Assembly: GCF_011320225.1 (NCBI RefSeq)
Contig: NZ_JAAOEN010000013.1
Span: 62,001-126,000, forward strand
Reading direction: 5' to 3'
From: Phytoactinopolyspora limicola
GTDB lineage: Bacteria; Actinomycetota; Actinomycetes; Jiangellales; Jiangellaceae
DNA length: 64,000 nucleotides
A program made the translations under genes and the position numbers. This document shows positions 1-64,000 of this stretch, piece after piece. The stretch's first letter is position 1. Each line of letters opens with the position of its first letter. The notes beneath the pieces are model-generated. The model saw only the letters and a list, made by a program, of their open reading frames with translations, did not search any database and had not been told where the DNA came from.

Positions 1-606
1 CATCCCGTCGATGTTCTCGGCCAGGCTGGTCGGGGCGCTGCGCCGGTTCCACGGCCACCGGGCGGCGACCTCCGGCGACAACCCCTCGGCGGTAAACCAC
101 CCGGTGAGCGGCCAGCGCCCGGTGGACTCCAGGATCTCCCGAATCCCCCGGCGCGGGATCTTCTCCACTGGTTTGCCGAGCAGACAACCGGCCGCTCGGC
201 CGGTCCATGCGCCATGGATCCGGTCGAGCAGGCCTGCCGAGCCGAGCTGGTTGACCGAGCCGAGCTGGTTGACCGAGCCGAGTTGGCTGGCCGAGCCGAG
301 CTGGTTGGCCGGGCCGGCGGGCCGCACACCGAACGCGGGTGCCACGGCCCGAATGGCGTCCAGGTCGGTCGGCTCGGTGGTCTCGATCGGTGCCGGCCGC
401 TGATCGATCTCGTCGAGTATCTCTACCGCCACCTCCCGTTGCTCCGCCGTGCCTGGTGTACTGGACGCACCGGAGTGCAGGGGTTCCGGATGACCGCCGA
501 CCGCCAGCCACCGGTCACGCAGGTCGGCGACGTCGACACCGTCGTCAACAGCCCGGTGCAGCGCATGCCCCACCAGGTCCTCCGGTTGTACCCAGGTCAG
601 TCGCAT
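1..606 (-). CDS. ADP-ribosylglycohydrolase family protein, C-terminus beyond window (paralogue 4)
   Basis: The ATG at 606 is three bases after the stop of the preceding paralogue, and the frame stays open to the window edge (202 codons seen). After about 95 residues of poorly conserved, Gly/Ser-rich N-terminus there is a DraG-type signature, GAWTGRAAGCLLGKPVE, around residues 130-146. This is the GxxxGxxxGxPxE motif in a variant that has Gly-Cys where the metal-binding Gly-Asp usually sits. The family (PF03747) hydrolyses N- or O-ribosyl bonds of ADP-ribose or related compounds using two divalent cations. The N-terminal part contains a short tandem repeat (see 238-309). This is the fourth family member in a row in an operon with a sugar ABC importer. 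The catalytic C-terminal half is not visible, so activity cannot be judged. Confidence 0.8.
   Translation of the reverse strand, partial: MRLTWVQPEDLVGHALHRAVDDGVDVADLRDRWLAVGGHPEPLHSGASSTPGTAEQREVAVEILDEIDQRPAPIETTEPTDLDAIRAVAPAFGVRPAGPANQLGSASQLGSVNQLGSVNQLGSAGLLDRIHGAWTGRAAGCLLGKPVEKIPRRGIREILESTGRWPLTGWFTAEGLSPEVAARWPWNRRSAPTSLAENIDGM
238..309 (-). repeat. 4 x 18-bp in-frame tandem repeat inside the ADP-ribosylglycohydrolase gene
   Basis: Four contiguous 18-bp units encode, in protein order, ANQLGS, ASQLGS, VNQLGS and VNQLGS. The last two units are identical at DNA level and the others differ by a few bases. The repeat lies just before the conserved ADPRH core, so it probably forms a flexible linker whose length can change by slippage. 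Confidence 0.9.
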
Positions 607-609
607 CGG

Positions 610-1779
610 CTACGTCAACCGTCCGAACGCTTCGTCCGCGGCGGCCCGGCGGGTCGTATCGCCGGCTCGGATCTCCAGTGTGATCTCCGCGAGCTGCCGG
701 CCGGGCGTCTCGAGGTCGATCCGGCTGGCCGTGGCCACCTGTTCGGCCCACTCGGTGGGAACCACGGCCAGCCCACCCAACGTTCCCGCGATCGCGCCGG
801 CCATCGAGGCGATCGAGTCGGAGTCGCGACCGTAGTTCACGCCACCGAGCACCGAGTCTCGCCAGTCGCCACCGCTGATTACCAGCATCGCCAGCGCCAC
901 CGGTAGTTCCTCGATGCTGTGCAGCCGGCTGGGGCGGCGTGCGCCGAGGCCTTGGTCGCGATAGTCCTCACCGACGGTGTCGTACCCCCGCACGGCCTTG
1001 CGCAGCTGGCCGGACTCGACCGCCTCCGTCCAGTGCCGCGCGCCTGATGCCGCATCGATGACCGCCTCGATCGCCGCCCGAGTCCCGTCTTTGGCCAATC
1101 GCAACGCCGTCGCCACCACGTCGTCGACGGTTGCCCCCGGGCGCGCCGCCGCCGCGATACAGGCCGCCATGACCCCGGCCGCCTCCCGGCCGAACGACGT
1201 TTGGTGCGCTCCGGCCAGATCGATCGCCTCCGCATAAGCCGCATCCGGGTCCGCGGCGTTGACGATCCCCACGGGAGCGATGTACATCGCAGCGCCGCAG
1301 TTCACCGCGTTGCCGACACCGCCCTCCCGCGGGTCGGCATGGGCCCAGTGCAATCGCAGTGCCATATGTTTCTCGGCCAGGAACACCCGCTGCAGGGGTA
1401 ACGCCTCGGCCTCCAACTCCGGAATCCAGCGTTTCTCGCCGATCATCAACGGCACCAGGTGATCAGCCACGTCGTACGCCGTGAGATGCCGCCGGACGCG
1501 TCCGTAGACCTCGACCAGCAAGTGAGTCATCAGGGTGTCGTCGGTGATATGCCCGTCACCCTTGTGGTACGGCGCGATCGGCCGTGCGTTGCGCCAGTCC
1601 TCGTAGTACGGGCCGACAACACCTTCGACCCAGCCGCCCCACCGCTGGCGGATCTGCTCGGGCGACCACCCTTCGGTCGGGCCGCCGAGGGCGTCCCCGA
1701 CCGCCGCGCCGAGCAGGCAACCAACCGCCCGGTCGGCCAGCGGCGTCGGAGTAGAAAGCGGGCTCTCAGGGCCTGTCAC
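610..1779 (-). CDS. ADP-ribosylglycohydrolase family protein (paralogue 3)
   Basis: A 389-residue DraG-family protein. The GTG start at 1779 overlaps the stop of the upstream paralogue as GTGA, implying translational coupling. The frame is open further upstream, but only into the neighbour's coding sequence. All three metal-site motifs are present: AAVGDALGGPTE (residues about 25-36), the TDDT motif (about 79-82) and a C-terminal NYGRDSDSIASMAG segment. An active dinuclear-metal ribosyl-hydrolase is therefore expected. The substrate is unknown; family members remove ADP-ribose from protein side chains or cleave O-acetyl-ADP-ribose, and many bacterial members are uncharacterised. Co-transcription with a sugar-type ABC importer suggests a small imported ribosylated molecule rather than a protein target (inference). 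Confidence 0.85.
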   Translation of the reverse strand: MTGPESPLSTPTPLADRAVGCLLGAAVGDALGGPTEGWSPEQIRQRWGGWVEGVVGPYYEDWRNARPIAPYHKGDGHITDDTLMTHLLVEVYGRVRRHLTAYDVADHLVPLMIGEKRWIPELEAEALPLQRVFLAEKHMALRLHWAHADPREGGVGNAVNCGAAMYIAPVGIVNAADPDAAYAEAIDLAGAHQTSFGREAAGVMAACIAAAARPGATVDDVVATALRLAKDGTRAAIEAVIDAASGARHWTEAVESGQLRKAVRGYDTVGEDYRDQGLGARRPSRLHSIEELPVALAMLVISGGDWRDSVLGGVNYGRDSDSIASMAGAIAGTLGGLAVVPTEWAEQVATASRIDLETPGRQLAEITLEIRAGDTTRRAAADEAFGRLT

Positions 1780-2924
1780 AGATGTTTCCCTTCCTTCACG
1801 ACTGGACCCGTCGCACGATCGAGCAGGTCCATGATGTCCACGCCGGCCAGATCCGGTGCACAGCACCCAGCCAGCACCCGGCAGCGCCCGACCCAGCTCA
1901 CCGGAAACTCCCCGGCTCCCCGCGCGGCCCCGACGAGCGCCCCGGTAAGGGCGGGCGCGCTGTCCGCCAGCGACGGCAGACACGCCGCCGCCGTGATCGC
2001 GTCGATGGGTGGGGTGCCGTGCCGCAGCGTTATGTCGGTGAGGGCGACCGCGATCGCCGCGGTCTGCGCCGCCGCGGTGCCATAGGAGTAGACCCGGTCG
2101 ACCACCTCGTCGAGCAGCGGGATCGCCTCCGCGGGCGACGCTGCCTCCGCGGTCGCCTCGACGGCGCGCCGCACGGTGCGCCCCAGCAAGGTGCCCTCCG
2201 GCACCGCGCTATCGGCGTCTTCCTGGCCTGACATCGCGGATCCGAGCCGATCCAGCCCGCCATCCGTCATCTGGTGCCAGGAAGTACCACCCGCCACCGC
2301 GGCGGCGACGAAGCGGGCCACGAACCGAGCCGCGTCGACGCCGTCGCCGGCGTTGGTGACCTCGGCGTCCCATCCGGCGACCTCGGCGGCTCGGTCGGGG
2401 TCGCCGACGGCCGCACCGACGGCCACCGCCCGTACCGCCGCGGCGTCGTCGAAATGATGGGGGTTGTGCCGTCCGGTGTGCGGTGGCTCGACGCCACCCT
2501 GTAACCCGTCGACGGCGGTTGCGACGCTGATCCGGCCGCGCGGCACGGTTCCCGACGTAGCGGCCACCCGCCATACCTCGTGGACGGCCTCCCGAGTGAC
2601 GTCCCCCATGGTGCTGAGCCAGGTCAGCGTCCAGGCTGCCCACTCGGCATCGTCGCTGGGTCCCAGCCGCAACGGTGTGGGGTCTTGGTTCAGCGCGAAC
2701 GGCACTGGCAACGACGTGACGTCCTGCGTCTCGGCGAAGGTGTCCAGCTCACGCCGGAGCCGGCGGGTCCACGGCGGAAGCAGCCGAGAACGGTGCTGCC
2801 GGGCCGGCCAGCCCGCCGCGTCCCCGATCGCCAGTCCGATCAGCGCGCCGTGCCGCACATCGCGTCCTGCCGCGCGAGCGCTGGAAGCCTCGGGAGGCAG
2901 GACGTTGGGCGAGGGATCGGTCAC
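1776..2924 (-). CDS. ADP-ribosylglycohydrolase-like protein with eroded C-terminal metal motif (paralogue 2)
   Basis: A 382-residue family member. The GTG at 2924 overlaps the stop of the preceding paralogue (GTGA), and its own stop overlaps the next start in the same way. The N-terminal motif GLAIGDAAGWPA is recognisable and a SDDAEWA segment replaces the usual TDDT. Near the C-terminus, where relatives show GRDxDT, this protein has CLPSLADSAPALTGAL, so the Asp-x-Asp-Ser/Thr ligand set looks degraded. It may be a catalytically weak or regulatory subunit paired with the intact paralogues, or it may use a different substrate. Fold assignment is fairly sure; activity is not. Confidence 0.78.
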   Translation of the reverse strand: MTDPSPNVLPPEASSARAAGRDVRHGALIGLAIGDAAGWPARQHRSRLLPPWTRRLRRELDTFAETQDVTSLPVPFALNQDPTPLRLGPSDDAEWAAWTLTWLSTMGDVTREAVHEVWRVAATSGTVPRGRISVATAVDGLQGGVEPPHTGRHNPHHFDDAAAVRAVAVGAAVGDPDRAAEVAGWDAEVTNAGDGVDAARFVARFVAAAVAGGTSWHQMTDGGLDRLGSAMSGQEDADSAVPEGTLLGRTVRRAVEATAEAASPAEAIPLLDEVVDRVYSYGTAAAQTAAIAVALTDITLRHGTPPIDAITAAACLPSLADSAPALTGALVGAARGAGEFPVSWVGRCRVLAGCCAPDLAGVDIMDLLDRATGPVVKEGKHL

Positions 2925-3901
2925 GACGTCGCTCCTACAAGGTGGTCGGCCAGATCCGCCAAGTGCAGACCGGCCACCACGTCGCCGAGGCAGCGGCCGG
3001 TCACCGGGCCGATGTCTACCCACGCAGGGGGGATCGCGGAGTAGCCACCCATGGCGCCGGCCAACGCGCCGGCGATGGCGGCGGTGGTATCCGCATCGCG
3101 GCCCATCGACACTGCCCGTGGCACGGCCACACTGAACTCACCCCCGGCAGCGATGAACGCACCGAACGCGAGCCCGACAGCCTCCGGCCCGAGGTCGGTC
3201 CAGGGGTATCGCGGCGTCACCAGGGTGTCCAGCAGCTTCTCGGCGATTACGGACCAGGCTTGGGATTCACCGGTGTTGCCATGGGCGTGTTCACGGGCTG
3301 TCGCCAAGGCCATCCCGGTCCAGCTGTCGCCCGGCACCGACGCGATCGCGGCGGCGACGACGTCGTCGAGCACGCCACCGGACATCGCCACCGCGACCCC
3401 GGCGGCCACCGCCTGACCGGCGTAGATGCCCTCACCAGCGTGGCTGACGGCACCGTCGACGGCGGCCAGGCGGGCCGCCTCGACTGGGTCACCGGCGGCG
3501 AACACCCCGTGGACGGCCGCCCGCATGGCCAACCCGTCGCTCCACGAGTGCAGGTGGTCACCGCTTGCGGGCGGCCGCAGCCCGGCGCGCAGGTTCTCGA
3601 TAGTGCCAAGTTCGCTGAATCCGGCACCGGGGAATCCCCCGGTGCGCCCGGCGAGATGCTCGATCCACGCGTCGGCCACCGCGGCACTGGTCAGCTGGGA
3701 GCCGTGGTCGATGAGCAACAATGCGCTGAACGCGGCGTACTCGGTGTCGTCGGTGCCCGCCGGGGTGTCGGTGAGAAAACCGGTCACCTCTCCCCAGCGC
3801 TCGGCGATGGCCCCGGCGGTCATGTTCTCCGCCGGGGCGCCCATCGCGTCGCCGACCGCCAAGCCGACCAGGCAGCCCCGCGCCCGTTCCGGAAGGTTCA
3901 C
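2921..3901 (-). CDS. ADP-ribosylglycohydrolase family protein (paralogue 1)
   Basis: A 326-residue DraG-family hydrolase. The GTG start at 3901 overlaps the stop of the binding-protein gene by four bases. The catalytic signatures are intact: GLAVGDAMGAPAE at residues about 13-25, GTDDTEYA near residue 49 and MGRDADTTAAIAGALAGAMG near residue 270. These match the two-metal active site of the family. Being directly coupled to the SBP gene, it is the family member most tightly tied to the importer. The likely role is intracellular cleavage of a ribosyl bond in the imported ligand; this is inferred from context only. Confidence 0.87.
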   Translation of the reverse strand: MNLPERARGCLVGLAVGDAMGAPAENMTAGAIAERWGEVTGFLTDTPAGTDDTEYAAFSALLLIDHGSQLTSAAVADAWIEHLAGRTGGFPGAGFSELGTIENLRAGLRPPASGDHLHSWSDGLAMRAAVHGVFAAGDPVEAARLAAVDGAVSHAGEGIYAGQAVAAGVAVAMSGGVLDDVVAAAIASVPGDSWTGMALATAREHAHGNTGESQAWSVIAEKLLDTLVTPRYPWTDLGPEAVGLAFGAFIAAGGEFSVAVPRAVSMGRDADTTAAIAGALAGAMGGYSAIPPAWVDIGPVTGRCLGDVVAGLHLADLADHLVGATS

Positions 3902-5256
3902 CGGTGGTACCGCTCCAGAATGTTGTTGCCCTCGTCGGTCAGCTTACGGCCCAGCTCTTCGAGCGAGATCTGATCGGCGAAGAACTCCTGCAGTGCCGGG
4001 TTGGCCACCTTGTCCTTCCACTCCTCGAACCCCTTGACGAGCTGGAACGGTGCGATTTCCAGATCGGTCGCCGTCGCGACGGCGACGTCCCAACCGGTTT
4101 CGGGGTCGTTGAGCTCCGGCGCGGTGGCCGCCTCCTGACTGGTCGGCAGCAGCCAGTCGCCGGCGGCCAGCTCAACCTGGTTCTCCGGGTTGAGGAAGTA
4201 CTCGATGAACGCCACCGCCTGCTCCGGGTGCTCGGCGTCGGCGGAGACCGAGATGGTTTGCGCAACCGCACCTTGAGCCGAGCTGTCGCCCACCAACGCG
4301 GGCAGCGTCACCCACTCGAAATCGTCCGGCCCCTGCTCGATCAGCTGCTGGCGCAGCCAGATCGCCCCGGCCAGCATCGCGTACTGCCCGTCGAAGAACG
4401 CCGGCAACGAGTCCGACGCGGACATGCCGAGCCCGTCGGGTGCGGCCGACTCGTCGACGTAAAACATGTCGTGGATCCGCTGCAGAACCTCCCCCTCGGC
4501 CGGACCGAAGACGGCGGTGGCAGCGCCGTCGGGGTCGGTGAAGAAGTCACCACCGAAGTTGCGGGACAGGTTGAGGATCCGGTTGGCCGGCGAACGCAGC
4601 GGGTAGACCACGCCGTACCGGTCGTCGGTAGTCAGGTCCTGAGCCACGGCAGCGAATTCGTCCCACGTCCACGGGTTGTCGACGGTGGGCAACTCGACCC
4701 CCTCGGCGTCGAGGATCTCGGCGTTGGCGAAGATCACCTGCGACTCTTGGAGGAACGGAACACCATAGACGCCGTCGCCGTAGGTCACGGTGTCCCATGC
4801 GCCATCGCGGATATCGGCGACGATGTCGTCGGACAGGTACGGCGCGAGGTCGAGAACGTTTCCGCGGTCGGCGAACTCTTGCAGCGTGGTCGACTCGTAG
4901 TGGAACACGTCCGGCGCGGTGCCGCCCTCGAACGCGGTGAGCAACTGGTCGTTGACGTTGTTCCAATCGCCCTGGAGCAGTTCGACCTGGACATTCGGGT
5001 TCGCTTCGTTCCACGCGTCGACGATCGCCTCGTTCGCCTCGACCGACGCGGTCTGCCAGGCGAGGGTCTGGAATGTGAGGGTGATCGGCTCCGCCGGCTC
5101 CTCCACGTCGCCGGCGTCGTCGCCGTCATCGCCATTGGCCTGAGCAGCGTCCGGCTCGTCGGAACTCCCGGCGTCGTCGCTGCCGCAGCCGGCCAGCAGC
5201 AATGCCGTGGCGGCGGTGCCGGTCGCGGCGAGTCTCCACCAGCTCCTGATGGTCAT
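3898..5256 (-). CDS. ABC importer solute-binding lipoprotein (family 1, sugar type)
   Basis: A 452-residue extracytoplasmic binding protein. It begins with a lipoprotein signal (lipobox LLAGC, Cys about residue 24), followed by an acidic Asp/Gly linker and a family-1 SBP fold (PF01547/PF13416): LTFQTLAWQT after the linker, then GTAPDVFHYESTTLQEFADR and the PFLQESQVIFANAEIL region. It captures a sugar or sugar-like ligand for the two permeases upstream in the operon. The ADP-ribosylglycohydrolase genes follow with a 4-base overlap, so the ligand may carry a ribosyl group. The gap to the preceding permease gene is only 23 bases. Confidence 0.9.
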   Translation of the reverse strand: MTIRSWWRLAATGTAATALLLAGCGSDDAGSSDEPDAAQANGDDGDDAGDVEEPAEPITLTFQTLAWQTASVEANEAIVDAWNEANPNVQVELLQGDWNNVNDQLLTAFEGGTAPDVFHYESTTLQEFADRGNVLDLAPYLSDDIVADIRDGAWDTVTYGDGVYGVPFLQESQVIFANAEILDAEGVELPTVDNPWTWDEFAAVAQDLTTDDRYGVVYPLRSPANRILNLSRNFGGDFFTDPDGAATAVFGPAEGEVLQRIHDMFYVDESAAPDGLGMSASDSLPAFFDGQYAMLAGAIWLRQQLIEQGPDDFEWVTLPALVGDSSAQGAVAQTISVSADAEHPEQAVAFIEYFLNPENQVELAAGDWLLPTSQEAATAPELNDPETGWDVAVATATDLEIAPFQLVKGFEEWKDKVANPALQEFFADQISLEELGRKLTDEGNNILERYHR

Positions 5257-5279
5257 GCTCGTCCTCCTTCGTTGTGGGT

Positions 5280-6116
5280 TTACGACTTGACGGCTCCGCC
5301 CAGCAGACCGCCGGTGAGCCGGCGCTGCATGAAGGCGAAGAAGATCAGGCTGGGAATCGTCGCGACGAGTGATGCGGCGGCGAGTGGCCCGAGCCGGGCC
5401 ACCCCTTCCGCACCGATGAACTTCACCAGCGTCAGCGACAACGTCTGCAAGTCCGGGTCGCGGATCAGGACGAGAGCGAACAGGAACTCGTTCCAGGCGG
5501 ACACGAACGCGAACAGGCCGGCGGCCACCACACCGGGCGCCAGCAGGGGCGCCACGATCTCCCGCAACGTCCGCGCCTTGCTGGCGCCGTCCATCGCGGC
5601 CGCCTCCTCCAGCTCGAACGGGATACTGGCGACGTAGCTACGGAGCATCCACAACGCGAACGGCATACTCCACACCACGTAGACGATGATCAGTCCGAGG
5701 TGGCTGTCGTAGAGGCCGAAGTCCCGGAGCAGCAGGAACAGTGGGATGATCACCAGCACCCAGGGGAAGATCTGGCTCAGCAGTACCCAGACGATGGTCG
5801 CCCGGCTGACCACGGACCGGTAGCGGGCCATGACATACCCGGCCGGGATGGAGAGCAGAACGGTCAGCAACGCCGAGACGCTGGACACGAACGCGGTGTT
5901 GAGGATCGACCGGGCGATCGGCTGTTCCCGGAAGGCCGCCCGAAAATTGTCGAACGTCGGGTTCTCCGGGATGATCGTCGGCTCGATGTACGCGAGTTCC
6001 TGGGGGGTCTTCAGCGACGTCGAAATCAGCCAGAACAGCGGGAAGGCCAGGAATATCAGGTAGGCCAGCAAAGCCACGTACCTGAGGGTGCTGGCCACGG
6101 GGCGGGACCGGTCCAT
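5280..6116 (-). CDS. ABC sugar importer permease, MalG type
   Basis: A 278-residue inner-membrane permease (binding-protein-dependent transport family, PF00528) with about six hydrophobic segments. The cytoplasmic EAA loop reads ELEEAAAMDGASKARTLREI, the coupling helix for the ATPase. The start ATG immediately follows the stop of the partner permease with no intervening base. Together they form the transmembrane channel of the importer. No ATPase is encoded in this operon, so a shared MsiK/UgpC-type ATPase must energise it; one such gene lies at 37280 in this window (candidate partner, inference). Confidence 0.92.
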   Translation of the reverse strand: MDRSRPVASTLRYVALLAYLIFLAFPLFWLISTSLKTPQELAYIEPTIIPENPTFDNFRAAFREQPIARSILNTAFVSSVSALLTVLLSIPAGYVMARYRSVVSRATIVWVLLSQIFPWVLVIIPLFLLLRDFGLYDSHLGLIIVYVVWSMPFALWMLRSYVASIPFELEEAAAMDGASKARTLREIVAPLLAPGVVAAGLFAFVSAWNEFLFALVLIRDPDLQTLSLTLVKFIGAEGVARLGPLAAASLVATIPSLIFFAFMQRRLTGGLLGGAVKS

Positions 6117-7052
6117 CTACGTCGCCTCCCGCATCCGCCGGATCAGGTACACGGCGACGAACACCGAGATGACCAGCACCATCGCGTTGCCGAGCGCCGC
6201 CGCGTACCCGTAGTTGCCGTAGCGGAAGGCTTCCTCGTACGCGAACAGCAGCGGCAGCCGGGTCGCACCGCCGGGGCCACCTTCGGTCAACACGTACACC
6301 AGGCCGAACGAGTTGAAGTTCCAGATGAAATCCAGCGTCGTCATGGCCGTGACCACGGGCGCGATGGCCGGCCAGGTGACGTTGCGGAACCGCTGCCACG
6401 TGCCGGCACCGTCCATCGACGCGGCTTCGTGCAGCTCTCTGGACACACTCTGCAGGCCGGCCAGCAGCACCACGGTGGTCTGCGGCATCCCGGCCCACAC
6501 CCCGACGAGGATCACGGCGGGCAGAGCGTACGAGAACGACGAGAGCCAGTCGATGTTCTGGTCGATGATGCCGGCGTCCTTGAGCACACTGTTGGCCAGC
6601 CCCGCGTTGGGGTGATACACGAGACGCCACATGATGCCGATGACCACCGGCGGCATCGCCCAGGGCACCAGGGCCAGCGTGCGGGCCAACCAGCGCAGCC
6701 GCATCTTCTGGTTGAGCAACAGCGCGAGGCCGAGGCTGGCGAAGAACTGCAGGATGGTGACCGAGAACGCCCAGATGAGTCCGACCCGGAAGGAGTCCCA
6801 GAAGTAGGTGTCACCCAGCAGTTGCCGATAGTTGTCGAACCCGGTGAACGTGGTTTCGGTGTTGCGGCCGGCCTGGGCGTCGGTGAAGCCGAGGTAGATA
6901 CCCCGCAGCAGCGGATAGACACTGAACAGGACGACGGGGATCAGCGCCGGCACGGCCAACAGGAGACCGTCGCGGTCCAGGCCGAGGTAGGTGCGGCGCG
7001 GACGCGGCTGTTGTTGGACCCGTGGCCCCCGGGGTGGTGCGAGCAGCTTCAT
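6117..7052 (-). CDS. ABC sugar importer permease, MalF type
   Basis: A 311-residue permease with an N-terminal basic tail (PRGPRVQQQPRPRRTYLG), a first membrane helix at about 30-50, then five further helices. The EAA-loop equivalent is ELHEAASMDGAGTWQRFRNV. The start ATG at 7052 overlaps the LacI stop (ATGA), so the regulator, both permeases, the SBP and the hydrolases are read as one transcript. It pairs with the adjacent MalG-type subunit. Confidence 0.92.
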   Translation of the reverse strand: MKLLAPPRGPRVQQQPRPRRTYLGLDRDGLLLAVPALIPVVLFSVYPLLRGIYLGFTDAQAGRNTETTFTGFDNYRQLLGDTYFWDSFRVGLIWAFSVTILQFFASLGLALLLNQKMRLRWLARTLALVPWAMPPVVIGIMWRLVYHPNAGLANSVLKDAGIIDQNIDWLSSFSYALPAVILVGVWAGMPQTTVVLLAGLQSVSRELHEAASMDGAGTWQRFRNVTWPAIAPVVTAMTTLDFIWNFNSFGLVYVLTEGGPGGATRLPLLFAYEEAFRYGNYGYAAALGNAMVLVISVFVAVYLIRRMREAT

Positions 7053-8059
7053 GCGGCCACTCCCCGAGTGCTCTCCCGCACGGTGAGCGCTGGTGGCACG
7101 GTTTCGCGGCGGGCCGCACCGGGTTCGCCTCGTAGTCGCGCCAGCAACATGTCCGCTGCCAACCCGCCCCGCTCGCGCGAGCCCAAGGACACACTCGTCA
7201 GCGGCGGGAAGCTGGTGGCCGCGAGGATGGTGTCGTCCATCCCCACCACCTGGACGTCGTCCGGGACCGAACGCCCGGCCGAGCGCAACGCATGCATCGC
7301 GCCGATGGCGATGAGGTCGTTCGCGCCGAAGATCGCGTCGACATCGGCCCGGTCCAGCAGCCGGGCGGCGGCTTCCCGGCCGGCGTCGACCTGGAAGTCG
7401 GCGAACTCGACCAGCGTCTCGTCTACGGGGAGGTCACACGCGGCCAGCCCCTCCAGATATCCGGCGTGCCGGGCCTGACCGGGCACGGTGTCCGCCGGGC
7501 CGTTGACAAGCGCGATGCGCCGCGCACCAGCGGCATACAGGTGTTCCACGGCCAGCCGGGCGCCGAGCCGAGAGTCCGTGCGGACGTTGTCGACGTCGAC
7601 CCCTGCCGGCAACTGTCCGATAACCACGACGGGGACGGCTGGTGCACGCAGCGCGGCGATATGTCGCTCGGTGATCCGGATCGGGCACAAGACGAGACCG
7701 TCGACGTATTTCTGCGCCAGGCTTTCGAGCACCTCGATCTCGTCCTGGACGTCGGCCCCGGTGGCGTGCAGGAGCAGGCGGTATCCGTCCTCACGCAGCC
7801 GTGGCTGGATCTCGCGGACCATGGCGAGGTAGGCGGCGTTGCCGATGTCTTCCATGGCGAAGGCGATCTGACCCGTCTGCTGGGTTTTCAACGACTGCGC
7901 CACCGCACTCGGTACGTAGCCGACCTCGTCGACCGCAGCCTTGACGCGGGCGACCATCTCTGGATTCGACGTCTGACCGTTCAGCGCCCTCGACACCGAT
8001 GAGATCGACACCCCGGCCGCACGGGCGACCTCGTGAATCGTCGGTCTGGGTGCCGCCAT
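7049..8059 (-). CDS. LacI-family transcriptional regulator of the ABC/ADP-ribosylglycohydrolase operon
   Basis: A 336-residue repressor. The N-terminal helix-turn-helix (TIHEVARAAGVSISSVSRAL, residues 7-26) is followed by the hinge and a periplasmic-binding-protein-like effector domain. The ATG at 8059 has a GAGGAG ribosome-binding site 7 bases upstream. As first gene of the operon it is probably autoregulatory. Two palindromes of LacI-operator type (8071-8086 and 8109-8120) lie immediately upstream, the nearer one next to the ribosome-binding site. The effector is presumably the imported ligand or its hydrolysis product. Confidence 0.93.
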   Translation of the reverse strand: MAAPRPTIHEVARAAGVSISSVSRALNGQTSNPEMVARVKAAVDEVGYVPSAVAQSLKTQQTGQIAFAMEDIGNAAYLAMVREIQPRLREDGYRLLLHATGADVQDEIEVLESLAQKYVDGLVLCPIRITERHIAALRAPAVPVVVIGQLPAGVDVDNVRTDSRLGARLAVEHLYAAGARRIALVNGPADTVPGQARHAGYLEGLAACDLPVDETLVEFADFQVDAGREAAARLLDRADVDAIFGANDLIAIGAMHALRSAGRSVPDDVQVVGMDDTILAATSFPPLTSVSLGSRERGGLAADMLLARLRGEPGAARRETVPPALTVRESTRGVAA

Positions 8060-8070
8060 GGGTCAACTCC

Positions 8071-8086
8071 TCGGAATCGTTTCCGA
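8071..8086. promoter_or_regulatory. LacI-type operator 1
   Basis: TCGGAATCGTTTCCGA has perfect 6-bp arms (TCGGAA/TTCCGA) around a TCGT centre. It resembles the GAAACGTTTC-like operators of the LacI family and sits 12-27 bases before the LacI start codon. Confidence 0.75.
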
Positions 8087-8108
8087 CACGGGCCTGAAGA
8101 GTCCGGAA

Positions 8109-8120
8109 GGAAACGTTTCC
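8109..8120. promoter_or_regulatory. LacI-type operator 2 (perfect palindrome)
   Basis: GGAAACGTTTCC is a perfect 12-bp palindrome with the central CG typical of LacI/GalR operators. It is 38 bp from operator 1, so the pair could support cooperative or looped repression of the operon that starts at 8059. Confidence 0.82.
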
Positions 8121-8221
8121 GGATGCGCACCATTCAAGGATGCGCGACATACAACTGTCAACCCACCGTCATCGAACCGTCATCTGGCCGAGCCGCACCG
8201 GCCAGCCCCCTCGGCCACCCG

Positions 8222-8839
8222 TCAGGAGCTGGCCGCCCCGCCCCGACCAGCAAAAAGACCCGCGAACCCAGCCACGTATTGGTCCGCCGAGACGTCACCG
8301 ACGATGTGCCGTTCCTGGACGTAACCGGCCAGCAAGCCGTACATGACCCGGGCGACGTCGTCGGGCGCCACCTGTGCCGGGATATACCCCGCGGCCCGCC
8401 ACCGCGTGGCCACCGCCGTCCAACGCTGCCGCAACCGCCCGGCCAACTCCCGGACGGCCGAGCCGATGGTGGGGTCGCGCAGCGCCTCCGACCAGATGTG
8501 AATGGCGATCCGGCTATGGTCAGCCGCACCGATCACCGTGGAGTTCATGATGCCGTCCACAACCATCCGGAACGCGACGTCGGGCGGCGGCACGGGTTCG
8601 GCGGCGTCAACCGCGTCGAACGTCTGGCTGACACCACCCAGGACCGTCTCCGCGGTGGCCTTCACGAGGTCGATCTTGCCCGGAAAGTATCGGTAGACCG
8701 CGCCGGCCGACAGCCCCGACTCCTCGAAGATGTCCTGCATGGTGGTGCCATGGAAGCCGTCGCGGGCGAAGCACCGCCACGACGCCTCCAAGATCTGCTG
8801 GCGGCGGGCAGCGAGGTGTGCTTCAGACACGCGCGGCAT
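8222..8839 (-). CDS. TetR-family transcriptional regulator
   Basis: About 205 residues (an ATG four codons upstream at 8851 is the alternative start). The N-terminal TetR helix-turn-helix is clear: TTMQDIFEESGLSAGAVYRY (about residues 31-50), followed by FPGKIDLVK. The C-terminal ligand domain is of the variable TetR_C type. It lies 72 bp downstream of the glutamate dehydrogenase gene in the same direction. The inverted 16-bp sites at 10201-10274 between the divergent dehydrogenase and membrane-protein genes are plausible targets. The effector is unknown. Confidence 0.88.
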   Translation of the reverse strand: MPRVSEAHLAARRQQILEASWRCFARDGFHGTTMQDIFEESGLSAGAVYRYFPGKIDLVKATAETVLGGVSQTFDAVDAAEPVPPPDVAFRMVVDGIMNSTVIGAADHSRIAIHIWSEALRDPTIGSAVRELAGRLRQRWTAVATRWRAAGYIPAQVAPDDVARVMYGLLAGYVQERHIVGDVSADQYVAGFAGLFAGRGGAASS

Positions 8840-8911
8840 GGAAGCCACCATAGCGACGATGCCGGCTCCTGGCGCGCCGGACAGCCACGCCGGGAGACAC
8901 CTCCGCCCGGC

Positions 8912-10180
8912 TCACACGTAACCACGCAGGCGCACCGCCCGGGCGACACGCTCGAGTGCGATCGCATAGGACGCCCGCCGGTAGGTGCACAGGTGCCGCT
9001 CCACGTAGTCGGTCACCTCGTCGAACACCCGCGTCAGCCGCTCTCGTAGTTCGGCGTTGAACCGCGTCTCCGCCCAGGTGAACTGCTGGATGTTCTGCGC
9101 CCACTCGAAGTACGAGCCGGTTACACCACCACCGTTAGCGAGAATGTCCGGGATCACGGGGATGCCGCGCTCGGCTAGGACCGCGTCGGCCTGTGGGGTC
9201 ACGGGATGGTTCGCACCTTCGAGGATCAGCGCGGCGCGCACGCGGTCGACGTTGGCCTTCGTGATGCACTGACCCAGCGCCGCCGGGATCAAGACGTCAC
9301 ACTCCAAGGTCAGCAACTCATCCTGCGCCAGGGAGACGTAAGAGACGTCGGCGTCGACCACCGATCCGCCAGCCTCCACGGTCCGCACCAACTCGGCGAC
9401 GTCGAGGCCGCCGTCGTTGAACATCGCACCCTTGACATCACTTACCCCGACCACTCGGGCCCCCAAGGCGTCGAGTTCACGGGCCACCCACGAGCCGACG
9501 TTGCCGAAGCCCTGAACCACCACCCGAGCCTCCTCGAGGTCCCAGCCGTACCGGCGGGCGAACGCCTCCAGGATGTAGACCAGGCCCCGCCCGGTGGCCG
9601 GCTCCCGACCGGGTGCGCCACCCAGGTCGATCGGTTTACCGGTCACCGCGGCTGGCGAGTATCCGTGCCGGCTGCTGTAGGCGTCCATGAACCAGGCCAT
9701 CACCTGGGCATTGGTGCCCACATCCGGCGCCGGGATATCGCGGTACACCCCGAGCACGTGGCTCAGGGACACCGCGAACCGCCGGGTGAGTGCCTGGAGC
9801 TCACGGGCGGACAGCTCGGTCGGGTCCACCTGGAGGCCACCCTTGGCCCCTCCGAACGGTAGGTCCAGAAGTGCCGTCTTCCATGTCATCAGTGCCGCCA
9901 GCGCACGAACTTCGGAGAGGTCCGCGTCCGGGTGGTAGCGCAGACCACCTTTGTAGGGGCCACGGGCGCCGTTGTGCTGAACCCGGTACCCGTGCGCGAC
10001 GAGGAGGCTGCCATCGTCCCGCCGCAACGGCACCTGCACGGTGATCTCGCGGTAGCTGGAATCGAGTACCCGCGACACGTCGGGTGCCAGACCTGCCGCC
10101 TCAGCCGCTTCCTCCGCATATTGCCGCACCGCTTCGTCGGCCGTCATCTCCGCTACTCGGTCGGCTAGAACATCGACCAT
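8912..10180 (-). CDS. gdhA: Glu/Leu/Phe/Val dehydrogenase family enzyme (glutamate dehydrogenase)
   Basis: A 422-residue oxidative deaminase interconverting an amino acid (probably glutamate) and its 2-oxo acid with NAD(P). Diagnostic segments are GPYKGGLRYHPDADL, then KTALLDLPFGGAKGG with the catalytic Lys region, DIPAPDVGTNAQVMAWF, and a Rossmann motif VVVQGFGNVGSW. The ATG at 10180 is chosen because AAGGAGG lies 6 bases upstream; the frame is open further upstream but without such a site. The upstream gap holds TTGACA and TAATAT-like elements on the minus strand followed by a 16-bp operator-like sequence. Glutamate is the commonest substrate for this length class, but valine or leucine cannot be excluded from sequence alone. 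Confidence 0.9.
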   Translation of the reverse strand: MVDVLADRVAEMTADEAVRQYAEEAAEAAGLAPDVSRVLDSSYREITVQVPLRRDDGSLLVAHGYRVQHNGARGPYKGGLRYHPDADLSEVRALAALMTWKTALLDLPFGGAKGGLQVDPTELSARELQALTRRFAVSLSHVLGVYRDIPAPDVGTNAQVMAWFMDAYSSRHGYSPAAVTGKPIDLGGAPGREPATGRGLVYILEAFARRYGWDLEEARVVVQGFGNVGSWVARELDALGARVVGVSDVKGAMFNDGGLDVAELVRTVEAGGSVVDADVSYVSLAQDELLTLECDVLIPAALGQCITKANVDRVRAALILEGANHPVTPQADAVLAERGIPVIPDILANGGGVTGSYFEWAQNIQQFTWAETRFNAELRERLTRVFDEVTDYVERHLCTYRRASYAIALERVARAVRLRGYV

Positions 10181-10200
10181 CGGATCCTCCTTGAAAACGA

Positions 10201-10216
10201 ATGTCCGTTCTTTTAT
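10201..10216. promoter_or_regulatory. 16-bp operator-like site, copy 1 (gdhA side)
   Basis: ATGTCCGTTCTTTTAT. Its exact reverse complement occurs at 10259-10274, 42 bp away. On the minus strand the copy follows a TAATAT -10-like hexamer directly, where a bound repressor would block transcription of the dehydrogenase gene. Confidence 0.7.
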
Positions 10217-10258
10217 ATTAGAAGCCGCACAGGACAGCACTGTCAATGCCAGGTGTCA

Positions 10259-10274
10259 ATAAAAGAACGGACAT
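10259..10274. promoter_or_regulatory. 16-bp operator-like site, copy 2 (membrane-protein side)
   Basis: ATAAAAGAACGGACAT is an exact reverse complement of the site at 10201-10216. It lies 17 bp upstream of the GTG start at 10292 and before the GGAGG ribosome-binding site. The symmetrical arrangement suggests one regulator controlling both divergent genes. Confidence 0.7.
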
Positions 10275-10291
10275 CCCCTTTTGGAGGAATC

Positions 10292-11317
10292 GTGAACCAC
10301 CAACTCACTAGCTGGCACCACGTCATCCGGGCCGGCATCGGACTGTCCTTGCTGGTCGGTCTGCTCGTGACCGCCTTCGGCTGGCCGGCCGCCAACTCGG
10401 AACCACGCGATGTACCACTCGCGGTCGCCGGCCCACCGGCCGCCGTCGAACAGGTCGCGGGGCAGCTCGAGTCCGTCCGCCCCGGCTGGTTCGATGTCGA
10501 ACCAGCCGCCGACGCCGACGAGGCCCTGGCACTTATCGCCGACCGCGAGGTGTACGGGGCCGTCATCCTCGCGCCAGACGGGCCGCCTCAGGTCCTGACC
10601 GCCTCCGCCGCCAGCCGGGTGGTGGCCGATGTTCTCGAGGCACTCGCCGGACAGCTCGGTGGTGATGGCCCGCCCGCCACCGGTGTCCAGGACGTCGTCC
10701 CCCTGCCCGACGACGACCCCCGCGGTGCCGGATTTACCGCGTCAGCGCTTCCGATCGTCCTGGGCGGGCTGATCGTCGGCGTCGCCCTGTCGCTCGCCGT
10801 GACCGGCGTGGGACGGCGCACCGTCAGCGCCCTCATCGCGGCATCCGCGGCCGGCCTGGTGGTGGCGCTCGTCACCCAGCCGTGGCTAGGCGTCCTCGAG
10901 GGCAACTACCTAGCCAACGCCGGGATCATCGCCCTGACCATCGCGGCGATCTCGCTGACCATCGTCGGGCTGAACGCCACCCTTGGCCTGCCCGGCATCG
11001 CCCTCGGCGGCCTGACCATGCTGCTCCTCGGCAACCCGCTGTCCGGAGTGACCTCCGCCCCGGAGATGCTCCCGAGCGGCTGGGGTGCCCTAGGTCAGCT
11101 ACTGCCGCCCGGCGCTGGCGCCAACCTGCTCCGTTCGGCGGCGTTCTTCGACGGCGCCGCGGTCGCCGGGCCGCTCCTGGTGCTGACCGGCTGGCTGGCC
11201 GTCGCGGCGATCTTGCTGGTCATTGGCGCCAAGCTGCGCCGCGTTCCGGGTGCAGGCCCAGAAGGCCCGCTGGCTCGCGGCGAAGCAACGGCCCCCGCCA
11301 CACCAGCCGCTCGATAA
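10292..11317 (+). CDS. ABC-2/YhgE-like integral membrane protein
   Basis: A 341-residue protein. It has one N-terminal membrane helix (IGLSLLVGLLVTAFGW), an external domain of about 120 residues (residues 35-155, Asp/Glu/Ala-rich) and then a bundle of about five helices. This topology resembles ABC-2 permeases or YhgE/Pip-type exporters (weak assignment; no motif is decisive). The GTG at 10292 has GGAGG four bases upstream. The gene is divergent from gdhA and shares an inverted operator pair with it, so a TetR-controlled efflux role is likely. No companion ATPase is adjacent. Confidence 0.7.
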   Translation: MNHQLTSWHHVIRAGIGLSLLVGLLVTAFGWPAANSEPRDVPLAVAGPPAAVEQVAGQLESVRPGWFDVEPAADADEALALIADREVYGAVILAPDGPPQVLTASAASRVVADVLEALAGQLGGDGPPATGVQDVVPLPDDDPRGAGFTASALPIVLGGLIVGVALSLAVTGVGRRTVSALIAASAAGLVVALVTQPWLGVLEGNYLANAGIIALTIAAISLTIVGLNATLGLPGIALGGLTMLLLGNPLSGVTSAPEMLPSGWGALGQLLPPGAGANLLRSAAFFDGAAVAGPLLVLTGWLAVAAILLVIGAKLRRVPGAGPEGPLARGEATAPATPAAR

Positions 11318-11352
11318 CCCACGCCGGCTCCCCTCCCCCAGTACCGAGTCGC

Positions 11353-11475
11353 GTGATCGTCAGCAGATTTCCGCCCTCCCCACCGGTGATCGTCGCCGGA
11401 TTCGCGTCGCCATAGCGACCGGATTCCGCTGACGATCACCGGGGCTGGGGGCGGAAATCTGCTGACGATCACCGG
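11353..11475. terminator. Nested palindrome between convergent genes
   Basis: Perfect 24-bp outer arms pair 11353-11376 with 11449-11472. Inside them 12-bp arms pair CCGGTGATCGTC (11383-11394) with GACGATCACCGG (11431-11442). The element fills the gap between two convergent genes and could act as a bidirectional terminator. It contains four copies of a GTGATCGTC/GACGATCAC tag also seen at 28681, which argues for a repeated element. Confidence 0.75.
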
Positions 11476-11549
11476 ACCCGGCAACGATCAGTAGGCGGCG
11501 ATACGAGAGCATCGCAGCAGGTGAGGCGGTGCGACGTCATTCGCTGCCG

Positions 11550-12431
11550 CTAGCCCTCCGGTATTTCGACGTCGAACTCCACCCACCGATCACTCGTCAC
11601 GACGGCTGCCATCTCGTCGGCAGAGAGCGGTGGCTCCGGCCGCGAGACCTCGGAGTCCTTCTCGGTCGGCGCGTTGACCTGCCCCAGGACAACCACCAGC
11701 CCGTTCGGCAGGCTCGCGGTCGCATTCCAGAGCAGGCGGTCCGGTTCGATCTCTGGCTTGGGGTAGTACTCACCAGCCGTCACCAACAGTTCGGTGCCGT
11801 CGTCAAGCACGTCCTTCTCACAGCTGGCGGTGTCTGCGCCACCCTCATCGCCACCCGCTTCCTCGCCGGCCGCCGGGGTATCGGTGACATCCGGATCGTC
11901 GGTGACCTCCGACTCGTCGACATCTCCAGAGGCATCGATGTCGCTGCCGCCGGCGTTCGTCGGTGGGCACTCGAGCTGGGCGTCGTCGCGGTGCGCGACG
12001 CTGCCCTGGAGGAAGCCCGCTCCGGCGCCGTCATCAAAGGTGAACTCGAACCAGATCACGGTGCCGGCCTCGACACCCGGCCCCGACTCGGTGCCGCTGC
12101 GCACATCCACCACCTCACCTTCCGGCAACAGCTCACGCACGGTCGCCACGACCGAGTCCTCGGTCAGGAGTGCGCCCGGTGGAGCCGACATGACCCCTGG
12201 AGACCGCGTCGTGTCGTCATCGCCACCGCCCAACAGCGGTGGCGCGATCAGCGCCGCACCGCCGGTCGCCGCCCCTAGTGCGGCCACGCCACCGGCCATC
12301 CTCCATCGGTGCCGGCGACGCATCCGGACACCTCGGGCGATTCCGCCGGACACAAGTTCATCGATATGCGGCGGGCTCGGCGCCGCTGCCTTGCGCATGG
12401 CCTGCGCCAGCCGTTCATCAAAGTCACTCAT
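11550..12431 (-). CDS. Anti-sigma-factor-like membrane protein, partner of the SigE-type sigma factor
   Basis: A 293-residue protein: a cytoplasmic N-terminus of about 45 residues (MSDFDERLAQAMRKAA onward), one membrane helix (MAGGVAALGAATGGAALIAP) and an extracytoplasmic part with a strongly acidic Asp/Glu/Gly/Thr stretch. It lies 43 bp downstream of a sigma-factor gene, the usual place for a cognate anti-sigma factor. No HxxxCxxC zinc motif is present, so it is not of the ZAS type. The ATG at 12431 is favoured because the longer open frame would run into the sigma gene. Role inferred from gene order and topology. Confidence 0.72.
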   Translation of the reverse strand: MSDFDERLAQAMRKAAAPSPPHIDELVSGGIARGVRMRRRHRWRMAGGVAALGAATGGAALIAPPLLGGGDDDTTRSPGVMSAPPGALLTEDSVVATVRELLPEGEVVDVRSGTESGPGVEAGTVIWFEFTFDDGAGAGFLQGSVAHRDDAQLECPPTNAGGSDIDASGDVDESEVTDDPDVTDTPAAGEEAGGDEGGADTASCEKDVLDDGTELLVTAGEYYPKPEIEPDRLLWNATASLPNGLVVVLGQVNAPTEKDSEVSRPEPPLSADEMAAVVTSDRWVEFDVEIPEG

Positions 12432-12474
12432 CGTCTTCCTCTTCCTCGTCGAGACGGTCGGTGTGGTGGACCGC

Positions 12475-12978
12475 TCATTGGAGCGCGGAAAGGTCACCTA
12501 GGTCGGCGCGCAGAAGCTCACGTAGCCGCTGCAATGCCCGGAAGCTGCGAGACTTCACCGCACCTGCCGAAATGCCGAGTACGGTGGCCGTGTCATCGAC
12601 GCTGCGGTCTTCCCAGTAGCGCAGCACCAGAACGGCCCGGTCTCTGGGATGTAACTGATTCAGCCCGGCCATCAGCGTCATCCGGAGCGTGACGTCGCCG
12701 TCGTCGATGGGACTGTCTGGCATGTTCCCGGCCGGCGACTCCGCCGAGCTTCGCCGTCGCCGATGCGCCAAGTACGTCCGAACCAGCACGGTGTGGGCAT
12801 AGGCCATAGGGTTGTCCACACTCTCCGGCCCCCGCCACCGTCGGTACATCTTTCCCAACGTTTCTTGCACCAGGTCTTCGGCCAGATGCCAGTCTCCGGT
12901 CAGCCACCAAGCCGAGCGGAACAGTGGCCCGCCACAGGCAACCGCGAAGTCTCTGAAGCCGTCCTCCACTTGTGCCAC
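12475..12978 (-). CDS. SigE-family (ECF-like) RNA polymerase sigma factor
   Basis: A 167-residue group-4 sigma factor. Region 2 includes DWHLAEDLVQETLGKMYRRW, and region 4 includes the helix-turn-helix DDTATVLGISAGAVKSRSFR near residue 135. The GTG at 12978 is preferred to the in-frame ATG at 13008 because GGAGGGG lies 4 bases before it and inside the longer reading. It matches the actinobacterial SigE family defined by the short region-2 to region-4 linker and the spelling LRYWEDRS. It is co-transcribed with the anti-sigma-like gene downstream. The signal it answers to is not evident. Confidence 0.9.
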   Translation of the reverse strand: MAQVEDGFRDFAVACGGPLFRSAWWLTGDWHLAEDLVQETLGKMYRRWRGPESVDNPMAYAHTVLVRTYLAHRRRRSSAESPAGNMPDSPIDDGDVTLRMTLMAGLNQLHPRDRAVLVLRYWEDRSVDDTATVLGISAGAVKSRSFRALQRLRELLRADLGDLSALQ

Positions 12979-13082
12979 GTGTCCCCTCCGTTTAACGCTC
13001 GTACTCATCAGAGTCGGCGGGGGTGCCCTCAGGTTTCACCCGAGTTCACGCGCGGGATCACCACCGGCGATGCTGCGACTGG

Positions 13083-13195
13083 CCACAAGGACGCTTACTG
13101 CGACGACTGCGTTGCCACAAGGAGCCTTACTGCTGCCATAGCAACAACGAGGAGGCTTACTGCAACGCGCAGCTGGCCACAAGGAGGCTTACTGC
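13083..13195. repeat. Array A: four copies of a CACAAGGAGGCTTACTGC repeat
   Basis: Four direct copies of a roughly 20-bp unit, best copy GCCACAAGGAGGCTTACTGC at 13176-13195. Others are near 13083 (AGGACGCTTACTGC), 13115 (AGGAGCCTTACTGC) and 13145 (GAGGAGGCTTACTGC). The CTTA cores end at 13097, 13129, 13159 and 13191, so the period is 30-32 bp with variable spacers of about 11-12 bp. The array lies in the gap between the sigma factor start and the Rrf2 stop. A related, denser array is at 54544-54863. Function unknown. Confidence 0.85.
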
Positions 13196-13215
13196 AGACG
13201 TGGGGGTGGGGCCGG

Positions 13216-13680
13216 TTAACGACGGGTCCACGAATCCGGCCGCACCAGCAACTCGGTGACCTGCGGCGGCAGCTCCCCGCTGAGAATGTCGGCGACCGTG
13301 GTGGTCTCCAGAACATCGCGCAGGCTCGCGCGCAGCGCCACCCACACCTGGGTCAGCGGTGCAGCGGGCCCGGGATACAAGGTGTCTTCCGGCGGCAGCC
13401 CGCGCACCGCCGCCAACGGCCCCTCGGTGGCCCGCACGATCTCGGCGAGGGTGATGTCCTTCGGATCGCGAGCCAGCCGGTATCCGCCGGACGCACCTCT
13501 CTGGGCATCGATGAGCCGGGACCGGCGGAGGTCTCCAAGAATGGCCTCTAGAAATTTGCCGGGTATGTCCTGGGCGTCGGCAAGGCGCTGGCGGGTGGCC
13601 GAAGCCGGGCGGATCGAGGCGAGCTCGATGACGGCCCGGACGGCGTAGTCGGCGCGTGCGGTCACATGCACGCTCATCAT
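13216..13680 (-). CDS. Rrf2-family transcriptional regulator
   Basis: About 154 residues. The Rrf2 winged-helix signature is clear: ARADYAVRAVIELA at the N-terminus, the recognition-helix region DAQDIPGKFLEAILGDLRRS, and the wing QRGASGGYRLAR. The usual three Cys of iron-sulfur Rrf2 proteins are absent from the visible sequence, so it is not an obvious Fe-S sensor. Start uncertain (ATG 13680 or 13677); the longer frame upstream would run through the dyad operator. It is divergent from the acyl-CoA mutase gene, with a perfect dyad between them that is the likely binding site. Confidence 0.88.
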   Translation of the reverse strand: MMSVHVTARADYAVRAVIELASIRPASATRQRLADAQDIPGKFLEAILGDLRRSRLIDAQRGASGGYRLARDPKDITLAEIVRATEGPLAAVRGLPPEDTLYPGPAAPLTQVWVALRASLRDVLETTTVADILSGELPPQVTELLVRPDSWTRR

Positions 13681-13727
13681 CTTGCCATTCGTCGACGCCG
13701 TGCATGGCGGAACCAAAGCTGGCATAC

Positions 13728-13762
13728 TTACTAGGACGTCCAACAATCGGACGTCCTAGTAA
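13728..13762. promoter_or_regulatory. Dyad operator for the Rrf2 regulator / mutase promoter
   Basis: Arms TTACTAGGACGTCC (13728-13741) and GGACGTCCTAGTAA (13749-13762) are perfect 14-bp complements separated by 7 bp. Each arm also contains the self-palindrome GGACGTCC. The dyad lies between the divergent Rrf2 and mutase genes and ends 30 bp before the preferred mutase start. Confidence 0.88.
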
Positions 13763-13792
13763 ATGGTGGGCGATCCCCAACCGGAGGAAGTT

Positions 13793-15502
13793 GTGCAGGC
13801 ACACGAGATCGAGGCCGGCCGCCGTCGTTGGCAAGAACGTATGCGCGCTGCCGAGGAGGCCGGGCGGATACGCGACGCCGACTTCACCACCCTGTCCGGG
13901 CTGGACGTGGATCCCGTCTACGGCCCCGACGAGGGTGTCGACGACCCCCGATTCGAGCGCATCGGCTGGCCGGGCGAGTTCCCGTACACCCGCGGCCTTT
14001 ACCCCACCGGCTACCGCGGGCGCGCGTGGACCATCCGCCAGTTCGCCGGGTTCGGCAACGCACAGCAGACCAACGAGCGGTACAAGATGATCCTCCGGTC
14101 CGGCGGAGGCGGCCTGTCCGTCGCGTTCGACATGCCCACGCTGATGGGCCGCGACTCCGACGATGCCCGTAGCCTCGGCGAGGTCGGGCACTGTGGTGTC
14201 GCCATCGACTCCGCTTCCGACATGGAGGTGTTGTTCGACGGCATCCCGCTGGGCGAGGTCACCACGTCGATGACCATCAGCGGACCGGCCGTCCCCATCT
14301 TCTGCATGTACGTGGTGGCCGCCGAGCGCCAGGGAGTCGATCCGTCGATCCTCAACGGCACCCTGCAAACCGACATCTTCAAGGAGTACATCGCCCAGAA
14401 GGAATGGCTGTTCGGCCCCGAACCACACCTGAGGCTGATCGGCGACCTCATGGAGTACTGCGTCGACGGCATTCCGGCCTACAAGCCGTTGTCGGTGTCC
14501 GGCTACCACATCCGCGAGGCCGGAGCCACGGCCGCGCAGGAGCTCGCTTTCACCCTCGCCGACGGGTTCGGCTACGTCGAGCTGGGCAAATCTCGCGGCC
14601 TCGACGTGAACGTCTTCGCCCCCGGCCTGTCGTTCTTCTTCGACGCTCACATCGACTTCTTCGAGGAGATCGCCAAGTTCCGTGCCGCCCGCCGGATCTG
14701 GGCCCGCTGGATGCGCGACGTCTACGGCGCTACCAGTGAGAAGGCGCAGTGGCTGCGGTTCCACACGCAGACCGCGGGGGTGTCGCTCACCGGCCAGCAG
14801 CCGTACAACAACGTCGTTCGTACGGCTGTCGAGGCACTCGCCGCAGTGCTGGGTGGTACCAACTCGCTGCACACCAACGCACTCGACGAGGTCCTGGCCC
14901 TGCCCACCGAACATGCCGCCGAGATCGCCCTGCGCACCCAGCAGGTGCTCGCCGACGAAACCGGCGTGGCCAACGTCGCCGACCCGCTGGGCGGCTCGTG
15001 GTATGTCGAGGCGCTCACCGACCGGATCGAGGCCGAAGCCGAGTCGATCTTCGCCCGGATCCGCTCCATCGGCGAGAACGACACCCGCTGGCAACGCGAG
15101 TATGGCCCGATGACCGCGGGCATCCTGCGTGGCATCGAAGACGGCTGGTTCATGTCCGAGATCGCCGACTCGGCCTTCGAGTACCAGCAGAAGTTGGAGA
15201 AGGGCGAGAAGAAGGTGGTGGGCGTCAACACCTACCACGACACCGTTTCCGGTGATCTCGACATCCTGCGGGTCTCCCACGAGGTCGAGGAGGAGCAGCG
15301 CCGGGCGCTCACTCAACGGCGTGCCGACCGCGACGACGCCGCCGTGCGGGCCGCCCTCTCCACCATGGTGGAGCTGGCCAGGAGCAGCGGAAACATCATT
15401 CCCGCGATGCTGGAGGCGGCGCGCGCCGAAGCCACGCTGGGCGAGATTTGCGACGCGCTCCGCGACGAGTGGGGCTCTTACACCGAGCAGGCCCGATTCT
15501 GA
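13793..15502 (+). CDS. Acyl-CoA mutase large (catalytic) subunit, methylmalonyl-CoA mutase family
   Basis: A 569-residue cobalamin-dependent carbon-skeleton mutase subunit comprising only the TIM-barrel substrate domain. Family segments include RAWTIRQFAGFGNAQQTNER, GLSVAFDMPTLMGRDSDD, KPLSVSGYHIREAGATAAQE and FHTQTAGVSLTGQQPYNN. The B12-binding domain (DxHxxG) is missing and no small subunit is adjacent, as in isobutyryl-CoA-type two-subunit mutases. Where methylmalonyl-CoA mutases have the carboxylate-binding Arg, this protein reads EYIAQKEW (Gln), which suggests a non-dicarboxylic acyl-CoA such as isobutyryl-CoA (alignment from memory). GTG 13793 is chosen over ATG 13763 because GGAGG lies 5 bases upstream and the ATG touches the operator. 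Confidence 0.88.
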   Translation: MQAHEIEAGRRRWQERMRAAEEAGRIRDADFTTLSGLDVDPVYGPDEGVDDPRFERIGWPGEFPYTRGLYPTGYRGRAWTIRQFAGFGNAQQTNERYKMILRSGGGGLSVAFDMPTLMGRDSDDARSLGEVGHCGVAIDSASDMEVLFDGIPLGEVTTSMTISGPAVPIFCMYVVAAERQGVDPSILNGTLQTDIFKEYIAQKEWLFGPEPHLRLIGDLMEYCVDGIPAYKPLSVSGYHIREAGATAAQELAFTLADGFGYVELGKSRGLDVNVFAPGLSFFFDAHIDFFEEIAKFRAARRIWARWMRDVYGATSEKAQWLRFHTQTAGVSLTGQQPYNNVVRTAVEALAAVLGGTNSLHTNALDEVLALPTEHAAEIALRTQQVLADETGVANVADPLGGSWYVEALTDRIEAEAESIFARIRSIGENDTRWQREYGPMTAGILRGIEDGWFMSEIADSAFEYQQKLEKGEKKVVGVNTYHDTVSGDLDILRVSHEVEEEQRRALTQRRADRDDAAVRAALSTMVELARSSGNIIPAMLEAARAEATLGEICDALRDEWGSYTEQARF

Positions 15503-15563
15503 CTGGCGGGGCGCCGGCCACCCCTAGTGGCAACCGGCACCGCGACCAGTGGAGGATAGGGCT

Positions 15564-16505
15564 ATGAACTCGAAGGGTTTCAGCCGTCCGGGCGCTGTCG
15601 ACCTCTCCGCGTTGCAGGCACGTCGCCCGGCAGCGCCGGCCGGCGGCCAGGGCGCGGGAGCGAACTCCGGTGGAACGGGTGGCGGGTTCGTCGTGGACGT
15701 GACCGAGGCGACGTTCCAGGCCGAGGTCATCAACCGCTCCGCCACCGTCCCGGTAGTAATCGACTTCTGGGCCACCTGGTGCCAGCCGTGTAAACAACTG
15801 TCTCCGATCCTCGAGGGCCTGGCCGCCGAGTATGGCGGGCGGTTCGTCCTCGCCAAGATCGACGTCGATGCCAACCAACAGATCGCCGCGTCGGCCCAGG
15901 TGCAGAGCATTCCCACGGTATTGGCCGTGATCGGCGGCCAGGCTGTTCCGCTGTTCCAGGGTGCACTGCCGGAGGCCGACGTACGCCGGGTGCTCGAGGA
16001 GATGCTCAAGGTCGCCGCGCAGAACGGCATCAACGGAGTGGCCGAGCCTACGGGCGGCGCCCCGGCCGGGGAGGAATCCGCCGAACCTGCCTCCGATCCC
16101 CGCTTCGACGCTGCCTACGATGCCCTCGAACGTGGCGACCTCGATGCCGCGGCCGCCGCCTACCAGCAGGTCCTGGCCGAGGCGCCGGCAGACGCCGACG
16201 CCAAGGCCGGGCTGGGCCGGGTGGAGCTGATGCGTCGCACCACCGGAGTCGACGCCGGGGCGGCAACGGCCGCCGCCGACGCCGATCCCGGCAACCTCGA
16301 TGCCCAGCTCGTCGCCGCCGACGTCGAGTTCGCCAGTGGCCGGATCGAGGCGGCCTTTCAGCGCCTGATCGACACCGTACGGCGCACGGCCGCGGAGGAT
16401 CGCGAGCAGGTCCGCACCAGGCTGGTGGAGTTGTTCGAGCTCACCGGGGTCTCCGACCCGCGGGTGATCAAGGCACGCGCCGCGCTGGCCAGTGCCCTGT
16501 TCTGA
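15564..16505 (+). CDS. YbbN-like thioredoxin-fold protein with TPR-like C-terminus (co-chaperone type)
   Basis: A 313-residue cytoplasmic protein. A Gly/Ala-rich N-terminus of about 35 residues is followed by a thioredoxin domain (about 42-145) with active site WATWCQPCK, a Gln variant of WCGPC, and the cis-Pro segment QSIPTV. The remaining C-terminal part is a helical Ala-rich TPR-like region (FDAAYDALERGDLDAAAAAY and following). YbbN/CnoX proteins combine a thioredoxin fold with TPRs and act as chaperones for oxidised or unfolded substrates. The ATG at 15564 has GGAGG at 15551-15555. It sits 61 bp after the mutase gene and ends 2 bp from a convergent gene. Confidence 0.88.
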   Translation: MNSKGFSRPGAVDLSALQARRPAAPAGGQGAGANSGGTGGGFVVDVTEATFQAEVINRSATVPVVIDFWATWCQPCKQLSPILEGLAAEYGGRFVLAKIDVDANQQIAASAQVQSIPTVLAVIGGQAVPLFQGALPEADVRRVLEEMLKVAAQNGINGVAEPTGGAPAGEESAEPASDPRFDAAYDALERGDLDAAAAAYQQVLAEAPADADAKAGLGRVELMRRTTGVDAGAATAAADADPGNLDAQLVAADVEFASGRIEAAFQRLIDTVRRTAAEDREQVRTRLVELFELTGVSDPRVIKARAALASALF

Positions 16506-16507
16506 CC

Positions 16508-18130
16508 TCATCCACTGGCCACCACCTGTCCGTCCACCCAGGTCTGCCGGACCCGAACGTCGGGTAGGTCCTCGGGTGCGACGGACAGTGGGTCTTGGTC
16601 GAGCACGACGGCGTCGGCCCGTTTGCCCGGTTCGAGTGTGCCGAGGTCGTGGTCGCGCCGCAGGGCATAAGCGCCGCCCATCGTGTAGCCGCGCAGTGCG
16701 TCGGCGACGGTGAGCCGCAGCTCGTCGGCCCCCATCCTGGTACCACGGCCGGTACGGCGGGTCACGGCCGCAGCGACCGCCGCCAGCGGGTTGGGCACCA
16801 CCACCGGCGTGTCGGAGCTGAGCACGACGGGCAGCCCGGCGTCGCGGAACCAGCCGTAGGGTGTGTAAGTATGCCCGCGCTCGCCGATGGCGGCCAGCAC
16901 GCCGTCGCCGTACTCGGTGACATGTTGTGGCTGCCCTACCGGCACCACGCCCAGCTCTCCCATGCGGCGCACCTGATCCGGTGTCGGCAGCCCGCAGTGC
17001 TCGATGCGGTGCCGCGCGTCCGACCGCGGCGAACGGTTCATGGCCTGTGCGAACGCATCGAGGACGAGTTCGATGGCGACGGTGCCCTGGGCATGGATGG
17101 CTGCCTGGAGCCCCATCCGGTGCACCCGGTCGACCAGCAGCCTGAGCTCGTCCGGCTCGTGATACAGGTGGCCCTGGTGGCAGAGATCGGTGTAGCCGCC
17201 CGGGAGGTACGCGGTGCCAGCGGTGAGCGAGCCGTCGGCGTAGAGCTTGACGCCGAGTACACGTAGCCAGGCATCGCCCAGTGGGCCCGCCAGACCCAAC
17301 ACCTCGAGCTGGTCGAGCAGACTCGACAGCACATACGCGTGCACCCGCAGCCGGAGCCGGCCTCGGTTGTGGAGCCGGATGTAGGCCGACAGCTCTTTGC
17401 CGGTCGCCTGCGCGTCGCCCACCGTGGTGATCCCGGCTCGGAGCAGCTCTGCTTGCGCCAGTTCCGCGCCGGCCAGGATGTCGGACTCGGATTGGGGTAG
17501 GTGCAGGTTGGGGCCGTGGTTGGTCACCTTGATGCCGTCGTCTCCGGTGATCAGGTCACAGGCGGCATCCCACAGCCGGCCGTCCGGTTCACCGTCGCCG
17601 TCGCGGCCGATCTGGCCTCCTGGGGGCGACGGCCGGTGCCGGTCTACACCAAGTGTCCGCAGCCGGTGCCGATTCACCACGAATCCGTGGCCGCTGGTGT
17701 GCATCACGTCGACCGGCCGGTCCGTCGCGACACGGTCGAGGTCGGCCGCGGTGGGGTGACGACGCTCGGCGAGGTGGTCCTGGTGATAGCCGAAGGCACG
17801 GATGGGGACATCCGGCGGCAGCCGGGCGGCGTGTTCGCACAGGACGCGCACCAGCTCGTCGATCGATGCTACTCGGCCAGGTGAGACGTCGGCCCAGGCG
17901 GCTCGCATGCCGAACAGCAGCGGGTGTGCGTGAGCGTCGACGAATCCGGGCAGCATGGTGCCCCCGGAGAGGTCGATCTCGTCATACCGGAAGGGCACCA
18001 GCGCGGTCCGGCAGGCCTGTAGCGTGCCGGCCATCAGGACGGTCCCGTTCACGGCGGCGAGTGCCTCGACGCGCTCGGCACCGGCAGCCGGGCGGATGAG
18101 GCCCCCGGCGAACAGCGATCCTGTCATCAT
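16508..18130 (-). CDS. YtcJ-type amidohydrolase (metal-dependent), first copy
   Basis: A 540-residue amidohydrolase-superfamily protein of the YtcJ/AepA group (PF07969). Metal-ligand motifs are GFVDAHAHP (HxH) at about residue 60, a Lys in LGVKLYADGS, His in AIHAQGT, RIEHCGL and the Asp in LSSDTPV. It should hydrolyse an amide, carbamate or related C-N bond of a small molecule in the cytoplasm. It is divergent from the oligopeptide-type importer operon, and a palindromic operator lies only 11 bp upstream of its start, so it belongs to the TetR-controlled catabolic cluster ending at 28687. Two in-frame ATG codons (18130 and 18127) are possible starts. Confidence 0.88.
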   Translation of the reverse strand: MMTGSLFAGGLIRPAAGAERVEALAAVNGTVLMAGTLQACRTALVPFRYDEIDLSGGTMLPGFVDAHAHPLLFGMRAAWADVSPGRVASIDELVRVLCEHAARLPPDVPIRAFGYHQDHLAERRHPTAADLDRVATDRPVDVMHTSGHGFVVNRHRLRTLGVDRHRPSPPGGQIGRDGDGEPDGRLWDAACDLITGDDGIKVTNHGPNLHLPQSESDILAGAELAQAELLRAGITTVGDAQATGKELSAYIRLHNRGRLRLRVHAYVLSSLLDQLEVLGLAGPLGDAWLRVLGVKLYADGSLTAGTAYLPGGYTDLCHQGHLYHEPDELRLLVDRVHRMGLQAAIHAQGTVAIELVLDAFAQAMNRSPRSDARHRIEHCGLPTPDQVRRMGELGVVPVGQPQHVTEYGDGVLAAIGERGHTYTPYGWFRDAGLPVVLSSDTPVVVPNPLAAVAAAVTRRTGRGTRMGADELRLTVADALRGYTMGGAYALRRDHDLGTLEPGKRADAVVLDQDPLSVAPEDLPDVRVRQTWVDGQVVASG

Positions 18131-18140
18131 GCCGCGGCAG

Positions 18141-18156
18141 CCTATCAGTTGATAGG
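18141..18156. promoter_or_regulatory. TetR-type operator, amidohydrolase side
   Basis: CCTATCAGTTGATAGG has arms CCTATC/GATAGG and is the imperfect partner of the perfect palindrome at 18196-18211. It lies just upstream of the minus-strand amidohydrolase start. Confidence 0.82.
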
Positions 18157-18184
18157 TAACCGGGCACCAGTGCTGGGATCATCC

Positions 18185-18213
18185 TTGACAGGTGACCTAT
18201 CGATCGATAGGTT
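18185..18213 (+). promoter_or_regulatory. Sigma-70-type promoter for the importer operon
   Basis: TTGACA (18185-18190) and TAGGTT (18208-18213) are separated by 17 bp. The -10 element overlaps the palindrome at 18196-18211, so repressor binding would occlude the promoter. The first gene starts 28 bp further on. Confidence 0.72.
18196..18211. promoter_or_regulatory. TetR-type operator, importer side (perfect palindrome)
   Basis: CCTATCGATCGATAGG is a perfect 16-bp palindrome sharing the CCTATC/GATAGG half-sites of the site at 18141-18156, centre-to-centre 55 bp. The TetR gene at the end of the operon (28040-28687) is the natural candidate to bind both. Confidence 0.87.
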
Positions 18214-18241
18214 CCTCTGCACTGAGAAGGAGGGCAGACCG

Positions 18242-19804
18242 ATGGATTCGTGTGTACCCGTCCGTTCCCGCAGCGCACAGATCTGCCGCCACACCCGTCA
18301 CGCCGCCGGCGTCATCGTGATCGGCGCGATCATGGCCGGGTGCGCGGGGTCCAACACCGATGCCCCCGACGGAGCCACCGGCGGCGGATCGGCCAACGAG
18401 CTGGTGATCTACCGCGGAGAGAAACACGAGGGCTGGCATCCCGACGCGGCCACCGGCATCGCCACCAGCCACAACATCAACTCCGTGATGGAGCCCCTAC
18501 TACGCGCCCATCCCGACGGCCAACAGGTCGAGCCCGGCATCGCGGCTTCCTGGGACTACGATCCGGAGGGCCCCTCCTACACCTTCGTCATCGACGACGA
18601 CGCCGCCTTCTCCGACGGCACCCCGGTCACCGCCGCCGACGTCGCGTTCTCCGTCGAGCAGTGGCTCGACGGACCGAACTACGGCGAGATCTACGGCTCC
18701 ATCGCCAACGTCGTGGAGGTCGACGAACGCACGGTCACCTTCGAGCTCGGCGCGCCGGACAGCACCCTCCCGGTGATGCTGACCTGGATGAGCGCGGCGA
18801 TCATCCCCGACGACTTCGGCGGTCGCAGCGCAGCCGAGTTCTACGCCGACCCGATCGGAGCCGGGGCGTTCGCCGTCGAATCGTGGACGCCGGGCAGCGA
18901 GATCGTCCTCACCCGCAACGAGCACTATTACCAACCGGAGCGTCCCTACCTCGACCGGATCCGGATCGTCGAAACCGACGACGTCAGCCAACGCGCCGTG
19001 TCGTACGAGGCCGGCGACGCCGACATCGTCGACGCCGTCTCCATCGACACCTTGCAGCAGTTCCCCGAGGACGAGCTGATACCGGCTCCAGAACATTTCC
19101 TCACCTACGCCGGGCTCAACGTGACCCGAGAACCCTTCGACGACGTGCAGGTGCGCCGTGCGGTTGCCGCGGCCGTCGACTACGGGGCGGTCACCGAGCT
19201 CCTCCAGGGGTATGGCAGCGCCCCGCAGGGCGGCCTGCCGGAAAACGTCCGCAACTGGGTGCCGTCGAGCCACCCCTGGCACGAGCACGACCCCGACCTA
19301 GCGGCCGACCTGCTGGCTGAGACCGCCGCCGCGACGGACCTGGTGCTCATCTACGATTCCAGCCTCGGCAGCGAACGCCTAGTGGCGACGGTGCTGCAGG
19401 ACTCACTCGCCGCGGTCGGCATCGGCGCCGAGCTACGCGGGCTCGAGACGGCGGCGTTCATCGAAGCCCTCCACGGCCTGGACTACGACATCGCGGTCTG
19501 GCAGATGTCGGCCATCTCCCCGGACGTCATCGATCCGATCGGGTTCTACCTGGTCACCGACTACCTCTTCACCGGATACGACACCACCACCCTCGGCGAG
19601 GTCTACCAGCAGTACACCCAGACCACTGACGAAGCCACCCAGCAAACACTCATCCGGTCAGTTCAGGACGAGATCCACGACCAGGTGCCGTTCCTGCCGC
19701 TGGCCAACTACCAGATCACCGGCGCGGTCAAACCACACGTCGACGGCTTCGAGATGGCACCGTGGGGGATGTACTGGCTGGACGAGCTGCGCGTGGCGCG
19801 ATGA
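18242..19804 (+). CDS. Oligopeptide/dipeptide-type ABC importer binding lipoprotein (SBP family 5)
   Basis: A 520-residue family-5 extracellular binding protein (PF00496). The lipoprotein signal ends at IMAGCAG (Cys about residue 34). Family-5 features include DDDAAFSDGTPVTAADVAFS near residue 120, FGAFAVESW-like and YYQPERPYLDRIRI segments, and YAGLNVTREPFDDVQVRRAV. The ATG at 18242 follows AAGGAGG. It captures a peptide, nickel-chelate, or in this setting an acylated amine for the permeases; the catabolic genes downstream argue for the last (inference). Its stop overlaps the permease start (ATGA). Confidence 0.92.
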   Translation: MDSCVPVRSRSAQICRHTRHAAGVIVIGAIMAGCAGSNTDAPDGATGGGSANELVIYRGEKHEGWHPDAATGIATSHNINSVMEPLLRAHPDGQQVEPGIAASWDYDPEGPSYTFVIDDDAAFSDGTPVTAADVAFSVEQWLDGPNYGEIYGSIANVVEVDERTVTFELGAPDSTLPVMLTWMSAAIIPDDFGGRSAAEFYADPIGAGAFAVESWTPGSEIVLTRNEHYYQPERPYLDRIRIVETDDVSQRAVSYEAGDADIVDAVSIDTLQQFPEDELIPAPEHFLTYAGLNVTREPFDDVQVRRAVAAAVDYGAVTELLQGYGSAPQGGLPENVRNWVPSSHPWHEHDPDLAADLLAETAAATDLVLIYDSSLGSERLVATVLQDSLAAVGIGAELRGLETAAFIEALHGLDYDIAVWQMSAISPDVIDPIGFYLVTDYLFTGYDTTTLGEVYQQYTQTTDEATQQTLIRSVQDEIHDQVPFLPLANYQITGAVKPHVDGFEMAPWGMYWLDELRVAR

Positions 19805-20748
19805 GTGGCCGGTTCCTGTTCGTCGGCAAACGCCTGATCCTCGCCGTCCCGCTCCTGCTGGGTGTGGTGCTGTTGGTGTTCCTGCTGCTACAGATCACCC
19901 CTGGAGACCCGGCCCGGCAGATCGTCGGGCTGCGCGCTAGCGAGGCCGACGTCGCGCAGGTGCGGGATCAGCTCGGTCTCGACGACTCCGTGTTCAGCCA
20001 GTACGCCCGTTACCTCGGCGGAGTTGTCCAAGGTGATCTGGGGTTCTCGTACAAGTCCCGGCAGCCGGTCGCCGACATGGTCGCCGCGCGTCTCCCGGTC
20101 AGCGGCTGGTTGGTGATCTCCGGACTGGTCGTGTCCTTGATGATCACCATCCCGCTCGGTGTCTGGGCAGCCATCCAGCGCGACCGGGCCGGCGATCACA
20201 TCACCCGGGGCGTGAGCCTACTCGGCATAGCGATGCCCAGCTTCTGGGTCGGACTGATGCTGATCCTGCTGGTGGCGTTGCCTACCGGGTGGTTCCCGGT
20301 GGGTGGCTTCGGCGACACGTTCGGGCAGCGGCTCAACGCCATCGTGCTGCCCGCCGTCACACTGGGCATCGCGATGGCGCCGATCCAGATCCGCAGCCTA
20401 CGGGCCAGCATCATCCGCTGCCTGGGGTCCGACTACGTCGCCGCCGGCCGAGCGCTCGGCGCGTCCGGCTTCCTGCTGGTGCGCCGGTTCGTCCTACGCA
20501 ACGCGGCGTCGAGTATGGTCACGCTGGCCGCGGTCCAGACCAGCTTCCTGCTGTTCACCATGGTGGTGCTGGAGACCACCTTCGGGCTCCCAGGTCTCGG
20601 GCAAGGCATGGTGATGGCCGCCGTACAACGAGATCTGCCCGCCGTGCAGGGTTACACCCTGGTCTTCGCCCTCACCGTCGTTCTTGTCTATCTGCTGGCC
20701 GACGTCGTCAACGCCGTCCTCGACCCACGAGTGGAGATCCGCGGATGA
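19801..20748 (+). CDS. Oligopeptide-type ABC permease, DppB-like
   Basis: A 315-residue inner-membrane permease with about six helices. It begins MSGRFLFVGKRLILAVPLLL and contains the DppB N-terminal PGDPARQIVGLRA segment and the GSDYVAAGRALGAS EAA-type loop. It forms the transmembrane channel with the DppC-like partner. ATGA overlaps join it to both neighbours, indicating a tightly coupled operon. Confidence 0.93.
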   Translation: MSGRFLFVGKRLILAVPLLLGVVLLVFLLLQITPGDPARQIVGLRASEADVAQVRDQLGLDDSVFSQYARYLGGVVQGDLGFSYKSRQPVADMVAARLPVSGWLVISGLVVSLMITIPLGVWAAIQRDRAGDHITRGVSLLGIAMPSFWVGLMLILLVALPTGWFPVGGFGDTFGQRLNAIVLPAVTLGIAMAPIQIRSLRASIIRCLGSDYVAAGRALGASGFLLVRRFVLRNAASSMVTLAAVQTSFLLFTMVVLETTFGLPGLGQGMVMAAVQRDLPAVQGYTLVFALTVVLVYLLADVVNAVLDPRVEIRG

Positions 20749-21638
20749 CCAGCACACCCTCTCCCCCACCTCCCTCGGCCGCGGCGCTGCCCGCGGCGGT
20801 TCTCCCCGACGCCACGCTCCCCCAACCCGCCCGGCGCCGGCCACACATGCCACGGAAGTTCTGGATCGGCGCCGTCATCGTCGGAGGTTACGCCGTAGCC
20901 GCCCTGCTGGCCCCGGTGCTCGCACCCGCCGACCCGATGGCGCAGGATGTCGCCAACCGCCTGGCCGACCCCGGGACCAACCACCTGCTCGGCACCGATG
21001 AGCTGGGCCGGGACGTGTTCAGCCGACTGGTACACGGCATCCGGGTCGACCTCATGGTGGGTTTCCTCGGAGCGTTCTTCCCGCTCGTCGTCGGCACCCT
21101 CCTGGGTGCGCTGGCCGGGTATCTCGGTGGCTGGGCGGACGTCGTGATCATGCGGATCACCGACCTCGTCCAGGGGTTCCCGGTCTATATCCTCATCATC
21201 GCGCTCGTGTTCGCCTTAGGCCCGGGTATCAGGACCATCCTCATCGCGTTCACCGCTATCGCGTGGGTCATCTACGCCCGGATCATCCGCGACGCGATCC
21301 TGCGGGTGCGGTCGCTCGACTACGTCCAGGCCGCCCGCGCCGCGGGTATCCCCCACCACCGGATCCTGCTGCGCCACGTCATCCCCAACACCATCCACCA
21401 ATCGGTCATCTACTTCACCTCCGACGTGTTGTTCGCCATCCTCGCCGTCGCCGCGTTCTCCTTCCTCGGCCTCGGCGTGCCACCACCTACCCCTGAATGG
21501 GGCAGCATGATCGCCGAAGGGCAGCCCTATCTGCGGGACCAGTGGTGGCTGGCCGCCGCCCCCGGGGTGGCGATCGTCGGTATCGGCCTCGGACTGTCCC
21601 TGCTCGGCGACGGTGTCGACGATCGGTGGCGCCGATGA
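20745..21638 (+). CDS. Oligopeptide-type ABC permease, DppC-like
   Basis: A 297-residue permease. The N-terminus of about 40 residues is Pro/Ala-rich and precedes the first helix (GAVIVGGYAVAALLAPVLAP). The family segment HLLGTDELGRDVFSRLVHG and the EAA loop DYVQAARAAGIPHHRIL are clear. The C-terminal LGLGVPPPTPEWGSMIAEGQ is characteristic of DppC/OppC. ATG at 20745 overlaps the previous stop. Confidence 0.93.
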   Translation: MTSTPSPPPPSAAALPAAVLPDATLPQPARRRPHMPRKFWIGAVIVGGYAVAALLAPVLAPADPMAQDVANRLADPGTNHLLGTDELGRDVFSRLVHGIRVDLMVGFLGAFFPLVVGTLLGALAGYLGGWADVVIMRITDLVQGFPVYILIIALVFALGPGIRTILIAFTAIAWVIYARIIRDAILRVRSLDYVQAARAAGIPHHRILLRHVIPNTIHQSVIYFTSDVLFAILAVAAFSFLGLGVPPPTPEWGSMIAEGQPYLRDQWWLAAAPGVAIVGIGLGLSLLGDGVDDRWRR

Positions 21639-22615
21639 CCACCACCGCACTGCGCGTCCACGACCTTCGAGTCACCGCCGCCTCCCCGGACGGTCCCTCC
21701 TATCCGGTGGACGGAGTGTCGCTACACGTCGGCCAGGGCGAGATCCTCGGCATCGCCGGGGAATCCGGCTCGGGGAAGAGCCTCACGCTGAAGGCGATCC
21801 TCGGGCTGCTCCCACCCGGGTTGACCGCCACCGGGACCCTCCAACTGGCCTCCGGCGATGGTGAACTCGCCCCGTACCAGTCCCACCAGGTACGCGGCGC
21901 CGGCGTCGGCATGGTCTTCCAGGAGCCGATGACGGCCCTCAACCCGACCATGCGGGCCGGCGACCTGGTCGCCCTCGCCGCCCGGCTGCATGGCCGGCTC
22001 AGCCGTCGGGCGAGCCGGCACCGGGCCGTCGAGTTGCTCCGGCAGGTGGGGGTACCAGACGCCGAACGGCGGGCCAAAGCCTGGCCACACCAGCTGTCCG
22101 GCGGACTACGGCAACGCGTGATGATCGCTGCGGCACTGGCCGCTCAGCCACGGGTACTGCTGTGCGACGAACCGACCACCGCCCTCGACGTCACCGTCCA
22201 GCACCAGATTCTGCGGCTGCTGCGCTGGCTGGCCGACGAACACGGCACCGGGATGATCTTCGTCAGCCATGACCTGCCGGTGATCGCCCAGCTATGCGAC
22301 CGGATCGCGGTGATGTACGCGGGCCGGTTCGTCGAGACCGGATATACCCGCGACGTGTTGACCCACCCACGTCACCCCTACACGGCCGCCCTGCTGCGGG
22401 CCGCCCCCAGCGTCGACCAGCGCGGCGAACAGCTGGCGGGGATCAGCGGCCAACCACCCGACGCACGTGCCTTCCCCGCCGGCTGCCGCTTCCGGCCACG
22501 CTGCCCACTCGCCCGCGACGACTGCGCACACGCCCCGTACGAGATTCAGCCCGTGGCCGCCGAGCACGGTTCAGCCTGCATCCACCACGCCGACCTGGAG
22601 GTGAGAACCGCATGA
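21635..22615 (+). CDS. Oligopeptide-type ABC importer ATPase, DppD-like
   Basis: A 326-residue ATPase: Walker A GESGSGKSLT, signature LSGGLRQR, Walker B VLLCDEPTTALD and the switch His in FVSHDLPVI. The C-terminal oligopeptide-importer domain (PF08352) includes the Cys-containing CRFRPRCPLARDDC, which in relatives can hold an iron-sulfur cluster. It pairs with the DppF-like ATPase downstream; starts and stops overlap on both sides. Confidence 0.93.
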   Translation: MTTTALRVHDLRVTAASPDGPSYPVDGVSLHVGQGEILGIAGESGSGKSLTLKAILGLLPPGLTATGTLQLASGDGELAPYQSHQVRGAGVGMVFQEPMTALNPTMRAGDLVALAARLHGRLSRRASRHRAVELLRQVGVPDAERRAKAWPHQLSGGLRQRVMIAAALAAQPRVLLCDEPTTALDVTVQHQILRLLRWLADEHGTGMIFVSHDLPVIAQLCDRIAVMYAGRFVETGYTRDVLTHPRHPYTAALLRAAPSVDQRGEQLAGISGQPPDARAFPAGCRFRPRCPLARDDCAHAPYEIQPVAAEHGSACIHHADLEVRTA

Positions 22616-23598
22616 CCAGCGAACTCGCCGTCGACGACCTGGTCGTCCGATTCCCGCTACGCTCGGCCATGGTGGCTCGTCTGCTCGGCCGCACCAGCGA
22701 GGTCCTCACCGCCGTCGACGGGTTGAGCTTCACCGTGCCACCCGGCGAGTCGGTGGCCGTCGTCGGGGAGTCGGGCTGCGGGAAATCCACCCTGGCCCGA
22801 TGCCTCGTCGGCCTGCAGGCTCCCACTGCGGGGCGGATCCGGCTCGGTGGCCAGGTCCTACCACGGCGGCGCACGCGTGGCGACCGGCGGCGGATCCAAA
22901 TGGTGTTCCAGGATCCCAGCTCGTCGCTGAACCCCACGATGACCGTGGCGACCATGCTGGCCGAGTTGCTCCATGTACACGACCTCGCCCGCGGCGACCA
23001 GGTCCGGGCCAGGGTCGCGGAACTCCTGGAGTTGGTCCAGCTCCCAGGGCGGATCGCGGCGGCGTACCCACGCGACCTTTCCGGGGGGCAACGCCAGCGG
23101 ATCGGCATCGCCCGGGCCCTGGCCCTGGAACCGGAGGTCCTGGTGGCCGACGAAGCCGTGGCCGCCCTCGACGCGTCCGTTCAGGCGTCGGTGCTCAACC
23201 TGTTCGCCGAACTGCGCGCCCGGCTCGGGCTCACCTTGATCTTCATCTCACACGATCTCGCCGCCGTCCGGCATGTCGCCGACCGGGTCATGGTGATGTA
23301 CCTAGGCGCCGTGGTCGAAGACCGTCCGGCCGAGTCGCTGTTCACCGACCCGCAGCACCCGTACACACAGGCGCTGCTGGACGCGGCGCCACGCCTAGAT
23401 CGTCGCCTGGGCGACGAGCCCTCCCTGCCCGGGGAACCGCCCAGCCCAGTCGCTCTGCCGTCCGGTTGCCGGTTCCATCCCCGCTGCATACACGCCATCG
23501 ACCACTGCCGCGAGACCGAGCCCGTTCTCACTGGGCCGTCCGCCACCGACCGCACCGCATGCCACCTGGCCTGGAGGGATACCCATGAACGACGCTGA
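22612..23598 (+). CDS. Oligopeptide-type ABC importer ATPase, DppF-like
   Basis: A 328-residue ATPase: Walker [10 protein letters not shown], signature [15 protein letters not shown] and switch His in FISHDLAAV. Walker B reads VLVADEAVAALD, so the usual DEP proline is Ala while the catalytic Glu is kept. The C-terminal CRFHPRCIHAIDHC resembles the Cys-rich oligopeptide-importer tail. It overlaps the following amidohydrolase gene by 14 bp, so uptake and hydrolysis are co-translated. Confidence 0.93.
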   Translation: MTSELAVDDLVVRFPLRSAMVARLLGRTSEVLTAVDGLSFTVPPGESVAVVGESGCGKSTLARCLVGLQAPTAGRIRLGGQVLPRRRTRGDRRRIQMVFQDPSSSLNPTMTVATMLAELLHVHDLARGDQVRARVAELLELVQLPGRIAAAYPRDLSGGQRQRIGIARALALEPEVLVADEAVAALDASVQASVLNLFAELRARLGLTLIFISHDLAAVRHVADRVMVMYLGAVVEDRPAESLFTDPQHPYTQALLDAAPRLDRRLGDEPSLPGEPPSPVALPSGCRFHPRCIHAIDHCRETEPVLTGPSATDRTACHLAWRDTHERR

Positions 23599-25231
23599 CC
23601 TGGTGTTGCGGCACGGCGTGGTCTACACCGCCGAGCCTGGCCGCCCGTGGGCTCGCGGCATCGCCGTGCGTGATGGCGTGATCACCGACGTCGTCGACGA
23701 TGACGCGGCCGACCACGTCGGACCACGGACCCGGGTGTTCGACCTCGACGGCGCCATGGCCTTGCCCGGGTTCATCGACACTCACTCCCACTACGTCGAT
23801 GGGCCGCAGATCGCCGGCGGCATCGCCGTGAACACCGCCGAGACGGTCGACGAGCTGGTGGCTATGCTGCACGCGGACGCGGCGACCACCGATGCCCCCA
23901 TCGTCCGCGGCTTCGGGTGGCGCAGCCACCTGTTCCCCAACGGACCTCACCACCGGCTACTCGACGACGTCTACGGGCACCGCCCGGCTGTCCTGATGGA
24001 GATCAACGCCCACTCCGTCTGGGCGAACTCGGCGGCGTTGCACCACGCCGGCATCACCCGCGACACCCCCGACCCGCAGCCCGGATACGCCGAGTACATC
24101 CGCGATCCCGACGGCGAACTCACCGGATGGGTCACCGAGGACGCCGCCCACGACCTCCTCCACCGGCTCGTCCCGGCCACCGTCGACCAGGCTCGCCGGG
24201 ACGTCGCCGCTTTCACCGCGCGCTACTCCGCCGCCGGGCTGACCACCGTCTTCGACGCCGGTGTCTTCGAGCTGGACGAAACCGCCGGCTACACGATGCT
24301 CACCGAGTTGGACAAAGCCGGCGCGTTGCCGCAACGGATCTTCGGCTCACACGTCGCCAACCGGGACGCCGGCGACCCGGTCGCCGCGTTGGGCACGCTT
24401 GCGCGGCGGTTCAACTCCGGCCACGTACAGGTGCGGACCATGAAGATCTTCGTCGACGGTGTCACCGAAGGACACACATCGGCCTACCTGGAGCCTTATA
24501 CCGACCGACCCGACGACACAGGGCCTCTAGCTCTGGACGAGCGGCACGTCGTCGAGCTCGCCGTCGCCACCGACCGCGCCGGCTTCCAGTGCCATTTCCA
24601 CGCGCTAGGCGACCGGGCGGTCCGGGTGGCGCTCGACGCGATCGCGGCCGCCCGTGCCAGCAACGGACCGTCCGGCATCCGGCACGTGATCTGCCACGCC
24701 CACGTCGTCGCCCCGGAGGACCTACCCCGGTTCCGGCGCTTGAATACCGTGTACCAGACGTCCGGGCAGTGGATCGAGTCCGACCCATTCCACGAGGTGA
24801 TGGTCCGCCGCCTGGGTGAGCGCGCGGACCGGCAATTTCCATTGCGTACAGCCACCGAGATGGGCGTGACGGTGACGCTCGGAGCCGATTTCCCGGCCAC
24901 CTCGTACGTCTCGACCTACGAGCCGCTCGTCCAGATCGAGAGCGCTGTCACCCGCCGCCCCGTGGGCCGCCCGGAGGCGCCGCCGCTTCCGCCAGAGTCC
25001 GAGTGCCTACCGCTGGGCACCGCGATCAACGCGATGACCATCGCGGCCGCACATCAGCTCGGCGAGGAGGAGCGCCTCGGCTCTTTGCGGCCCGGCAAAC
25101 TGGCCGACCTGGTGGTCCTGGACCGCGACCTGTTCGCCCTACCGCCGCACCTGATCCACCAGACGGGTGTCCTGCTGACGGTCCGCGGCGGCGACATCAT
25201 CCACGACGCCGGATCGATCACGGAGGAATGA
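23585..25231 (+). CDS. YtcJ-type amidohydrolase, second copy
   Basis: A 548-residue amidohydrolase of the same group as the one at 16508, but clearly diverged. Metal-ligand motifs are GFIDTHSHYVDGP (about residue 60), Lys in RTMKIFVDGVTEG, His in FHALGDRAV, HVICHAHVV and the Asp in GADFPATS. It begins inside the end of the ATPase gene and is followed four bases later by the dehydrogenase gene. Having two different YtcJ-like enzymes around one importer suggests sequential or alternative hydrolysis of related amides. The substrate is unknown. Confidence 0.9.
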   Translation: MNDADLVLRHGVVYTAEPGRPWARGIAVRDGVITDVVDDDAADHVGPRTRVFDLDGAMALPGFIDTHSHYVDGPQIAGGIAVNTAETVDELVAMLHADAATTDAPIVRGFGWRSHLFPNGPHHRLLDDVYGHRPAVLMEINAHSVWANSAALHHAGITRDTPDPQPGYAEYIRDPDGELTGWVTEDAAHDLLHRLVPATVDQARRDVAAFTARYSAAGLTTVFDAGVFELDETAGYTMLTELDKAGALPQRIFGSHVANRDAGDPVAALGTLARRFNSGHVQVRTMKIFVDGVTEGHTSAYLEPYTDRPDDTGPLALDERHVVELAVATDRAGFQCHFHALGDRAVRVALDAIAAARASNGPSGIRHVICHAHVVAPEDLPRFRRLNTVYQTSGQWIESDPFHEVMVRRLGERADRQFPLRTATEMGVTVTLGADFPATSYVSTYEPLVQIESAVTRRPVGRPEAPPLPPESECLPLGTAINAMTIAAAHQLGEEERLGSLRPGKLADLVVLDRDLFALPPHLIHQTGVLLTVRGGDIIHDAGSITEE

Positions 25232-25235
25232 CGAC

Positions 25236-26660
25236 ATGCGCACTGTTCAGAACCTGATCGACGGCGAACTGCGTGGCGCCGCCAACGCCAGCACGATGGA
25301 GCTGCTCAATCCGTCGAACGGCGCCGTCTTCGGTACCGCTCCTCGGTCCGGCCCAGCCGACGTGGATGCCGCCTGCCGGGCGGCCGAGGCGGCGTTCCCA
25401 CCGTGGCGGGACCGTACCCCCGCCGAACGTAGCCGCGCCTTGCTGCGGATAGCCGACGCCGTCGAGGCTCACGGCGCCGAGCTGGTCCGGCTGGAAAGTG
25501 AGAACACCGGCAAGCCGGTCCAGGTAACCACGGAGACCGAACTGCCAATGATCGTCGACCAGATCCGGTTCTTCGCCGGCGCTGCCCGCATGCTCGACGG
25601 CCGCGCCGCTGGTGAATACGTAGCCGGCCACACCTCGTTCGTCCGACGAGAGCCCATTGGTGTCTGCGCACAAGTCACCCCGTGGAACTATCCGATGATG
25701 ATGGCCGTCTGGAAGTGGGCCCCCGCGCTGGCGGCCGGCAACACCGTCGTCCTGAAACCGTCCGACACCACACCGGTGAGCACCGTACGGATGGCTGAGC
25801 TGATGAACGAGTTCCTGCCACCCGGCGTGATCAACGTGGTGTGCGGCGACCGCGACACCGGCCGGGCGCTGGTGACCCACGCGGTGCCCGCGATGGTGTC
25901 GGTGACCGGCTCGGTGCGAGCCGGTCGTGAGGTCGCCGCGGCGGTCGCGGCAGACCTGAAGATCACCCATCTCGAGCTCGGTGGCAAGGCACCGCTGCTC
26001 GTCTTCGACGATGTCGACGTCGACGAAACCGCGGCTGCCATCGTCGACGCCGCGTTCTTCAACGCCGGCCAGGACTGTACGGCCGCGTGCCGGGTGCTCG
26101 CTCAGCCGGCGATCTACGACGACCTCGTCGCGGCCCTGGCTACTCGGGCCAAAGCCGTACGCGTCGGTGCTCCGGACGAGGCAGCCGACGTCGGTCCGTT
26201 GAACAACGCCGCGCAGCTCGAGCGGGTTGGTGGTTTCCTCGACCGTGCCCCTCGGCACGCCGAGGTGGTGGCCGGCGGGCGGCCCGTAGACCGGGCCGGC
26301 TACTTCTTCGAGCCAACCGTCGTCGCCGGACTACACCAGGACGACGAGATGAGCCAGACCGAGATCTTCGGGCCGGTGGTCACCGTGCAACGGGTGGATG
26401 GCGAGGAGGATGCCGTCCGGTGCGCCAACGGGGTCCCCTACGGCCTGGCCGCCAGCGTCTGGACCCGCGACCATCAGCGGGCACTGCGCCTCACGAACAG
26501 TCTCGACTTCGGCATCGTGTGGATCAACACCCATCTCACGAGCGCCGCCGAGATGCCCCACGGTGGCTTCAAACATTCCGGGCACGGTAAAGATCTGTCG
26601 ATCTATGCGTTGGAGGGATACACCCGCGTCAAACACGTCATGTCCGCCACCAACGCTTAG
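25236..26660 (+). CDS. Aldehyde dehydrogenase, gamma-aminobutyraldehyde dehydrogenase-like
   Basis: A 474-residue NAD(P)-dependent aldehyde dehydrogenase. The general-base Glu lies in HLELGGKAPL, and the nucleophile Cys in FNAGQDCTAACRV. The segments QVTPWNYPMMMAVWKWAPAL and HLTSAAEMPHGGFKHSGHGK are very like those of YdcW/Prr enzymes, which oxidise 4-aminobutyraldehyde (1-pyrroline) to GABA. It is encoded with a class III aminotransferase, which would make such an aminoaldehyde from a diamine. The GGAGG at 25224-25228 serves its ATG. Confidence 0.9.
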   Translation: MRTVQNLIDGELRGAANASTMELLNPSNGAVFGTAPRSGPADVDAACRAAEAAFPPWRDRTPAERSRALLRIADAVEAHGAELVRLESENTGKPVQVTTETELPMIVDQIRFFAGAARMLDGRAAGEYVAGHTSFVRREPIGVCAQVTPWNYPMMMAVWKWAPALAAGNTVVLKPSDTTPVSTVRMAELMNEFLPPGVINVVCGDRDTGRALVTHAVPAMVSVTGSVRAGREVAAAVAADLKITHLELGGKAPLLVFDDVDVDETAAAIVDAAFFNAGQDCTAACRVLAQPAIYDDLVAALATRAKAVRVGAPDEAADVGPLNNAAQLERVGGFLDRAPRHAEVVAGGRPVDRAGYFFEPTVVAGLHQDDEMSQTEIFGPVVTVQRVDGEEDAVRCANGVPYGLAASVWTRDHQRALRLTNSLDFGIVWINTHLTSAAEMPHGGFKHSGHGKDLSIYALEGYTRVKHVMSATNA

Positions 26661-26675
26661 GAAGAAGGACCATTC

Positions 26676-28043
26676 ATGAAGACGAGTGTCACCGACGGCC
26701 ACCTGTGGCTGCATTTCACCAAAACCGCCGACTGGCTGGGTGACGACCCGAGCGTGCTCACCATCGACCGCGCGGAGGGGTGCTACGTCTGGGATCAGTC
26801 CGGCAAACGCTACATCGACGGTCTCTCCGCCCTGTTCTGTGCCCAGCTCGGCTACGGGCACAAGGAGTTCGGCGAGGCGGCGCGCGCCCAGATGGACAAG
26901 CTGCCGTTCGCCACCAACTGGACCTACGCCCACCAGCCGGCGCTGGATCTCGCCGCCGCGCTGGCCGAACGGTTCCCCGGGGACGTCGACCACTTCTTCT
27001 TCGTCAACTCCGGCTCCGAGGCCGTCGAGTCGGCCGTGAAGCTCGCTCAGCAGTATCACGCCCTCAACGGCGAACCGGACCGGAAGGTGGTGATCAGCCG
27101 GAACTTCGCCTACCACGGCACCACCCTGGGTGCGCTCGGGGTGACCGGCATCCCGGCGCTGCGGGCCCCGTTCGAGCCGCTGCGGCCGGTGCACCGGTAC
27201 GCGCCGAATACCAACGGCTACCGCCCGCAACATGACGACCCCGCGCAGGCCGTCGAAGACATCATTCTCGAGGCCGGTCCACGCAACGTCAGCGCGGTCA
27301 TCGTGGAACCCGTGCAGAATGCCGGTGGGTGTTTCGTGCCCGAACCCGACTACCTCACCCGGCTCCGCGACATCTGCGACCGGCACGGGGTACTGCTCGT
27401 CTGCGACGAGGTGATCACCGGGTTCGGCCGGCTCGGCCACTGGACCGGCTCGGAACGTTACGGGGTAGTGCCCGACATCATCACCTTCGCCAAGGGGGTG
27501 GCCTCGGCCTACCTCCCGCTGGGTGGTGTCGGCTTCAACGACCGGATCGCCGCCGCGTTCCGTTCGGCGACGACGAGTATGTTCACCCACGGGTCGACCT
27601 GGGGTGGACATCCCGTGGCCTGCGCCGTGGCGCTCACCAGCCTGCACCTGTTCGACGAACTCGACGTGCTGGCCAACGTCCGTGCCAACGAGGAGTGGTT
27701 CGGGCAGCGGTTGCGCGACCTGATGAACCGCCATCCCATCGTCGGCGACGTGCGCGGTGCCGGCTACTTCTGGGCGTTGGAACTCGTCAAGGACCGCACC
27801 AACAAGGTGATGTTCGACGACGCCGAGGCCGAGCGCCTACTCCGTGGTTTCCTCAACCGCCGACTGCTGGAACTGGGCCTCATCTGCCGGGCCGACGACC
27901 GCGACGAACCGGTCATCCAGCTGTCGCCACCGCTGACCGCCGACCGGGTGGTGCTGGCTGAGATCGTCGACATCATCGACCGGGTTCTCGGGGAAGCTCC
28001 CCAGCATGTCCCGGTGACCACACGAGATACCCTTCAGACGTGA
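26676..28043 (+). CDS. Class III PLP aminotransferase (omega-amine/diamine type)
   Basis: A 455-residue fold-type I aminotransferase. The PLP Lys is in [18 protein letters not shown]; the phosphate-binding [14 protein letters not shown] and the cofactor-ring segments [11 protein letters not shown] and [15 protein letters not shown] are present. Such enzymes transfer a terminal amino group from putrescine, beta-alanine or similar amines to pyruvate or 2-oxoglutarate. With the aminobutyraldehyde-type dehydrogenase directly upstream, a diamine-to-GABA-type route is likely. AGAAGGACC precedes the ATG, and the stop overlaps the TetR start (GTGA). Confidence 0.9.
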
Positions 28044-28687
28044 ACGCGCAGCCAGCCTCGACGCGCGAGCGCATCCTGGCCGAGGCGTCCCGGCTGTTCG
28101 CGGCCAAGGGGTACCACGGCACTTCCACCAGGGACATCGCGGCGGCGGTCGGCATCCGTCAACCGTCGCTGTTCCATCATTTCCGCTCCAAGCAGGCGAT
28201 CGCCGAAACGGTGATCGCCGCCGATCTCGAGCCGTCGCTGGCGCAGGCCCGCCGCCTGCTGTCCAGCGCCGGGTCACCGGCGGCGCGGTTGTACAACTAC
28301 GTCTTGCACGAGGTGGAACGGGGCGCCGCCAGCTCGCTGGACCTGCGCGGGTTGTATCTCACCGGGTTGCTCGACGAACCAGGGTTCGAGCAGTGGGCGG
28401 CTAAAACCACCGAGTTGCTCGGGGCCATCCGCAGCATCGTCGAGGCCGGTGTGGAAGCCGGCGAGTTCGTGCCGTTCAACGCCGAGTTCGTCACCCAGGC
28501 CATCGACGCGTTGGTCTTGCAGGGGTTGCGGTTGACCGCACTCGGGCTACCGGGCCTGGGTGAGCCGGCGGTAGTGGCGCAGTTCGTGCTGAGGGCGCTG
28601 CTGACCGACCAGGCCCAGCTACCGCGGATCATCGAGGATCACGAGAGACTCGTCCGCGACGCCACCACCGCCGTCCCACTCCGGTGA
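28040..28687 (+). CDS. TetR-family regulator of the amidohydrolase/importer cluster
   Basis: A 215-residue TetR protein. The helix-turn-helix [20 protein letters not shown] (about residues 29-48) is followed by FRSKQAIAE. The GTG at 28040 overlaps the aminotransferase stop, so it is made from the operon it probably controls. The palindromes at 18141-18156 and 18196-18211 in the divergent promoter region are its likely targets. Its stop codon (28685-28687) lies inside a CCGGTGATCG tag found in palindromes elsewhere in the window. Confidence 0.9.
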
Positions 28688-28697
28688 TCGTCGCCGG
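28681..28697. repeat. CCGGTGATCGTCGCCGG tag at the TetR 3' end
   Basis: These 17 bases are identical to 11383-11399 inside the nested palindrome at 11353-11475. They supply the last Arg codon and the TGA stop of the TetR gene. The rest of the 28698-28780 gap between convergent genes has no matching arm, so this looks like a partial element. Confidence 0.6.
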
Positions 28698-28780
28698 TGA
28701 TGGGGGTGACGAGGGTGGCGACGGTGTAGGTGTGCCGGGCGGGAAACCGACGGACTGAGCGCCTGTTGCTGAACCGGCTC

Positions 28781-29296
28781 TCAGTGATCGTCCGGGCGGA
28801 AGTCGCCGGCGCCGACCCGAACCTTGCGCAGCAGGTGGAAGACGGCCTCCCGCTCGGGCTCGTCGAGCGCACGTAACCCGAAGTCGGCCTCCATGAGCTC
28901 CGAGGTCACCTTCTTCACGGCATCACGGCCGGAGTCGGTGATGCGGGCCAGCGTGCCCCGGCCGTCGCGGGGGTTCGGCTCCCGGGTGACGAAACCCGCG
29001 GTCTCCAACCGTTGAATGGTGTTGGTGACGCTCGTGGGGTGCACCATCAACCGCTCGCCGATCTTGGCCATCGGCAACGCGCCGGTCCGGCTGAAGCCGA
29101 GTAGGACCAGCGCTTCGTACCGGGCGAAGGTCAACCCGTACGGCCGGCAGATCCGGTCGAACTCACCGAGCAGGAGCTGCTGGACTCGCATGATCGACGT
29201 GGCCGCGGCCATCGCCGCGGACGGACCGAAACGTTCCTGCCAGATCGAACCGGCGCGCTCGATGGGGTCGAAGTTCAGGTCCAGGGGCTCGGGCAC
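28781..29296 (-). CDS. MarR-family transcriptional regulator
   Basis: A 171-residue winged-helix regulator. The recognition region PMAKIGERLMVHPTSVTNTI and the wing TREPNPRDGRGTLARIT are typical of MarR proteins. The GTG at 29296 follows GAGGAGGG. It lies 10 bp downstream of the PH-domain gene in the same direction and may share its transcript. The ligand and targets cannot be read from the sequence. Confidence 0.9.
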   Translation of the reverse strand: MPEPLDLNFDPIERAGSIWQERFGPSAAMAAATSIMRVQQLLLGEFDRICRPYGLTFARYEALVLLGFSRTGALPMAKIGERLMVHPTSVTNTIQRLETAGFVTREPNPRDGRGTLARITDSGRDAVKKVTSELMEADFGLRALDEPEREAVFHLLRKVRVGAGDFRPDDH

Positions 29297-29306
29297 GGTT
29301 CCCTCC

Positions 29307-29993
29307 TCACCTCCGGCGTGCCGTCACCGGTCGGTTGGTGGCCGGGTGGTCGGGTCGGCGGGGGTTGGGCTTCTTCTTCTCGGGTGGTTTCGGCCCGGCT
29401 CCAGCCATCTCGCGTCGCCGTTTGTGAATCACCCGCGCCAGGCCGTGTGGGTGAGGCACATAACTGATGTCGCGGAGCCCCTGTTGCTGTGCGGCATTTT
29501 CCAGCACCAAGTGGCCGGAGCCGAACAATCGCAGATACCACGGCCGGTTGACGGTGATGTCCAACAACCGGACGATCTCCATCTCGGCCTCGTGCAGCGA
29601 GAACAGGCCCCACACTCGGAAAACTCGCGAATCGGTGACGACGAACCGGTCGCGGGCAATATACAACGACCGCCCGAATCCGTATCCGACGAGCCCCAGG
29701 CACACGACGATGCCGAACCACGCCACGCTGGTGGACACGAACGGCACCCACACGATGGCCAACACCACACCTAAGACACCCACCAGAATGGGCACGACGT
29801 ACAGGATGGCGCTGTGGCACACCTCGACGATGATCCGCTCGCCGGACACCAGCTTGCGGGCCACCATACGATGCCCGAACCACGATTTGACCCGCCACCA
29901 GAGCATCCGGATCAGCCCGTCTTCGGCCACCCGGTCCAGCCAGCGCACGAACCGGTCGGTGAGGCCGTCGAGCATGTCCTTCGGCGTACGCAC
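29307..29993 (-). CDS. Bacterial PH-domain (YdbS-like) membrane protein
   Basis: A 228-residue protein. An amphipathic N-terminus of about 55 residues is followed by two adjacent membrane helices (about 63-83 and 90-107), then a PH-like beta domain with DRFVVTDSRVFRVWGLFSLH and VLENAAQQQGLRDISYVPHP, and a basic Pro/Lys/Arg-rich tail. This matches the bPH2 group of membrane-anchored proteins; their biochemical role is unknown. The start is GTG at 29993, 8 bp after the small membrane-protein gene, so the two are probably co-translated. Confidence 0.85.
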   Translation of the reverse strand: MRTPKDMLDGLTDRFVRWLDRVAEDGLIRMLWWRVKSWFGHRMVARKLVSGERIIVEVCHSAILYVVPILVGVLGVVLAIVWVPFVSTSVAWFGIVVCLGLVGYGFGRSLYIARDRFVVTDSRVFRVWGLFSLHEAEMEIVRLLDITVNRPWYLRLFGSGHLVLENAAQQQGLRDISYVPHPHGLARVIHKRRREMAGAGPKPPEKKKPNPRRPDHPATNRPVTARRR

Positions 29994-30001
29994 GGTACGC
30001 C

Positions 30002-30154
30002 TCAGAACAGCTCGGTGAAGAAGGTGATGATGGCGTTGAAGAGGTCACCGAACCACGAGCCGATGCTGCTGATGACACCGGCCATTCCTTCGGGCGCGGA
30101 CAGGAGGAAGTACACGACGAACGCGATCAACAGGATGATCAGCGCCTTCTTCAC
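30002..30154 (-). CDS. 50-residue single-helix membrane protein
   Basis: A short open frame starting GTG at 30154 with AAAGGAGGGC 4 bases upstream. It opens with VKKALIILLIAFVVYFLLSA, a basic start plus membrane helix, continues through a Gly/Ser-rich centre and ends in an aromatic amphipathic segment (NAIITFFTELF). It is 8 bp upstream of the PH-domain gene. Good ribosome-binding site, plausible topology and operon position support a real gene. I do not recognise a named family. Confidence 0.75.
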   Translation of the reverse strand: MKKALIILLIAFVVYFLLSAPEGMAGVISSIGSWFGDLFNAIITFFTELF

Positions 30155-30185
30155 TGCCGCCCTCCTTTCTGCCGGGCCTCGATCA

Positions 30186-30243
30186 TTGCCTTGAGATCTT
30201 TGCCTTGGAGATCTTCACTTTGGAGATCACTGCCTTGGACCAC
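30186..30243. repeat. Four degenerate 14-15-bp direct repeats upstream of the small membrane-protein gene
   Basis: Units begin at 30186, 30200, 30215 and 30230 with forms TTGCCTTGAGATCT, TTGCCTTGGAGATCT, TCACTTTGGAGATCA and CTGCCTTGGACC. The array lies 32-89 bp before the start codon at 30154, on the promoter side, and may be a regulator-binding array or part of the leader. Confidence 0.65.
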
Positions 30244-30337
30244 ACGGCCTCATGGTCATAAGACCGCCATCTTGGTGTTTTACCGCACGACACCCAGCTG
30301 TGTCCGAATGCCACGCCGTAGAACGACACACCATCGA

Positions 30338-31285
30338 TCATGACACAGTCGCCACGATCTCCTCCGCAGCAGAGTACGGGTTGAGCTCACCGAGTAGAAC
30401 CCGGTCGGCCAGCGTGTCGAGCCGGTCGTCGCCGTGCAGATCGGAGAATCGCTGCCGCAGGGTCGTCAGCGCCAGCGCCTCGATCTCATCCCGGACCCGC
30501 CGACGGCGCCGCCGCCCCAACTCGCCGCTATCGGTCAGCCATTCCCGGTGTTTGGTGATGGCTTCCATCATCTCGTCGATCCCCCGGCCCGCGGATGCGA
30601 CGGTGGAGACGATCGGTTGGCGCCAGTCGCCGGCGGCTCGCTCGACCATCCGGGTCATCGCCTTGAGGTCACGTACGACGTGCTCGGCGCCGTCGTGGTC
30701 GGCCTTGTTGACGCCGAATACGTCGCCCACCTCGAGGATGCCGGCCTTCGCCGCTTGGATGCCGTCGCCCATCCCCGGAGCCAACAGCACGATGGTGGTG
30801 TCGGCGAGTGCGGCGATCTCGATCTCCGACTGTCCGACACCCACCGTCTCGATCAAGATCACCTCGCAGCCGGCGGCGTCCAGCACCCGGACCGCCTGCG
30901 GGGTGGCCGCGGCCAGTCCACCCAGGTGGCCCCGGGTCGCCATGGACCGGATATACACCTCGCGATCCATGGCGTGTTCTTGCATCCGAACGCGATCACC
31001 CAGCAGGGCCCCACCGGTGAATGGCGACGACGGGTCGACCGCGAGCACCCCAACACGCTTCCGCTCGGCCCGGTACGCCGACACCAGTGCGGAGGTCATG
31101 GTGGACTTTCCGACCCCGGGCGAGCCGGTGATACCCACCACCGCCGCGGTGCCGGCATGCGCAACCAGCGCGGCCATCACGTCCGGCAACTCTGGAGAAT
31201 CGTTCTCGACGAGCGAGATGAGCCGGGCCACGGCTCGCGGGTCACCGCCGCGGGACCGCTTGACCAGCAGATCGATGTCGCTCAC
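30338..31285 (-). CDS. meaB: MeaB/ArgK-type GTPase chaperone of acyl-CoA mutase
   Basis: A 315-residue G3E-family GTPase that loads and protects adenosylcobalamin on methylmalonyl-CoA-type mutases. Walker A is [12 protein letters not shown] (about residues 46-57). Also visible are the switch region [21 protein letters not shown], the [12 protein letters not shown] Walker B/switch II region and the NKAD specificity motif. The GTG at 31285 overlaps the thiolase stop (GTGA) and is preferred to the further-upstream start inside the thiolase gene. It probably serves the mutase subunit encoded at 13793. Confidence 0.93.
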
Positions 31286-32457
31286 GCGCGCAACACCAGC
31301 GCGTCGCCCTGGCCGCCGCCACCACACAACGCCGCCACGCCGGTACCGCCACCACGTCGGCGCAGTTCATAGACCAGATGCAGCACCAGCCGAGCACCGG
31401 ACATGCCGATCGGGTGGCCCAGCGCGATGGCGCCGCCGTTGACGTTGACGATGTCTGGGTCGATGCCCAGCTCCCGGGTGGAAGCGATACCAACAACGGA
31501 GAACGCTTCGTTGATCTCCACCAGATCGAGTGCCGTGGGGTCGATGCCTTCCCGGGCGCAGGCGGCCCGGATCGCCGCGGCCGGCTGGCTCTGCAACGTG
31601 GAGTCGGGCCCGGCGACAACACCGTGAGCGCCGATGGTGGCCAGCGGTTCCAGTCCGAGCTCGGCGGCCTTGGCCTCGCTCATGACCACCACCGCACAGG
31701 CACCGTCGGAGATCTGCGACGCCGAACCGGCGGTGATGGTGCCGTCGCCCACGAACGACGGCCGCAGCCGGGCCAGTGCCTCGGCCGTGGTGTCGCCCCG
31801 GACGCCTTCATCGTGGCCGAACACCACCGGGTCACCCTTGCGCTGCGGAATCTCGACCGGTACGACCTCGTCGTCGAATCGGCCGTCCTTCCAGGCCTGG
31901 GCGGCGCGCTGGTGCGAACGGGCGGCGAACTCGTCCTGCTCCTCCCGGCTCAGGCGGAGGCCGTCGTTGTTGCACGCCTCGGTCAGCGCGCCCATGGCCT
32001 GGTCGGTGAAAGCATCATGTAGTCCGTCGAAAGCCAGGTGGTCGAGAAGTGTGGCCGATCCGTACTTGACGCCACGACGCCCATCCGGCAACAGATGCGG
32101 GGCGTTGCTCATCGACTCCATGCCCCCGGCGACGACGACATCGAACTCGCCGGCCCGGATCAGCTGGCTGGCCAGCGCAATGGCGTCGACGCCAGACAAA
32201 CAGACCTTGTTGATGTTCAGAGCCGGCACCGACATCGGCACACCCGCTTTGACCGCCGCCTGCCGCGCCGGCATCTGGCCGCATCCAGCGGTGAGCACCT
32301 GCCCCATGATCACGTACTGCACGTCGCCGGGCCGCACACCGGATCTTTCGAGTGCCGCCTTGATGGCTATCCCGCCAAGATCAGTCGCCGTCAGACCAGA
32401 CAGCGAACCCAGGAACTTCCCGATCGGCGTCCGCGCGCCGCCAACTATGACCGCCAT
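31282..32457 (-). CDS. Acetyl-CoA acetyltransferase (thiolase)
   Basis: A 391-residue thiolase II catalysing reversible Claisen condensation or cleavage of acyl-CoA. The nucleophilic Cys lies in [14 protein letters not shown] (about residue 88), the catalytic His in [12 protein letters not shown], and the second Cys in [13 protein letters not shown] near the C-terminus. NEAF is also present. It starts at ATG 32457 and overlaps meaB by 4 bases, placing branched/odd-chain acyl-CoA metabolism genes on one transcript with the epimerase upstream. Confidence 0.93.
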
Positions 32458-32573
32458 GCGATCAGGGTAACGCCCAAAACGCCGGGTCTGAGATGTCTGT
32501 TACACATGACACTGTCCGAGGTGCCGGCACCTGCGCCGCGCGCCACCTGGCCCGGGCCGGCGGCCCGCCTGCG

Positions 32574-33011
32574 CTACTGCTCCACTACCGGCTGCACCGG
32601 CTGCACCAGCTCCACCAGGACACCCCCGGCGTCCTTCGGGTGGACGAAGTTGACCAGGGACCCACCGGTGCCCCGCTTCGGCTCGTCATAGAGCAGCCGG
32701 AGGCCGCGCTCGCGCAACTGTCGTGCGGCGATGACGATGTCGTCCACCCGGTAGGCGAGCTGCTGGATGCCGGGCCCGGACCGGTCGAGGAACTTCGCGA
32801 TCGGCGAATCCGGCCGAAGGGGCGCCAGCAGCTGGATCTGGGGTCCGGCGTCGTCACCGGAGACCCGCAGCATGGCCTCCCGTACCCCCTGCTCCTCGTT
32901 CACTTCGGTATGCACCAGTTCCATGCCGAATGTGTCCCGGTACCACTCAACCGAGTGATCGAGGTCGGCGACGGCGATACCTACATGATCGATCGACGAG
33001 AAAACGGACAT
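32574..33011 (-). CDS. mce: Methylmalonyl-CoA epimerase (VOC superfamily)
   Basis: About 145 residues. It interconverts (2S)- and (2R)-methylmalonyl-CoA, feeding the mutase. Two VOC beta-alpha-beta modules are visible. The metal-binding His lies in SIDHVGIAVADLD, a Gln in IQLLAPL and the Glu in GGVLVELVQP. The second-module segment reads GPGIQQLAYRVDD; actinobacterial epimerases commonly carry Gln where others have His. Start is uncertain: ATG 33011, with ATG 33020 as alternative. It precedes the thiolase-meaB pair by 116 bp in the same direction. The 279 bp to the next gene hold no further ORF I can support. Confidence 0.9.
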   Translation of the reverse strand: MSVFSSIDHVGIAVADLDHSVEWYRDTFGMELVHTEVNEEQGVREAMLRVSGDDAGPQIQLLAPLRPDSPIAKFLDRSGPGIQQLAYRVDDIVIAARQLRERGLRLLYDEPKRGTGGSLVNFVHPKDAGGVLVELVQPVQPVVEQ

Positions 33012-33290
33012 GGACACCATCTTCACCATCCTCACCAGCACACCCCACGGCAGGGGTAGATATTTACACTTCTGCCCCTTCAGGGGTGGTGAGCACCGCC
33101 CTGGACCACTACCGTAGGCGAGTACTGTTGTCTGGGCGGCGAGGCGACTAGCGACGGGGGTTCCCGGAGGCAGCTCGAGTGAGATCATGACACGTCGATC
33201 ACACTTCATTCGATCAACGGGATACTGATCTACTTTTAGGACCGAGACAAGTGCGGCCCCGTCCGGGTCGCACCCCCGACGAGGGAGACC

Positions 33291-34580
33291 ATGAGCGAGG
33301 TACAAGAAGCATCCATCACCGAGACGGGTTCGGACGGCTTGTCCATCTTCGACAGCTCACCCACCGGTGGATTCACCATCCAGATGCGCGGTTACGACAA
33401 AATCCAGGTCGAGCAGCACGTGCGGCAGCTCGAGGCGACCTTGGCACAAGTGCGCGGCCGGACATCCGACCTCGACAAGCAGGTCGTCCGGTTGCGCCAG
33501 GAGCTTGCCGAGGCCAGCACCGAGCTCCGCGAGGTCGAGCGACCGTCGTACTCCGGGCTGGGTGCACGCATCGAGCAGTTGCTCCGCCTGGCCGAGGAGC
33601 AGGCGAGCGAACTCGTCGCTCAAGCCGACACCGAGGCATCCGAGATGCGTGCCGAAGCGCAGGCCGAGGCCAGCGAGATGCGCGCGACAGCCGAGAGCGA
33701 AGCCTCTGAGCTGCGGGTCAACGCCCGTCGCACGGCCGAAGAACTCGTCGACGACGCCCGGGTGGAGGCCGAGGAGCAGCGTTCGGCGGCGAACCGCGAG
33801 GCCGAGGAGCTCGTCGAGAGCGCCAAGCGGGAAGCCGCCAAGATCCGTTCCTCGGTGGAACACGAGGTCAGCGAACGCAAGGCCAACGCCGAGCGCGAGC
33901 TCAACCGGCTCCGGGCCGCTGGCGAACGTGAGGTCGCCGAGCTGCGGGCCACCGCCAAACGCGAGGCCGAGGAGCTGCGGAGCAACACCAAGCGTGACGT
34001 CGAGGAGCTGCGCCGCACCACGCAGCAAGAGGTCGACGAGATGAAGGCCGAGGCGCAGGCGCGGCTGGACGACGCGCGGGCCCGGGCCGACAAAGAGCTC
34101 ACCGACCTCGAGCTCACGCTGGTCGCCAAACGCGAGCAGTTGGAGCGTGAGATCAGCGAGCGGCACGAGAACGCCGTGGCCGAGACCCAGAAGATGGTGG
34201 CCGACGCCGAGTCCCGCGCCGGAGACGCCGAGTCCCGCGCCAAGTCCGCGCAGGAGCGGGCCGAGAAGGTGCGCCGCGACGCCGATGAGCAGGCCAAGGC
34301 CCTGCTGGCCAGCGCCCGCCGCAACGCCGACAACCTCATCGCCGACGCCAAGCAGGCGGCGGAGAAGCAGCTGTCCGAGGCCAAGTCCGAGGCGCACCAG
34401 AGCATCACGGCAGCCAAGCGTGAGGTCGCCGAGTTGACCCGCCAGCGTGACGGCATCAGCTCGCACCTGAACCAGCTGCGTAGCCTGCTGGGTGGGGTCG
34501 GTTCGGCACCCGGCCTGGAGGCGTCGGCAGTCGGCGGCGAGAACGTCGTCGATGCCGAGGTCGTCGACGACGACAAGTAG
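33291..34580 (+). CDS. Scy/FilP-like DivIVA-related coiled-coil cytoskeletal protein
   Basis: A 429-residue protein. The N-terminus includes a DivIVA-like GGFTIQMRGYDKIQVEQHVR (about residues 27-46), then a nearly unbroken heptad-rich coiled coil full of Ala/Glu/Arg (about 45-400), and a short acidic tail. Actinomycete proteins of this build (often mis-labelled cellulose-binding) include Scy and FilP, which organise the hyphal tip with DivIVA. The ATG follows GAGGGAGACC. It is convergent with the small zinc-finger gene, with a strong hairpin between. Exact orthology to Scy or FilP is not settled; at this length it is nearer FilP. Confidence 0.85.
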   Translation: MSEVQEASITETGSDGLSIFDSSPTGGFTIQMRGYDKIQVEQHVRQLEATLAQVRGRTSDLDKQVVRLRQELAEASTELREVERPSYSGLGARIEQLLRLAEEQASELVAQADTEASEMRAEAQAEASEMRATAESEASELRVNARRTAEELVDDARVEAEEQRSAANREAEELVESAKREAAKIRSSVEHEVSERKANAERELNRLRAAGEREVAELRATAKREAEELRSNTKRDVEELRRTTQQEVDEMKAEAQARLDDARARADKELTDLELTLVAKREQLEREISERHENAVAETQKMVADAESRAGDAESRAKSAQERAEKVRRDADEQAKALLASARRNADNLIADAKQAAEKQLSEAKSEAHQSITAAKREVAELTRQRDGISSHLNQLRSLLGGVGSAPGLEASAVGGENVVDAEVVDDDK

Positions 34581-34600
34581 CTCACCGCCCCCTTACCGTC

Positions 34601-34658
34601 CCCATGATCATGAACACTTTGCCGGGCTATCGCCCGGCAAAGTGTTCATGATCATGGG
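34601..34658. terminator. 27-bp-arm hairpin between convergent genes
   Basis: Perfect arms 34601-34627 and 34632-34658 enclose a TATC loop. The outer part of each arm carries CATGATCATG. The structure lies 20 bp past one stop and 12 bp from the opposing stop, fitting a bidirectional terminator. Confidence 0.85.
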
Positions 34659-34670
34659 AGGGTGAGGGGG

Positions 34671-34919
34671 TCAGCGTCGACGGTCCCGGGACCGCCAGCA
34701 GCCGGTGTGCCAATGGCGCCGCTCGTCGACGCCGGTACCGGTGAACGACCGACTCTCGGTCGGCCACGCCACGACGTGTGGGGTGGCCGGCCGGATGAGT
34801 TGGTCACATCCCGGGCAGCGGTACGGCTTGGTGGATGAACTACCGGTGATCCGCCGGACCACCCAGTCGCCGTCAGGCCACGATTCGATCGCCTCGTGCA
34901 CCCCGCTATCGTCTCTCAT
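34671..34919 (-). CDS. Small conserved actinobacterial zinc-finger-like protein
   Basis: An 82-residue protein with KPYRCPGCDQLIRPATPHVV and RRHWHTGCW, giving a CxxC...HxxC set that could bind one zinc. Similar small proteins occur widely in actinomycetes, sometimes labelled ATP/GTP-binding, with no known function. The ATG at 34919 directly abuts the ATG of the divergent MMPL gene. An in-frame GTG at 34901 is a possible alternative start that would still retain the whole conserved core. Confidence 0.82.
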   Translation of the reverse strand: MRDDSGVHEAIESWPDGDWVVRRITGSSSTKPYRCPGCDQLIRPATPHVVAWPTESRSFTGTGVDERRHWHTGCWRSRDRRR

Positions 34920-37040
34920 ATGTTCGCGCGGTGGGGATCTTTGGTCGCCCGCCGTCGACGAGCCGCCTTAGCGATCATGGTTCTGCTAGCCGTGGTTGGC
35001 GGTACGTACGGCGTCGGGGTGTTCGATTCCGTGAGTCAAGGCGGCTATGAGGACCCCGGCAGCGAAGCTGTCTTGGCGCTGCGCACCCTCCAGTCCGACC
35101 CGGCTACCGCCGCGGCGGACATCGTCGCCGTCTACACCGCCCCCGACGGCGAGCGCGCCGACACCGACGCCATGGCCGCCGCGGTCGGCTCGGCGCTGGA
35201 GGAACTACCCCGCCACGCCGTCGCCGGCGTCACCACCTACTGGGAGACCGAAGCGCCGTTCCTGATCAGCGCCGACGGCGGCAGCGCGCTGGCGCTGATC
35301 ACCCTGGCCGGGGAGGACAGCGCCGCGAAACAGGCGCTGCTCGGCGACGTCCAAGACGCCCTGTACGTCGACGGCGTGCAGACCACCCTGACCGGCACCG
35401 CTCCGGTCGAGGCCGCCATATCCGACCAGGCCAAACACGACCTGTTCCGGGCGGAGGGCATCGCGTTACCCATCGTGATGGTGCTGCTGGTGGTGATCTT
35501 CGGCGGTGTCGCCGCCGCGTCGTTGCCGGTGTTGATCGGTGTCCTGACGGTCTCCATGGCCCTCGGCGTGCTGCGCCTGATCGCCACAGTGACGGACGTC
35601 AACGAGTTCGCCGTGAACGTGGCCGGGCTGCTCGGCCTGGGAATGGCCATCGACTACGGCCTATTCATCGTCAGCCGGTTCCGGGAGGAACGCCACGGCG
35701 GCGCCGCCGTGGCCGACGCCGTACGAACCACGGTGGCTACCGCTGGCCGTACCGTCGCGTTCTCCGCCCTGCTGTTGGTCGTCGCGCTCTCCACGTTGCT
35801 GTTGTTCCCACAGACGTTCCTGAACTCCCTCGCCTACGGCGGCATGACGGCGGTGACCCTAGCCGCTTTAGTAGCCCTCATCGCACTTCCGGCCGCGTTG
35901 GCGGTGATGGGCCACCGGATCGACGCCTGGCAGGTCCCGTTCCTGCGGCGGCGGCGTCGAGACCGCAGCCGGTTCTGGAACCGGCTGGCCACCGGGGTGA
36001 TGCGGCGCCCGGTGCTGGTATCGGTGCCCATCCTCGCGGTACTCGTCCTGCTCATCTCTCCCTTCCTGAACACGACGTTCGGCTCACCCGACGAACGTGT
36101 GCTGCCGGAAGGCGATCCGGCCCGGGTGGCCATCGAGAACCTGACCACGGACTTCCCGGCGGTCGGTGGCGACAACATCCAAGTAGTACTGCATGCCGAT
36201 GACCACCACCCACTCGACGACGCCGTGGTCGCGGCCGCCGTCGCCGACGTCCAAGCCGTACCCGACGTCCAGGCGGTCGATGTCACGAGCCCGCCCCAGG
36301 CGTCGGTCACCGTTCTCGAGGCGAGGTACGACGGAGACGCGGCCGGGGCCGCCGCCCGGCAGGCCGTCCGCACCATCCGCGACCTGGATCCACCCGACGG
36401 TGTCGAGCTGCTCGTGGGCGGCGCCACCGCCATCGACATGGACAGCCTCGACGCGATCACCGACCAGTTGCCGCTGATGGGCGCCATCCTGGTGGGCGCC
36501 ACCTTAGTGCTGCTGTTCCTGGCCTTCGGATCGGTGGTCCTCCCCATCAAGGCGGCGGTGATGGCCGCGGTGAGTCTGACCGCCACGTTCGGGGTGCTCA
36601 CCTGGATATTCGTCGACGGCCACGGCACCGGCCTGCTTCAGGTGACACCCCAGCCGATGGAGATCGGGGTGGTCGTCCTGATGGGCGCGGTGATCTTCGG
36701 CCTGTCTACCGACTACGAGGTCTTCCTGCTCTCCCGGATCGTCGAGGCCCGGGCGAACGGAGCCGATACCGAGACGGCCATCCGGGCCGGCTTGGTCCGT
36801 TCCGGCCGGGTGATCACCGCGGCCGCCCTCCTGCTCATCGTCGTCACCGGGGCGTTCGCGCTGTCCGGGATCCAGATGATGCGGTTCATCGGCATCGGGA
36901 TGATCTTCGCATTGGCCCTGGATGCCACGGTTATCCGGATGCTGCTGGTGCCGTCGCTGTTGAAGCTCATGGGAACGGCGAACTGGTGGGCCCCCGGCCC
37001 CCTGCGGCGCGTGCAGGAACGTCTGGCGCTACGACACTAA
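34920..37040 (+). CDS. MMPL/RND-family membrane transporter
   Basis: A 706-residue transporter with two MMPL repeats (PF03176): a first helix at about 15-35, an extracytoplasmic loop of about 140 residues, five helices, then a second loop and five more helices. The segments GLGMAIDYGLFIVSRFREER and FGLSTDYEVFLLSRIVEARA carry the conserved Asp-Tyr pair that couples proton flow. Such proteins export lipids or siderophore-like molecules in actinobacteria. The ATG at 34920 is favoured by the MFARWGSLVARRRR opening; a GTG at 34896 would overlap the neighbour. The promoter must lie within the divergent gene or the mRNA is leaderless. Confidence 0.92.
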   Translation: MFARWGSLVARRRRAALAIMVLLAVVGGTYGVGVFDSVSQGGYEDPGSEAVLALRTLQSDPATAAADIVAVYTAPDGERADTDAMAAAVGSALEELPRHAVAGVTTYWETEAPFLISADGGSALALITLAGEDSAAKQALLGDVQDALYVDGVQTTLTGTAPVEAAISDQAKHDLFRAEGIALPIVMVLLVVIFGGVAAASLPVLIGVLTVSMALGVLRLIATVTDVNEFAVNVAGLLGLGMAIDYGLFIVSRFREERHGGAAVADAVRTTVATAGRTVAFSALLLVVALSTLLLFPQTFLNSLAYGGMTAVTLAALVALIALPAALAVMGHRIDAWQVPFLRRRRRDRSRFWNRLATGVMRRPVLVSVPILAVLVLLISPFLNTTFGSPDERVLPEGDPARVAIENLTTDFPAVGGDNIQVVLHADDHHPLDDAVVAAAVADVQAVPDVQAVDVTSPPQASVTVLEARYDGDAAGAAARQAVRTIRDLDPPDGVELLVGGATAIDMDSLDAITDQLPLMGAILVGATLVLLFLAFGSVVLPIKAAVMAAVSLTATFGVLTWIFVDGHGTGLLQVTPQPMEIGVVVLMGAVIFGLSTDYEVFLLSRIVEARANGADTETAIRAGLVRSGRVITAAALLLIVVTGAFALSGIQMMRFIGIGMIFALALDATVIRMLLVPSLLKLMGTANWWAPGPLRRVQERLALRH

Positions 37041-37179
37041 TCGTCCTCGTCCCCCGTCGCCCCTCATCTCCCTGATCGCCGCATCCCGACGTGGCGGCAG
37101 CGGTGGACGCCCGCGGCTATGCGGAGCGCCGACCTGACGCCGTCGCCACCTGGGGGGTTGACGGGAGTGCTGGCCCACG

Positions 37180-37208
37180 GTTCACTAGCGTTTCATTCCA
37201 CGTTTGTT
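37180..37208 (+). promoter_or_regulatory. PhoP-box-like direct repeats upstream of the ugp operon
   Basis: GTTCACT (37180-37186), TTTCATT (37191-37197) and GTTTGTT (37202-37208) recur exactly every 11 bp with 4-bp spacers. This is the layout of actinomycete PHO boxes (GTTCACC-like units). The set lies about 70 bp upstream of the ugpC start. A TTGACG element is at 37158-37163. Binding is inferred, not shown; units 2 and 3 are degenerate. Confidence 0.6.
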
Positions 37209-37279
37209 AAATCGATGTAGTCGTCGTGGAAAGTGAACGCGACCTGCCGCGCAAACCGGCACAAACGAACAGGGGAGCG

Positions 37280-38419
37280 ATGTCGTCGAGTGTGCAACTT
37301 CGCGGGATCGACAAGTTCTACCCATCCGGGCGGGGAGCGTCGTCTCAGGTGCTCTTCGACGTGTCCTTCGAGGCACCCTCCGGTGAGTTCGTCGTCCTGC
37401 TCGGGCCGAGCGGCTGCGGGAAGTCGACGAGCCTGCGGCTGATCGCCGGTCTCGAAGCGGCACAGACCGGTCAGATCTTGATCGATGGCCAGGTCGTCAA
37501 CGACGTCCCGGCGGCGCAGCGCAAACTCGCCATGGTCTTCCAGAACTATGCGTTGTTCCCGCACCTGTCGATCGCCGAGAACATCATGTTCGGTCTCAAG
37601 GTCCGGCGCGTCGACAAACACGAACGCCGCCAGCGGCTAGCCCACACCGCAGAGCTGCTGGAACTCACGCCCTACCTGGACCGCAAACCGGCGCAGCTGT
37701 CTGGTGGGCAACGCCAGCGGGTCGCACTCGGCCGGGCCCTCGTCTCGGGCGCGTCGCTGATCCTGATGGACGAGCCGTTGTCCAACCTGGACGCCAAGTT
37801 GCGCCAGCAGATGCGGGTCGATCTGCGCCAGCTACAGCGGGATCTCGGGCTGACCGTCATCTACGTCACCCATGACCAGGTCGAGGCGATGACCATGGCC
37901 GACCGGGTGGTGGTGATGCGGGAGGGCCGCGTCGATCAGATCGATCACCCCCGCACTCTGTTCCAGCGCCCGGCGCGAGCCTCCGTCGCCAGGTTCATCG
38001 GCTCGCCACCCATGAACCTCCTCCCCGCCCGCGTCGCCGACGGCGCCGTCGTCAGCACCTCCGGCGAGATCCGGGTGACGGTTCCGCCCGGGGTGGACAC
38101 CCTGCCGTCGGACGTCCTACTCGGAGTCCGCCCAGAAGACCTCACCCTCGACACCGGCGACCAGCTCGTCGAAACGACCCTCACCAACGTCGAGTTGCTC
38201 GGCGCCGACCAGCTCGCCCGGTTCGATATCGGCGGCTCGAACCCGCTCATCGCGCGGCTGCACGCCAACCTGCCCGTCGAAGACGGCGCTCGATACCGGG
38301 TCGGGTTCCGACTCAAGGATCTACACCTGTTCGACGCGGACACCGGCGAGCGGATCTCCGCCTGGGATGTCGCCACCGGCGCCGTCACACCCGCGAATCA
38401 CCAGCTCTCGAAGGGATGA
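37280..38419 (+). CDS. ugpC: ABC importer ATPase, UgpC/MsmK type
   Basis: A 379-residue CUT1-class ATPase: Walker A GPSGCGKST, Q-loop VFQNYALFPHLS, signature LSGGQRQRVALGRAL, Walker B LILMDEPLSNLD and switch VTHDQVEAM. The C-terminal TOBE domain contains GVRPEDLTLD. The ATG at 37280 has AGGGGAG just upstream and is preferred over an earlier in-frame start. It energises the adjacent UgpBAE-like importer and, being the only CUT1 ATPase here, might also serve the permease pair at 5280-7052. It overlaps or nearly abuts the SBP gene. Confidence 0.92.
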   Translation: MSSSVQLRGIDKFYPSGRGASSQVLFDVSFEAPSGEFVVLLGPSGCGKSTSLRLIAGLEAAQTGQILIDGQVVNDVPAAQRKLAMVFQNYALFPHLSIAENIMFGLKVRRVDKHERRQRLAHTAELLELTPYLDRKPAQLSGGQRQRVALGRALVSGASLILMDEPLSNLDAKLRQQMRVDLRQLQRDLGLTVIYVTHDQVEAMTMADRVVVMREGRVDQIDHPRTLFQRPARASVARFIGSPPMNLLPARVADGAVVSTSGEIRVTVPPGVDTLPSDVLLGVRPEDLTLDTGDQLVETTLTNVELLGADQLARFDIGGSNPLIARLHANLPVEDGARYRVGFRLKDLHLFDADTGERISAWDVATGAVTPANHQLSKG

Positions 38420-38424
38420 GCTCC

Positions 38425-39744
38425 ATGCGTATACGCCCGACATCGACGGTCGCCGCGGTCGCCGCGCTGGCCTTGTTGACGGCTGCCTGCGGATCGGACG
38501 ACGGGGAGTCGGCACTCGAAGAAGCCACCGCCGACAACCCGATCGAGATCACCATGTACTACCCGATCGCGGTGGGTGGTCCGCTCCAGGAGGTCGTCGA
38601 CGGCTTGATCGACGACTTCATGGCCGAGAACCCCGAGATCGCTGTCCAGGCCGTCTACAGCGGCAACTACGACGAGACGATGGTGTCCGTCCAGACCGCC
38701 GTAGACGGTGGCGACGCGCCCGTCACCTCCGTGCTGTTGTCCACCGAGATGTTCCAGCTGATCGACGACGACATGATCGTCCCGTTCGACGACGTCGTGA
38801 CCAACGACGACGAACGCGAGTGGCTGGACTCCTTCTACGACGCGTTCATGGCCAACAGCCGTGACCACGAGGGCCGCACCTGGGGTATCCCGTTCCAGCG
38901 GTCCACGATCGTGCAGTACTGGAACAAGGACCTGTTCGAGGAAGCCGGGCTCGACCCCGACCATGCCCCGCAGACGTGGGACGAACTCGTCGAGATCGCT
39001 CAGCAGGTCCAGCAGGAGACCGGTGCCCGCTGGGGTGTCCAGATCCCGTCGTCGGGCTTCCCGTACTGGCTGTTCCAGGCGCTCACGACGCAGAACGACG
39101 TCGAGATCGTCAGCGCGGACGGCACCGAGGTGTACTTCGACCAGCCCGCGGTCGTGGAGGCCCTCGAGTTCTGGCTGTCGCTCTCCGCCGACCACGGCGT
39201 CCACCCGTCGGGCATCGTCGACTGGGGCACCACCCCGGAGGACTTCCTTCAGGGGCAGACCGCGATGATCTGGACGACCACCGGCAACCTGACCAACGTG
39301 CGAGACAACGCCACCTTCGACTTCGGCGTGGACATGCTGCCGGAGGGGGTCCGGCGCGGATCGCCCACCGGAGGCGGCAACTTCTTCCTGTTCGCCGACG
39401 CGTCCGAGGCCGAGCAGGTGGCCGCGATGCGGCTGATCCGCTACCTCACCCAGCCGGAGCAGGCCGCCGAGTGGGGTATCGCCACCGGGTATGTCGCCCC
39501 GCTGCCGGAGGCGTGGGAGACCGCGGCGATGGAGGAGTACGTCAGTGGGTTCCCAGAGGCCGCCGTCGCCCGGGACCAGCTCGACTACGCGGTGCGTGAG
39601 CTGTCCACCTACGCCCGCGGGCAGATCTACGAAATCCTCAACGACGCTCTGCAGGGTGCCATCGTCGGCGATATGACACCGGAGGAGGCCATGCGGCACG
39701 CACAGGAACAGGCCGACAACGTCCTCGGCGTCTACCAGAACTAG
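38425..39744 (+). CDS. ugpB: Glycerol-3-phosphate-type ABC binding lipoprotein, UgpB-like
   Basis: A 439-residue family-1 binding lipoprotein. The lipobox is LLTAACGS (Cys about residue 21). IEITMYYPIAVGGPLQEVVD near the mature N-terminus and WGIPFQRSTIVQYWNKDLFE closely resemble UgpB-type proteins for sn-glycerol-3-phosphate or glycerophosphodiesters. ATG 38425 is preferred to the ATG at 38416 because the AAGGG motif would be too close to the earlier one. It sits between the ATPase and permease genes, and the operon ends in a phosphodiesterase, supporting this substrate. Confidence 0.85.
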   Translation: MRIRPTSTVAAVAALALLTAACGSDDGESALEEATADNPIEITMYYPIAVGGPLQEVVDGLIDDFMAENPEIAVQAVYSGNYDETMVSVQTAVDGGDAPVTSVLLSTEMFQLIDDDMIVPFDDVVTNDDEREWLDSFYDAFMANSRDHEGRTWGIPFQRSTIVQYWNKDLFEEAGLDPDHAPQTWDELVEIAQQVQQETGARWGVQIPSSGFPYWLFQALTTQNDVEIVSADGTEVYFDQPAVVEALEFWLSLSADHGVHPSGIVDWGTTPEDFLQGQTAMIWTTTGNLTNVRDNATFDFGVDMLPEGVRRGSPTGGGNFFLFADASEAEQVAAMRLIRYLTQPEQAAEWGIATGYVAPLPEAWETAAMEEYVSGFPEAAVARDQLDYAVRELSTYARGQIYEILNDALQGAIVGDMTPEEAMRHAQEQADNVLGVYQN

Positions 39745-39757
39745 AGGCCCGTCACCA

Positions 39758-40735
39758 GTGGAAAGAGAACACGACAGTCCGACGGCGACGGCCGGGCGAC
39801 GGCATCCTGACGAGGTCGCGCAGCACGACCAGCCCGCCTTCGCCGGGCCGCGGCAAGGTCCGCTGCATCATCTGCGGAGGATCCCCAACCCGGTGTTCGC
39901 CTGGTTGCTGATGGTGCCGGCGCTGGTGTTCCTCGGCGGATTCACCGTCTTCCCCGCCGGCAGCGCCTTGTGGAACAGCCTGCAGGAACCCGGCCTCGAC
40001 GGCGGCGTCGGCACCGCGTACTACGAGCAGATGCTCGGCGACGCTGTGTTCCGGCGCAGCCTGATCAACAACTTGCTGTTCTCCTTCATCACCGTCCCGG
40101 TCAGCATCGCGGTGGCGATGCTGATGGCGGTGCTGGTGAACCGGAAGATCCGCGGCCGCGGGCTGCTTCGCCTGGCGTATTTCACCCCGGCGATGCTGCC
40201 CGTGGTCGCGGCCGCGGCGATCTGGTTGTTCTTCTACCAACCCAACTTCGGCGTCCTCAACACCATCGCGCGCTGGCTCGGTTTCGAGGGCCAGAACTGG
40301 CTGGGTAGTCCGAGCACGGTGCTGCCTGCGCTGATGGTGATGATGATCTGGCACCAGGCCGGTTTCTTCATGCTCTTCTACCTGGCCGGCCTGCAGCTCA
40401 TCCCACCGGAGCTCGACGAGGCCAGCCAGCTCGAAGGCGCCGGGCGTTGGTATCACTTCCGGCGGGTCACGTTCCCCCTGTTGATGCCGACCACGCTGTT
40501 CGCGTCGATCGTCGGGCTGGCCAACAGCTTCAAGCAGGTCGACTTCATCTTCGTGATGACGCAGGGCGGGCCCAACAACGCGAGCAACATGCTGCTGTAT
40601 TACATCTGGCAGACGACGTTCCCGCAGCGCAGACCCGAGTACGCGGCGGCGATCACGATCGTGCTCGTGCTCATCCTCATCGTCCTCGCGCTCATCCAGA
40701 TCCGCTTGTTCGAGCGCAGAATCCACTACCGGTAG
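39758..40735 (+). CDS. ugpA: ABC permease, UgpA-like
   Basis: A 325-residue permease. A hydrophilic N-terminus of about 45 residues precedes the first helix (VFAWLLMVPALVFLGGFTVF), and about six helices are present in all. The EAA loop reads ELDEASQLEGAGRWYHFRRV. The start is GTG at 39758, 13 bp after the SBP stop. It forms the channel with the UgpE-like subunit. Confidence 0.9.
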   Translation: MEREHDSPTATAGRRHPDEVAQHDQPAFAGPRQGPLHHLRRIPNPVFAWLLMVPALVFLGGFTVFPAGSALWNSLQEPGLDGGVGTAYYEQMLGDAVFRRSLINNLLFSFITVPVSIAVAMLMAVLVNRKIRGRGLLRLAYFTPAMLPVVAAAAIWLFFYQPNFGVLNTIARWLGFEGQNWLGSPSTVLPALMVMMIWHQAGFFMLFYLAGLQLIPPELDEASQLEGAGRWYHFRRVTFPLLMPTTLFASIVGLANSFKQVDFIFVMTQGGPNNASNMLLYYIWQTTFPQRRPEYAAAITIVLVLILIVLALIQIRLFERRIHYR

Positions 40736-40743
40736 GCGAGAAG

Positions 40744-41571
40744 ATGATCCGGACCTCGCGGTTGCCCCGTATCTCCGACAAGATCGAAGTCGGCATGGCC
40801 TGGCTGCTCGGCTTCTTGTGGATCGCCCCGCTCGTCTACGTCTTCTGGGCGGCGTTCCGGGAGCCCGCGGTGGCGCTCACCCTCAACCCGTTCCAAGGAT
40901 GGACACTCGACAACATCGAGTCGGTGTGGAACTCCGCGCCCTTCGACCGGTACTTCCAGAACACGGTCTTGCTGGTCACCGGACTGGCCACCACACAGTT
41001 GGTGCTGGGGATCCTGGCCGCCTACGCGCTGGCGCGGTACAACTTCCCGGGCCGCGACATCCTGTTCGCGTTCGTTCTCCTCCAGCTGATGATCTTCCCG
41101 GAGATCCTGCTGACGGAGAACTTCCGCCTGGTGTCGAACCTGGGGTTGCAGGACACCATCCCCGGCATCGCCATCCCCTACGCGGCCAGCGCGTTCTGCA
41201 TCTTCCTCATGCGCCAGCAGTTCAAGGCCGTACCGAAGGAACTGGTGGAAGCGGCCGAGATCGAAGGCGCATCTCGGCTGGAGACGTTGTGGAAGGTCTA
41301 CCTGCCACTAGCCCGGCCGACGATCGTGGCGTTCGGCCTGGTGTCGGTCAGCTTCCACTGGAACAACTTCCTATGGCCGCTGGTCATCACCCGCTCCCCT
41401 GAATCACGTCCGGTCACCGTCGGAATCGTCCGGTTCCTCTCCCCCGAGACCGGCATCGACTTCACGTCGCTCACCGCCGGCACGGTCATCGTCGTCACCC
41501 CGCTACTAGCGCTGTTCCTGCTGACGCAGCGTCAGTTCATCCAGAGCTTCATGCGCTCTGGGATCAAGTAA
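40744..41571 (+). CDS. ugpE: ABC permease, UgpE-like
   Basis: A 275-residue permease with about six helices and the EAA loop ELVEAAEIEGASRLETLWKV. The C-terminal QRQFIQSFMRSGIK is characteristic of CUT1 MalG/UgpE proteins. The ATG at 40744 is 8 bp past the previous stop. It completes the importer whose substrate is probably glycerol-3-phosphate or its diesters. Confidence 0.92.
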   Translation: MIRTSRLPRISDKIEVGMAWLLGFLWIAPLVYVFWAAFREPAVALTLNPFQGWTLDNIESVWNSAPFDRYFQNTVLLVTGLATTQLVLGILAAYALARYNFPGRDILFAFVLLQLMIFPEILLTENFRLVSNLGLQDTIPGIAIPYAASAFCIFLMRQQFKAVPKELVEAAEIEGASRLETLWKVYLPLARPTIVAFGLVSVSFHWNNFLWPLVITRSPESRPVTVGIVRFLSPETGIDFTSLTAGTVIVVTPLLALFLLTQRQFIQSFMRSGIK

Positions 41572-41603
41572 CCCGACCGCCACCACTTGGGAGGCAACTC
41601 ACG

Positions 41604-43268
41604 ATGGGTTCGTTGACAGCATCGAGGACGCTGGGGCGCGGCCTGGCGGTCGCCCTCGCGGTGATCGTCACCAGTGCGTCCGCGTATTTCGCGGCGGGAG
41701 CCAGCCCGGATCGAGCGACGGAGAAACCGAGCAAACGTGGAGATACGTCGTCGGGCGAGATCCTCATCGCCGCGCACCGCGGCTCGTCGGCGATGGCGCC
41801 ACCCAACACCCTCCCCGCGTTCTCGCTCGGGATAGTGCAGGACGCCGACCTGATCGAGTTCGACCTACACCTCACCGCCGACGACGAGATCGTGCTCGTC
41901 CACGACACCGTCCTGGACACCACCACCAATGTCCGCGAGGTCTACCCCGACCGCGCACCTTGGCGGATCCGCGACTTCACGCTGGAGGAGATCAAGCAGC
42001 TCGACGCCGGGGCCAGCTTCAACCCGCGGTTCGCCGGAGAGCAGGTTCCGACGCTGCGCGAGGCCATCGAGTTGATCAAACACCGGGCCGGAGTCCAGCT
42101 GGACGTCAAGTCTCCGCATCTGTACCCGGGGATATCCGAGCGCATCATGGAAGAGCTCGAGGCGGTGCCCGGCTACCTTCCGGCGGCGCTTCAGCGGGGC
42201 TCGATCCAGGTCCTGGCGTTCGACCGGGAGTGGCTGTTCGACGACTTCGGTCAGGTGGCGCCGGACGGCATCACCCTGGTTCCGATGTGGGGCGCCGGGA
42301 GTGTCCCGAGCCGGGACGCCCTGGAAGCGGCGCGCGAGTACACCGACTGGATGATCACCGCCTTCGACAACGTAGCCAACCACCCCCGGCTCCGCGACGA
42401 CCTCCACGACCTCGGCTTCAGCTTCGGCCTGTACACCCTCAACGATGCCGAGCGGATGTACGACGCCTACGACTACGGCGCGGCGGCGATCGCCACCGAC
42501 TACCCGACCACACTGCGCGAGCTCATCGACCACGGGTTGCTCGGCATGGAGTTCGAGCCCCCGGTGGACGACCGCGAAGACATCGTGTTCGAGTCCGGCC
42601 ACTACCGCGTCGTCATCACCACGTCGCCCGACACCAGAATCGAACAGCTCGGCTTCGACCCGGCCGGGCAGGGGCAGTACCGCGAGGTCCTGAACCACAC
42701 CACCCGTGGCACCGTCCCGTTCGTCGGCATCGGCCAATTCAGCCCGGTGCTACCGGTCGGTGAACCCGAGGAGATCGTCCTTTCCGACGACGGCCGGGAT
42801 CTCGCCCTGCGTGGTATCCCGATGCTCGGCGAGCCGATCGCGGTGGACTGGACGTTCCGGTTCGAGGACGAATGGTTCGACCACGAGATGACGTGGACCG
42901 TCGACGGCGCGACGTCGGAGCCGGTGTACCAGGTCGGATGGGGTATCGACGCCGGACTGACGCGGCTCGGTGACAACGACGTCCTCGACCGCGAACGCGG
43001 CCATGCGCGGCCATTCTCCGACTGGTCGGTCAACTGGGACGACAACCTCACCGTCGTGGCCGCCTACGAGAACGGCTCGGCCTGGGCCGAGGACAACGTC
43101 TTCTTCTCCACCGCACACAACTTCGTTGCCTGGACACCACTCTGGGAGAGCGGTGGCCGCGACTGGGCGGTCGGAGAGTACGACGGCGGCCGGTGGCGGA
43201 TCGGCGCTAGCGGCACCGGCGGCGACGAGGCGTACGCCAACCAGCTGCATGCCGACCTCAACAACTAA
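41604..43268 (+). CDS. glpQ: Secreted glycerophosphodiester phosphodiesterase with C-terminal extra domain
   Basis: A 554-residue exported protein. The N-terminal signal is GRGLAVALAVIVTSASAYFA. The GDPD catalytic domain (PF03009) holds AHRGSSAMAPPNTLPAF with the catalytic His, EFDLHLTADDEIVLVHD with metal-ligand Glu/Asp and the second His, and LDVKSPH. The domain ends near residue 315; about 240 further residues form an unassigned, beta-rich Trp-rich region (VGWGIDAGLTRL and following). It releases glycerol-3-phosphate from deacylated phospholipids outside the cell for the ugp importer encoded just upstream. GGGAGG precedes the ATG at 41604. Confidence 0.92.
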   Translation: MGSLTASRTLGRGLAVALAVIVTSASAYFAAGASPDRATEKPSKRGDTSSGEILIAAHRGSSAMAPPNTLPAFSLGIVQDADLIEFDLHLTADDEIVLVHDTVLDTTTNVREVYPDRAPWRIRDFTLEEIKQLDAGASFNPRFAGEQVPTLREAIELIKHRAGVQLDVKSPHLYPGISERIMEELEAVPGYLPAALQRGSIQVLAFDREWLFDDFGQVAPDGITLVPMWGAGSVPSRDALEAAREYTDWMITAFDNVANHPRLRDDLHDLGFSFGLYTLNDAERMYDAYDYGAAAIATDYPTTLRELIDHGLLGMEFEPPVDDREDIVFESGHYRVVITTSPDTRIEQLGFDPAGQGQYREVLNHTTRGTVPFVGIGQFSPVLPVGEPEEIVLSDDGRDLALRGIPMLGEPIAVDWTFRFEDEWFDHEMTWTVDGATSEPVYQVGWGIDAGLTRLGDNDVLDRERGHARPFSDWSVNWDDNLTVVAAYENGSAWAEDNVFFSTAHNFVAWTPLWESGGRDWAVGEYDGGRWRIGASGTGGDEAYANQLHADLNN

Positions 43269-43292
43269 CCCGCCCTCTCCCACCCCCACCTC

Positions 43293-43378
43293 CCACCTCC
43301 CACCTCCCGGTGATCATTGGCTTTTAGCTACCGAATTCGGTAGCTAAAAGCCAATGATCACCGGGAGGTGGGAGGTGG
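43293..43378. terminator. 86-bp perfect palindrome between convergent genes
   Basis: Bases 43293-43335 and 43336-43378 are exact reverse complements with no spacer, centred on GAATTC. The arms include CCGGTGATCATTGG and the stretch up to TAGCTACCGAATTC. The minus-strand LacI gene stops inside it (TGA at 43358-43360), and the GDPD stop is 24 bp before it. It should act as a bidirectional terminator, though it is far longer than a terminator needs. Confidence 0.9.
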
Positions 43379-44359
43379 TGGGCCGGTCGAGCCACGAACC
43401 GCGAGCCCAACCGGCTCGGCGTGGTCGGACTCGTCGGCCTGCCGGAGCCGTGCGACGATGGCCCGGCCGAGCGCCCGACCGTCCATGGCGATCGTCGTCA
43501 GAGGCGGATCGAGCAGTTCAGCCGTGGGAAGGTCGTCGTGGCCGACGATGCTGACGTCGCGGCCGACGACGAGGCCACATGCACGTGCGGCAAGGTAGAC
43601 ACCGTGGGCGGTGTAGTCCGAGTTGGTGATCACCGCGGTGGGTGCGTCGGGCGCCGACAGGAGAGCCGTCGTCCGTTCGATCACCGCGGCCAGGTTCAGC
43701 TGAGTGGCCACCGGGCGCGGCGGGATACCCAGCTCCGCGCAGATCACCATCAACTCGGCGAGGCGGTCGTGGTCGGCCATCAACTCCGGCGGTGCGGTCA
43801 GGAAGGCGATGTCTCGATGTCCGAGCCCCACCAGATGCTCGACGGCCAGGCGCACCGCGCGGCGGGCATCCGGGCCGACCCGGATCACGTTGTCGACGCC
43901 TTCGGCGGTGGCGTACAGCACGACGGTCGGGGCGCCGGGGCGCAGCTGATGCCACAACTCCACCGACTCCCCCGGGCCGACGGGGGCGATGGCCAGCCCG
44001 TCGACCCGATGCGCCGCGAAGCGTTCGACGTGCTGGCGTTCCCGGTCGAACGAGTAGTCGGCATCGGCGACCAGCACCGTCGTCTCCGACTCGATAGCCG
44101 CTTCCTGCGCCCCGGCGATGACGTCCAGGAAGATCGGGTTACCCAGGTTGCGGACCAACAGGCCGAACGAGTTGCTGAGCCCGGTGCGCAGCGCCCGCGC
44201 GTACGGGTTGCCGCGGTAGCCCAGCTCGGCGGCCACGGCGAGGATCCGCCGGCGGGTCTCCTCCCCGACTCCGCTCCGGCCGTTGAGCGCGAAGCTGGCC
44301 AAGGTCGGCGAGACACCCGCCGCCTGGGCGACGTCCTTGATGCTCGGCGGACGTGTCAT
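43358..44359 (-). CDS. LacI-family transcriptional regulator
   Basis: A 333-residue repressor. The helix-turn-helix is TRPPSIKDVAQAAGVSPTLA at the N-terminus, followed by FALNGRSGVGEETRRRIL and a ligand domain. The ATG at 44359 is preferred to 44371 (the helix-turn-helix then begins at the usual distance). It converges with the ugp-glpQ operon and its last codons, ending CGG-TGA, lie in the palindrome at 43293-43378. The target operon is uncertain: the ugp-glpQ genes or the metallophosphoesterase are the neighbours. Confidence 0.9.
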   Translation of the reverse strand: MTRPPSIKDVAQAAGVSPTLASFALNGRSGVGEETRRRILAVAAELGYRGNPYARALRTGLSNSFGLLVRNLGNPIFLDVIAGAQEAAIESETTVLVADADYSFDRERQHVERFAAHRVDGLAIAPVGPGESVELWHQLRPGAPTVVLYATAEGVDNVIRVGPDARRAVRLAVEHLVGLGHRDIAFLTAPPELMADHDRLAELMVICAELGIPPRPVATQLNLAAVIERTTALLSAPDAPTAVITNSDYTAHGVYLAARACGLVVGRDVSIVGHDDLPTAELLDPPLTTIAMDGRALGRAIVARLRQADESDHAEPVGLAVRGSTGPPPPTSR

Positions 44360-44413
44360 CGGTCCCCCCACGTCGGAAGCATCTCACCCTTCCCCTGCCA
44401 CGGCCCAGTTGGC

Positions 44414-44497
44414 AAGAGCCTGTCCTTCCACCGGGTACCCGGTCTTACGAAACTCGTCCGCCGGCCGGGTCTCCGGGTGTGGGCGGAACAGGCTCTT
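44414..44497. repeat. Inverted repeat in the gap before the LacI gene
   Basis: AAGAGCCTGT (44414-44423) and ACAGGCTCTT (44488-44497) are perfect 10-bp complements separated by 64 bp. They lie between the metallophosphoesterase stop and the LacI start. They could be an operator pair for LacI autoregulation or a weak terminator; the sequence does not decide. Confidence 0.45.
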
Positions 44498-44505
44498 ACA
44501 TCGAT

Positions 44506-46128
44506 TTAGTATTGCACGGAATCAGCGTCTCCGAGGCGTTGAGCGGAGGCGTCACCAGCCTTGCCTCGAGGGTCTGGCAGGACCAACTCGACGTTGCGGT
44601 CCACAGCCGCTCCCCCCGCGTCGGCACCACCCACGCTGATCGGGCTGTTGGCCGCGAGTTCCCGGTGCCACGACGCGAGGTCGTCCGGCGTGGTGATGGC
44701 CCCGGGTGCGAGCGGCGCCGAATGGTCGACGACGGTGCACACCAGCGACAACGTCTCGTCGCCGTTCTCGACGATCTCCAGCAGCCGGAGCTGCACCGGC
44801 CACTCCATGACCGACGCCGTCGTGATCTCCCAGAAGCCGCCACCAGCACCCGGCCAGGCCCGGACGTGGTGGCGGTGAGTATGTCCGCTGATCCAGGCCA
44901 GCACGTTCGGATAGGTACCCAGCACAGCCGCCAGCTCGTCGCCGAGCACCCGCCGGCCGCTGTCCGGCTGCCCCGCCGGCACCGGTACGTCGTTGGTCAT
45001 GCTGGTGCGCGGATGATGCGACGCGACCAGCACCAGCCGTTCGTCGTCGCCGCCGTGCACCTCGCCGAGCCGCGCCTTCAGCCAGCTGAGCTGACGCTCG
45101 TCGATGCTGCCCTCGAAATGCCCACCGGGGTTGGTGGTGTCGAGGACGATGATCCGCACGCCCGGGATGTCGTCGTAGGCGTAATAGGCCGTGCCGTCGG
45201 CGAGGTTCTGCTCGGTGAATCCGTGGCCACGCGGGAAGCCGCCGTCGGCGAAATGTGCCCGCACGAACTCCATCCGCTCGATGGGGCGTCGCTCGTCGCT
45301 TGGCTGAACCAGGCGGGTCTGGCCGGCGAAGACGTCCAGCGGGTCGGTGACGAAGTCGGCCACCGGGCCGGGCGGCAGTGCGAACATCTTGCGATCGCCG
45401 GTCATGATCTTCGCCAGCTCCGGTGTCGCGCGGGTCCGGCCCTGGAGCAGCCCGTCGTGATTGCCGTGGCAGGTCAGCCAGGGGATCTCCAGGCCGGCCG
45501 CCGTGAACGGCCGCAACCCCGCCTCGATCAGCCCGGCGACCTCGGGGAATCCATACGCCGCCGCCCACGCCGACTCGGGGTGCGCTGGATCCCACGCCCA
45601 CTCCACGCTGCCATCCTGTACACCCTCATACGTCGGGCCACCGGAATCCATCGACACCGGGCCACCGGACAGCAGCCGCAGGAACGCCTGTGCCTCGTTC
45701 CACTGCATGTTGTCGATGTTGTCGCCCGTGGTCAGCGCGGCGTCGAGCCGGGCGCCGGTCAGTGGGCTCACCTGGACCCTGTTGAGCGTACGCACCAAAG
45801 CGTCGGTGGCGTGCGCGGCCAGCAGCTCCTGCGGCCGCCAGGCCGGAACGAGCCTGCTACTACCCGGCCGGTCCGGATACCCATGCGCCACCTCAAGCCG
45901 CGCGGGGGCCTGAATGTCGGCGAGCTGCACGTCAGTCAGGTGCGCGATGTAGGCGAGGCTGCGTCCCGGTGTGGTGGACCGACGACGGGCCAGGTCCTCC
46001 CGGGTCACGTGGGCCTCGCCCGAGGCGTAACTCAAGGACCGATAGTCCTGAACCGTGCCGGCCCGCTGGACGGCGCCTCGCTGGATGGTGCGATCGACGG
46101 TGGAGGGGACAGAGTCGGAATGCGGCAC
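44506..46128 (-). CDS. Metallophosphoesterase, TIGR03767-like
   Basis: A 540-residue calcineurin-like phosphoesterase. All metal-site motifs are present: IAHLTDVQLAD near residue 62, TTGDNIDNMQWNE, CHGNHDGLL, ASHHPRTSM and SGHTHRHH. It matches the long actinobacterial subfamily TIGR03767. No classical secretion signal is seen at the N-terminus. The GTG at 46128 has AAGGAG upstream. Its position next to ugp and a GDPD gene suggests a part in organic-phosphate use; the substrate is unknown. Confidence 0.87.
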   Translation of the reverse strand: MPHSDSVPSTVDRTIQRGAVQRAGTVQDYRSLSYASGEAHVTREDLARRRSTTPGRSLAYIAHLTDVQLADIQAPARLEVAHGYPDRPGSSRLVPAWRPQELLAAHATDALVRTLNRVQVSPLTGARLDAALTTGDNIDNMQWNEAQAFLRLLSGGPVSMDSGGPTYEGVQDGSVEWAWDPAHPESAWAAAYGFPEVAGLIEAGLRPFTAAGLEIPWLTCHGNHDGLLQGRTRATPELAKIMTGDRKMFALPPGPVADFVTDPLDVFAGQTRLVQPSDERRPIERMEFVRAHFADGGFPRGHGFTEQNLADGTAYYAYDDIPGVRIIVLDTTNPGGHFEGSIDERQLSWLKARLGEVHGGDDERLVLVASHHPRTSMTNDVPVPAGQPDSGRRVLGDELAAVLGTYPNVLAWISGHTHRHHVRAWPGAGGGFWEITTASVMEWPVQLRLLEIVENGDETLSLVCTVVDHSAPLAPGAITTPDDLASWHRELAANSPISVGGADAGGAAVDRNVELVLPDPRGKAGDASAQRLGDADSVQY

Positions 46129-46208
46129 GCGCTACTCTCCTTCTTGCCGGCGGAGGTGATGGTCGAGGCACCCCTGCCGCCCGGCGCCGGGGGTACGCGA
46201 ACCGCACC

Positions 46209-46706
46209 TTACCGGCGAAAGACCCGCCGCCACCAGGGTTGGCGCTGGTCACCCTGCTCCACGTGCGGTTCCTCGACGGCCTTCTGAGTGGCAGCCTCGG
46301 CGGCAGCACGGTCGGCCCGCCACCGCTGCACCACCGGGTCCGCGTCGACCATGGCGATGGCGAGCTGCGGCCCCGACGGATTGCGCCAGTAATCCTTGAC
46401 CTGCTCGTTGAGTTCGGCGACGGCTTGCCGGACCTGCTCTTCGGTGCGCATCTTCCGCACCGTGTCGGGCAGCCCGTCGATCTGCTTACGCAGCCGCACC
46501 CCCGGTGGCAGCACCGCCTCGGTGGACAGCCCTTCACGCTCCAGCTTCTGCCGGATCCACCACATCTCATCATGCGACTTGCCCAGATCAGGCAGCGGCT
46601 TGCCCGTACCCGGGAGGTCGTCGAACTCGCCGCGTTCTTCGGCTTCGCGGATCTGGCGATCGATCCACGACTCGAAGCTGAGACCGGCCGGTTTGCGTTC
46701 CGTCAT
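46209..46706 (-). CDS. DUF1992 (DnaJC28-like conserved domain) protein
   Basis: A 165-residue soluble protein. The conserved region ESWIDRQIREAEERGEFDDL and LPGTGKPLPDL (about residues 12-42) is the hallmark of the DUF1992 family (PF09350), found in bacteria and in DnaJC28 of eukaryotes, without a defined biochemical role. The C-terminus is basic/aromatic (WWRRVFRR). It starts at ATG 46706 with GAGGTGG upstream and lies 80 bp upstream of the phosphoesterase gene, in the same direction. Confidence 0.9.
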   Translation of the reverse strand: MTERKPAGLSFESWIDRQIREAEERGEFDDLPGTGKPLPDLGKSHDEMWWIRQKLEREGLSTEAVLPPGVRLRKQIDGLPDTVRKMRTEEQVRQAVAELNEQVKDYWRNPSGPQLAIAMVDADPVVQRWRADRAAAEAATQKAVEEPHVEQGDQRQPWWRRVFRR

Positions 46707-46844
46707 GGGCCACCTCGTGCGTCAACCGTCTTTCCAGGGTAACGACGGGCCCCACGCCCCTGCGATCCGGGTTGGCCCGCTCCGAGCCCCCCGGCCAGCA
46801 CGCCTCGGCGACGCTCGTCCCCACATTCCGATTGCCCAGAGGTA

Positions 46845-46912
46845 CTTCCTGGCTTCTGATGACGCATGGGTCCGATCTTCCGGACGGCATCCGGCATAGA
46901 AAACCAGCAAGA
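46845..46912. repeat. Degenerate palindrome related to the element at 47994
   Basis: The stretch 46845-46868 matches 47994-48017 with three differences in 24 bases, sharing CTGGCTTCT and ATGACG blocks. A decayed opposite arm lies at 46888-46912 (ending ACCAGCAAG). Both elements are in gaps between minus-strand genes. Confidence 0.55.
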
Positions 46913-46976
46913 CGCGCGCACACAACGGACACGCAGACCTACAACCGTCCCAGACACCTTGGGCTCGGGTGATCCG

Positions 46977-47879
46977 TCAGCATTCGGCCAGTTGTGGCAT
47001 CTCCGCGAGCCAGCCGAGCATCGCGACCTCCCCCAGCGGCGTGTCGGCCTCGACGGGGTAACGGGTCACGACACCGTCGATCTCGGCAGCACCAAGCGTC
47101 GTGTCGGACAACAACGTCTTGGCGTCGTCTGGGACCGAAGCCGTGCCACCACCGAGTACCCGCAGCTCGGCCTCGCCGCCGACCCGCACCAGGGCCTGAC
47201 CGGCACCACACGTTCCCGGGTCCTCGTCCGGCTGAGCGACGGCGCTCAACCCCCACGCGTCGTCGACGTCGTCGAGAAGTGCCTGCAACGCGGCCGAGGC
47301 GCCGTCTCCGGAGCCGGGCAGGTCAAGCGCCTCGACCGAACGGCCGAGCACAAGCTGCCCGTCGTCGACGGCTACCGCGGGAAAACCCCCGGCCCCAGCT
47401 CTGGGGTCGGTCCCTTCGGGAAGGAACCAACGGCTGTCTCCCTGCGGCTCGAACCCGGCGTCGGCATACACAGCGGTGAGCTGTTCGGGGTCCTGGTTGG
47501 TCGTGATCATCACCACGCCGTCGACCGGCAGGCCCACGACGGTGTCGATCGGGCCGATCTCGACGGCTTCCAGATGAACGTTGTCGAACGCCACGTTCAT
47601 CGGCGGGATCGCCGACGCCAACTCCGCGGCCAGCACGAGCCGCGGGTCGGAGGTGCCGTCGGCGCCGGCGCGGACCTCGCGGAGCAGCCCGAGTTCGTCG
47701 GCGTCGATGTCGTAGCTCTCCCGCATCACCGCGGCATCCACCACCATCAGATAGGTGACCTCCCGCGGGAGCCCGTCGAGGACATCGTCGACGCCGCCGG
47801 ATCCTCCCCCACCACACGCCGCAAGCAACGCCAGGACGCCAACAAGACCGAGTCCACCTGGCACAACACGTCTTGGCAC
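46977..47879 (-). CDS. Secreted lipoprotein of unknown function
   Basis: A 300-residue protein beginning with a signal peptide and lipobox (GVLALLAACGGGG). Two similar acidic segments, VTYLMVVDAAVMRESYDIDA and GPIDTVVGLPVDGVVMITTN, suggest a repeated alpha/beta fold. Two Cys (in GTCGAGQ and at the very C-terminus) may form a disulfide outside the cell. Start is uncertain: GTG 47879 is preferred because the signal peptide then has normal length; a TTG at 47912 is also in frame. No family recognised. Confidence 0.75.
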   Translation of the reverse strand: MPRRVVPGGLGLVGVLALLAACGGGGSGGVDDVLDGLPREVTYLMVVDAAVMRESYDIDADELGLLREVRAGADGTSDPRLVLAAELASAIPPMNVAFDNVHLEAVEIGPIDTVVGLPVDGVVMITTNQDPEQLTAVYADAGFEPQGDSRWFLPEGTDPRAGAGGFPAVAVDDGQLVLGRSVEALDLPGSGDGASAALQALLDDVDDAWGLSAVAQPDEDPGTCGAGQALVRVGGEAELRVLGGGTASVPDDAKTLLSDTTLGAAEIDGVVTRYPVEADTPLGEVAMLGWLAEMPQLAEC

Positions 47880-47993
47880 GCGGCCATCGTATGGGCGGTC
47901 CCCGCGGCGCAAGGTGCGCTAGCCACCCAGGTCAGCCAACGTTCACCCGATCTTCGCCGGCGTTCACCGCGACGTCGGGCGGGGCGCTGGCTA

Positions 47994-48060
47994 CTTGCTG
48001 GCTTCTAATGACGGATGCGGGCCGATTTCGGGGTGTTATCCGTCATTAGAAGCCAGGAAG
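47994..48060. terminator. Long hairpin downstream of a minus-strand gene
   Basis: TGGCTTCTAATGACGGA (47999-48015) pairs perfectly with 48039-48055 around a 23-base loop; the pairing extends 5 bp further with one mismatch. It lies 38 bp past the stop of the gene at 48098-48454 and can serve as its terminator. The same arm sequence recurs in decayed form at 46845-46868. Confidence 0.75.
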
Positions 48061-48097
48061 CGGCCCGCGTCGGCGAGCCAGACCCTTCACGATGAGG

Positions 48098-48454
48098 TCA
48101 CCCGCCCTCGATGGTGGGGTAGGTGGCCGTTGCCGTCCACGTCCCCGGTTCAACGGCGGGCACCGTGACCGGAAAGCCGAGCTGGGGCCGCCCCAGGAAG
48201 GTGACTCCGCCGTGATTGGCCTGGAGCGTGTCGCCAATCTTGGACAGAGCGAGCATGAGGGCTTGCACCGAGTCCACGCCGACGGCGAACGACGTCACGC
48301 TGGCGGCGTCGTCCGGTTCCTCGATCCGGTACGGGCACACATGATCACCACTTGTGCCGTCCATCGGGCGTGGCTCGCCGATCAGTACCCGCACTTCGCG
48401 CCCGTGCCGCTCGAGTACTCGCTGCGCGATGACGCGCTCAAGACCAACCTCCAT
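48098..48454 (-). CDS. Small conserved hypothetical protein
   Basis: A 118-residue cytoplasmic protein starting at ATG 48454 with GGAAGGAG upstream, 24 bp after the glycoside hydrolase gene. Visible features are VRVLIGEPRPMDGTSGDHVC, then CPYRIEEPD and FAVGVDSVQALMLALSKIGD, an arrangement seen in small actinobacterial proteins with no assigned function. A C-terminal PxxEPGTW segment follows. I do not assign a role. Confidence 0.75.
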   Translation of the reverse strand: MEVGLERVIAQRVLERHGREVRVLIGEPRPMDGTSGDHVCPYRIEEPDDAASVTSFAVGVDSVQALMLALSKIGDTLQANHGGVTFLGRPQLGFPVTVPAVEPGTWTATATYPTIEGG

Positions 48455-48478
48455 CGGCGGACTCCTTCCGAGACACCG

Positions 48479-51325
48479 TCAGTATGACTCGCCGACGGTT
48501 GTCTGGGTGGAGTCGTGCGCGGGGGCGTGTGCGTAGTTGTAGGCGCGGACCCAGACGGTGTGCTCGCCGGGGTCGACGCGACCAGTTGCGGTGAGCCGGC
48601 CGGTGTCGGGGTCGTAGTTGTGGTCGATGCGCTGATCCCCGACCTCAACCGTGATCCGCGCCGGATCGATACCGGAGACGTCGTCGGCCAGGGTCGCCTC
48701 CACGGTGACCTCGCCGTCGGAGGTGGTAGCGGTGAGGTCGTCGATGAGCGGAGCGAGCGGGATCGGCTCGCCTGGCTGGTCGGCGGCGAGCTGGATACGT
48801 GAGACCGACGGGGTGGTGGGCTGGTCGTCACCGATGGCAGCGTCGAAGACGAGGGGGTAGTCGACACCGGGAGTGACGTCCGGCCCGGCAGTTACGGTGA
48901 ACGGAAGCTCGACGTGTCCGTGCGCCGGAACGGTGACGCTCTGTACACCGCCGTCCACCGTCCAGCCCGCGAACGCCTGCGCGGCGACCGTTACCTCGTG
49001 GTCGGCGTCGTCGAAGTTGTAGACGTCCAGCGTCATCTCGGTGGTCTCGTCGGCCAGCCGGTATCCGAACGGTGGCGGTTCCGGGGCGGCGTCGGCGAAT
49101 CGCTGGTTGAGGACGATCCGATCGGCGGCGCTCAGCGGCTCGCGACCAGCATCCTCGCCGGTCTCCCCTGGCTCGGCCACGGATGCGTCGGCGTCGGAGA
49201 CGACGTAGCGCACGTCCGGCGTAGCGGTTACCGTCACCGAGCCGTCGTCCACCGCAACCGTGTCGGTGTGTTCACCCATGATGGTGTAGATGTCGACGGC
49301 GTCGCCGGCCACCGGCACGTCCGCTTCCGTCTCCGACTCGGCCCACAACACGGTGACCTGCTGGCCGGCGGTGGTGAACACGTGCCCGGTGACACCCTCG
49401 GGCAGGCCGTTGACCGCGTGCACGTATCGGGCCTCCCCCAGGAGGGACGCCATCGCCGCGTGGGCGCTGTACGCCGGCCACGGCTGGAAGTCGCGGCTCA
49501 CCAGGCCGAAGCAGGCGTAGTCGCCGGCACAGTACGGCGCTCCGGAGAACCAGAAGTGTTTGTCGGTCCCGGCGGCCAGTGAGTCGACGGTGGACCGCAC
49601 CAGCATGCGGGCCTGATCGCGCTGCTGGGCGGGTGTCAGTTCCTCCGGCTGCGGCACGTCCGACGGCTCCACCATCATGAAGGCTCCGGCTTCGGTCATC
49701 CACATCTCGGTCTCTGCGCCGTAGAGGCGTCGTAGGTCCTGATTGACCCATGGTTCGGTAGGTAGCGGCGACTCGCTCGGGCCGGCGACGTGATCCCAGC
49801 CGTGATCCGCGTAGCCGTGGTAGGCCCAGATATCGGCATACCGGACGACGCCGTTCTGGAGCATGACGTCCTGGAAAACACCGGGAAAGGCGATCCCGGT
49901 GAGCGAGACGAGGGGCGGGTCGTCGACGTCGGCAGCGCCCAGAGCGGCCGCCTTGAGATACGCGGCGTGCTGGTCACCGGTGGTCCGGCTGAACGTCGCC
50001 TGGAGAACGTCGACATCGGGTTCGTTCCACAACTCCAGGGCGTCGCCGCCGATCCCGTCGGTCTGGCCGGCTAGGTAGTTGCCGAGACGATACGCGTCGC
50101 GCAGGTCGGCCGGGAGCGGATACGAGTCTGACGTCATCGCCCAGCTCGGCGATTCGGCATTGCCGCCCATGTACCACAACGCGCCCAGGGTGCGCAGGCC
50201 GTGCTCGCGGAAGGTCGCCGCCACCCGGTCGAGGTAGCGGGTATCGTACTCGCCGCGCTCCGGCTCGGTGAGCGGCCAGGAGATCTCCTCGCGGGTGTAG
50301 CCGACACCGGCGTCGCGCAAGGCCTCGGCGAAGATGTCGAGCTTCGACGACGGCACTAGCCACGGCGTGTTGGTGGTGACCGCGAACTTCCCGTCCGCGC
50401 CGACGGGTTCCTGGTCGGGCAGCCGCGCGAAATGCCCCACGACAACGTCGTCGGGAGAATCTGCCAGGTGAGCGACGACGCGGTAGCTGCCCGGTGGCAA
50501 CTCGGGTACGTCGACACTGGCCGTGTCCTCACCCGTCGGCACGGTCACCGCACCGGTGTCGACCTGTGCGTCGAAGAAGTCAGTGATGCTGTACTCGACC
50601 CGCACGTCCGTCGTGGCTCGGCCATTAAGGCGCAGATTTAGCGGATCCGCGTCAACGCCGCGGTAGACGCCGATGGTGGTGTCGGGTGCCCCCAGGTGGA
50701 CGGCAGCTAGGGCGACGTCGGTTGGTGTCAGGGTGAACTCGTCGAGGAAGAACCGGTACCGGGGTGGCGATGGGTCACCTGGAGGGTCGTCCTGTTGGGG
50801 CGACGCGTTGACGCGTAGTTCGTCGACCATGAACGTGACGGTGTTGGCCCCTGCGTCCAGTTCGACGTCGCCGACATGGACGTGTGCCAGCGAGCCCCAC
50901 GCCGCCGGGGTGTAGAGAGGGCTACTCCAGTAGGGCTCCGACTTGGCCACCTGGGTGAACTGATCACCGTTGACGGAGAGGTTGACGTAGGAACCGCCGA
51001 AGGGCGTTCCACCGTCCATCGCCGGCGGTGTCACCACGGCGTCGAGCCGGTACAACCCGTCCGCGGGTACCTCCACGTCGTAGGTGGCGAACCAGCCACC
51101 GGCGGGCAGGTCGTCGGTGGTATCCAGCGCCAGATACTCCCCCTGAGCCGCGTCCTCGCCGGAAGCAGTTGGGATGTTCGTCTCGGCGGCATGTTCCCCT
51201 TGGACCGTCACGGCGCCGGCGTCTTCTCCGGGTGCAGCGTCGTCATCGGTGCCCGTGCAGGCGACGACGGCCGCCGGAATGAGAGCGAGGGCCAGGTATC
51301 CGAGCCTGCGTGAGGTCGTCGACAT
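48479..51325 (-). CDS. Large secreted lipoprotein with clan-A-type glycoside hydrolase domain
   Basis: A 948-residue exported protein. The signal ends in a lipobox (AAVVACTG). N-terminal beta-rich regions follow (about 40-320, including a carbohydrate-binding-like GTPFGGSYVNLSVNGDQF). A TIM-barrel stretch (about 325-690) has ALELWNEPDVD with the Asn-Glu acid/base pair and EMWMTEAGAFMM with a candidate nucleophile Glu, resembling GH39/GH5-type clan-A enzymes. The C-terminal third contains Ig-like or NPCBM-associated beta domains. The ATG at 51325 is chosen because it gives a proper signal peptide. It probably degrades a polysaccharide at the cell surface. The exact GH family is not settled. 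Confidence 0.8.
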   Translation of the reverse strand: MSTTSRRLGYLALALIPAAVVACTGTDDDAAPGEDAGAVTVQGEHAAETNIPTASGEDAAQGEYLALDTTDDLPAGGWFATYDVEVPADGLYRLDAVVTPPAMDGGTPFGGSYVNLSVNGDQFTQVAKSEPYWSSPLYTPAAWGSLAHVHVGDVELDAGANTVTFMVDELRVNASPQQDDPPGDPSPPRYRFFLDEFTLTPTDVALAAVHLGAPDTTIGVYRGVDADPLNLRLNGRATTDVRVEYSITDFFDAQVDTGAVTVPTGEDTASVDVPELPPGSYRVVAHLADSPDDVVVGHFARLPDQEPVGADGKFAVTTNTPWLVPSSKLDIFAEALRDAGVGYTREEISWPLTEPERGEYDTRYLDRVAATFREHGLRTLGALWYMGGNAESPSWAMTSDSYPLPADLRDAYRLGNYLAGQTDGIGGDALELWNEPDVDVLQATFSRTTGDQHAAYLKAAALGAADVDDPPLVSLTGIAFPGVFQDVMLQNGVVRYADIWAYHGYADHGWDHVAGPSESPLPTEPWVNQDLRRLYGAETEMWMTEAGAFMMVEPSDVPQPEELTPAQQRDQARMLVRSTVDSLAAGTDKHFWFSGAPYCAGDYACFGLVSRDFQPWPAYSAHAAMASLLGEARYVHAVNGLPEGVTGHVFTTAGQQVTVLWAESETEADVPVAGDAVDIYTIMGEHTDTVAVDDGSVTVTATPDVRYVVSDADASVAEPGETGEDAGREPLSAADRIVLNQRFADAAPEPPPFGYRLADETTEMTLDVYNFDDADHEVTVAAQAFAGWTVDGGVQSVTVPAHGHVELPFTVTAGPDVTPGVDYPLVFDAAIGDDQPTTPSVSRIQLAADQPGEPIPLAPLIDDLTATTSDGEVTVEATLADDVSGIDPARITVEVGDQRIDHNYDPDTGRLTATGRVDPGEHTVWVRAYNYAHAPAHDSTQTTVGESY

Positions 51326-51566
51326 GGGCCGGTTGATCTTGATTGCGGAATGGTGGGCGTCGAGGGTCACGAGCATCTCCTGGAACCTGGAAGAGCCACC
51401 GACACATCGGTGCGGTAGGCGTGGTTGCACGCTATGCGGCCGGCCGCGTGCCGCACGTCGACCAGATGGCTAGGCGTTCACTAACCGACGACCATTTCCG
51501 GCTGGCCACGGGGCCATGTGCCGGCTGCCTCAGGGGCAGGCGTGTCCGACGAAGGGGCCTGGAGGC

Positions 51567-52310
51567 TCACCGGGAGGTAAGAACCGGAGCGGGGGTTTCC
51601 GCGGGCACACGTCGAGCGAGCCAGGACAGCTGGTGCCCCCGGATGTCCAGCCGGAATAGGTGGACCCCGAGCGCGCTCACCCAGATGCTGGCGACGATGG
51701 CGATGGTCCGCTGGATGACGCCGACCCACTCGGGTAGCAGGTCCGAGGTCATCAGCGTGAACAGCACGAGCGTGAGGACTCCGCTGATGCTCGACGGAAG
51801 CCGCAGGTACCGCCAGGCGTCATGGCGACGGACACCACGCGAGATCAACAGCTGCGCGATGCCGGCCAGAACGAACGTCAACCCGGCAGCGACGTCGTGA
51901 ACGGCGTGGTATCCCGATACCTCACCCATACTCACCCGCACCGAGCAGGATGGCAGCTGGACGCCGCAGTCGTGGCGCATCATGCCGACGACGACTACCC
52001 CGAGGCCGCTGAGCAGCACGGCGAACGATGCGATCCGGCCCATGCGGTCTTCGAGCACGGCGAACAGCCCGGCGCCCAGCGACATGACACCCACCCCGAA
52101 CGCCACCATGGCGGTAATCATGATCCACGGGTTGGCGGCGTCGACGGCGGCGAGTGAGCTGATGTAGTCGCTGCGGGGGTCGTAGCGGTCCTGGATAGCT
52201 CCGGCGACGAGCCAGCCGGTGGTGAAGACCAGTGCCCCGACGATGGACGGCGCGGCCAGCCACGCGAACAGCTTCCGCCGACGGGACCACTCGGCCAGCC
52301 ATGCGACCAT
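51567..52310 (-). CDS. DUF998-like integral membrane protein
   Basis: A 247-residue protein with about six membrane helices, beginning MVAWLAEWSRRRKLFAWLAA. The DxxSDYIS-like segment RYDPRSDYISSLAAVDAANP after helix 1 and the later HDCGVQLPSCSV and YHAVHDVAAGLTFVLAG segments match the DUF998 family. The frame is open upstream to 52412, but the Arg-rich lead makes ATG 52310 the better start. Function unknown. Confidence 0.8.
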   Translation of the reverse strand: MVAWLAEWSRRRKLFAWLAAPSIVGALVFTTGWLVAGAIQDRYDPRSDYISSLAAVDAANPWIMITAMVAFGVGVMSLGAGLFAVLEDRMGRIASFAVLLSGLGVVVVGMMRHDCGVQLPSCSVRVSMGEVSGYHAVHDVAAGLTFVLAGIAQLLISRGVRRHDAWRYLRLPSSISGVLTLVLFTLMTSDLLPEWVGVIQRTIAIVASIWVSALGVHLFRLDIRGHQLSWLARRVPAETPAPVLTSR

Positions 52311-52667
52311 GAAGACGCGCTCACCCCGCTCGTTGGGACCTCGCCGGCTCCGGGCGATGGGTGACCGGCGCGGCGCTGAATGGACGACAATTACCCCGCA
52401 GCCTAATGTCACAAACCAATAACGGCTAGATCACATCTCGTTATTTTCGGCCGACGCTGAGTCAACGCCAAGGTGAACCCTCAGGACGCGCCCTAGACCA
52501 CTGGTCACCAGGGTGGGGCGGACCACCCGGGCACTAGACGTGACGTCCCTCACAGCGAACCGGCGGAGGTCGGGTTCACATGTGACACACGAGGGGGCGA
52601 CGTTGGGACGAGGGCATACCGCCACCCTTCGCCGCGGAGTGTGGAGCCCCCGTCCGGCGCTTCGCGG
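52311..52667. other. Gene-free gap with a short AT-rich hairpin
   Basis: No convincing gene on either strand in 357 bp. AATAACG (52418-52424) and CGTTATT (52439-52445) form 7-bp arms in a locally AT-rich patch about 110 bp upstream of the DUF998-like gene, which could be its promoter region. The rest shows nothing I can interpret. Confidence 0.5.
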
Positions 52668-53858
52668 TTAGTGGTCGACCGCCTGGTAAACAGCGGCCCA
52701 GAGGTCGGCCCACATCGGCAGCCGCTGATCGCCCGCATGCGACCGCTGCATCATAAAGATCGTCGTCATCTGCTCGGCGGGATCGTTATACCAGGCGGTA
52801 CCGTACTTTCCCGGCCACCCGTAGCTCCCGGCCGAGGGGCCGACGTCCGTGCGGCGGCCGAGGACCGACATTCCAAAACCCCACCCCATGGTGTCGAAGT
52901 ATCCAGGCCAGAATCCGGACACCGCCTTCTGCGCCGGGGTCAGGTGATCACTGGTCATCAACGCCACCGACTGCCGCGAGAGCACCCGCTCACCGTCCTA
53001 AGAACCACCCGCGAGCAAGGCCAACGCGAAGGCGAGGTAATCGTTGGCGGTCGACACGAGTCCACTGCCGCCTGCCTCGAACACCGGTGGTCGGCTCCAT
53101 TGCCCGTCGGGACCATCTTCGACGACGGGTTCACCGGTGGGCGCGTTGTCACGCTGGTACGCCGTCGACATCCGGCCGATGCTCTCGCTATCCACGCTGA
53201 ATGCGGTGTCCTTCATCCCGAGTGGACCGCAGATTCGCTCCCGCAAGGCATCTCCGAGGGACCTACCCGTGGCCCGGGCGATCAGAACACCCGTCACGTC
53301 GGCGGCGGTGTCATACATCCAGCGCTCACCAGGCTGGTGGACGAGCGGAAGCGAGCCGAGCCGCCCGATCCACTCGTCCGGAGACGGTTGGTCCAGCGCG
53401 TCGAGAGCGTCGCCGATCGGGACCGTTCCCGGCTCAGCCAGGACCATGCCGGTACCAAGGGTAAAGGTGAGTAGATCCCGCAACGTGATCGAGCGATGTG
53501 CCGGAACGGTGTTTTCGAGCGGCCCGTTGGGGTCGGCGAGCACGGTCATGTCCGCTAGCTCAGGAAGGAGATCGTCGACGGGGTCATCGAGACGGAGAGT
53601 GCCATCGTCGACGAGCGTCATCGCACATGCGGCGGTGATCGGCTTCGTCATCGAGGTCATGCGACAGATCGTGTCGCCCGTCATCGGCATATTCGATCCT
53701 GCGCCGCCGAAGGCGAGAGTGCCCGTTGCTTCGATGTGCACCTCGCCGTGGCGGGCAAGGACAGCCACCATACCTGGAGCAAACCCGGCGTCGACGTGGT
53801 GATCGAGCAGCTCACGCACGCGTGACAACCGTTTCGGCGAGAAGCCACCTGTCGTCAC
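52668..53858 (-). pseudogene. Serine hydrolase (beta-lactamase family) interrupted by an in-frame TAG
   Basis: One continuous reading frame from GTG 53858 (AGGAGG 6 bases upstream) to the stop at 52668, broken only by TAG at 52998-53000. Upstream of it lie the class C beta-lactamase/esterase motifs: SMTK (catalytic Ser-x-x-Lys) in TICRMTSMTKPITAA, and MYDTAADVTGVLIARATG. The codons after TAG continue the family: DGERVLSRQSVALMTSDHLT, then GWGFGMSV and the C-terminal YGWPGKYGT region near the substrate site. The break falls at LLAGGS-stop-DGERV, where relatives have one ordinary residue. A single nonsense mutation or a sequencing error explains it. The 286-residue truncated product would lack the C-terminal catalytic-site strand. 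Confidence 0.85.
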
Positions 53859-53927
53859 CCAACGCCTCCTCACCACGTCCGCCGGCAGATTACACCGAGC
53901 GATCACCCGCCCGGCAGGGCGAACAGA

Positions 53928-54203
53928 CTAGCGTGCCCCCGGAGGGGTTGCGCCTCCCGACCGGACGGCTCGCTGAATGTATCGGCGAATGAGGACGATC
54001 ACCGCGCAGGCAGCCACGGTGGCGAGCGTGAGCACAGCGGCGAGTTCTTTCCAGAACTCGCCGACACCGTATCCCCACCACTCGTACCGCAGCGCGATGT
54101 AAGACATCGGGACCAGAACGACCGGCACAACGAGCATCGGCCATCGCGGCCAGATCAGCGCGGCAAGCAGAGACAGCAGGATCGCCGCCATGATTCCGAT
54201 CAT
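53928..54203 (-). CDS. Small membrane protein with three predicted helices
   Basis: A 91-residue protein: helices at about IGIMAAILLSLLAALIW, MLVVPVVLVPMSYIALRY and LAAVLTLATVAACAVIVLI, then a basic tail (RRYIQRAVRSGG). Start is uncertain: ATG 54203, GTG 54212 or TTG 54224, with AAGGAG around 54220. It follows no clear family. It lies 69 bp upstream of the broken serine hydrolase, in the same direction. Confidence 0.6.
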   Translation of the reverse strand: MIGIMAAILLSLLAALIWPRWPMLVVPVVLVPMSYIALRYEWWGYGVGEFWKELAAVLTLATVAACAVIVLIRRYIQRAVRSGGATPPGAR

Positions 54204-54909
54204 GCCGCCCACCCACTCCTTCAACGTCTCGGCGGATGAGGCGCCCGCACCGCACGACCGTTGAGGCGGATGCGCCGCCGAACTGGCATAGAACGATCAC
54301 GCTCCTGTCGGCATTATCCGTGCAGGCAGCTCTGTCCAGCAAGAGCGCGCGAGCACCACCAGCATCCGGTGAGACGGCAGCCCGGACGACGGCGGTTACG
54401 GCGACCGCGGTAGGACAACAGCACCCAGGACCACGACATCAGCGGTGCGGGCACCCGCCGCGTGCGCGCACCCGACCGCGATGATCGAGGTCGGCGCTCG
54501 GAGTAAGAGATCGTCTCCCGGCGCCACGCAGCCGGCCAGCAGTCACAAGCCTCCTTGTGGCTCCGCCCGCCCGGGCACGCGCTTCCTTACTGTCGCCAGG
54601 GCAACAACAAGCCTCCTTATGCCGAGATTGGGACGGCAGCAAGGTTCCTTGTGGTCCCGTGGGCCCTGCCCCCGGGGCACAAGGAGGCTTATGGCCGGAT
54701 AACCGTCGCCATGCTCGCCAGCGAGGCGGTAGCCCCGCCTTGGCGGCAGCCACAAGGAGGCTTACGCCCCAGGTCACCACCACAATAAGGAAGCTCACTG
54801 CTGCCCTGGCGACAGCAAGGAAGCTTATGCCCCACGCACGGCAGCCATAAGGAGGCTTGTGGCTGCTTGAGTGGCGGGGCGGGGTCAGGGGGCGGGGTAG
54901 GAGACGGGG
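54204..54909. other. Gene-free 0.7-kb region carrying repeat array B
   Basis: No supported gene on either strand; open frames here arise from repeated sequence and GC bias. From 54544 it is filled by the repeat array described separately. 54863-54909 is a G-rich, low-complexity stretch (GGCGGGGCGGGGTCAGGGG) leading into the ATPase stop on the other strand. Confidence 0.65.
54544..54863. repeat. Array B: about nine copies of the CACAAGGAGGCTTA repeat in both orientations
   Basis: Forward copies: CACAAGGAGGCTTATGG (54679), GCCACAAGGAGGCTTACG (54749), AATAAGGAAGCTCACTGC (54784), GCAAGGAAGCTTATGCC (54815) and CCATAAGGAGGCTTGTGGC (54845). Reverse or mixed copies: CACAAGCCTCCTTGTGGC (54544), CTTCCTTACTGTC (54592), ACAAGCCTCCTTATGCC (54606) and AGCAAGGTTCCTTGTGG (54639). 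Spacing is irregular (about 30-70 bp), unlike array A. Most forward copies place an AAGGAGG sequence 3 bases before ATG, ACG, GTG or a similar triplet. Confidence 0.82.
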
Positions 54910-55992
54910 TTAGGAGAGGGCAGGCGGGGCGGGCCGGGGCAGGGTCAGGGCCGGCGTGGGTGGCGGGCCGACCGGGCCAGCGAAGTGGCAGGCGGCCCAT
55001 TGCCCGTCGCCCATCGGCCGGAGTGCGGGCTCTTCCTGGGCGCAGACCTCCTCGGCCTTCCAGCACCGCGTCCGGAACCGGCAGCCGGAGGGTGGGCGGA
55101 CCGGGCTGGGAACATCACCGGTGAGGACCTTGCGGCGCCGTTCGGTCTCGACGTGTGGGTCCGGGATCGGCACCGCCGACAACAACGCCTGCGTGTAGGG
55201 GTGCCGCGGCCGCTCGTACACCGCGTCGCCGCCCACCTCGACGATCTTGCCGAGGTACATCACCGCCACGCGGGTCGATAGGTGCCGCACGACGGCGAGG
55301 TCGTGGGCGATGAACAGGTAGGTGAGGCCGAAGCGCTCTTGCAAGCTCTCGAGCAGGTTGATGGTCTGCGCCTGGACCGAGACGTCCAGCGCGGACACCG
55401 GCTCGTCGGCGACGATGAACTCCGGCTCCAGCACCAGCGCCCGTGCGATACCGATCCGCTGCCGCTGCCCACCGGAGAATTCGTGCGGATATCGTTCCTC
55501 CCACGCCGGGCTGAGCCCGACCGTCTCCAGCAGCTCAGCCACCGTTCGGCGGCGGCTGCGCCAGTCGCCCACCCCGTGGACCAGCATCGGCTCGGCGATG
55601 GATTCCCCCACCGTCATCCGCGGGTTCAGCGACGCGTAGGGGTCCTGGAACACCATCTGCATGCGGCTGCGCATCCGGCGCAACTCGGCGCGGGACAACG
55701 TGGTCAGCTCGGTGCCGTCGAATCGCACCGACCCGGCGGTGGGCCGCTGCAACTGCAAGATGGCCCGGCCGGTGGTCGACTTGCCGCAGCCGGACTCGCC
55801 GACCAGGCCGAGTGTCTCCCCGCGTGGGATATCGAGGTCGACGCCAGCGACGGCGTTGAGCAGGCTGCGCCGCCACCGCGCGGGGCCGGCCTCGCGGACC
55901 CGGAAGGCGACCTCCAGGCCCCGGACCGACACCAACGGCGCGACCCCGGTGTCTGGTGCGTCCGGGTTTTCGACCACCGCTGGCTCAGGCAT
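54910..55992 (-). CDS. Oligopeptide-type ABC importer ATPase, DppF-like (second system)
   Basis: A 360-residue ATPase: Walker [12 protein letters not shown]-loop [15 protein letters not shown], signature [15 protein letters not shown] and Walker [13 protein letters not shown]. The C-terminal [16 protein letters not shown] is the Cys-containing oligopeptide-importer tail, and a Pro-rich tail ends the protein. The ATG at 55992 is preferred; it overlaps the partner ATPase by 8 bp. It should pair with the permeases at 57819-59664, which lie on the opposite strand. Confidence 0.92.
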
Positions 55993-57052
55993 GGTGCACC
56001 TCGTTCTGCTCACGATTCTGCTCGCGTAGCGCGGCTCGCCAGGACTGTCCGCGCAGCCAGCCGCCGTCGCCGGGTTCACGCATCCCCCAGCAGCGAGCCT
56101 CCTGGATGCGGCCGTCCGCTGCCGGGACACTCACAAGCGCCGGTGGCTCCTCCAGGCAGACGTCGCGCCGGAACGCACAGCGGGGCGCGAAGCGACAGCC
56201 GGGTGGCGGCTCGGCGAGGTTCGGCGGGTAGCCGTCGATGGGCCGCAGCTTGCCCTGTCGGGGCTGGTCCAGCCGGGGCACCGAACCGAGCAGCCCCCAG
56301 GTGTACGGCATCCGCGGGGTGTCGAAGAGGTCGACGGTGGTGGCCCGTTCCACGATCTGGCCGCCGTACATGACGTTGACCCGCTCGGCCATCCCCGCGA
56401 CGACGCCGAGGTCGTGGGTGATGAAGATGACCGCCGTCCCGAGCTCACGGGTCAGCCGCTTGAGCAGTTCGAGGATCTGCGCCTGGATGGTGACGTCGAG
56501 TGCGGTGGTGATTTCGTCGGCGAGGATCAGGCTGGGGTCACACGACAGCGCCATCGCGATCATCACCCGCTGGCGCATGCCGCCGGAGAACTGATGCGGG
56601 TAGGACCGCAGCCGGGTGGCCGGTGCTGGAATACCCACCATGTCGAGGAGGTCGACGGCCCGCGCCCGGGCGGCGGCGCCGCGCAGCCCGAGGTGCACCT
56701 TGAGCGACTCGGTGATTTGCCGCCCGATCGGCAGGACCGGATTGAGCGACGTCATAGGGTCCTGCGGCACGAGGGAAATGCCGCCGCCCCGGATGCTACG
56801 CAACTCCCGCGCCGGCATGGTGAGGATGTCGCGCCCTTTGAACATCACCTGGCCACCGACGATCTCGCCCCCTGGTGTAGGCACCAGGCGCATGATCGAC
56901 TGTGCGGTGACGGACTTGCCGCAACCCGATTCACCGACGAGTGCCAGCATCTCGCCTTCGTCGACGTGGAAACTCACACCGTCGACGGCTTGCACGATGC
57001 CCGCACGGGACCGGAACTGGGTCCGTAGGTCGTGCACCTCCAGCAGGGCCAC
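55985..57052 (-). CDS. Oligopeptide-type ABC importer ATPase, DppD-like (second system)
   Basis: A 355-residue ATPase: Walker [11 protein letters not shown], signature FSGGMRQR, Walker [13 protein letters not shown] (Ile instead of Pro after DE) and switch [11 protein letters not shown]. The tail has [14 protein letters not shown]. The GTG start at 57052 is 193 bp from the divergent Lrp/AsnC gene, and that gap is the likely control region for both transcripts. It overlaps the DppF-like gene. Confidence 0.92.
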
Positions 57053-57245
57053 GGCACCCCCAACGGGTTCGGCGAACTGACCAGGTTCAGAGCTACGTGT
57101 TCCGTAAATCCGGAGTCTTGCATATCCGAAGCTCGTCGTCTAGGGTCTGCTAAGCAACGAGATACGATGTTGAGCGAGTTGATATCGCACAATTCGTTCA
57201 CTTCGCATCTTTCACATCGCATCACTCAACGAGGAGTACGTTTCG

Positions 57246-57734
57246 GTGTCGGGCAGCTCGCAATACAAGGACCGGCTCATCATCCTGGAGCTGCTCCGTG
57301 ATGCCCGGCAAAGCAACGTCGCCCTGGCCAAGAAGGTGGGCCTCTCCGAAGGCGCGGTCCGCCGCCGCATCGAGAAGCTGGTGGAGTCCGGCCGCCTCAT
57401 CTTCACCGTGGTGCCGGACGCCGCGTACATGGGTCGCAACGTGCACGCGATGATCCGGATCCAGAGTGCACCCGGCGCTACCGAGCGGCTGGTCGACGAG
57501 CTGGTGTCCATGCACGAGCTGAGCTACGTCTACCACTGCACCGGCCAGTTCGACATCACCGTCGTCGGCTTCTTCAAGTCCAACGACGAACTCCGCGAGT
57601 TCACCACCGGAAAGCTGGGCAAGACGGACGGGATCGTCGAGATCCGCACGGTCATCACGCTACGGGTGGCCAAGCGCTTCCACGAATGGTCCCTCGACAA
57701 CATCATGGACGATCTCGACAGCGACGACGAGTAG
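57246..57734 (+). CDS. Lrp/AsnC-family transcriptional regulator
   Basis: A 162-residue regulator. The helix-turn-helix is NVALAKKVGLSEGAVRRRIE (about residues 24-43), and the C-terminal RAM/ligand domain includes VYHCTGQFDITVVGFFKSND. The start is GTG at 57246 behind GAGGAG. It stands between divergent ATPase and permease genes of one importer, so it probably co-ordinates both in response to an amino acid or peptide-derived ligand. Acidic C-terminal tail (DDLDSDDE). Confidence 0.92.
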   Translation: MSGSSQYKDRLIILELLRDARQSNVALAKKVGLSEGAVRRRIEKLVESGRLIFTVVPDAAYMGRNVHAMIRIQSAPGATERLVDELVSMHELSYVYHCTGQFDITVVGFFKSNDELREFTTGKLGKTDGIVEIRTVITLRVAKRFHEWSLDNIMDDLDSDDE

Positions 57735-57746
57735 TGCTACTGCGCC

Positions 57747-57795
57747 GCGTGGGACATCCCACGCAGGGCATTAGATCGGCGCACCGGCGGTGCGC
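57747..57795 (+). terminator. Two consecutive short hairpins after the Lrp/AsnC gene
   Basis: GCGTGGGA-CA-TCCCACGC (57747-57764) and GCGCACC-GGC-GGTGCGC (57779-57795) lie between the regulator stop and the DppB start. No clear U-tract follows, so they may terminate only partly and set the ratio of regulator to permease. Confidence 0.5.
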
Positions 57796-57818
57796 TTCTC
57801 ATCACCCGAGGAGCAGCC

Positions 57819-58766
57819 ATGATCCGAGCCGTAGGCTTCCGCCTCGCGTCGGTGGTGCCTGTGCTCCTGGGGATCTCGGTCATCTCGTTCTTCCTAATCC
57901 GGCTCGTCCCCGGCGACGTCGTCAGCTCCATCCTCGGCCAGGACTACGGCGATCCTGAGCTGGAAGCCTCCATGCGGGAGTACTTCGGCCTCGACCGACC
58001 CGTCCACGAGCAATTCGGCAGCTGGTTCACCTCGTTGATCCAAGGGGACCTAGGCCATTCCATGCGCACCGGCCGGCCGGTGACCGAGGAGATCCTCGAC
58101 CGATTCCCGCAGACACTCGAGCTGGCGCTGGCCGCACTCCTGGTGTCGGTAGCCATCTCCATCCCGCTCGGGGTTATCTCCGCCACCCGTCGCAACGGCG
58201 TACTGGACACCGGCTCCCGCCTGATATCGCTGATCGGGCTGTCGCTGCCGAACTTCTGGCTGGGCATCCTCCTGGTCCTGGTCTTCTCCGTACACCTCTC
58301 CTGGCTGCCGTCCGGTGGTTACACGCCCTTCGCGTTCAGCTGGGATCACTTCAAGTACCTGCTACTGCCGGCGGTGACCCTCGGGACGAGCCTCGCGGCC
58401 GTCACCATGCGGATGACCCGCTCCGCGCTGCTCGAAGTCCTGAACCAGGAGTACGTCCGCACGGCCCGGTCGAAAGGTCTCCGAGAGATCGTCGTCATCA
58501 ACCGGCACGCGCTGCGCAACGCACTCATCCCGGTGGTCACCGTCATCGGCATCCAGACCGGCGCGCTGCTCGGCGGGACCGTCGTCATCGAGCAGGTGTT
58601 CTCCTGGCCGGGCCTCGGCACCCTGGTGATCCGCGCCATCAGCCAACGCGACTATCCGCTGGTTCAAGGCACCATCCTGTTCCTCGCGGTGTTCTACGTC
58701 GTGGTGAACCTCATCGTCGACCTGATCTATCTCTATCTGGATCCGAGGTTGAGACACGATGCCTAG
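57819..58766 (+). CDS. Oligopeptide-type ABC permease, DppB-like (second system)
   Basis: A 315-residue permease: N-terminus MIRAVGFRLASVVPVLLGIS, the RLVPGDVVSSILGQDYGDPE segment, EAA-type loop QEYVRTARSKGLREIVVINR and about six helices. GAGGAG precedes the ATG at 57819. It overlaps the DppC-like gene by 8 bp. No binding protein is encoded between these genes or anywhere in this cluster within the window. Confidence 0.93.
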   Translation: MIRAVGFRLASVVPVLLGISVISFFLIRLVPGDVVSSILGQDYGDPELEASMREYFGLDRPVHEQFGSWFTSLIQGDLGHSMRTGRPVTEEILDRFPQTLELALAALLVSVAISIPLGVISATRRNGVLDTGSRLISLIGLSLPNFWLGILLVLVFSVHLSWLPSGGYTPFAFSWDHFKYLLLPAVTLGTSLAAVTMRMTRSALLEVLNQEYVRTARSKGLREIVVINRHALRNALIPVVTVIGIQTGALLGGTVVIEQVFSWPGLGTLVIRAISQRDYPLVQGTILFLAVFYVVVNLIVDLIYLYLDPRLRHDA

Positions 58767-59664
58767 CCAGCCAACCGTGGACGAACCTACCGGCGCCGTG
58801 CGCCAGTGGCTGCGCGGGCGAGCCCGGATGCCGCTGCTGCGCACGCTGCGCCATGACCGCATCGGGATCGCCGGGGCCGTCATCGTCGCCACCATCATCG
58901 GCGCCGCCGCACTCGCACCGTGGCTGGCGCCCTACGACCCCACAGCCATGTCCAGCCATCGACTGGCCGCACCCGGGGGTATCTTCCCGCTCGGTTCCGA
59001 CGAGGCCGGCCGTGACCTGTTGAGCCGCGTGCTCTACGGTGCGCGCACGTCCATCCAGGTCAGCGTCGTCGTCGTGACGCTGGCCAGCCTGATCGGGGTG
59101 ACACTCGGGCTGCTGGCCGGCTTCTACCGTGGAGTCCTCGACGGCGTCATCATGCGGATCATGGACATGATCTTCGCCTTCCCCACCCTGCTCCTGGCGC
59201 TGGCCGTGGTAGCCGCGCTCGGGCCGGACACCCGCAACTTGATCATCGCGTTGACGGTGGTGTTCGTGCCCAGCTTCGCCCGGGTGACCCGCGGCGCGGT
59301 GCTGTCCATCAGCAAGGAGCCGTACGTGGAAGCGGCCCGCTCGGCCGGACTACGCGACCGGCGGATCATCCTGAAGTACATCCTGCCCAACTCCATGGCA
59401 CCAATCGCGGTCCAGTTCACCATCAGCCTCGCCTACGCGATCCTGGTCGAAGCCTCCCTCGGCTACCTGGGGCTCGGTGTGCCGCCCCCGGCCCCGTCCT
59501 GGGGGTCCATGTTGTCCACCGGCAAGGCGTTCATGGAGATCTCGGTGTGGCCATCGCTGGTGCCAGGCATCTGCATCATGATCACAGTTCTCGGATTCAA
59601 TCTGCTCGGTGACGCGCTACGCGATTCCCTCGACCCGCGGCTCCGGTCGAGGGTGATGCGCTGA
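58759..59664 (+). CDS. Oligopeptide-type ABC permease, DppC-like (second system)
   Basis: A 301-residue permease: family segment FPLGSDEAGRDLLSRVLYGA, EAA loop PYVEAARSAGLRDRRIILKY, and the C-terminal LGLGVPPPAPSWGSMLSTGK. It ends 20 bp from the stop of a convergent aldehyde dehydrogenase gene. With the DppB-like protein it forms the membrane channel of the second system. Confidence 0.93.
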   Translation: MPSQPTVDEPTGAVRQWLRGRARMPLLRTLRHDRIGIAGAVIVATIIGAAALAPWLAPYDPTAMSSHRLAAPGGIFPLGSDEAGRDLLSRVLYGARTSIQVSVVVVTLASLIGVTLGLLAGFYRGVLDGVIMRIMDMIFAFPTLLLALAVVAALGPDTRNLIIALTVVFVPSFARVTRGAVLSISKEPYVEAARSAGLRDRRIILKYILPNSMAPIAVQFTISLAYAILVEASLGYLGLGVPPPAPSWGSMLSTGKAFMEISVWPSLVPGICIMITVLGFNLLGDALRDSLDPRLRSRVMR

Positions 59665-59684
59665 CGTCGTCCCCGCCGGGGTGG

Positions 59685-61160
59685 TCACGTCAAGGAGAGG
59701 TGCACCGTCATCGACCGGCTGTAGAACTCGCGGGCCGCCGCCCCCTGCTCCTTCGGTCCGGCTCCGGACGCCTTCCAGCCACCGAACGGCACGTACGGAT
59801 AACCACCCGTCGTCGGTTCATTGATCGACAACATTCCCACCTCGAACCGCTCGACGGCCGCATGGACCTGATCGAGGCGACGTGTGTGCACCGCTCCAGC
59901 CAGGCCGAACGGTGAGTCGTTGGCCAGCTCCAGCGCGGCGTCGAACGAGGCGGCGCGATACATCACCACCACCGGGCCGAAGATCTCCGCATGCCAGAAC
60001 TCACCAGCCGGGGCGGACAACTCCACCGCCAGAGGGGGCACGAACCACCCCGTGGCGGCCAGCTCCGGCCGGACCGTGCCCTCGGCCACCACCGTCGCAT
60101 CGGCCAGCCCGGTAGCCACCTGCTCCTGCAACCGGCCCCGTGCGTCGGCACTGATCAGGGGGCCGACGTCGGTCGCCGGATCGGTCGGCGGGCCCACCCG
60201 CAAACCCGCAACAGCGGCAGCCAGAAGCTCCCGGAACCGGTCGGCCACCGACTCCTCGACGATGACCCGCGCGGTGGCGGTACATTTCTCGCCGTTGCCG
60301 GAGAACGCCCCGACGACGACGGCCCGCACCGCGCGCTCGAGGTCGGCGTCGGCAGCGACGATCACCGCGTTGTGGCCACCCGTCTCCGCCTGCACCGGCC
60401 GCCCCAACGCGGCACACCGCTCCACCACCACCCGCCCCGCCGCCGTCGAGCCGGTGAACGTCACCGCGTCCACGTCGGGGTGGGTCACCACGGCCATACC
60501 GGTCTGGGCTCCGCCGGGCATCATCGCCAGTACGTCGGGTGGCAGGCCCGCCTCCAGCAGGCACTCCAGCAAACGGCAGGACAGCAGCGGCGTGAGCGGC
60601 GACGGTTTCCAGATCACCGGGTTGCCGAAGGCCAGCGCCGGGGCGATCTTCCAGCTGGGGATGGCGATCGGGAAGTTCCACGGGGTCACCGCCGCGACCA
60701 CACCCACCGGGCGGTCGACCACCAAGAGGTTCTGGCCGGTGGTGCCGCCGGCGAACCACTGGCCCTGGGCGCGGTCGGCCTCGGCGCCGTAGTAGGCGAA
60801 AATCGACGCGGCCCGGCGCACCTCGCCGATGGCCTCGCCGATCACCTTGCCTTCCTCCCGGCTCAGCTCGGCGCCATAACGTTCAGCGCGCTGCTCCAAC
60901 AGCCGGGCGGTTTCCTTGAGGATCCGGCACCGGTCGGGTATCGGTCGACGTGCCCACGGATGCCGGGCCTGGGCCAGCGCCCGCACCGCGTCGTCGACGT
61001 CGGCGGCGTTTGCCTCGCGGAACCGGGCTAGTACTTCGGAGTGGCGTGCCGGGTTGTGCGTCGCCACCTCCGCCCCGCCGCCGTCGGCCCAGGTGCCGGC
61101 CCAGTGTGCCCGCACCCAAGCCGGTTCATCCGGCTGACGTTGCACCTCAACCGCCGCCAT
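59685..61160 (-). CDS. Aldehyde dehydrogenase (NAD(P)-dependent)
   Basis: A 491-residue aldehyde dehydrogenase. Cofactor-binding segments are TPWNFPIAIPSWKIAPALAF and TFTGSTAAGR. The base Glu lies in VQAETGGHNAVIV (Thr-Gly-Gly-His instead of the usual Leu-Gly-Gly-Lys) and the nucleophile Cys in GNGEKCTATARV. The substrate is uncertain; the overall look is nearest to 2-oxoglutarate-semialdehyde or succinate-semialdehyde enzymes. It is last in a minus-strand run with two hydroxyacid dehydrogenases, overlapping the preceding gene by 14 bp. Confidence 0.88.
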   Translation of the reverse strand: MAAVEVQRQPDEPAWVRAHWAGTWADGGGAEVATHNPARHSEVLARFREANAADVDDAVRALAQARHPWARRPIPDRCRILKETARLLEQRAERYGAELSREEGKVIGEAIGEVRRAASIFAYYGAEADRAQGQWFAGGTTGQNLLVVDRPVGVVAAVTPWNFPIAIPSWKIAPALAFGNPVIWKPSPLTPLLSCRLLECLLEAGLPPDVLAMMPGGAQTGMAVVTHPDVDAVTFTGSTAAGRVVVERCAALGRPVQAETGGHNAVIVAADADLERAVRAVVVGAFSGNGEKCTATARVIVEESVADRFRELLAAAVAGLRVGPPTDPATDVGPLISADARGRLQEQVATGLADATVVAEGTVRPELAATGWFVPPLAVELSAPAGEFWHAEIFGPVVVMYRAASFDAALELANDSPFGLAGAVHTRRLDQVHAAVERFEVGMLSINEPTTGGYPYVPFGGWKASGAGPKEQGAAAREFYSRSMTVHLSLT

Positions 61161-62178
61161 CGCCGTATACCTCCGGGTTGACCACGTGGGCTGGCCGCCG
61201 CCCGGCCAGGACGTCGAGTACGCCGTCGACGACGCAGCGCGCCACCCGTGCCATGGCGTCGTTGGTCATGGCGGCCATGTGCGGCGTGGCGAACACTTTG
61301 GGGTGGGTGAGCAACTCGTCGTCGGTGGGCGGCGGCTCGGGTGAGAACACGTCCACCGCGTAGGCGGAGACCTGGCCGGAGTCCAGCGCGGACAGCATGG
61401 CGGCCCGGTCCACGATGGCGGCGCGCGCCGTGTTGACCACGACGACTCCGGGCCGAGTCCGGGCCAGTGTCCGCTCGTTCAGCAGACCCGCGGTATCGGG
61501 GGTCAGCGGGGTATGCACACTGATGACGTCCGCGCGTCGCAACAGTTCGTCGACGGTCACGGCCTGCGCACCGGGTGTAGCACCGGTGACGTAGGGGTCG
61601 TGGAAGATCACGTCGACGTCGTGGGCGGCGAACAGCGTCGCCACCTGTCGCCCGATGGCGCCGTAGCCGAGCAGGCCCAGCGTCGTCCCGGACAGGCCAC
61701 GCCCCAGCAAGCCACCACGGCTGATGGCGCCGGGCAACGATCCACCGGGCAGCCGCCCGCCGAGGAACACTTCACGCAGCTCAGGCAGCCGCCGGGTGAG
61801 GGTCAACACCACCAGCAGCACGAACTCCGCGACCGCACCCGCGTTGGCGGCCGGCGTGTTGACCACCGGGATCCCCCGCGCGGTGGCCGCGGCGACGTCG
61901 ACGTTCTCCGTGCCCGCGCCGTGCCGGCCGATCACCCGCAGCTGGGTGCCCGCGGCCACGACGTCGGCGGGCAGCGGTGAACTACGCACGATCAACGCCG
62001 CCGCCTCGGACACCTCCGCGCACAACACGTCCACACTGGTGCCGCTAGCCACCCGCACCTCGGCGTATTCACGAAGCTGACGCTCGGCGTCGGCATCGAT
62101 CGGCTCGGTCAGCAGCACCACTGGCCGGGCCGCCGCTCCCCCCGCGACGGCGAGCGGCGACCCGGAATCAGTAGCCAA
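61147..62178 (-). CDS. D-2-hydroxyacid dehydrogenase, phosphoglycerate-dehydrogenase-like
   Basis: A 343-residue NAD-dependent dehydrogenase. The Rossmann motif is LGLLGYGAIGRQVA. Catalytic Arg lies in VVVNTARAAIVD, Glu in AVDVFSPEPPPTD and His in VFATPHMAAMT. The substrate-domain loop has IGRHGAGTENVD. It has no ACT domain, so serine-biosynthetic PGDH is unlikely. It overlaps both neighbours by 11-14 bp. Together with the related enzyme upstream it suggests reduction or oxidation of two 2-oxo/2-hydroxy acids. Confidence 0.88.
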   Translation of the reverse strand: MATDSGSPLAVAGGAAARPVVLLTEPIDADAERQLREYAEVRVASGTSVDVLCAEVSEAAALIVRSSPLPADVVAAGTQLRVIGRHGAGTENVDVAAATARGIPVVNTPAANAGAVAEFVLLVVLTLTRRLPELREVFLGGRLPGGSLPGAISRGGLLGRGLSGTTLGLLGYGAIGRQVATLFAAHDVDVIFHDPYVTGATPGAQAVTVDELLRRADVISVHTPLTPDTAGLLNERTLARTRPGVVVVNTARAAIVDRAAMLSALDSGQVSAYAVDVFSPEPPPTDDELLTHPKVFATPHMAAMTNDAMARVARCVVDGVLDVLAGRRPAHVVNPEVYGDGGG

Positions 62179-63148
62179 GGGCCGGTTCTTTCATCATGCC
62201 GAGCAATGGGCGACCAGCGAGGAAGCGGTCCAGATTGGCCTGGAAGTCGGCCAGCAGCCGCTGCGGGTTGTTGACCGCGCGGAACGACGTGTGCGGGGTG
62301 AGCAGGGCGTTACGCGCGGTCCACAACGGGCTCTGCGCTCCCAGCGGCTCCTCGTCGAACACGTCGATCACCGCGCCGGCGATCCATTGTTGGTTCAGCG
62401 CCTCGAGGAGATCGGCTTCCTTCACCAATGCTCCCCGCCCGACGTTGATCAACACCGCGTCGGGTTTCATCAGCTTCAGCTCGCTGGCCTGGAACATGTG
62501 GTGGGTCTCCGGGGTGAGCGGCATGGCCAGCACGACGTAGTCGGACTCGGGCAGGACGTCGGCGAAGGACTCCCGGCCGACCACGGCGTCGAAGTGCTCC
62601 ACCGGCGTGCCGGAGCGGTTCACCCCGATCACCCGGGCCCCGAGCGCCCGGCACCGCCAGGCCACCTCGCGGCCGATGGCCCCGGTGCCGAACACTCCCA
62701 CCGTGCTGCCGCCGATCTCCCCCGCCTCGACTCCCCACTGCCAATGCCGGACCCGCTGGTGTTCGTAGAACTCGGGGAACCGACGAGCGACAGTGAACAT
62801 GGCGGCGACCACATATTCGGCGATGGGTACGTTGAACGAGTTGACCGAGCGGGTCACCAGAAGGCCCCCGGATTCGACCCGTCGGGTCAGCTGGTCGCTG
62901 GCGAGCCAGTCGAACCCGGCGGCGGTGATCTGCACCCAGCGCAGCCGCTCGGACGTGTCCAGCACCGCGCGGAACACGTCCTCGTTCATCGCGCTGCGCA
63001 GCATGATCTGCGCGTCCAGGTATTCGTCTCGCATCGTGCCGTCGGACAACGCGATCTCGCCGAAGGCCAGGTCGGGATACGCCTCACTCAACCGCGGAAT
63101 CATGAAACCGGCGAAGCGCTCGCTGACCAGCACGAGCGGCGCACTCAT
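62168..63148 (-). CDS. D-2-hydroxyacid dehydrogenase, GhrA-like
   Basis: A 326-residue dehydrogenase of the glyoxylate/hydroxypyruvate reductase A type. The Rossmann motif is VGVFGTGAIGREVA; catalytic residues are Arg in LINVGRGALVKE, Glu in VFDEEPLGAQ and His in LLTPHTSFRAV. The ATG at 63148 overlaps the tautomerase-like stop by 4 bp. It is only distantly similar to the neighbouring dehydrogenase, so the pair is not a recent duplication. Confidence 0.9.
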   Translation of the reverse strand: MSAPLVLVSERFAGFMIPRLSEAYPDLAFGEIALSDGTMRDEYLDAQIMLRSAMNEDVFRAVLDTSERLRWVQITAAGFDWLASDQLTRRVESGGLLVTRSVNSFNVPIAEYVVAAMFTVARRFPEFYEHQRVRHWQWGVEAGEIGGSTVGVFGTGAIGREVAWRCRALGARVIGVNRSGTPVEHFDAVVGRESFADVLPESDYVVLAMPLTPETHHMFQASELKLMKPDAVLINVGRGALVKEADLLEALNQQWIAGAVIDVFDEEPLGAQSPLWTARNALLTPHTSFRAVNNPQRLLADFQANLDRFLAGRPLLGMMKEPALGY

Positions 63149-63369
63149 GGGGCCGAGCCATCCGGGTTCAAGCCGGCGTCGACGTTCTGTTTACGCCGCG
63201 TGTAGGTGAGCCCGCCCTGCCCCCACGTGTCCATGTCTACCTCGTAGAGGAGAACCTGGGTGCCTTCCCGCCGCGCCCCGTGTTTGACCATCACCTCGGT
63301 GATATCGGCGATGATGGCATCCCGGACGGCCTGCTCGCGCCGGGCGATTTCCACTCTGACGATGGCCAT
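63145..63369 (-). CDS. 4-oxalocrotonate tautomerase-like small protein without Pro-1
   Basis: A 74-residue protein beginning MAIVRVEIARREQ, with helix EQAVRDAIIADITEVMVKHG and LLYEVDMDTWGQGGLTYTRR, the pattern of 4-oxalocrotonate tautomerase-fold subunits. The residue after Met is Ala, whereas active family members have the catalytic Pro there. If the start is correct the protein cannot use the normal amino-terminal proline chemistry. AAAGGAA precedes the ATG at 63369. It is translationally coupled to the GhrA-like enzyme. Confidence 0.78.
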   Translation of the reverse strand: MAIVRVEIARREQAVRDAIIADITEVMVKHGARREGTQVLLYEVDMDTWGQGGLTYTRRKQNVDAGLNPDGSAP

Positions 63370-63399
63370 AGGTCACGTTCCTTTCGGTCGAGAAGGGGA

Positions 63400-64000
63400 T
63401 CAGTTGTTCGCGCGAGCGCCGTTGCCGGCGCGGGCACGTTCGGCTTCCACGGCGAGGTAGGCGAAGCTGTGGGTGACTCCGGTGGCGAGCACCTGGTCGA
63501 AGATCTCCTCGGCTTTCGCGGCCTGGTGGTTGTATAGGTACCAGTTGCCGAGCCCGTACCCTTGCGTCGCCATCATCAACGGATCGCCGGCGAGCTGTCC
63601 GAGCAGCGCGTCCGGGCTGAGCTCACCGGTGTACAGGCGCATCCTCTTCTCGTAGCCGACGTCCGGCGCGCCGTCTTCGGCGGGTACCGCCCGGAACTCG
63701 TCCAACACCGTGGCGGCGTCGGCACCCCGGTTGAGCCGGCGCAGCGCCATGTACTGCCAGTCCAGACTGGCTACCCGGCCTTCGCGGTGGCGGGCGGTCT
63801 GGTTGGCCCGGGCGAACGGCTCCAGGCACCCCTCGAAGTCACCCCGCAGGTAGCGGGCTACTCCGAGGTGGTACCAGACCGACGTGTGCAGCGTCGTCAT
63901 GTAGAGCGCAAGGTTCTCGTGGCCGGCCGCCCGGCTCACCGGCAGATGCTGCTCCCGCACCCGATCCGGGTGGCCCAGCAGCAGGTGCACGATGTCCGTC
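63400..64000 (-). CDS. TPR-like repeat protein, N-terminus beyond window
   Basis: An open frame running to the right edge, with about 200 residues visible. It is helical and Ala/Leu/Tyr-rich with TPR-like spacing: WYHLGVARYLRGDFEGCLEP, YMALRRLNRGADAATVLDEF and NWYLYNHQAAKAEEIFDQVL each look like a TPR unit. The C-terminus is RARAGNGARANN. It lies 30 bp upstream of the tautomerase-like gene, in the same direction, and probably in its operon. Function not assignable. Confidence 0.75.
   Translation of the reverse strand, partial: TDIVHLLLGHPDRVREQHLPVSRAAGHENLALYMTTLHTSVWYHLGVARYLRGDFEGCLEPFARANQTARHREGRVASLDWQYMALRRLNRGADAATVLDEFRAVPAEDGAPDVGYEKRMRLYTGELSPDALLGQLAGDPLMMATQGYGLGNWYLYNHQAAKAEEIFDQVLATGVTHSFAYLAVEAERARAGNGARANN

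Follow-up and report, generated by a model that had tools for sequence, protein, structure and literature searches.

Within the window (the whole 64,000-nucleotide stretch of Phytoactinopolyspora limicola DNA analysed here), repeats of one kind form two arrays, A and B, each next to the 3′ end of a gene (Table 1). A search for an empty site corresponding to array B found none, the query, the ABC transporter ATPase beside the array, having many paralogues. Array B is composite: two four-unit arrays stand inverted to each other with one further unit between them, giving nine units in 54538–54867, in agreement with the original prediction of about nine copies, in both orientations, in 54544–54863. 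Eight of the units are clear; the doubtful one, at 54583, scores 1.7 against a profile threshold of 8.5 and was accepted only because it lies at the expected step. Stretches of 25–48 nt in the right half are 81–92% complementary to the left half, and because the two four-unit arrays are inverted, array B folds as one long hairpin, and strongly so (z = −10.5); the fold of array A, a plain four-unit array, is no better than that of shuffled sequence (z = −0.29).

Table 1. Repeat arrays and adjoining genes in the window.
Feature	Position	Strand	Description
Rrf2-family regulator gene	13216..13680	-	PF02082; 3′ end ~20 bp from array A
Array A	13079..13197	+	plain four-unit array; unit centres 13091, 13123, 13153, 13185; steps 32-30-32
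Array B, left half	54538..54657	-	four-unit array; unit centres 54645, 54613, 54583 (degenerate, doubtful), 54551; steps 32-30-32
Array B, lone extra unit	54673..54697	+	centre 54685; 40 bp to left array, 73 bp to right array
Array B, right half	54744..54867	+	four-unit array; unit centres 54758, 54791, 54821, 54853; steps 33-30-32
Oligopeptide/dipeptide-type ABC transporter ATPase gene	54910..55992	-	3′ end ~48 bp from array B

The motif AAGGAGGCTT, allowing one mismatch, occurs 12 times in the window compared with 0.96 expected (0 of 100 shuffles reached 12), and 6 of the 12 matches lie inside the array B cluster. Self-complementary copies had also been proposed, and CACAAGCCTCCTTGTG at 54544–54559 is indeed palindromic apart from its 4-bp centre. 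Start-like triplets do follow AAGGAGGCTT, as had been noted from the sequence: ATG at 54681, ACG at 54754 and GTG at 54849. The reading frames from this ATG and GTG comprise 3 codons each, and that from the ATG behind the AAGGAAGCTT unit at 54817 comprises 7.

Enrichment of the motif in the genome had been set beforehand as a test, and it proved strong: in the P. limicola genome (6.59 Mb, 40 contigs, the window lying on contig 5), CACAAGGAGGCTTACTG with up to three mismatches had 201 matches, the reversed-motif control 11. With at most one mismatch, CAAGGAGGCTTACTG was found 112 times (control 0), and 1, 0, 0, and 0 times in four congeners; CACAAGGANGCTTACTG, likewise with at most one mismatch, was found 97 times, and once each in 3 of 392 other genomes of a class sample. 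Two units in register (AAGGANNCTT, 20–24 bp gap) occurred 115 times in P. limicola, twice in P. halotolerans (G002), and once in another congener, G001, but in none of the other 390 of 393 genomes, the reversed control matching six genomes one to two times each. A scan of named genomes also gave single matches in a Thermoplasmatales archaeon and a Rhodocyclaceae bacterium.

As the unit drifts between species, these first searches understate its range. The congener variant TCCAAGGAGGCTTGGTGC had 29 matches in P. halotolerans versus 7 for the control, and was near the control level elsewhere (8 versus 6 in G004, 4 versus 8 in G003, both congeners; 5 versus 4 in G001; 6 versus 7 in P. limicola). 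Among 22 genomes of the family, a search for pairs of right half-sites had 17 matches in P. halotolerans, 2 in G004, 1 in G003, 4 (control 1) in G011, which belongs to another genus of Jiangellaceae, and 0 in P. limicola; matches in G007, G015, G016, and G019 were not unit-like and were set aside by eye. The four matches in G011 are two-unit modules around a TCGCY..GCRA linker. Array B is a member of an extragenic repeat family of Jiangellaceae that is, among the genomes searched, most abundant in P. limicola. The family is real, strongly enriched, and lineage-specific, and has an unusual DNA-phase grammar. Literature searches by topic, in a source whose coverage leaves out most subscription journals, retrieved no description of these repeats; a search by motif letters matched one 13-letter term only, in articles that by title all concern muscle satellite cells.

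The unit is an imperfect inverted repeat of ~20 bp, with the form GCMACAAG-GAGG-CTTACTGC in P. limicola and the variants CCRWGGARGCTTGGTGC in P. halotolerans and ACACCRAGGAAGCTYGGTGT in another genus; the half-site differs by species, being CTTACTG in P. limicola and CTTGGTG in its congeners. In the canonical array, units of the form CAAGGAGGCTTACTG follow each other at centre-to-centre steps of 32/33-30-32 bp. By unit profiles, 54 arrays were scored in P. limicola and 25 in the other genomes (G002, G003, G004, and G011; “foreign” arrays), a single three-unit array in G001 being left out of the counts. The P. limicola arrays, which lean toward canonical units because they were drawn from the listed matches (about half of the 201), were tested for three motifs of larger elements and classed by these, not by hand, as “long” (at least one motif nearby; 32 arrays) or “short” (none; 22 arrays). 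Arrays contain 2–7 units (array B, with eight scored, counts as two) and are mostly single and head-to-tail.

In a profile search that could hide off-phase units, 61 of 66 steps in short arrays measured 30–34 bp (the others 40, 42, 43, 62, and 73 bp), 59 of 66 in foreign arrays 30–33 bp (the others 35, 42 [three], 44, 54, and 63 bp), and 90 of 91 in long arrays 30–33 bp (the other 62 bp). Twelve steps of the short and foreign arrays fall outside 29–34 bp, and even these lie preferentially close to multiples of 10.5 bp (null p = 1.5e-4), although 62 and 63 are double steps, a single array contributes the three foreign values of 42, and 35 and 54 do not fit the phase. Of 17 switches in orientation between adjacent units, 14 have a step of 30–33 bp and 3 one of 40–43 bp, that is, the step survived inversion of single units in 17/17 cases, which supports phasing; long arrays contain no such switches. 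With one module taken per locus, column identity was 0.78–0.88 in the units versus 0.51 in the 32-bp linker of short arrays, 0.73–0.77 versus 0.45 in the other genomes, and 0.82–0.94 versus 0.69 in long arrays, a contrast inflated by the use of the profile to locate the units. Identity was intermediate in the linker of the 30-bp pair (TCGCC..GGCGA), at 0.58–0.81 (0.58–0.72 in short and foreign arrays); a 41-row set had the middle step fixed at 30 and is no evidence for that step. The 32/33-30-32 pattern reflects shared descent in part, many arrays being copies, including L042, L043, and L049 of the short class.

With genes called by a custom script, only 1 of 56 clusters in P. limicola and 1 of 25 foreign arrays lay inside a called gene. 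Gaps between convergent genes held 6 of 22 short, 9 of 25 foreign, and 16 of 26 long arrays (both neighbours known), compared with 10 of 105 background gaps (≥60 bp, from nine 20-kb stretches and the window); the excess for short and foreign arrays together (15/47) is significant (p = 1.9e-5). Divergent gaps were few (2 short, 3 foreign, and 1 long), the deficit for short plus foreign arrays being non-significant (p = 0.07). The 3′ end of a neighbouring gene was within 50 bp in 13/26 cases for short, 18/31 for foreign, and 0/41 for long arrays (counts without a background set), the last because the element sequence buffers the long arrays. Relative to tandem genes, arrays are oriented at random (16 same, 20 opposite), without strand bias. 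The flanking genes are mixed, the commonest Pfam family among 95 flanking proteins being ABC_tran (6).

For array B, three speculative possibilities had originally been offered: a mobile palindromic element that multiplies locally, a decoy for the anti-Shine-Dalgarno sequence, or a cluster of protein-binding sites. The last of these is the best supported, by helical phasing that is independent of unit orientation. We therefore favour, with a probability of roughly 0.55, the reading that the arrays are a lineage-specific, REP-like family of phased binding arrays for a candidate protein. As the quasi-palindromic site keeps its centre spacing when inverted, the anatomy of the arrays suggests that they are read by a dimeric protein and not by the ribosome. 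Each unit would bind one dimer of a putative DNA-binding protein, and the step of three (or four) turns would set the dimers on one face of the duplex, leading to cooperative binding. With less weight, arrays bound behind genes might form a roadblock, or a topological boundary, that separates transcription units, as has been hypothesised for REPs; alternatively, the bound arrays might be a by-product of sites that serve transposition. The fairly conserved linker of the 30-bp pair is more than a pure phasing model needs and counts against it, as do, for the favoured reading of the arrays as a whole, the partly shared descent of the step pattern, the linker pairing above shuffled in the long class, and the absence of array A in the congeners (see below).

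A precedent for the phasing is offered by NrdR box pairs, in which spacers of 15–16 bp put the sites about three turns apart, measured between centres, and spacers of 24–27 bp give a four-turn variant (PMC12051234). The arrays follow the same three-turn/four-turn grammar, a likeness of spacing. NrdR boxes sit upstream of ribonucleotide reductase operons, whereas the arrays comprise 2–7 sites, mostly at gene 3′ ends, at dozens of loci; no ribonucleotide reductase gene was among the 25 commonest of the 178 Pfam families in the 95 flanking proteins. If a protein binds the arrays, they would give a direct handle on how neighbouring transcription units are separated in high-GC actinobacteria, and the change of the half-site between species would make co-evolution of the protein with dozens of sites testable. 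A more far-reaching version, in which Jiangellaceae possess an undescribed chromosome-wide system, with a cooperative protein coating phased dyad arrays that sit behind genes and between convergent ones, to form transcriptional or topological boundaries and the site drifting in concert with the protein, is speculative and, in our estimate, rather doubtful.

At the matching place, array A is absent in all four congeners (G001–G004): the Rrf2-matching region lies 36 bp from the neighbouring gene (matched by eye) in G001 and touches the gene end in G002, G003, and G004. Not all of the arrays can therefore be conserved regulatory parts. In the window, ~1.9 kb including array A (11318–13215) separates two genes that are adjacent in the four congeners, either by lineage-specific insertion or by loss elsewhere; a called gene within it (11550–12299) had no match in Pfam or NCBIfam. 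In G002 and G003, by contrast, the gap between glgE and a phosphorylase-domain gene carries an array at positions that can be aligned, with at least five units in one species and two in the other. The context of an array on the ilvD side is common to P. limicola, G002, and G011, and a fatty-acid-oxidation gene lies beside arrays in both P. limicola and G004, the exact place differing in either case. From the absence of array A, the resizing at glgE, and the contexts common across species, it follows that arrays are gained, lost, and resized, and that a few may be old.

The main rival of the phased-protein reading is that the arrays are the ends of non-autonomous transposable elements, their phased units being bound by a transposase or accessory recombinase; this we regard as possible, though clearly less probable. 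The absence of array A in the congeners is in its favour, and array B, as an inverted array pair, could itself be a small element with array-type ends. Three of the short arrays, L042, L043, and L049, are dispersed copies of one ~270-bp block (longer in L043) that starts beside the first unit, and 32 of the 54 arrays lie near at least one of the three longer-element motifs. Long arrays have flanks in common; in their consensus, the array is preceded by a strong palindrome and followed by GATCAGATGCA/GATCAGGTGC motifs. Genome-wide, the palindrome motif had 97 matches (control 1) and the end motif 155 (control 0), with few in congeners. Inverted GATCAGGTG-type ends at most 1.7 kb apart were found in 8 of 50 array stretches (L044, L046, L061, L062, L068, L069, L080, and L086). 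Against this reading, the 25 commonest of the 178 Pfam families in the 95 flanking proteins include no transposase, a search of five genomes of the genus for the Y1 type of transposase found none, inspection by eye of 19 end pairs revealed no evident target duplication, and most arrays are single, direct repeats and do not pair up as inverted ends. The BrickBuilt MITE of Porphyromonas gingivalis likewise carries a tandem-repeat tract in an intergenic element that is dispersed and bounded by small inverted repeats (PMC4596501). There, the repeats are of 23 nt without spacers, whereas the Phytoactinopolyspora units are separated by linkers of ~15–18 bp and also occur outside recognised larger elements.

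The idea of a mobile palindromic element that multiplies locally stands in part. The resized glgE array and the copies within larger elements agree with it, but the proposed REP-type tyrosine transposase was not found: PF01797 had a match in 0/5 Phytoactinopolyspora genomes (drafts of 30–70 contigs), while the control search found it in 5 of 14 known genomes.

Resizing could also be neutral. Were the arrays minisatellite debris, that is, a once-copied repeat resized by slippage without any bound protein, copy numbers of 2–7 units, the difference in the glgE array between two species, and the almost identical 30-bp unit repeats of L053 would be explained. The step is, however, retained across orientation switches and in four-turn steps; where arrays have no flanks in common, the units are less variable than the linkers (subject to ascertainment bias); and another genus has kept the step with a variant of the unit. 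Neutral debris is, therefore, an unlikely account of the family.

At the level of RNA, the units could act as a decoy or sponge for the anti-Shine-Dalgarno sequence or as hairpins displaying AAGGAGG. An AAGGAGG core is present in many units, some are perfect stem-loops, and array B as a whole folds strongly, its halves being inverted copies. The centre reads GGAGG, however, in only 121 of 211 units in P. limicola and 32 of 91 elsewhere, and the triplet that follows the motif is ACT in 125 of the 211. A start codon 3–10 nt behind GGAGG is found in 30/211 P. limicola units and in 31/91 elsewhere; in these other species this amounts to 31 of 32 GGAGG units, because the variant unit contains GGTG. 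The median open frame behind GGAGG and start codon was 54 codons there and 28 in P. limicola, frames being bounded near 131 codons by the length of the stretch read. Base pairing between the arms of the unit was at about the shuffled level, and no covariation was detected in short or foreign arrays; the commonest fourth arm pair is C with A (78 of 123 long and 44 of 88 short units in P. limicola). The exception is the outer arm position 2/23 of the long class, with 0.53 paired versus 0.31 in shuffled arrays. In the 30-bp linker of short and foreign arrays, pairing departed from the shuffled level by no more than about two standard deviations, whereas four positions of the long class lay above it (0.94 versus 0.91, 0.71 versus 0.61, 0.44 versus 0.40, and 1.00 versus 0.95). 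Such a signal can arise from relatedness, the long arrays being almost copies of each other, but the linker of the long class may be structured. Rfam models gave no match at gathering score in 8 loci, the best for array B being 13.3 bits versus a cut-off of 50. With unit composition, following triplet, strand neutrality (see the orientation counts above), and the lack of arm covariation all against it, Shine-Dalgarno mimicry was rejected. The unremarkable fold of array A also counts against a role as RNA. The RNA-level reading is, thus, largely refuted and very improbable, the ribosome decoy faring worst of the three options first considered.

Discussion of high-copy extragenic repeats usually centres on RAYT (REP-associated tyrosine transposase) and hairpins. 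The phased arrays would be noteworthy in combining REP-like placement with a clear three-turn DNA grammar, with no RAYT found and a hairpin that is not maintained; for the last two reasons, the family was not filed as REP. REP/BIME are described as clustered, often species-specific extragenic repeats of high copy number that lie for the most part downstream of genes and between convergent or tandem ones, with hypothesised roles of the clusters in supercoiling and termination (PMC3733652). Among known kinds of repeat, their GTAG and CGTC super-families come closest to the arrays in position and abundance, and also resemble them in clustering. That the arrays are classical REP/BIME repeats mobilised by RAYT is nevertheless the least probable of the readings considered, and the assignment was rejected, given that PF01797 was not found in the five genus genomes and that the arrays are mainly head-to-tail, phased, and without maintained stems. 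The unit consensus, on which this point was judged, has no GTAG tag beside the palindrome. In copies from the other genus and in some congener copies, the unit is followed by TGTCG, which there belongs to the arm and is not an unpaired tag.

Two further candidates were tried and rejected. A CRISPR array consists of identical repeats and unique spacers of similar length, with cas genes; the units here measure ~15–20 bp and are variable, and the linkers of ~15–18 bp are partly common to several loci. As to phage or plasmid origin, viral contigs searched with one exact pattern gave 0 matches, and phage records searched with the long element gave none. Plasmids gave two matches: one, 28 bp long and exact (E = 7e-4), links an Azospirillum gene to the middle part of array B that is not unit sequence, and was judged unrelated; the other had E = 0.6.

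Some loci are of interest in their own right. Seven contigs of P. limicola start or end near an array (C6, C7, C10, C13, C21, and C28 within 500 bp, C11 within ~2 kb), and therefore the repeats probably broke the assembly. In P. halotolerans, a four-unit array (L115:2985–3120) ends ~26–28 bp before a gene start, that is, on the promoter side; the gene, whose first residues read MCGIVGYVG, is presumably glmS. Pairs of the palindrome CGCTACCGCCAGATGGCGTTAA and its inverse bracket single genes at 3 of the 18 palindrome loci read (L122:1900–3250 on C8, L125:1949–3710 on C40, and L197:2550–3285 on C24), which are possible one-gene cassettes. One of these genes is AbiEi-like by weak PADLOC matches; another resembles the DS11 CBS-domain anti-phage protein (217.9 bits, below the cut-off of 260) and has restriction-enzyme-like PADLOC matches at its N-terminus. 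Finally, GATCAGGTGCACAACGG ends occur at L061, L062, L080, L117, L123, L124, L126, and other loci, several as inverted pairs 0.1–1.5 kb apart, close to the stop codons of convergent genes. They could be transposon ends or a bidirectional 3′-end structure; some variants (e.g., at L061) change at both ends jointly, as if complementarity were kept.
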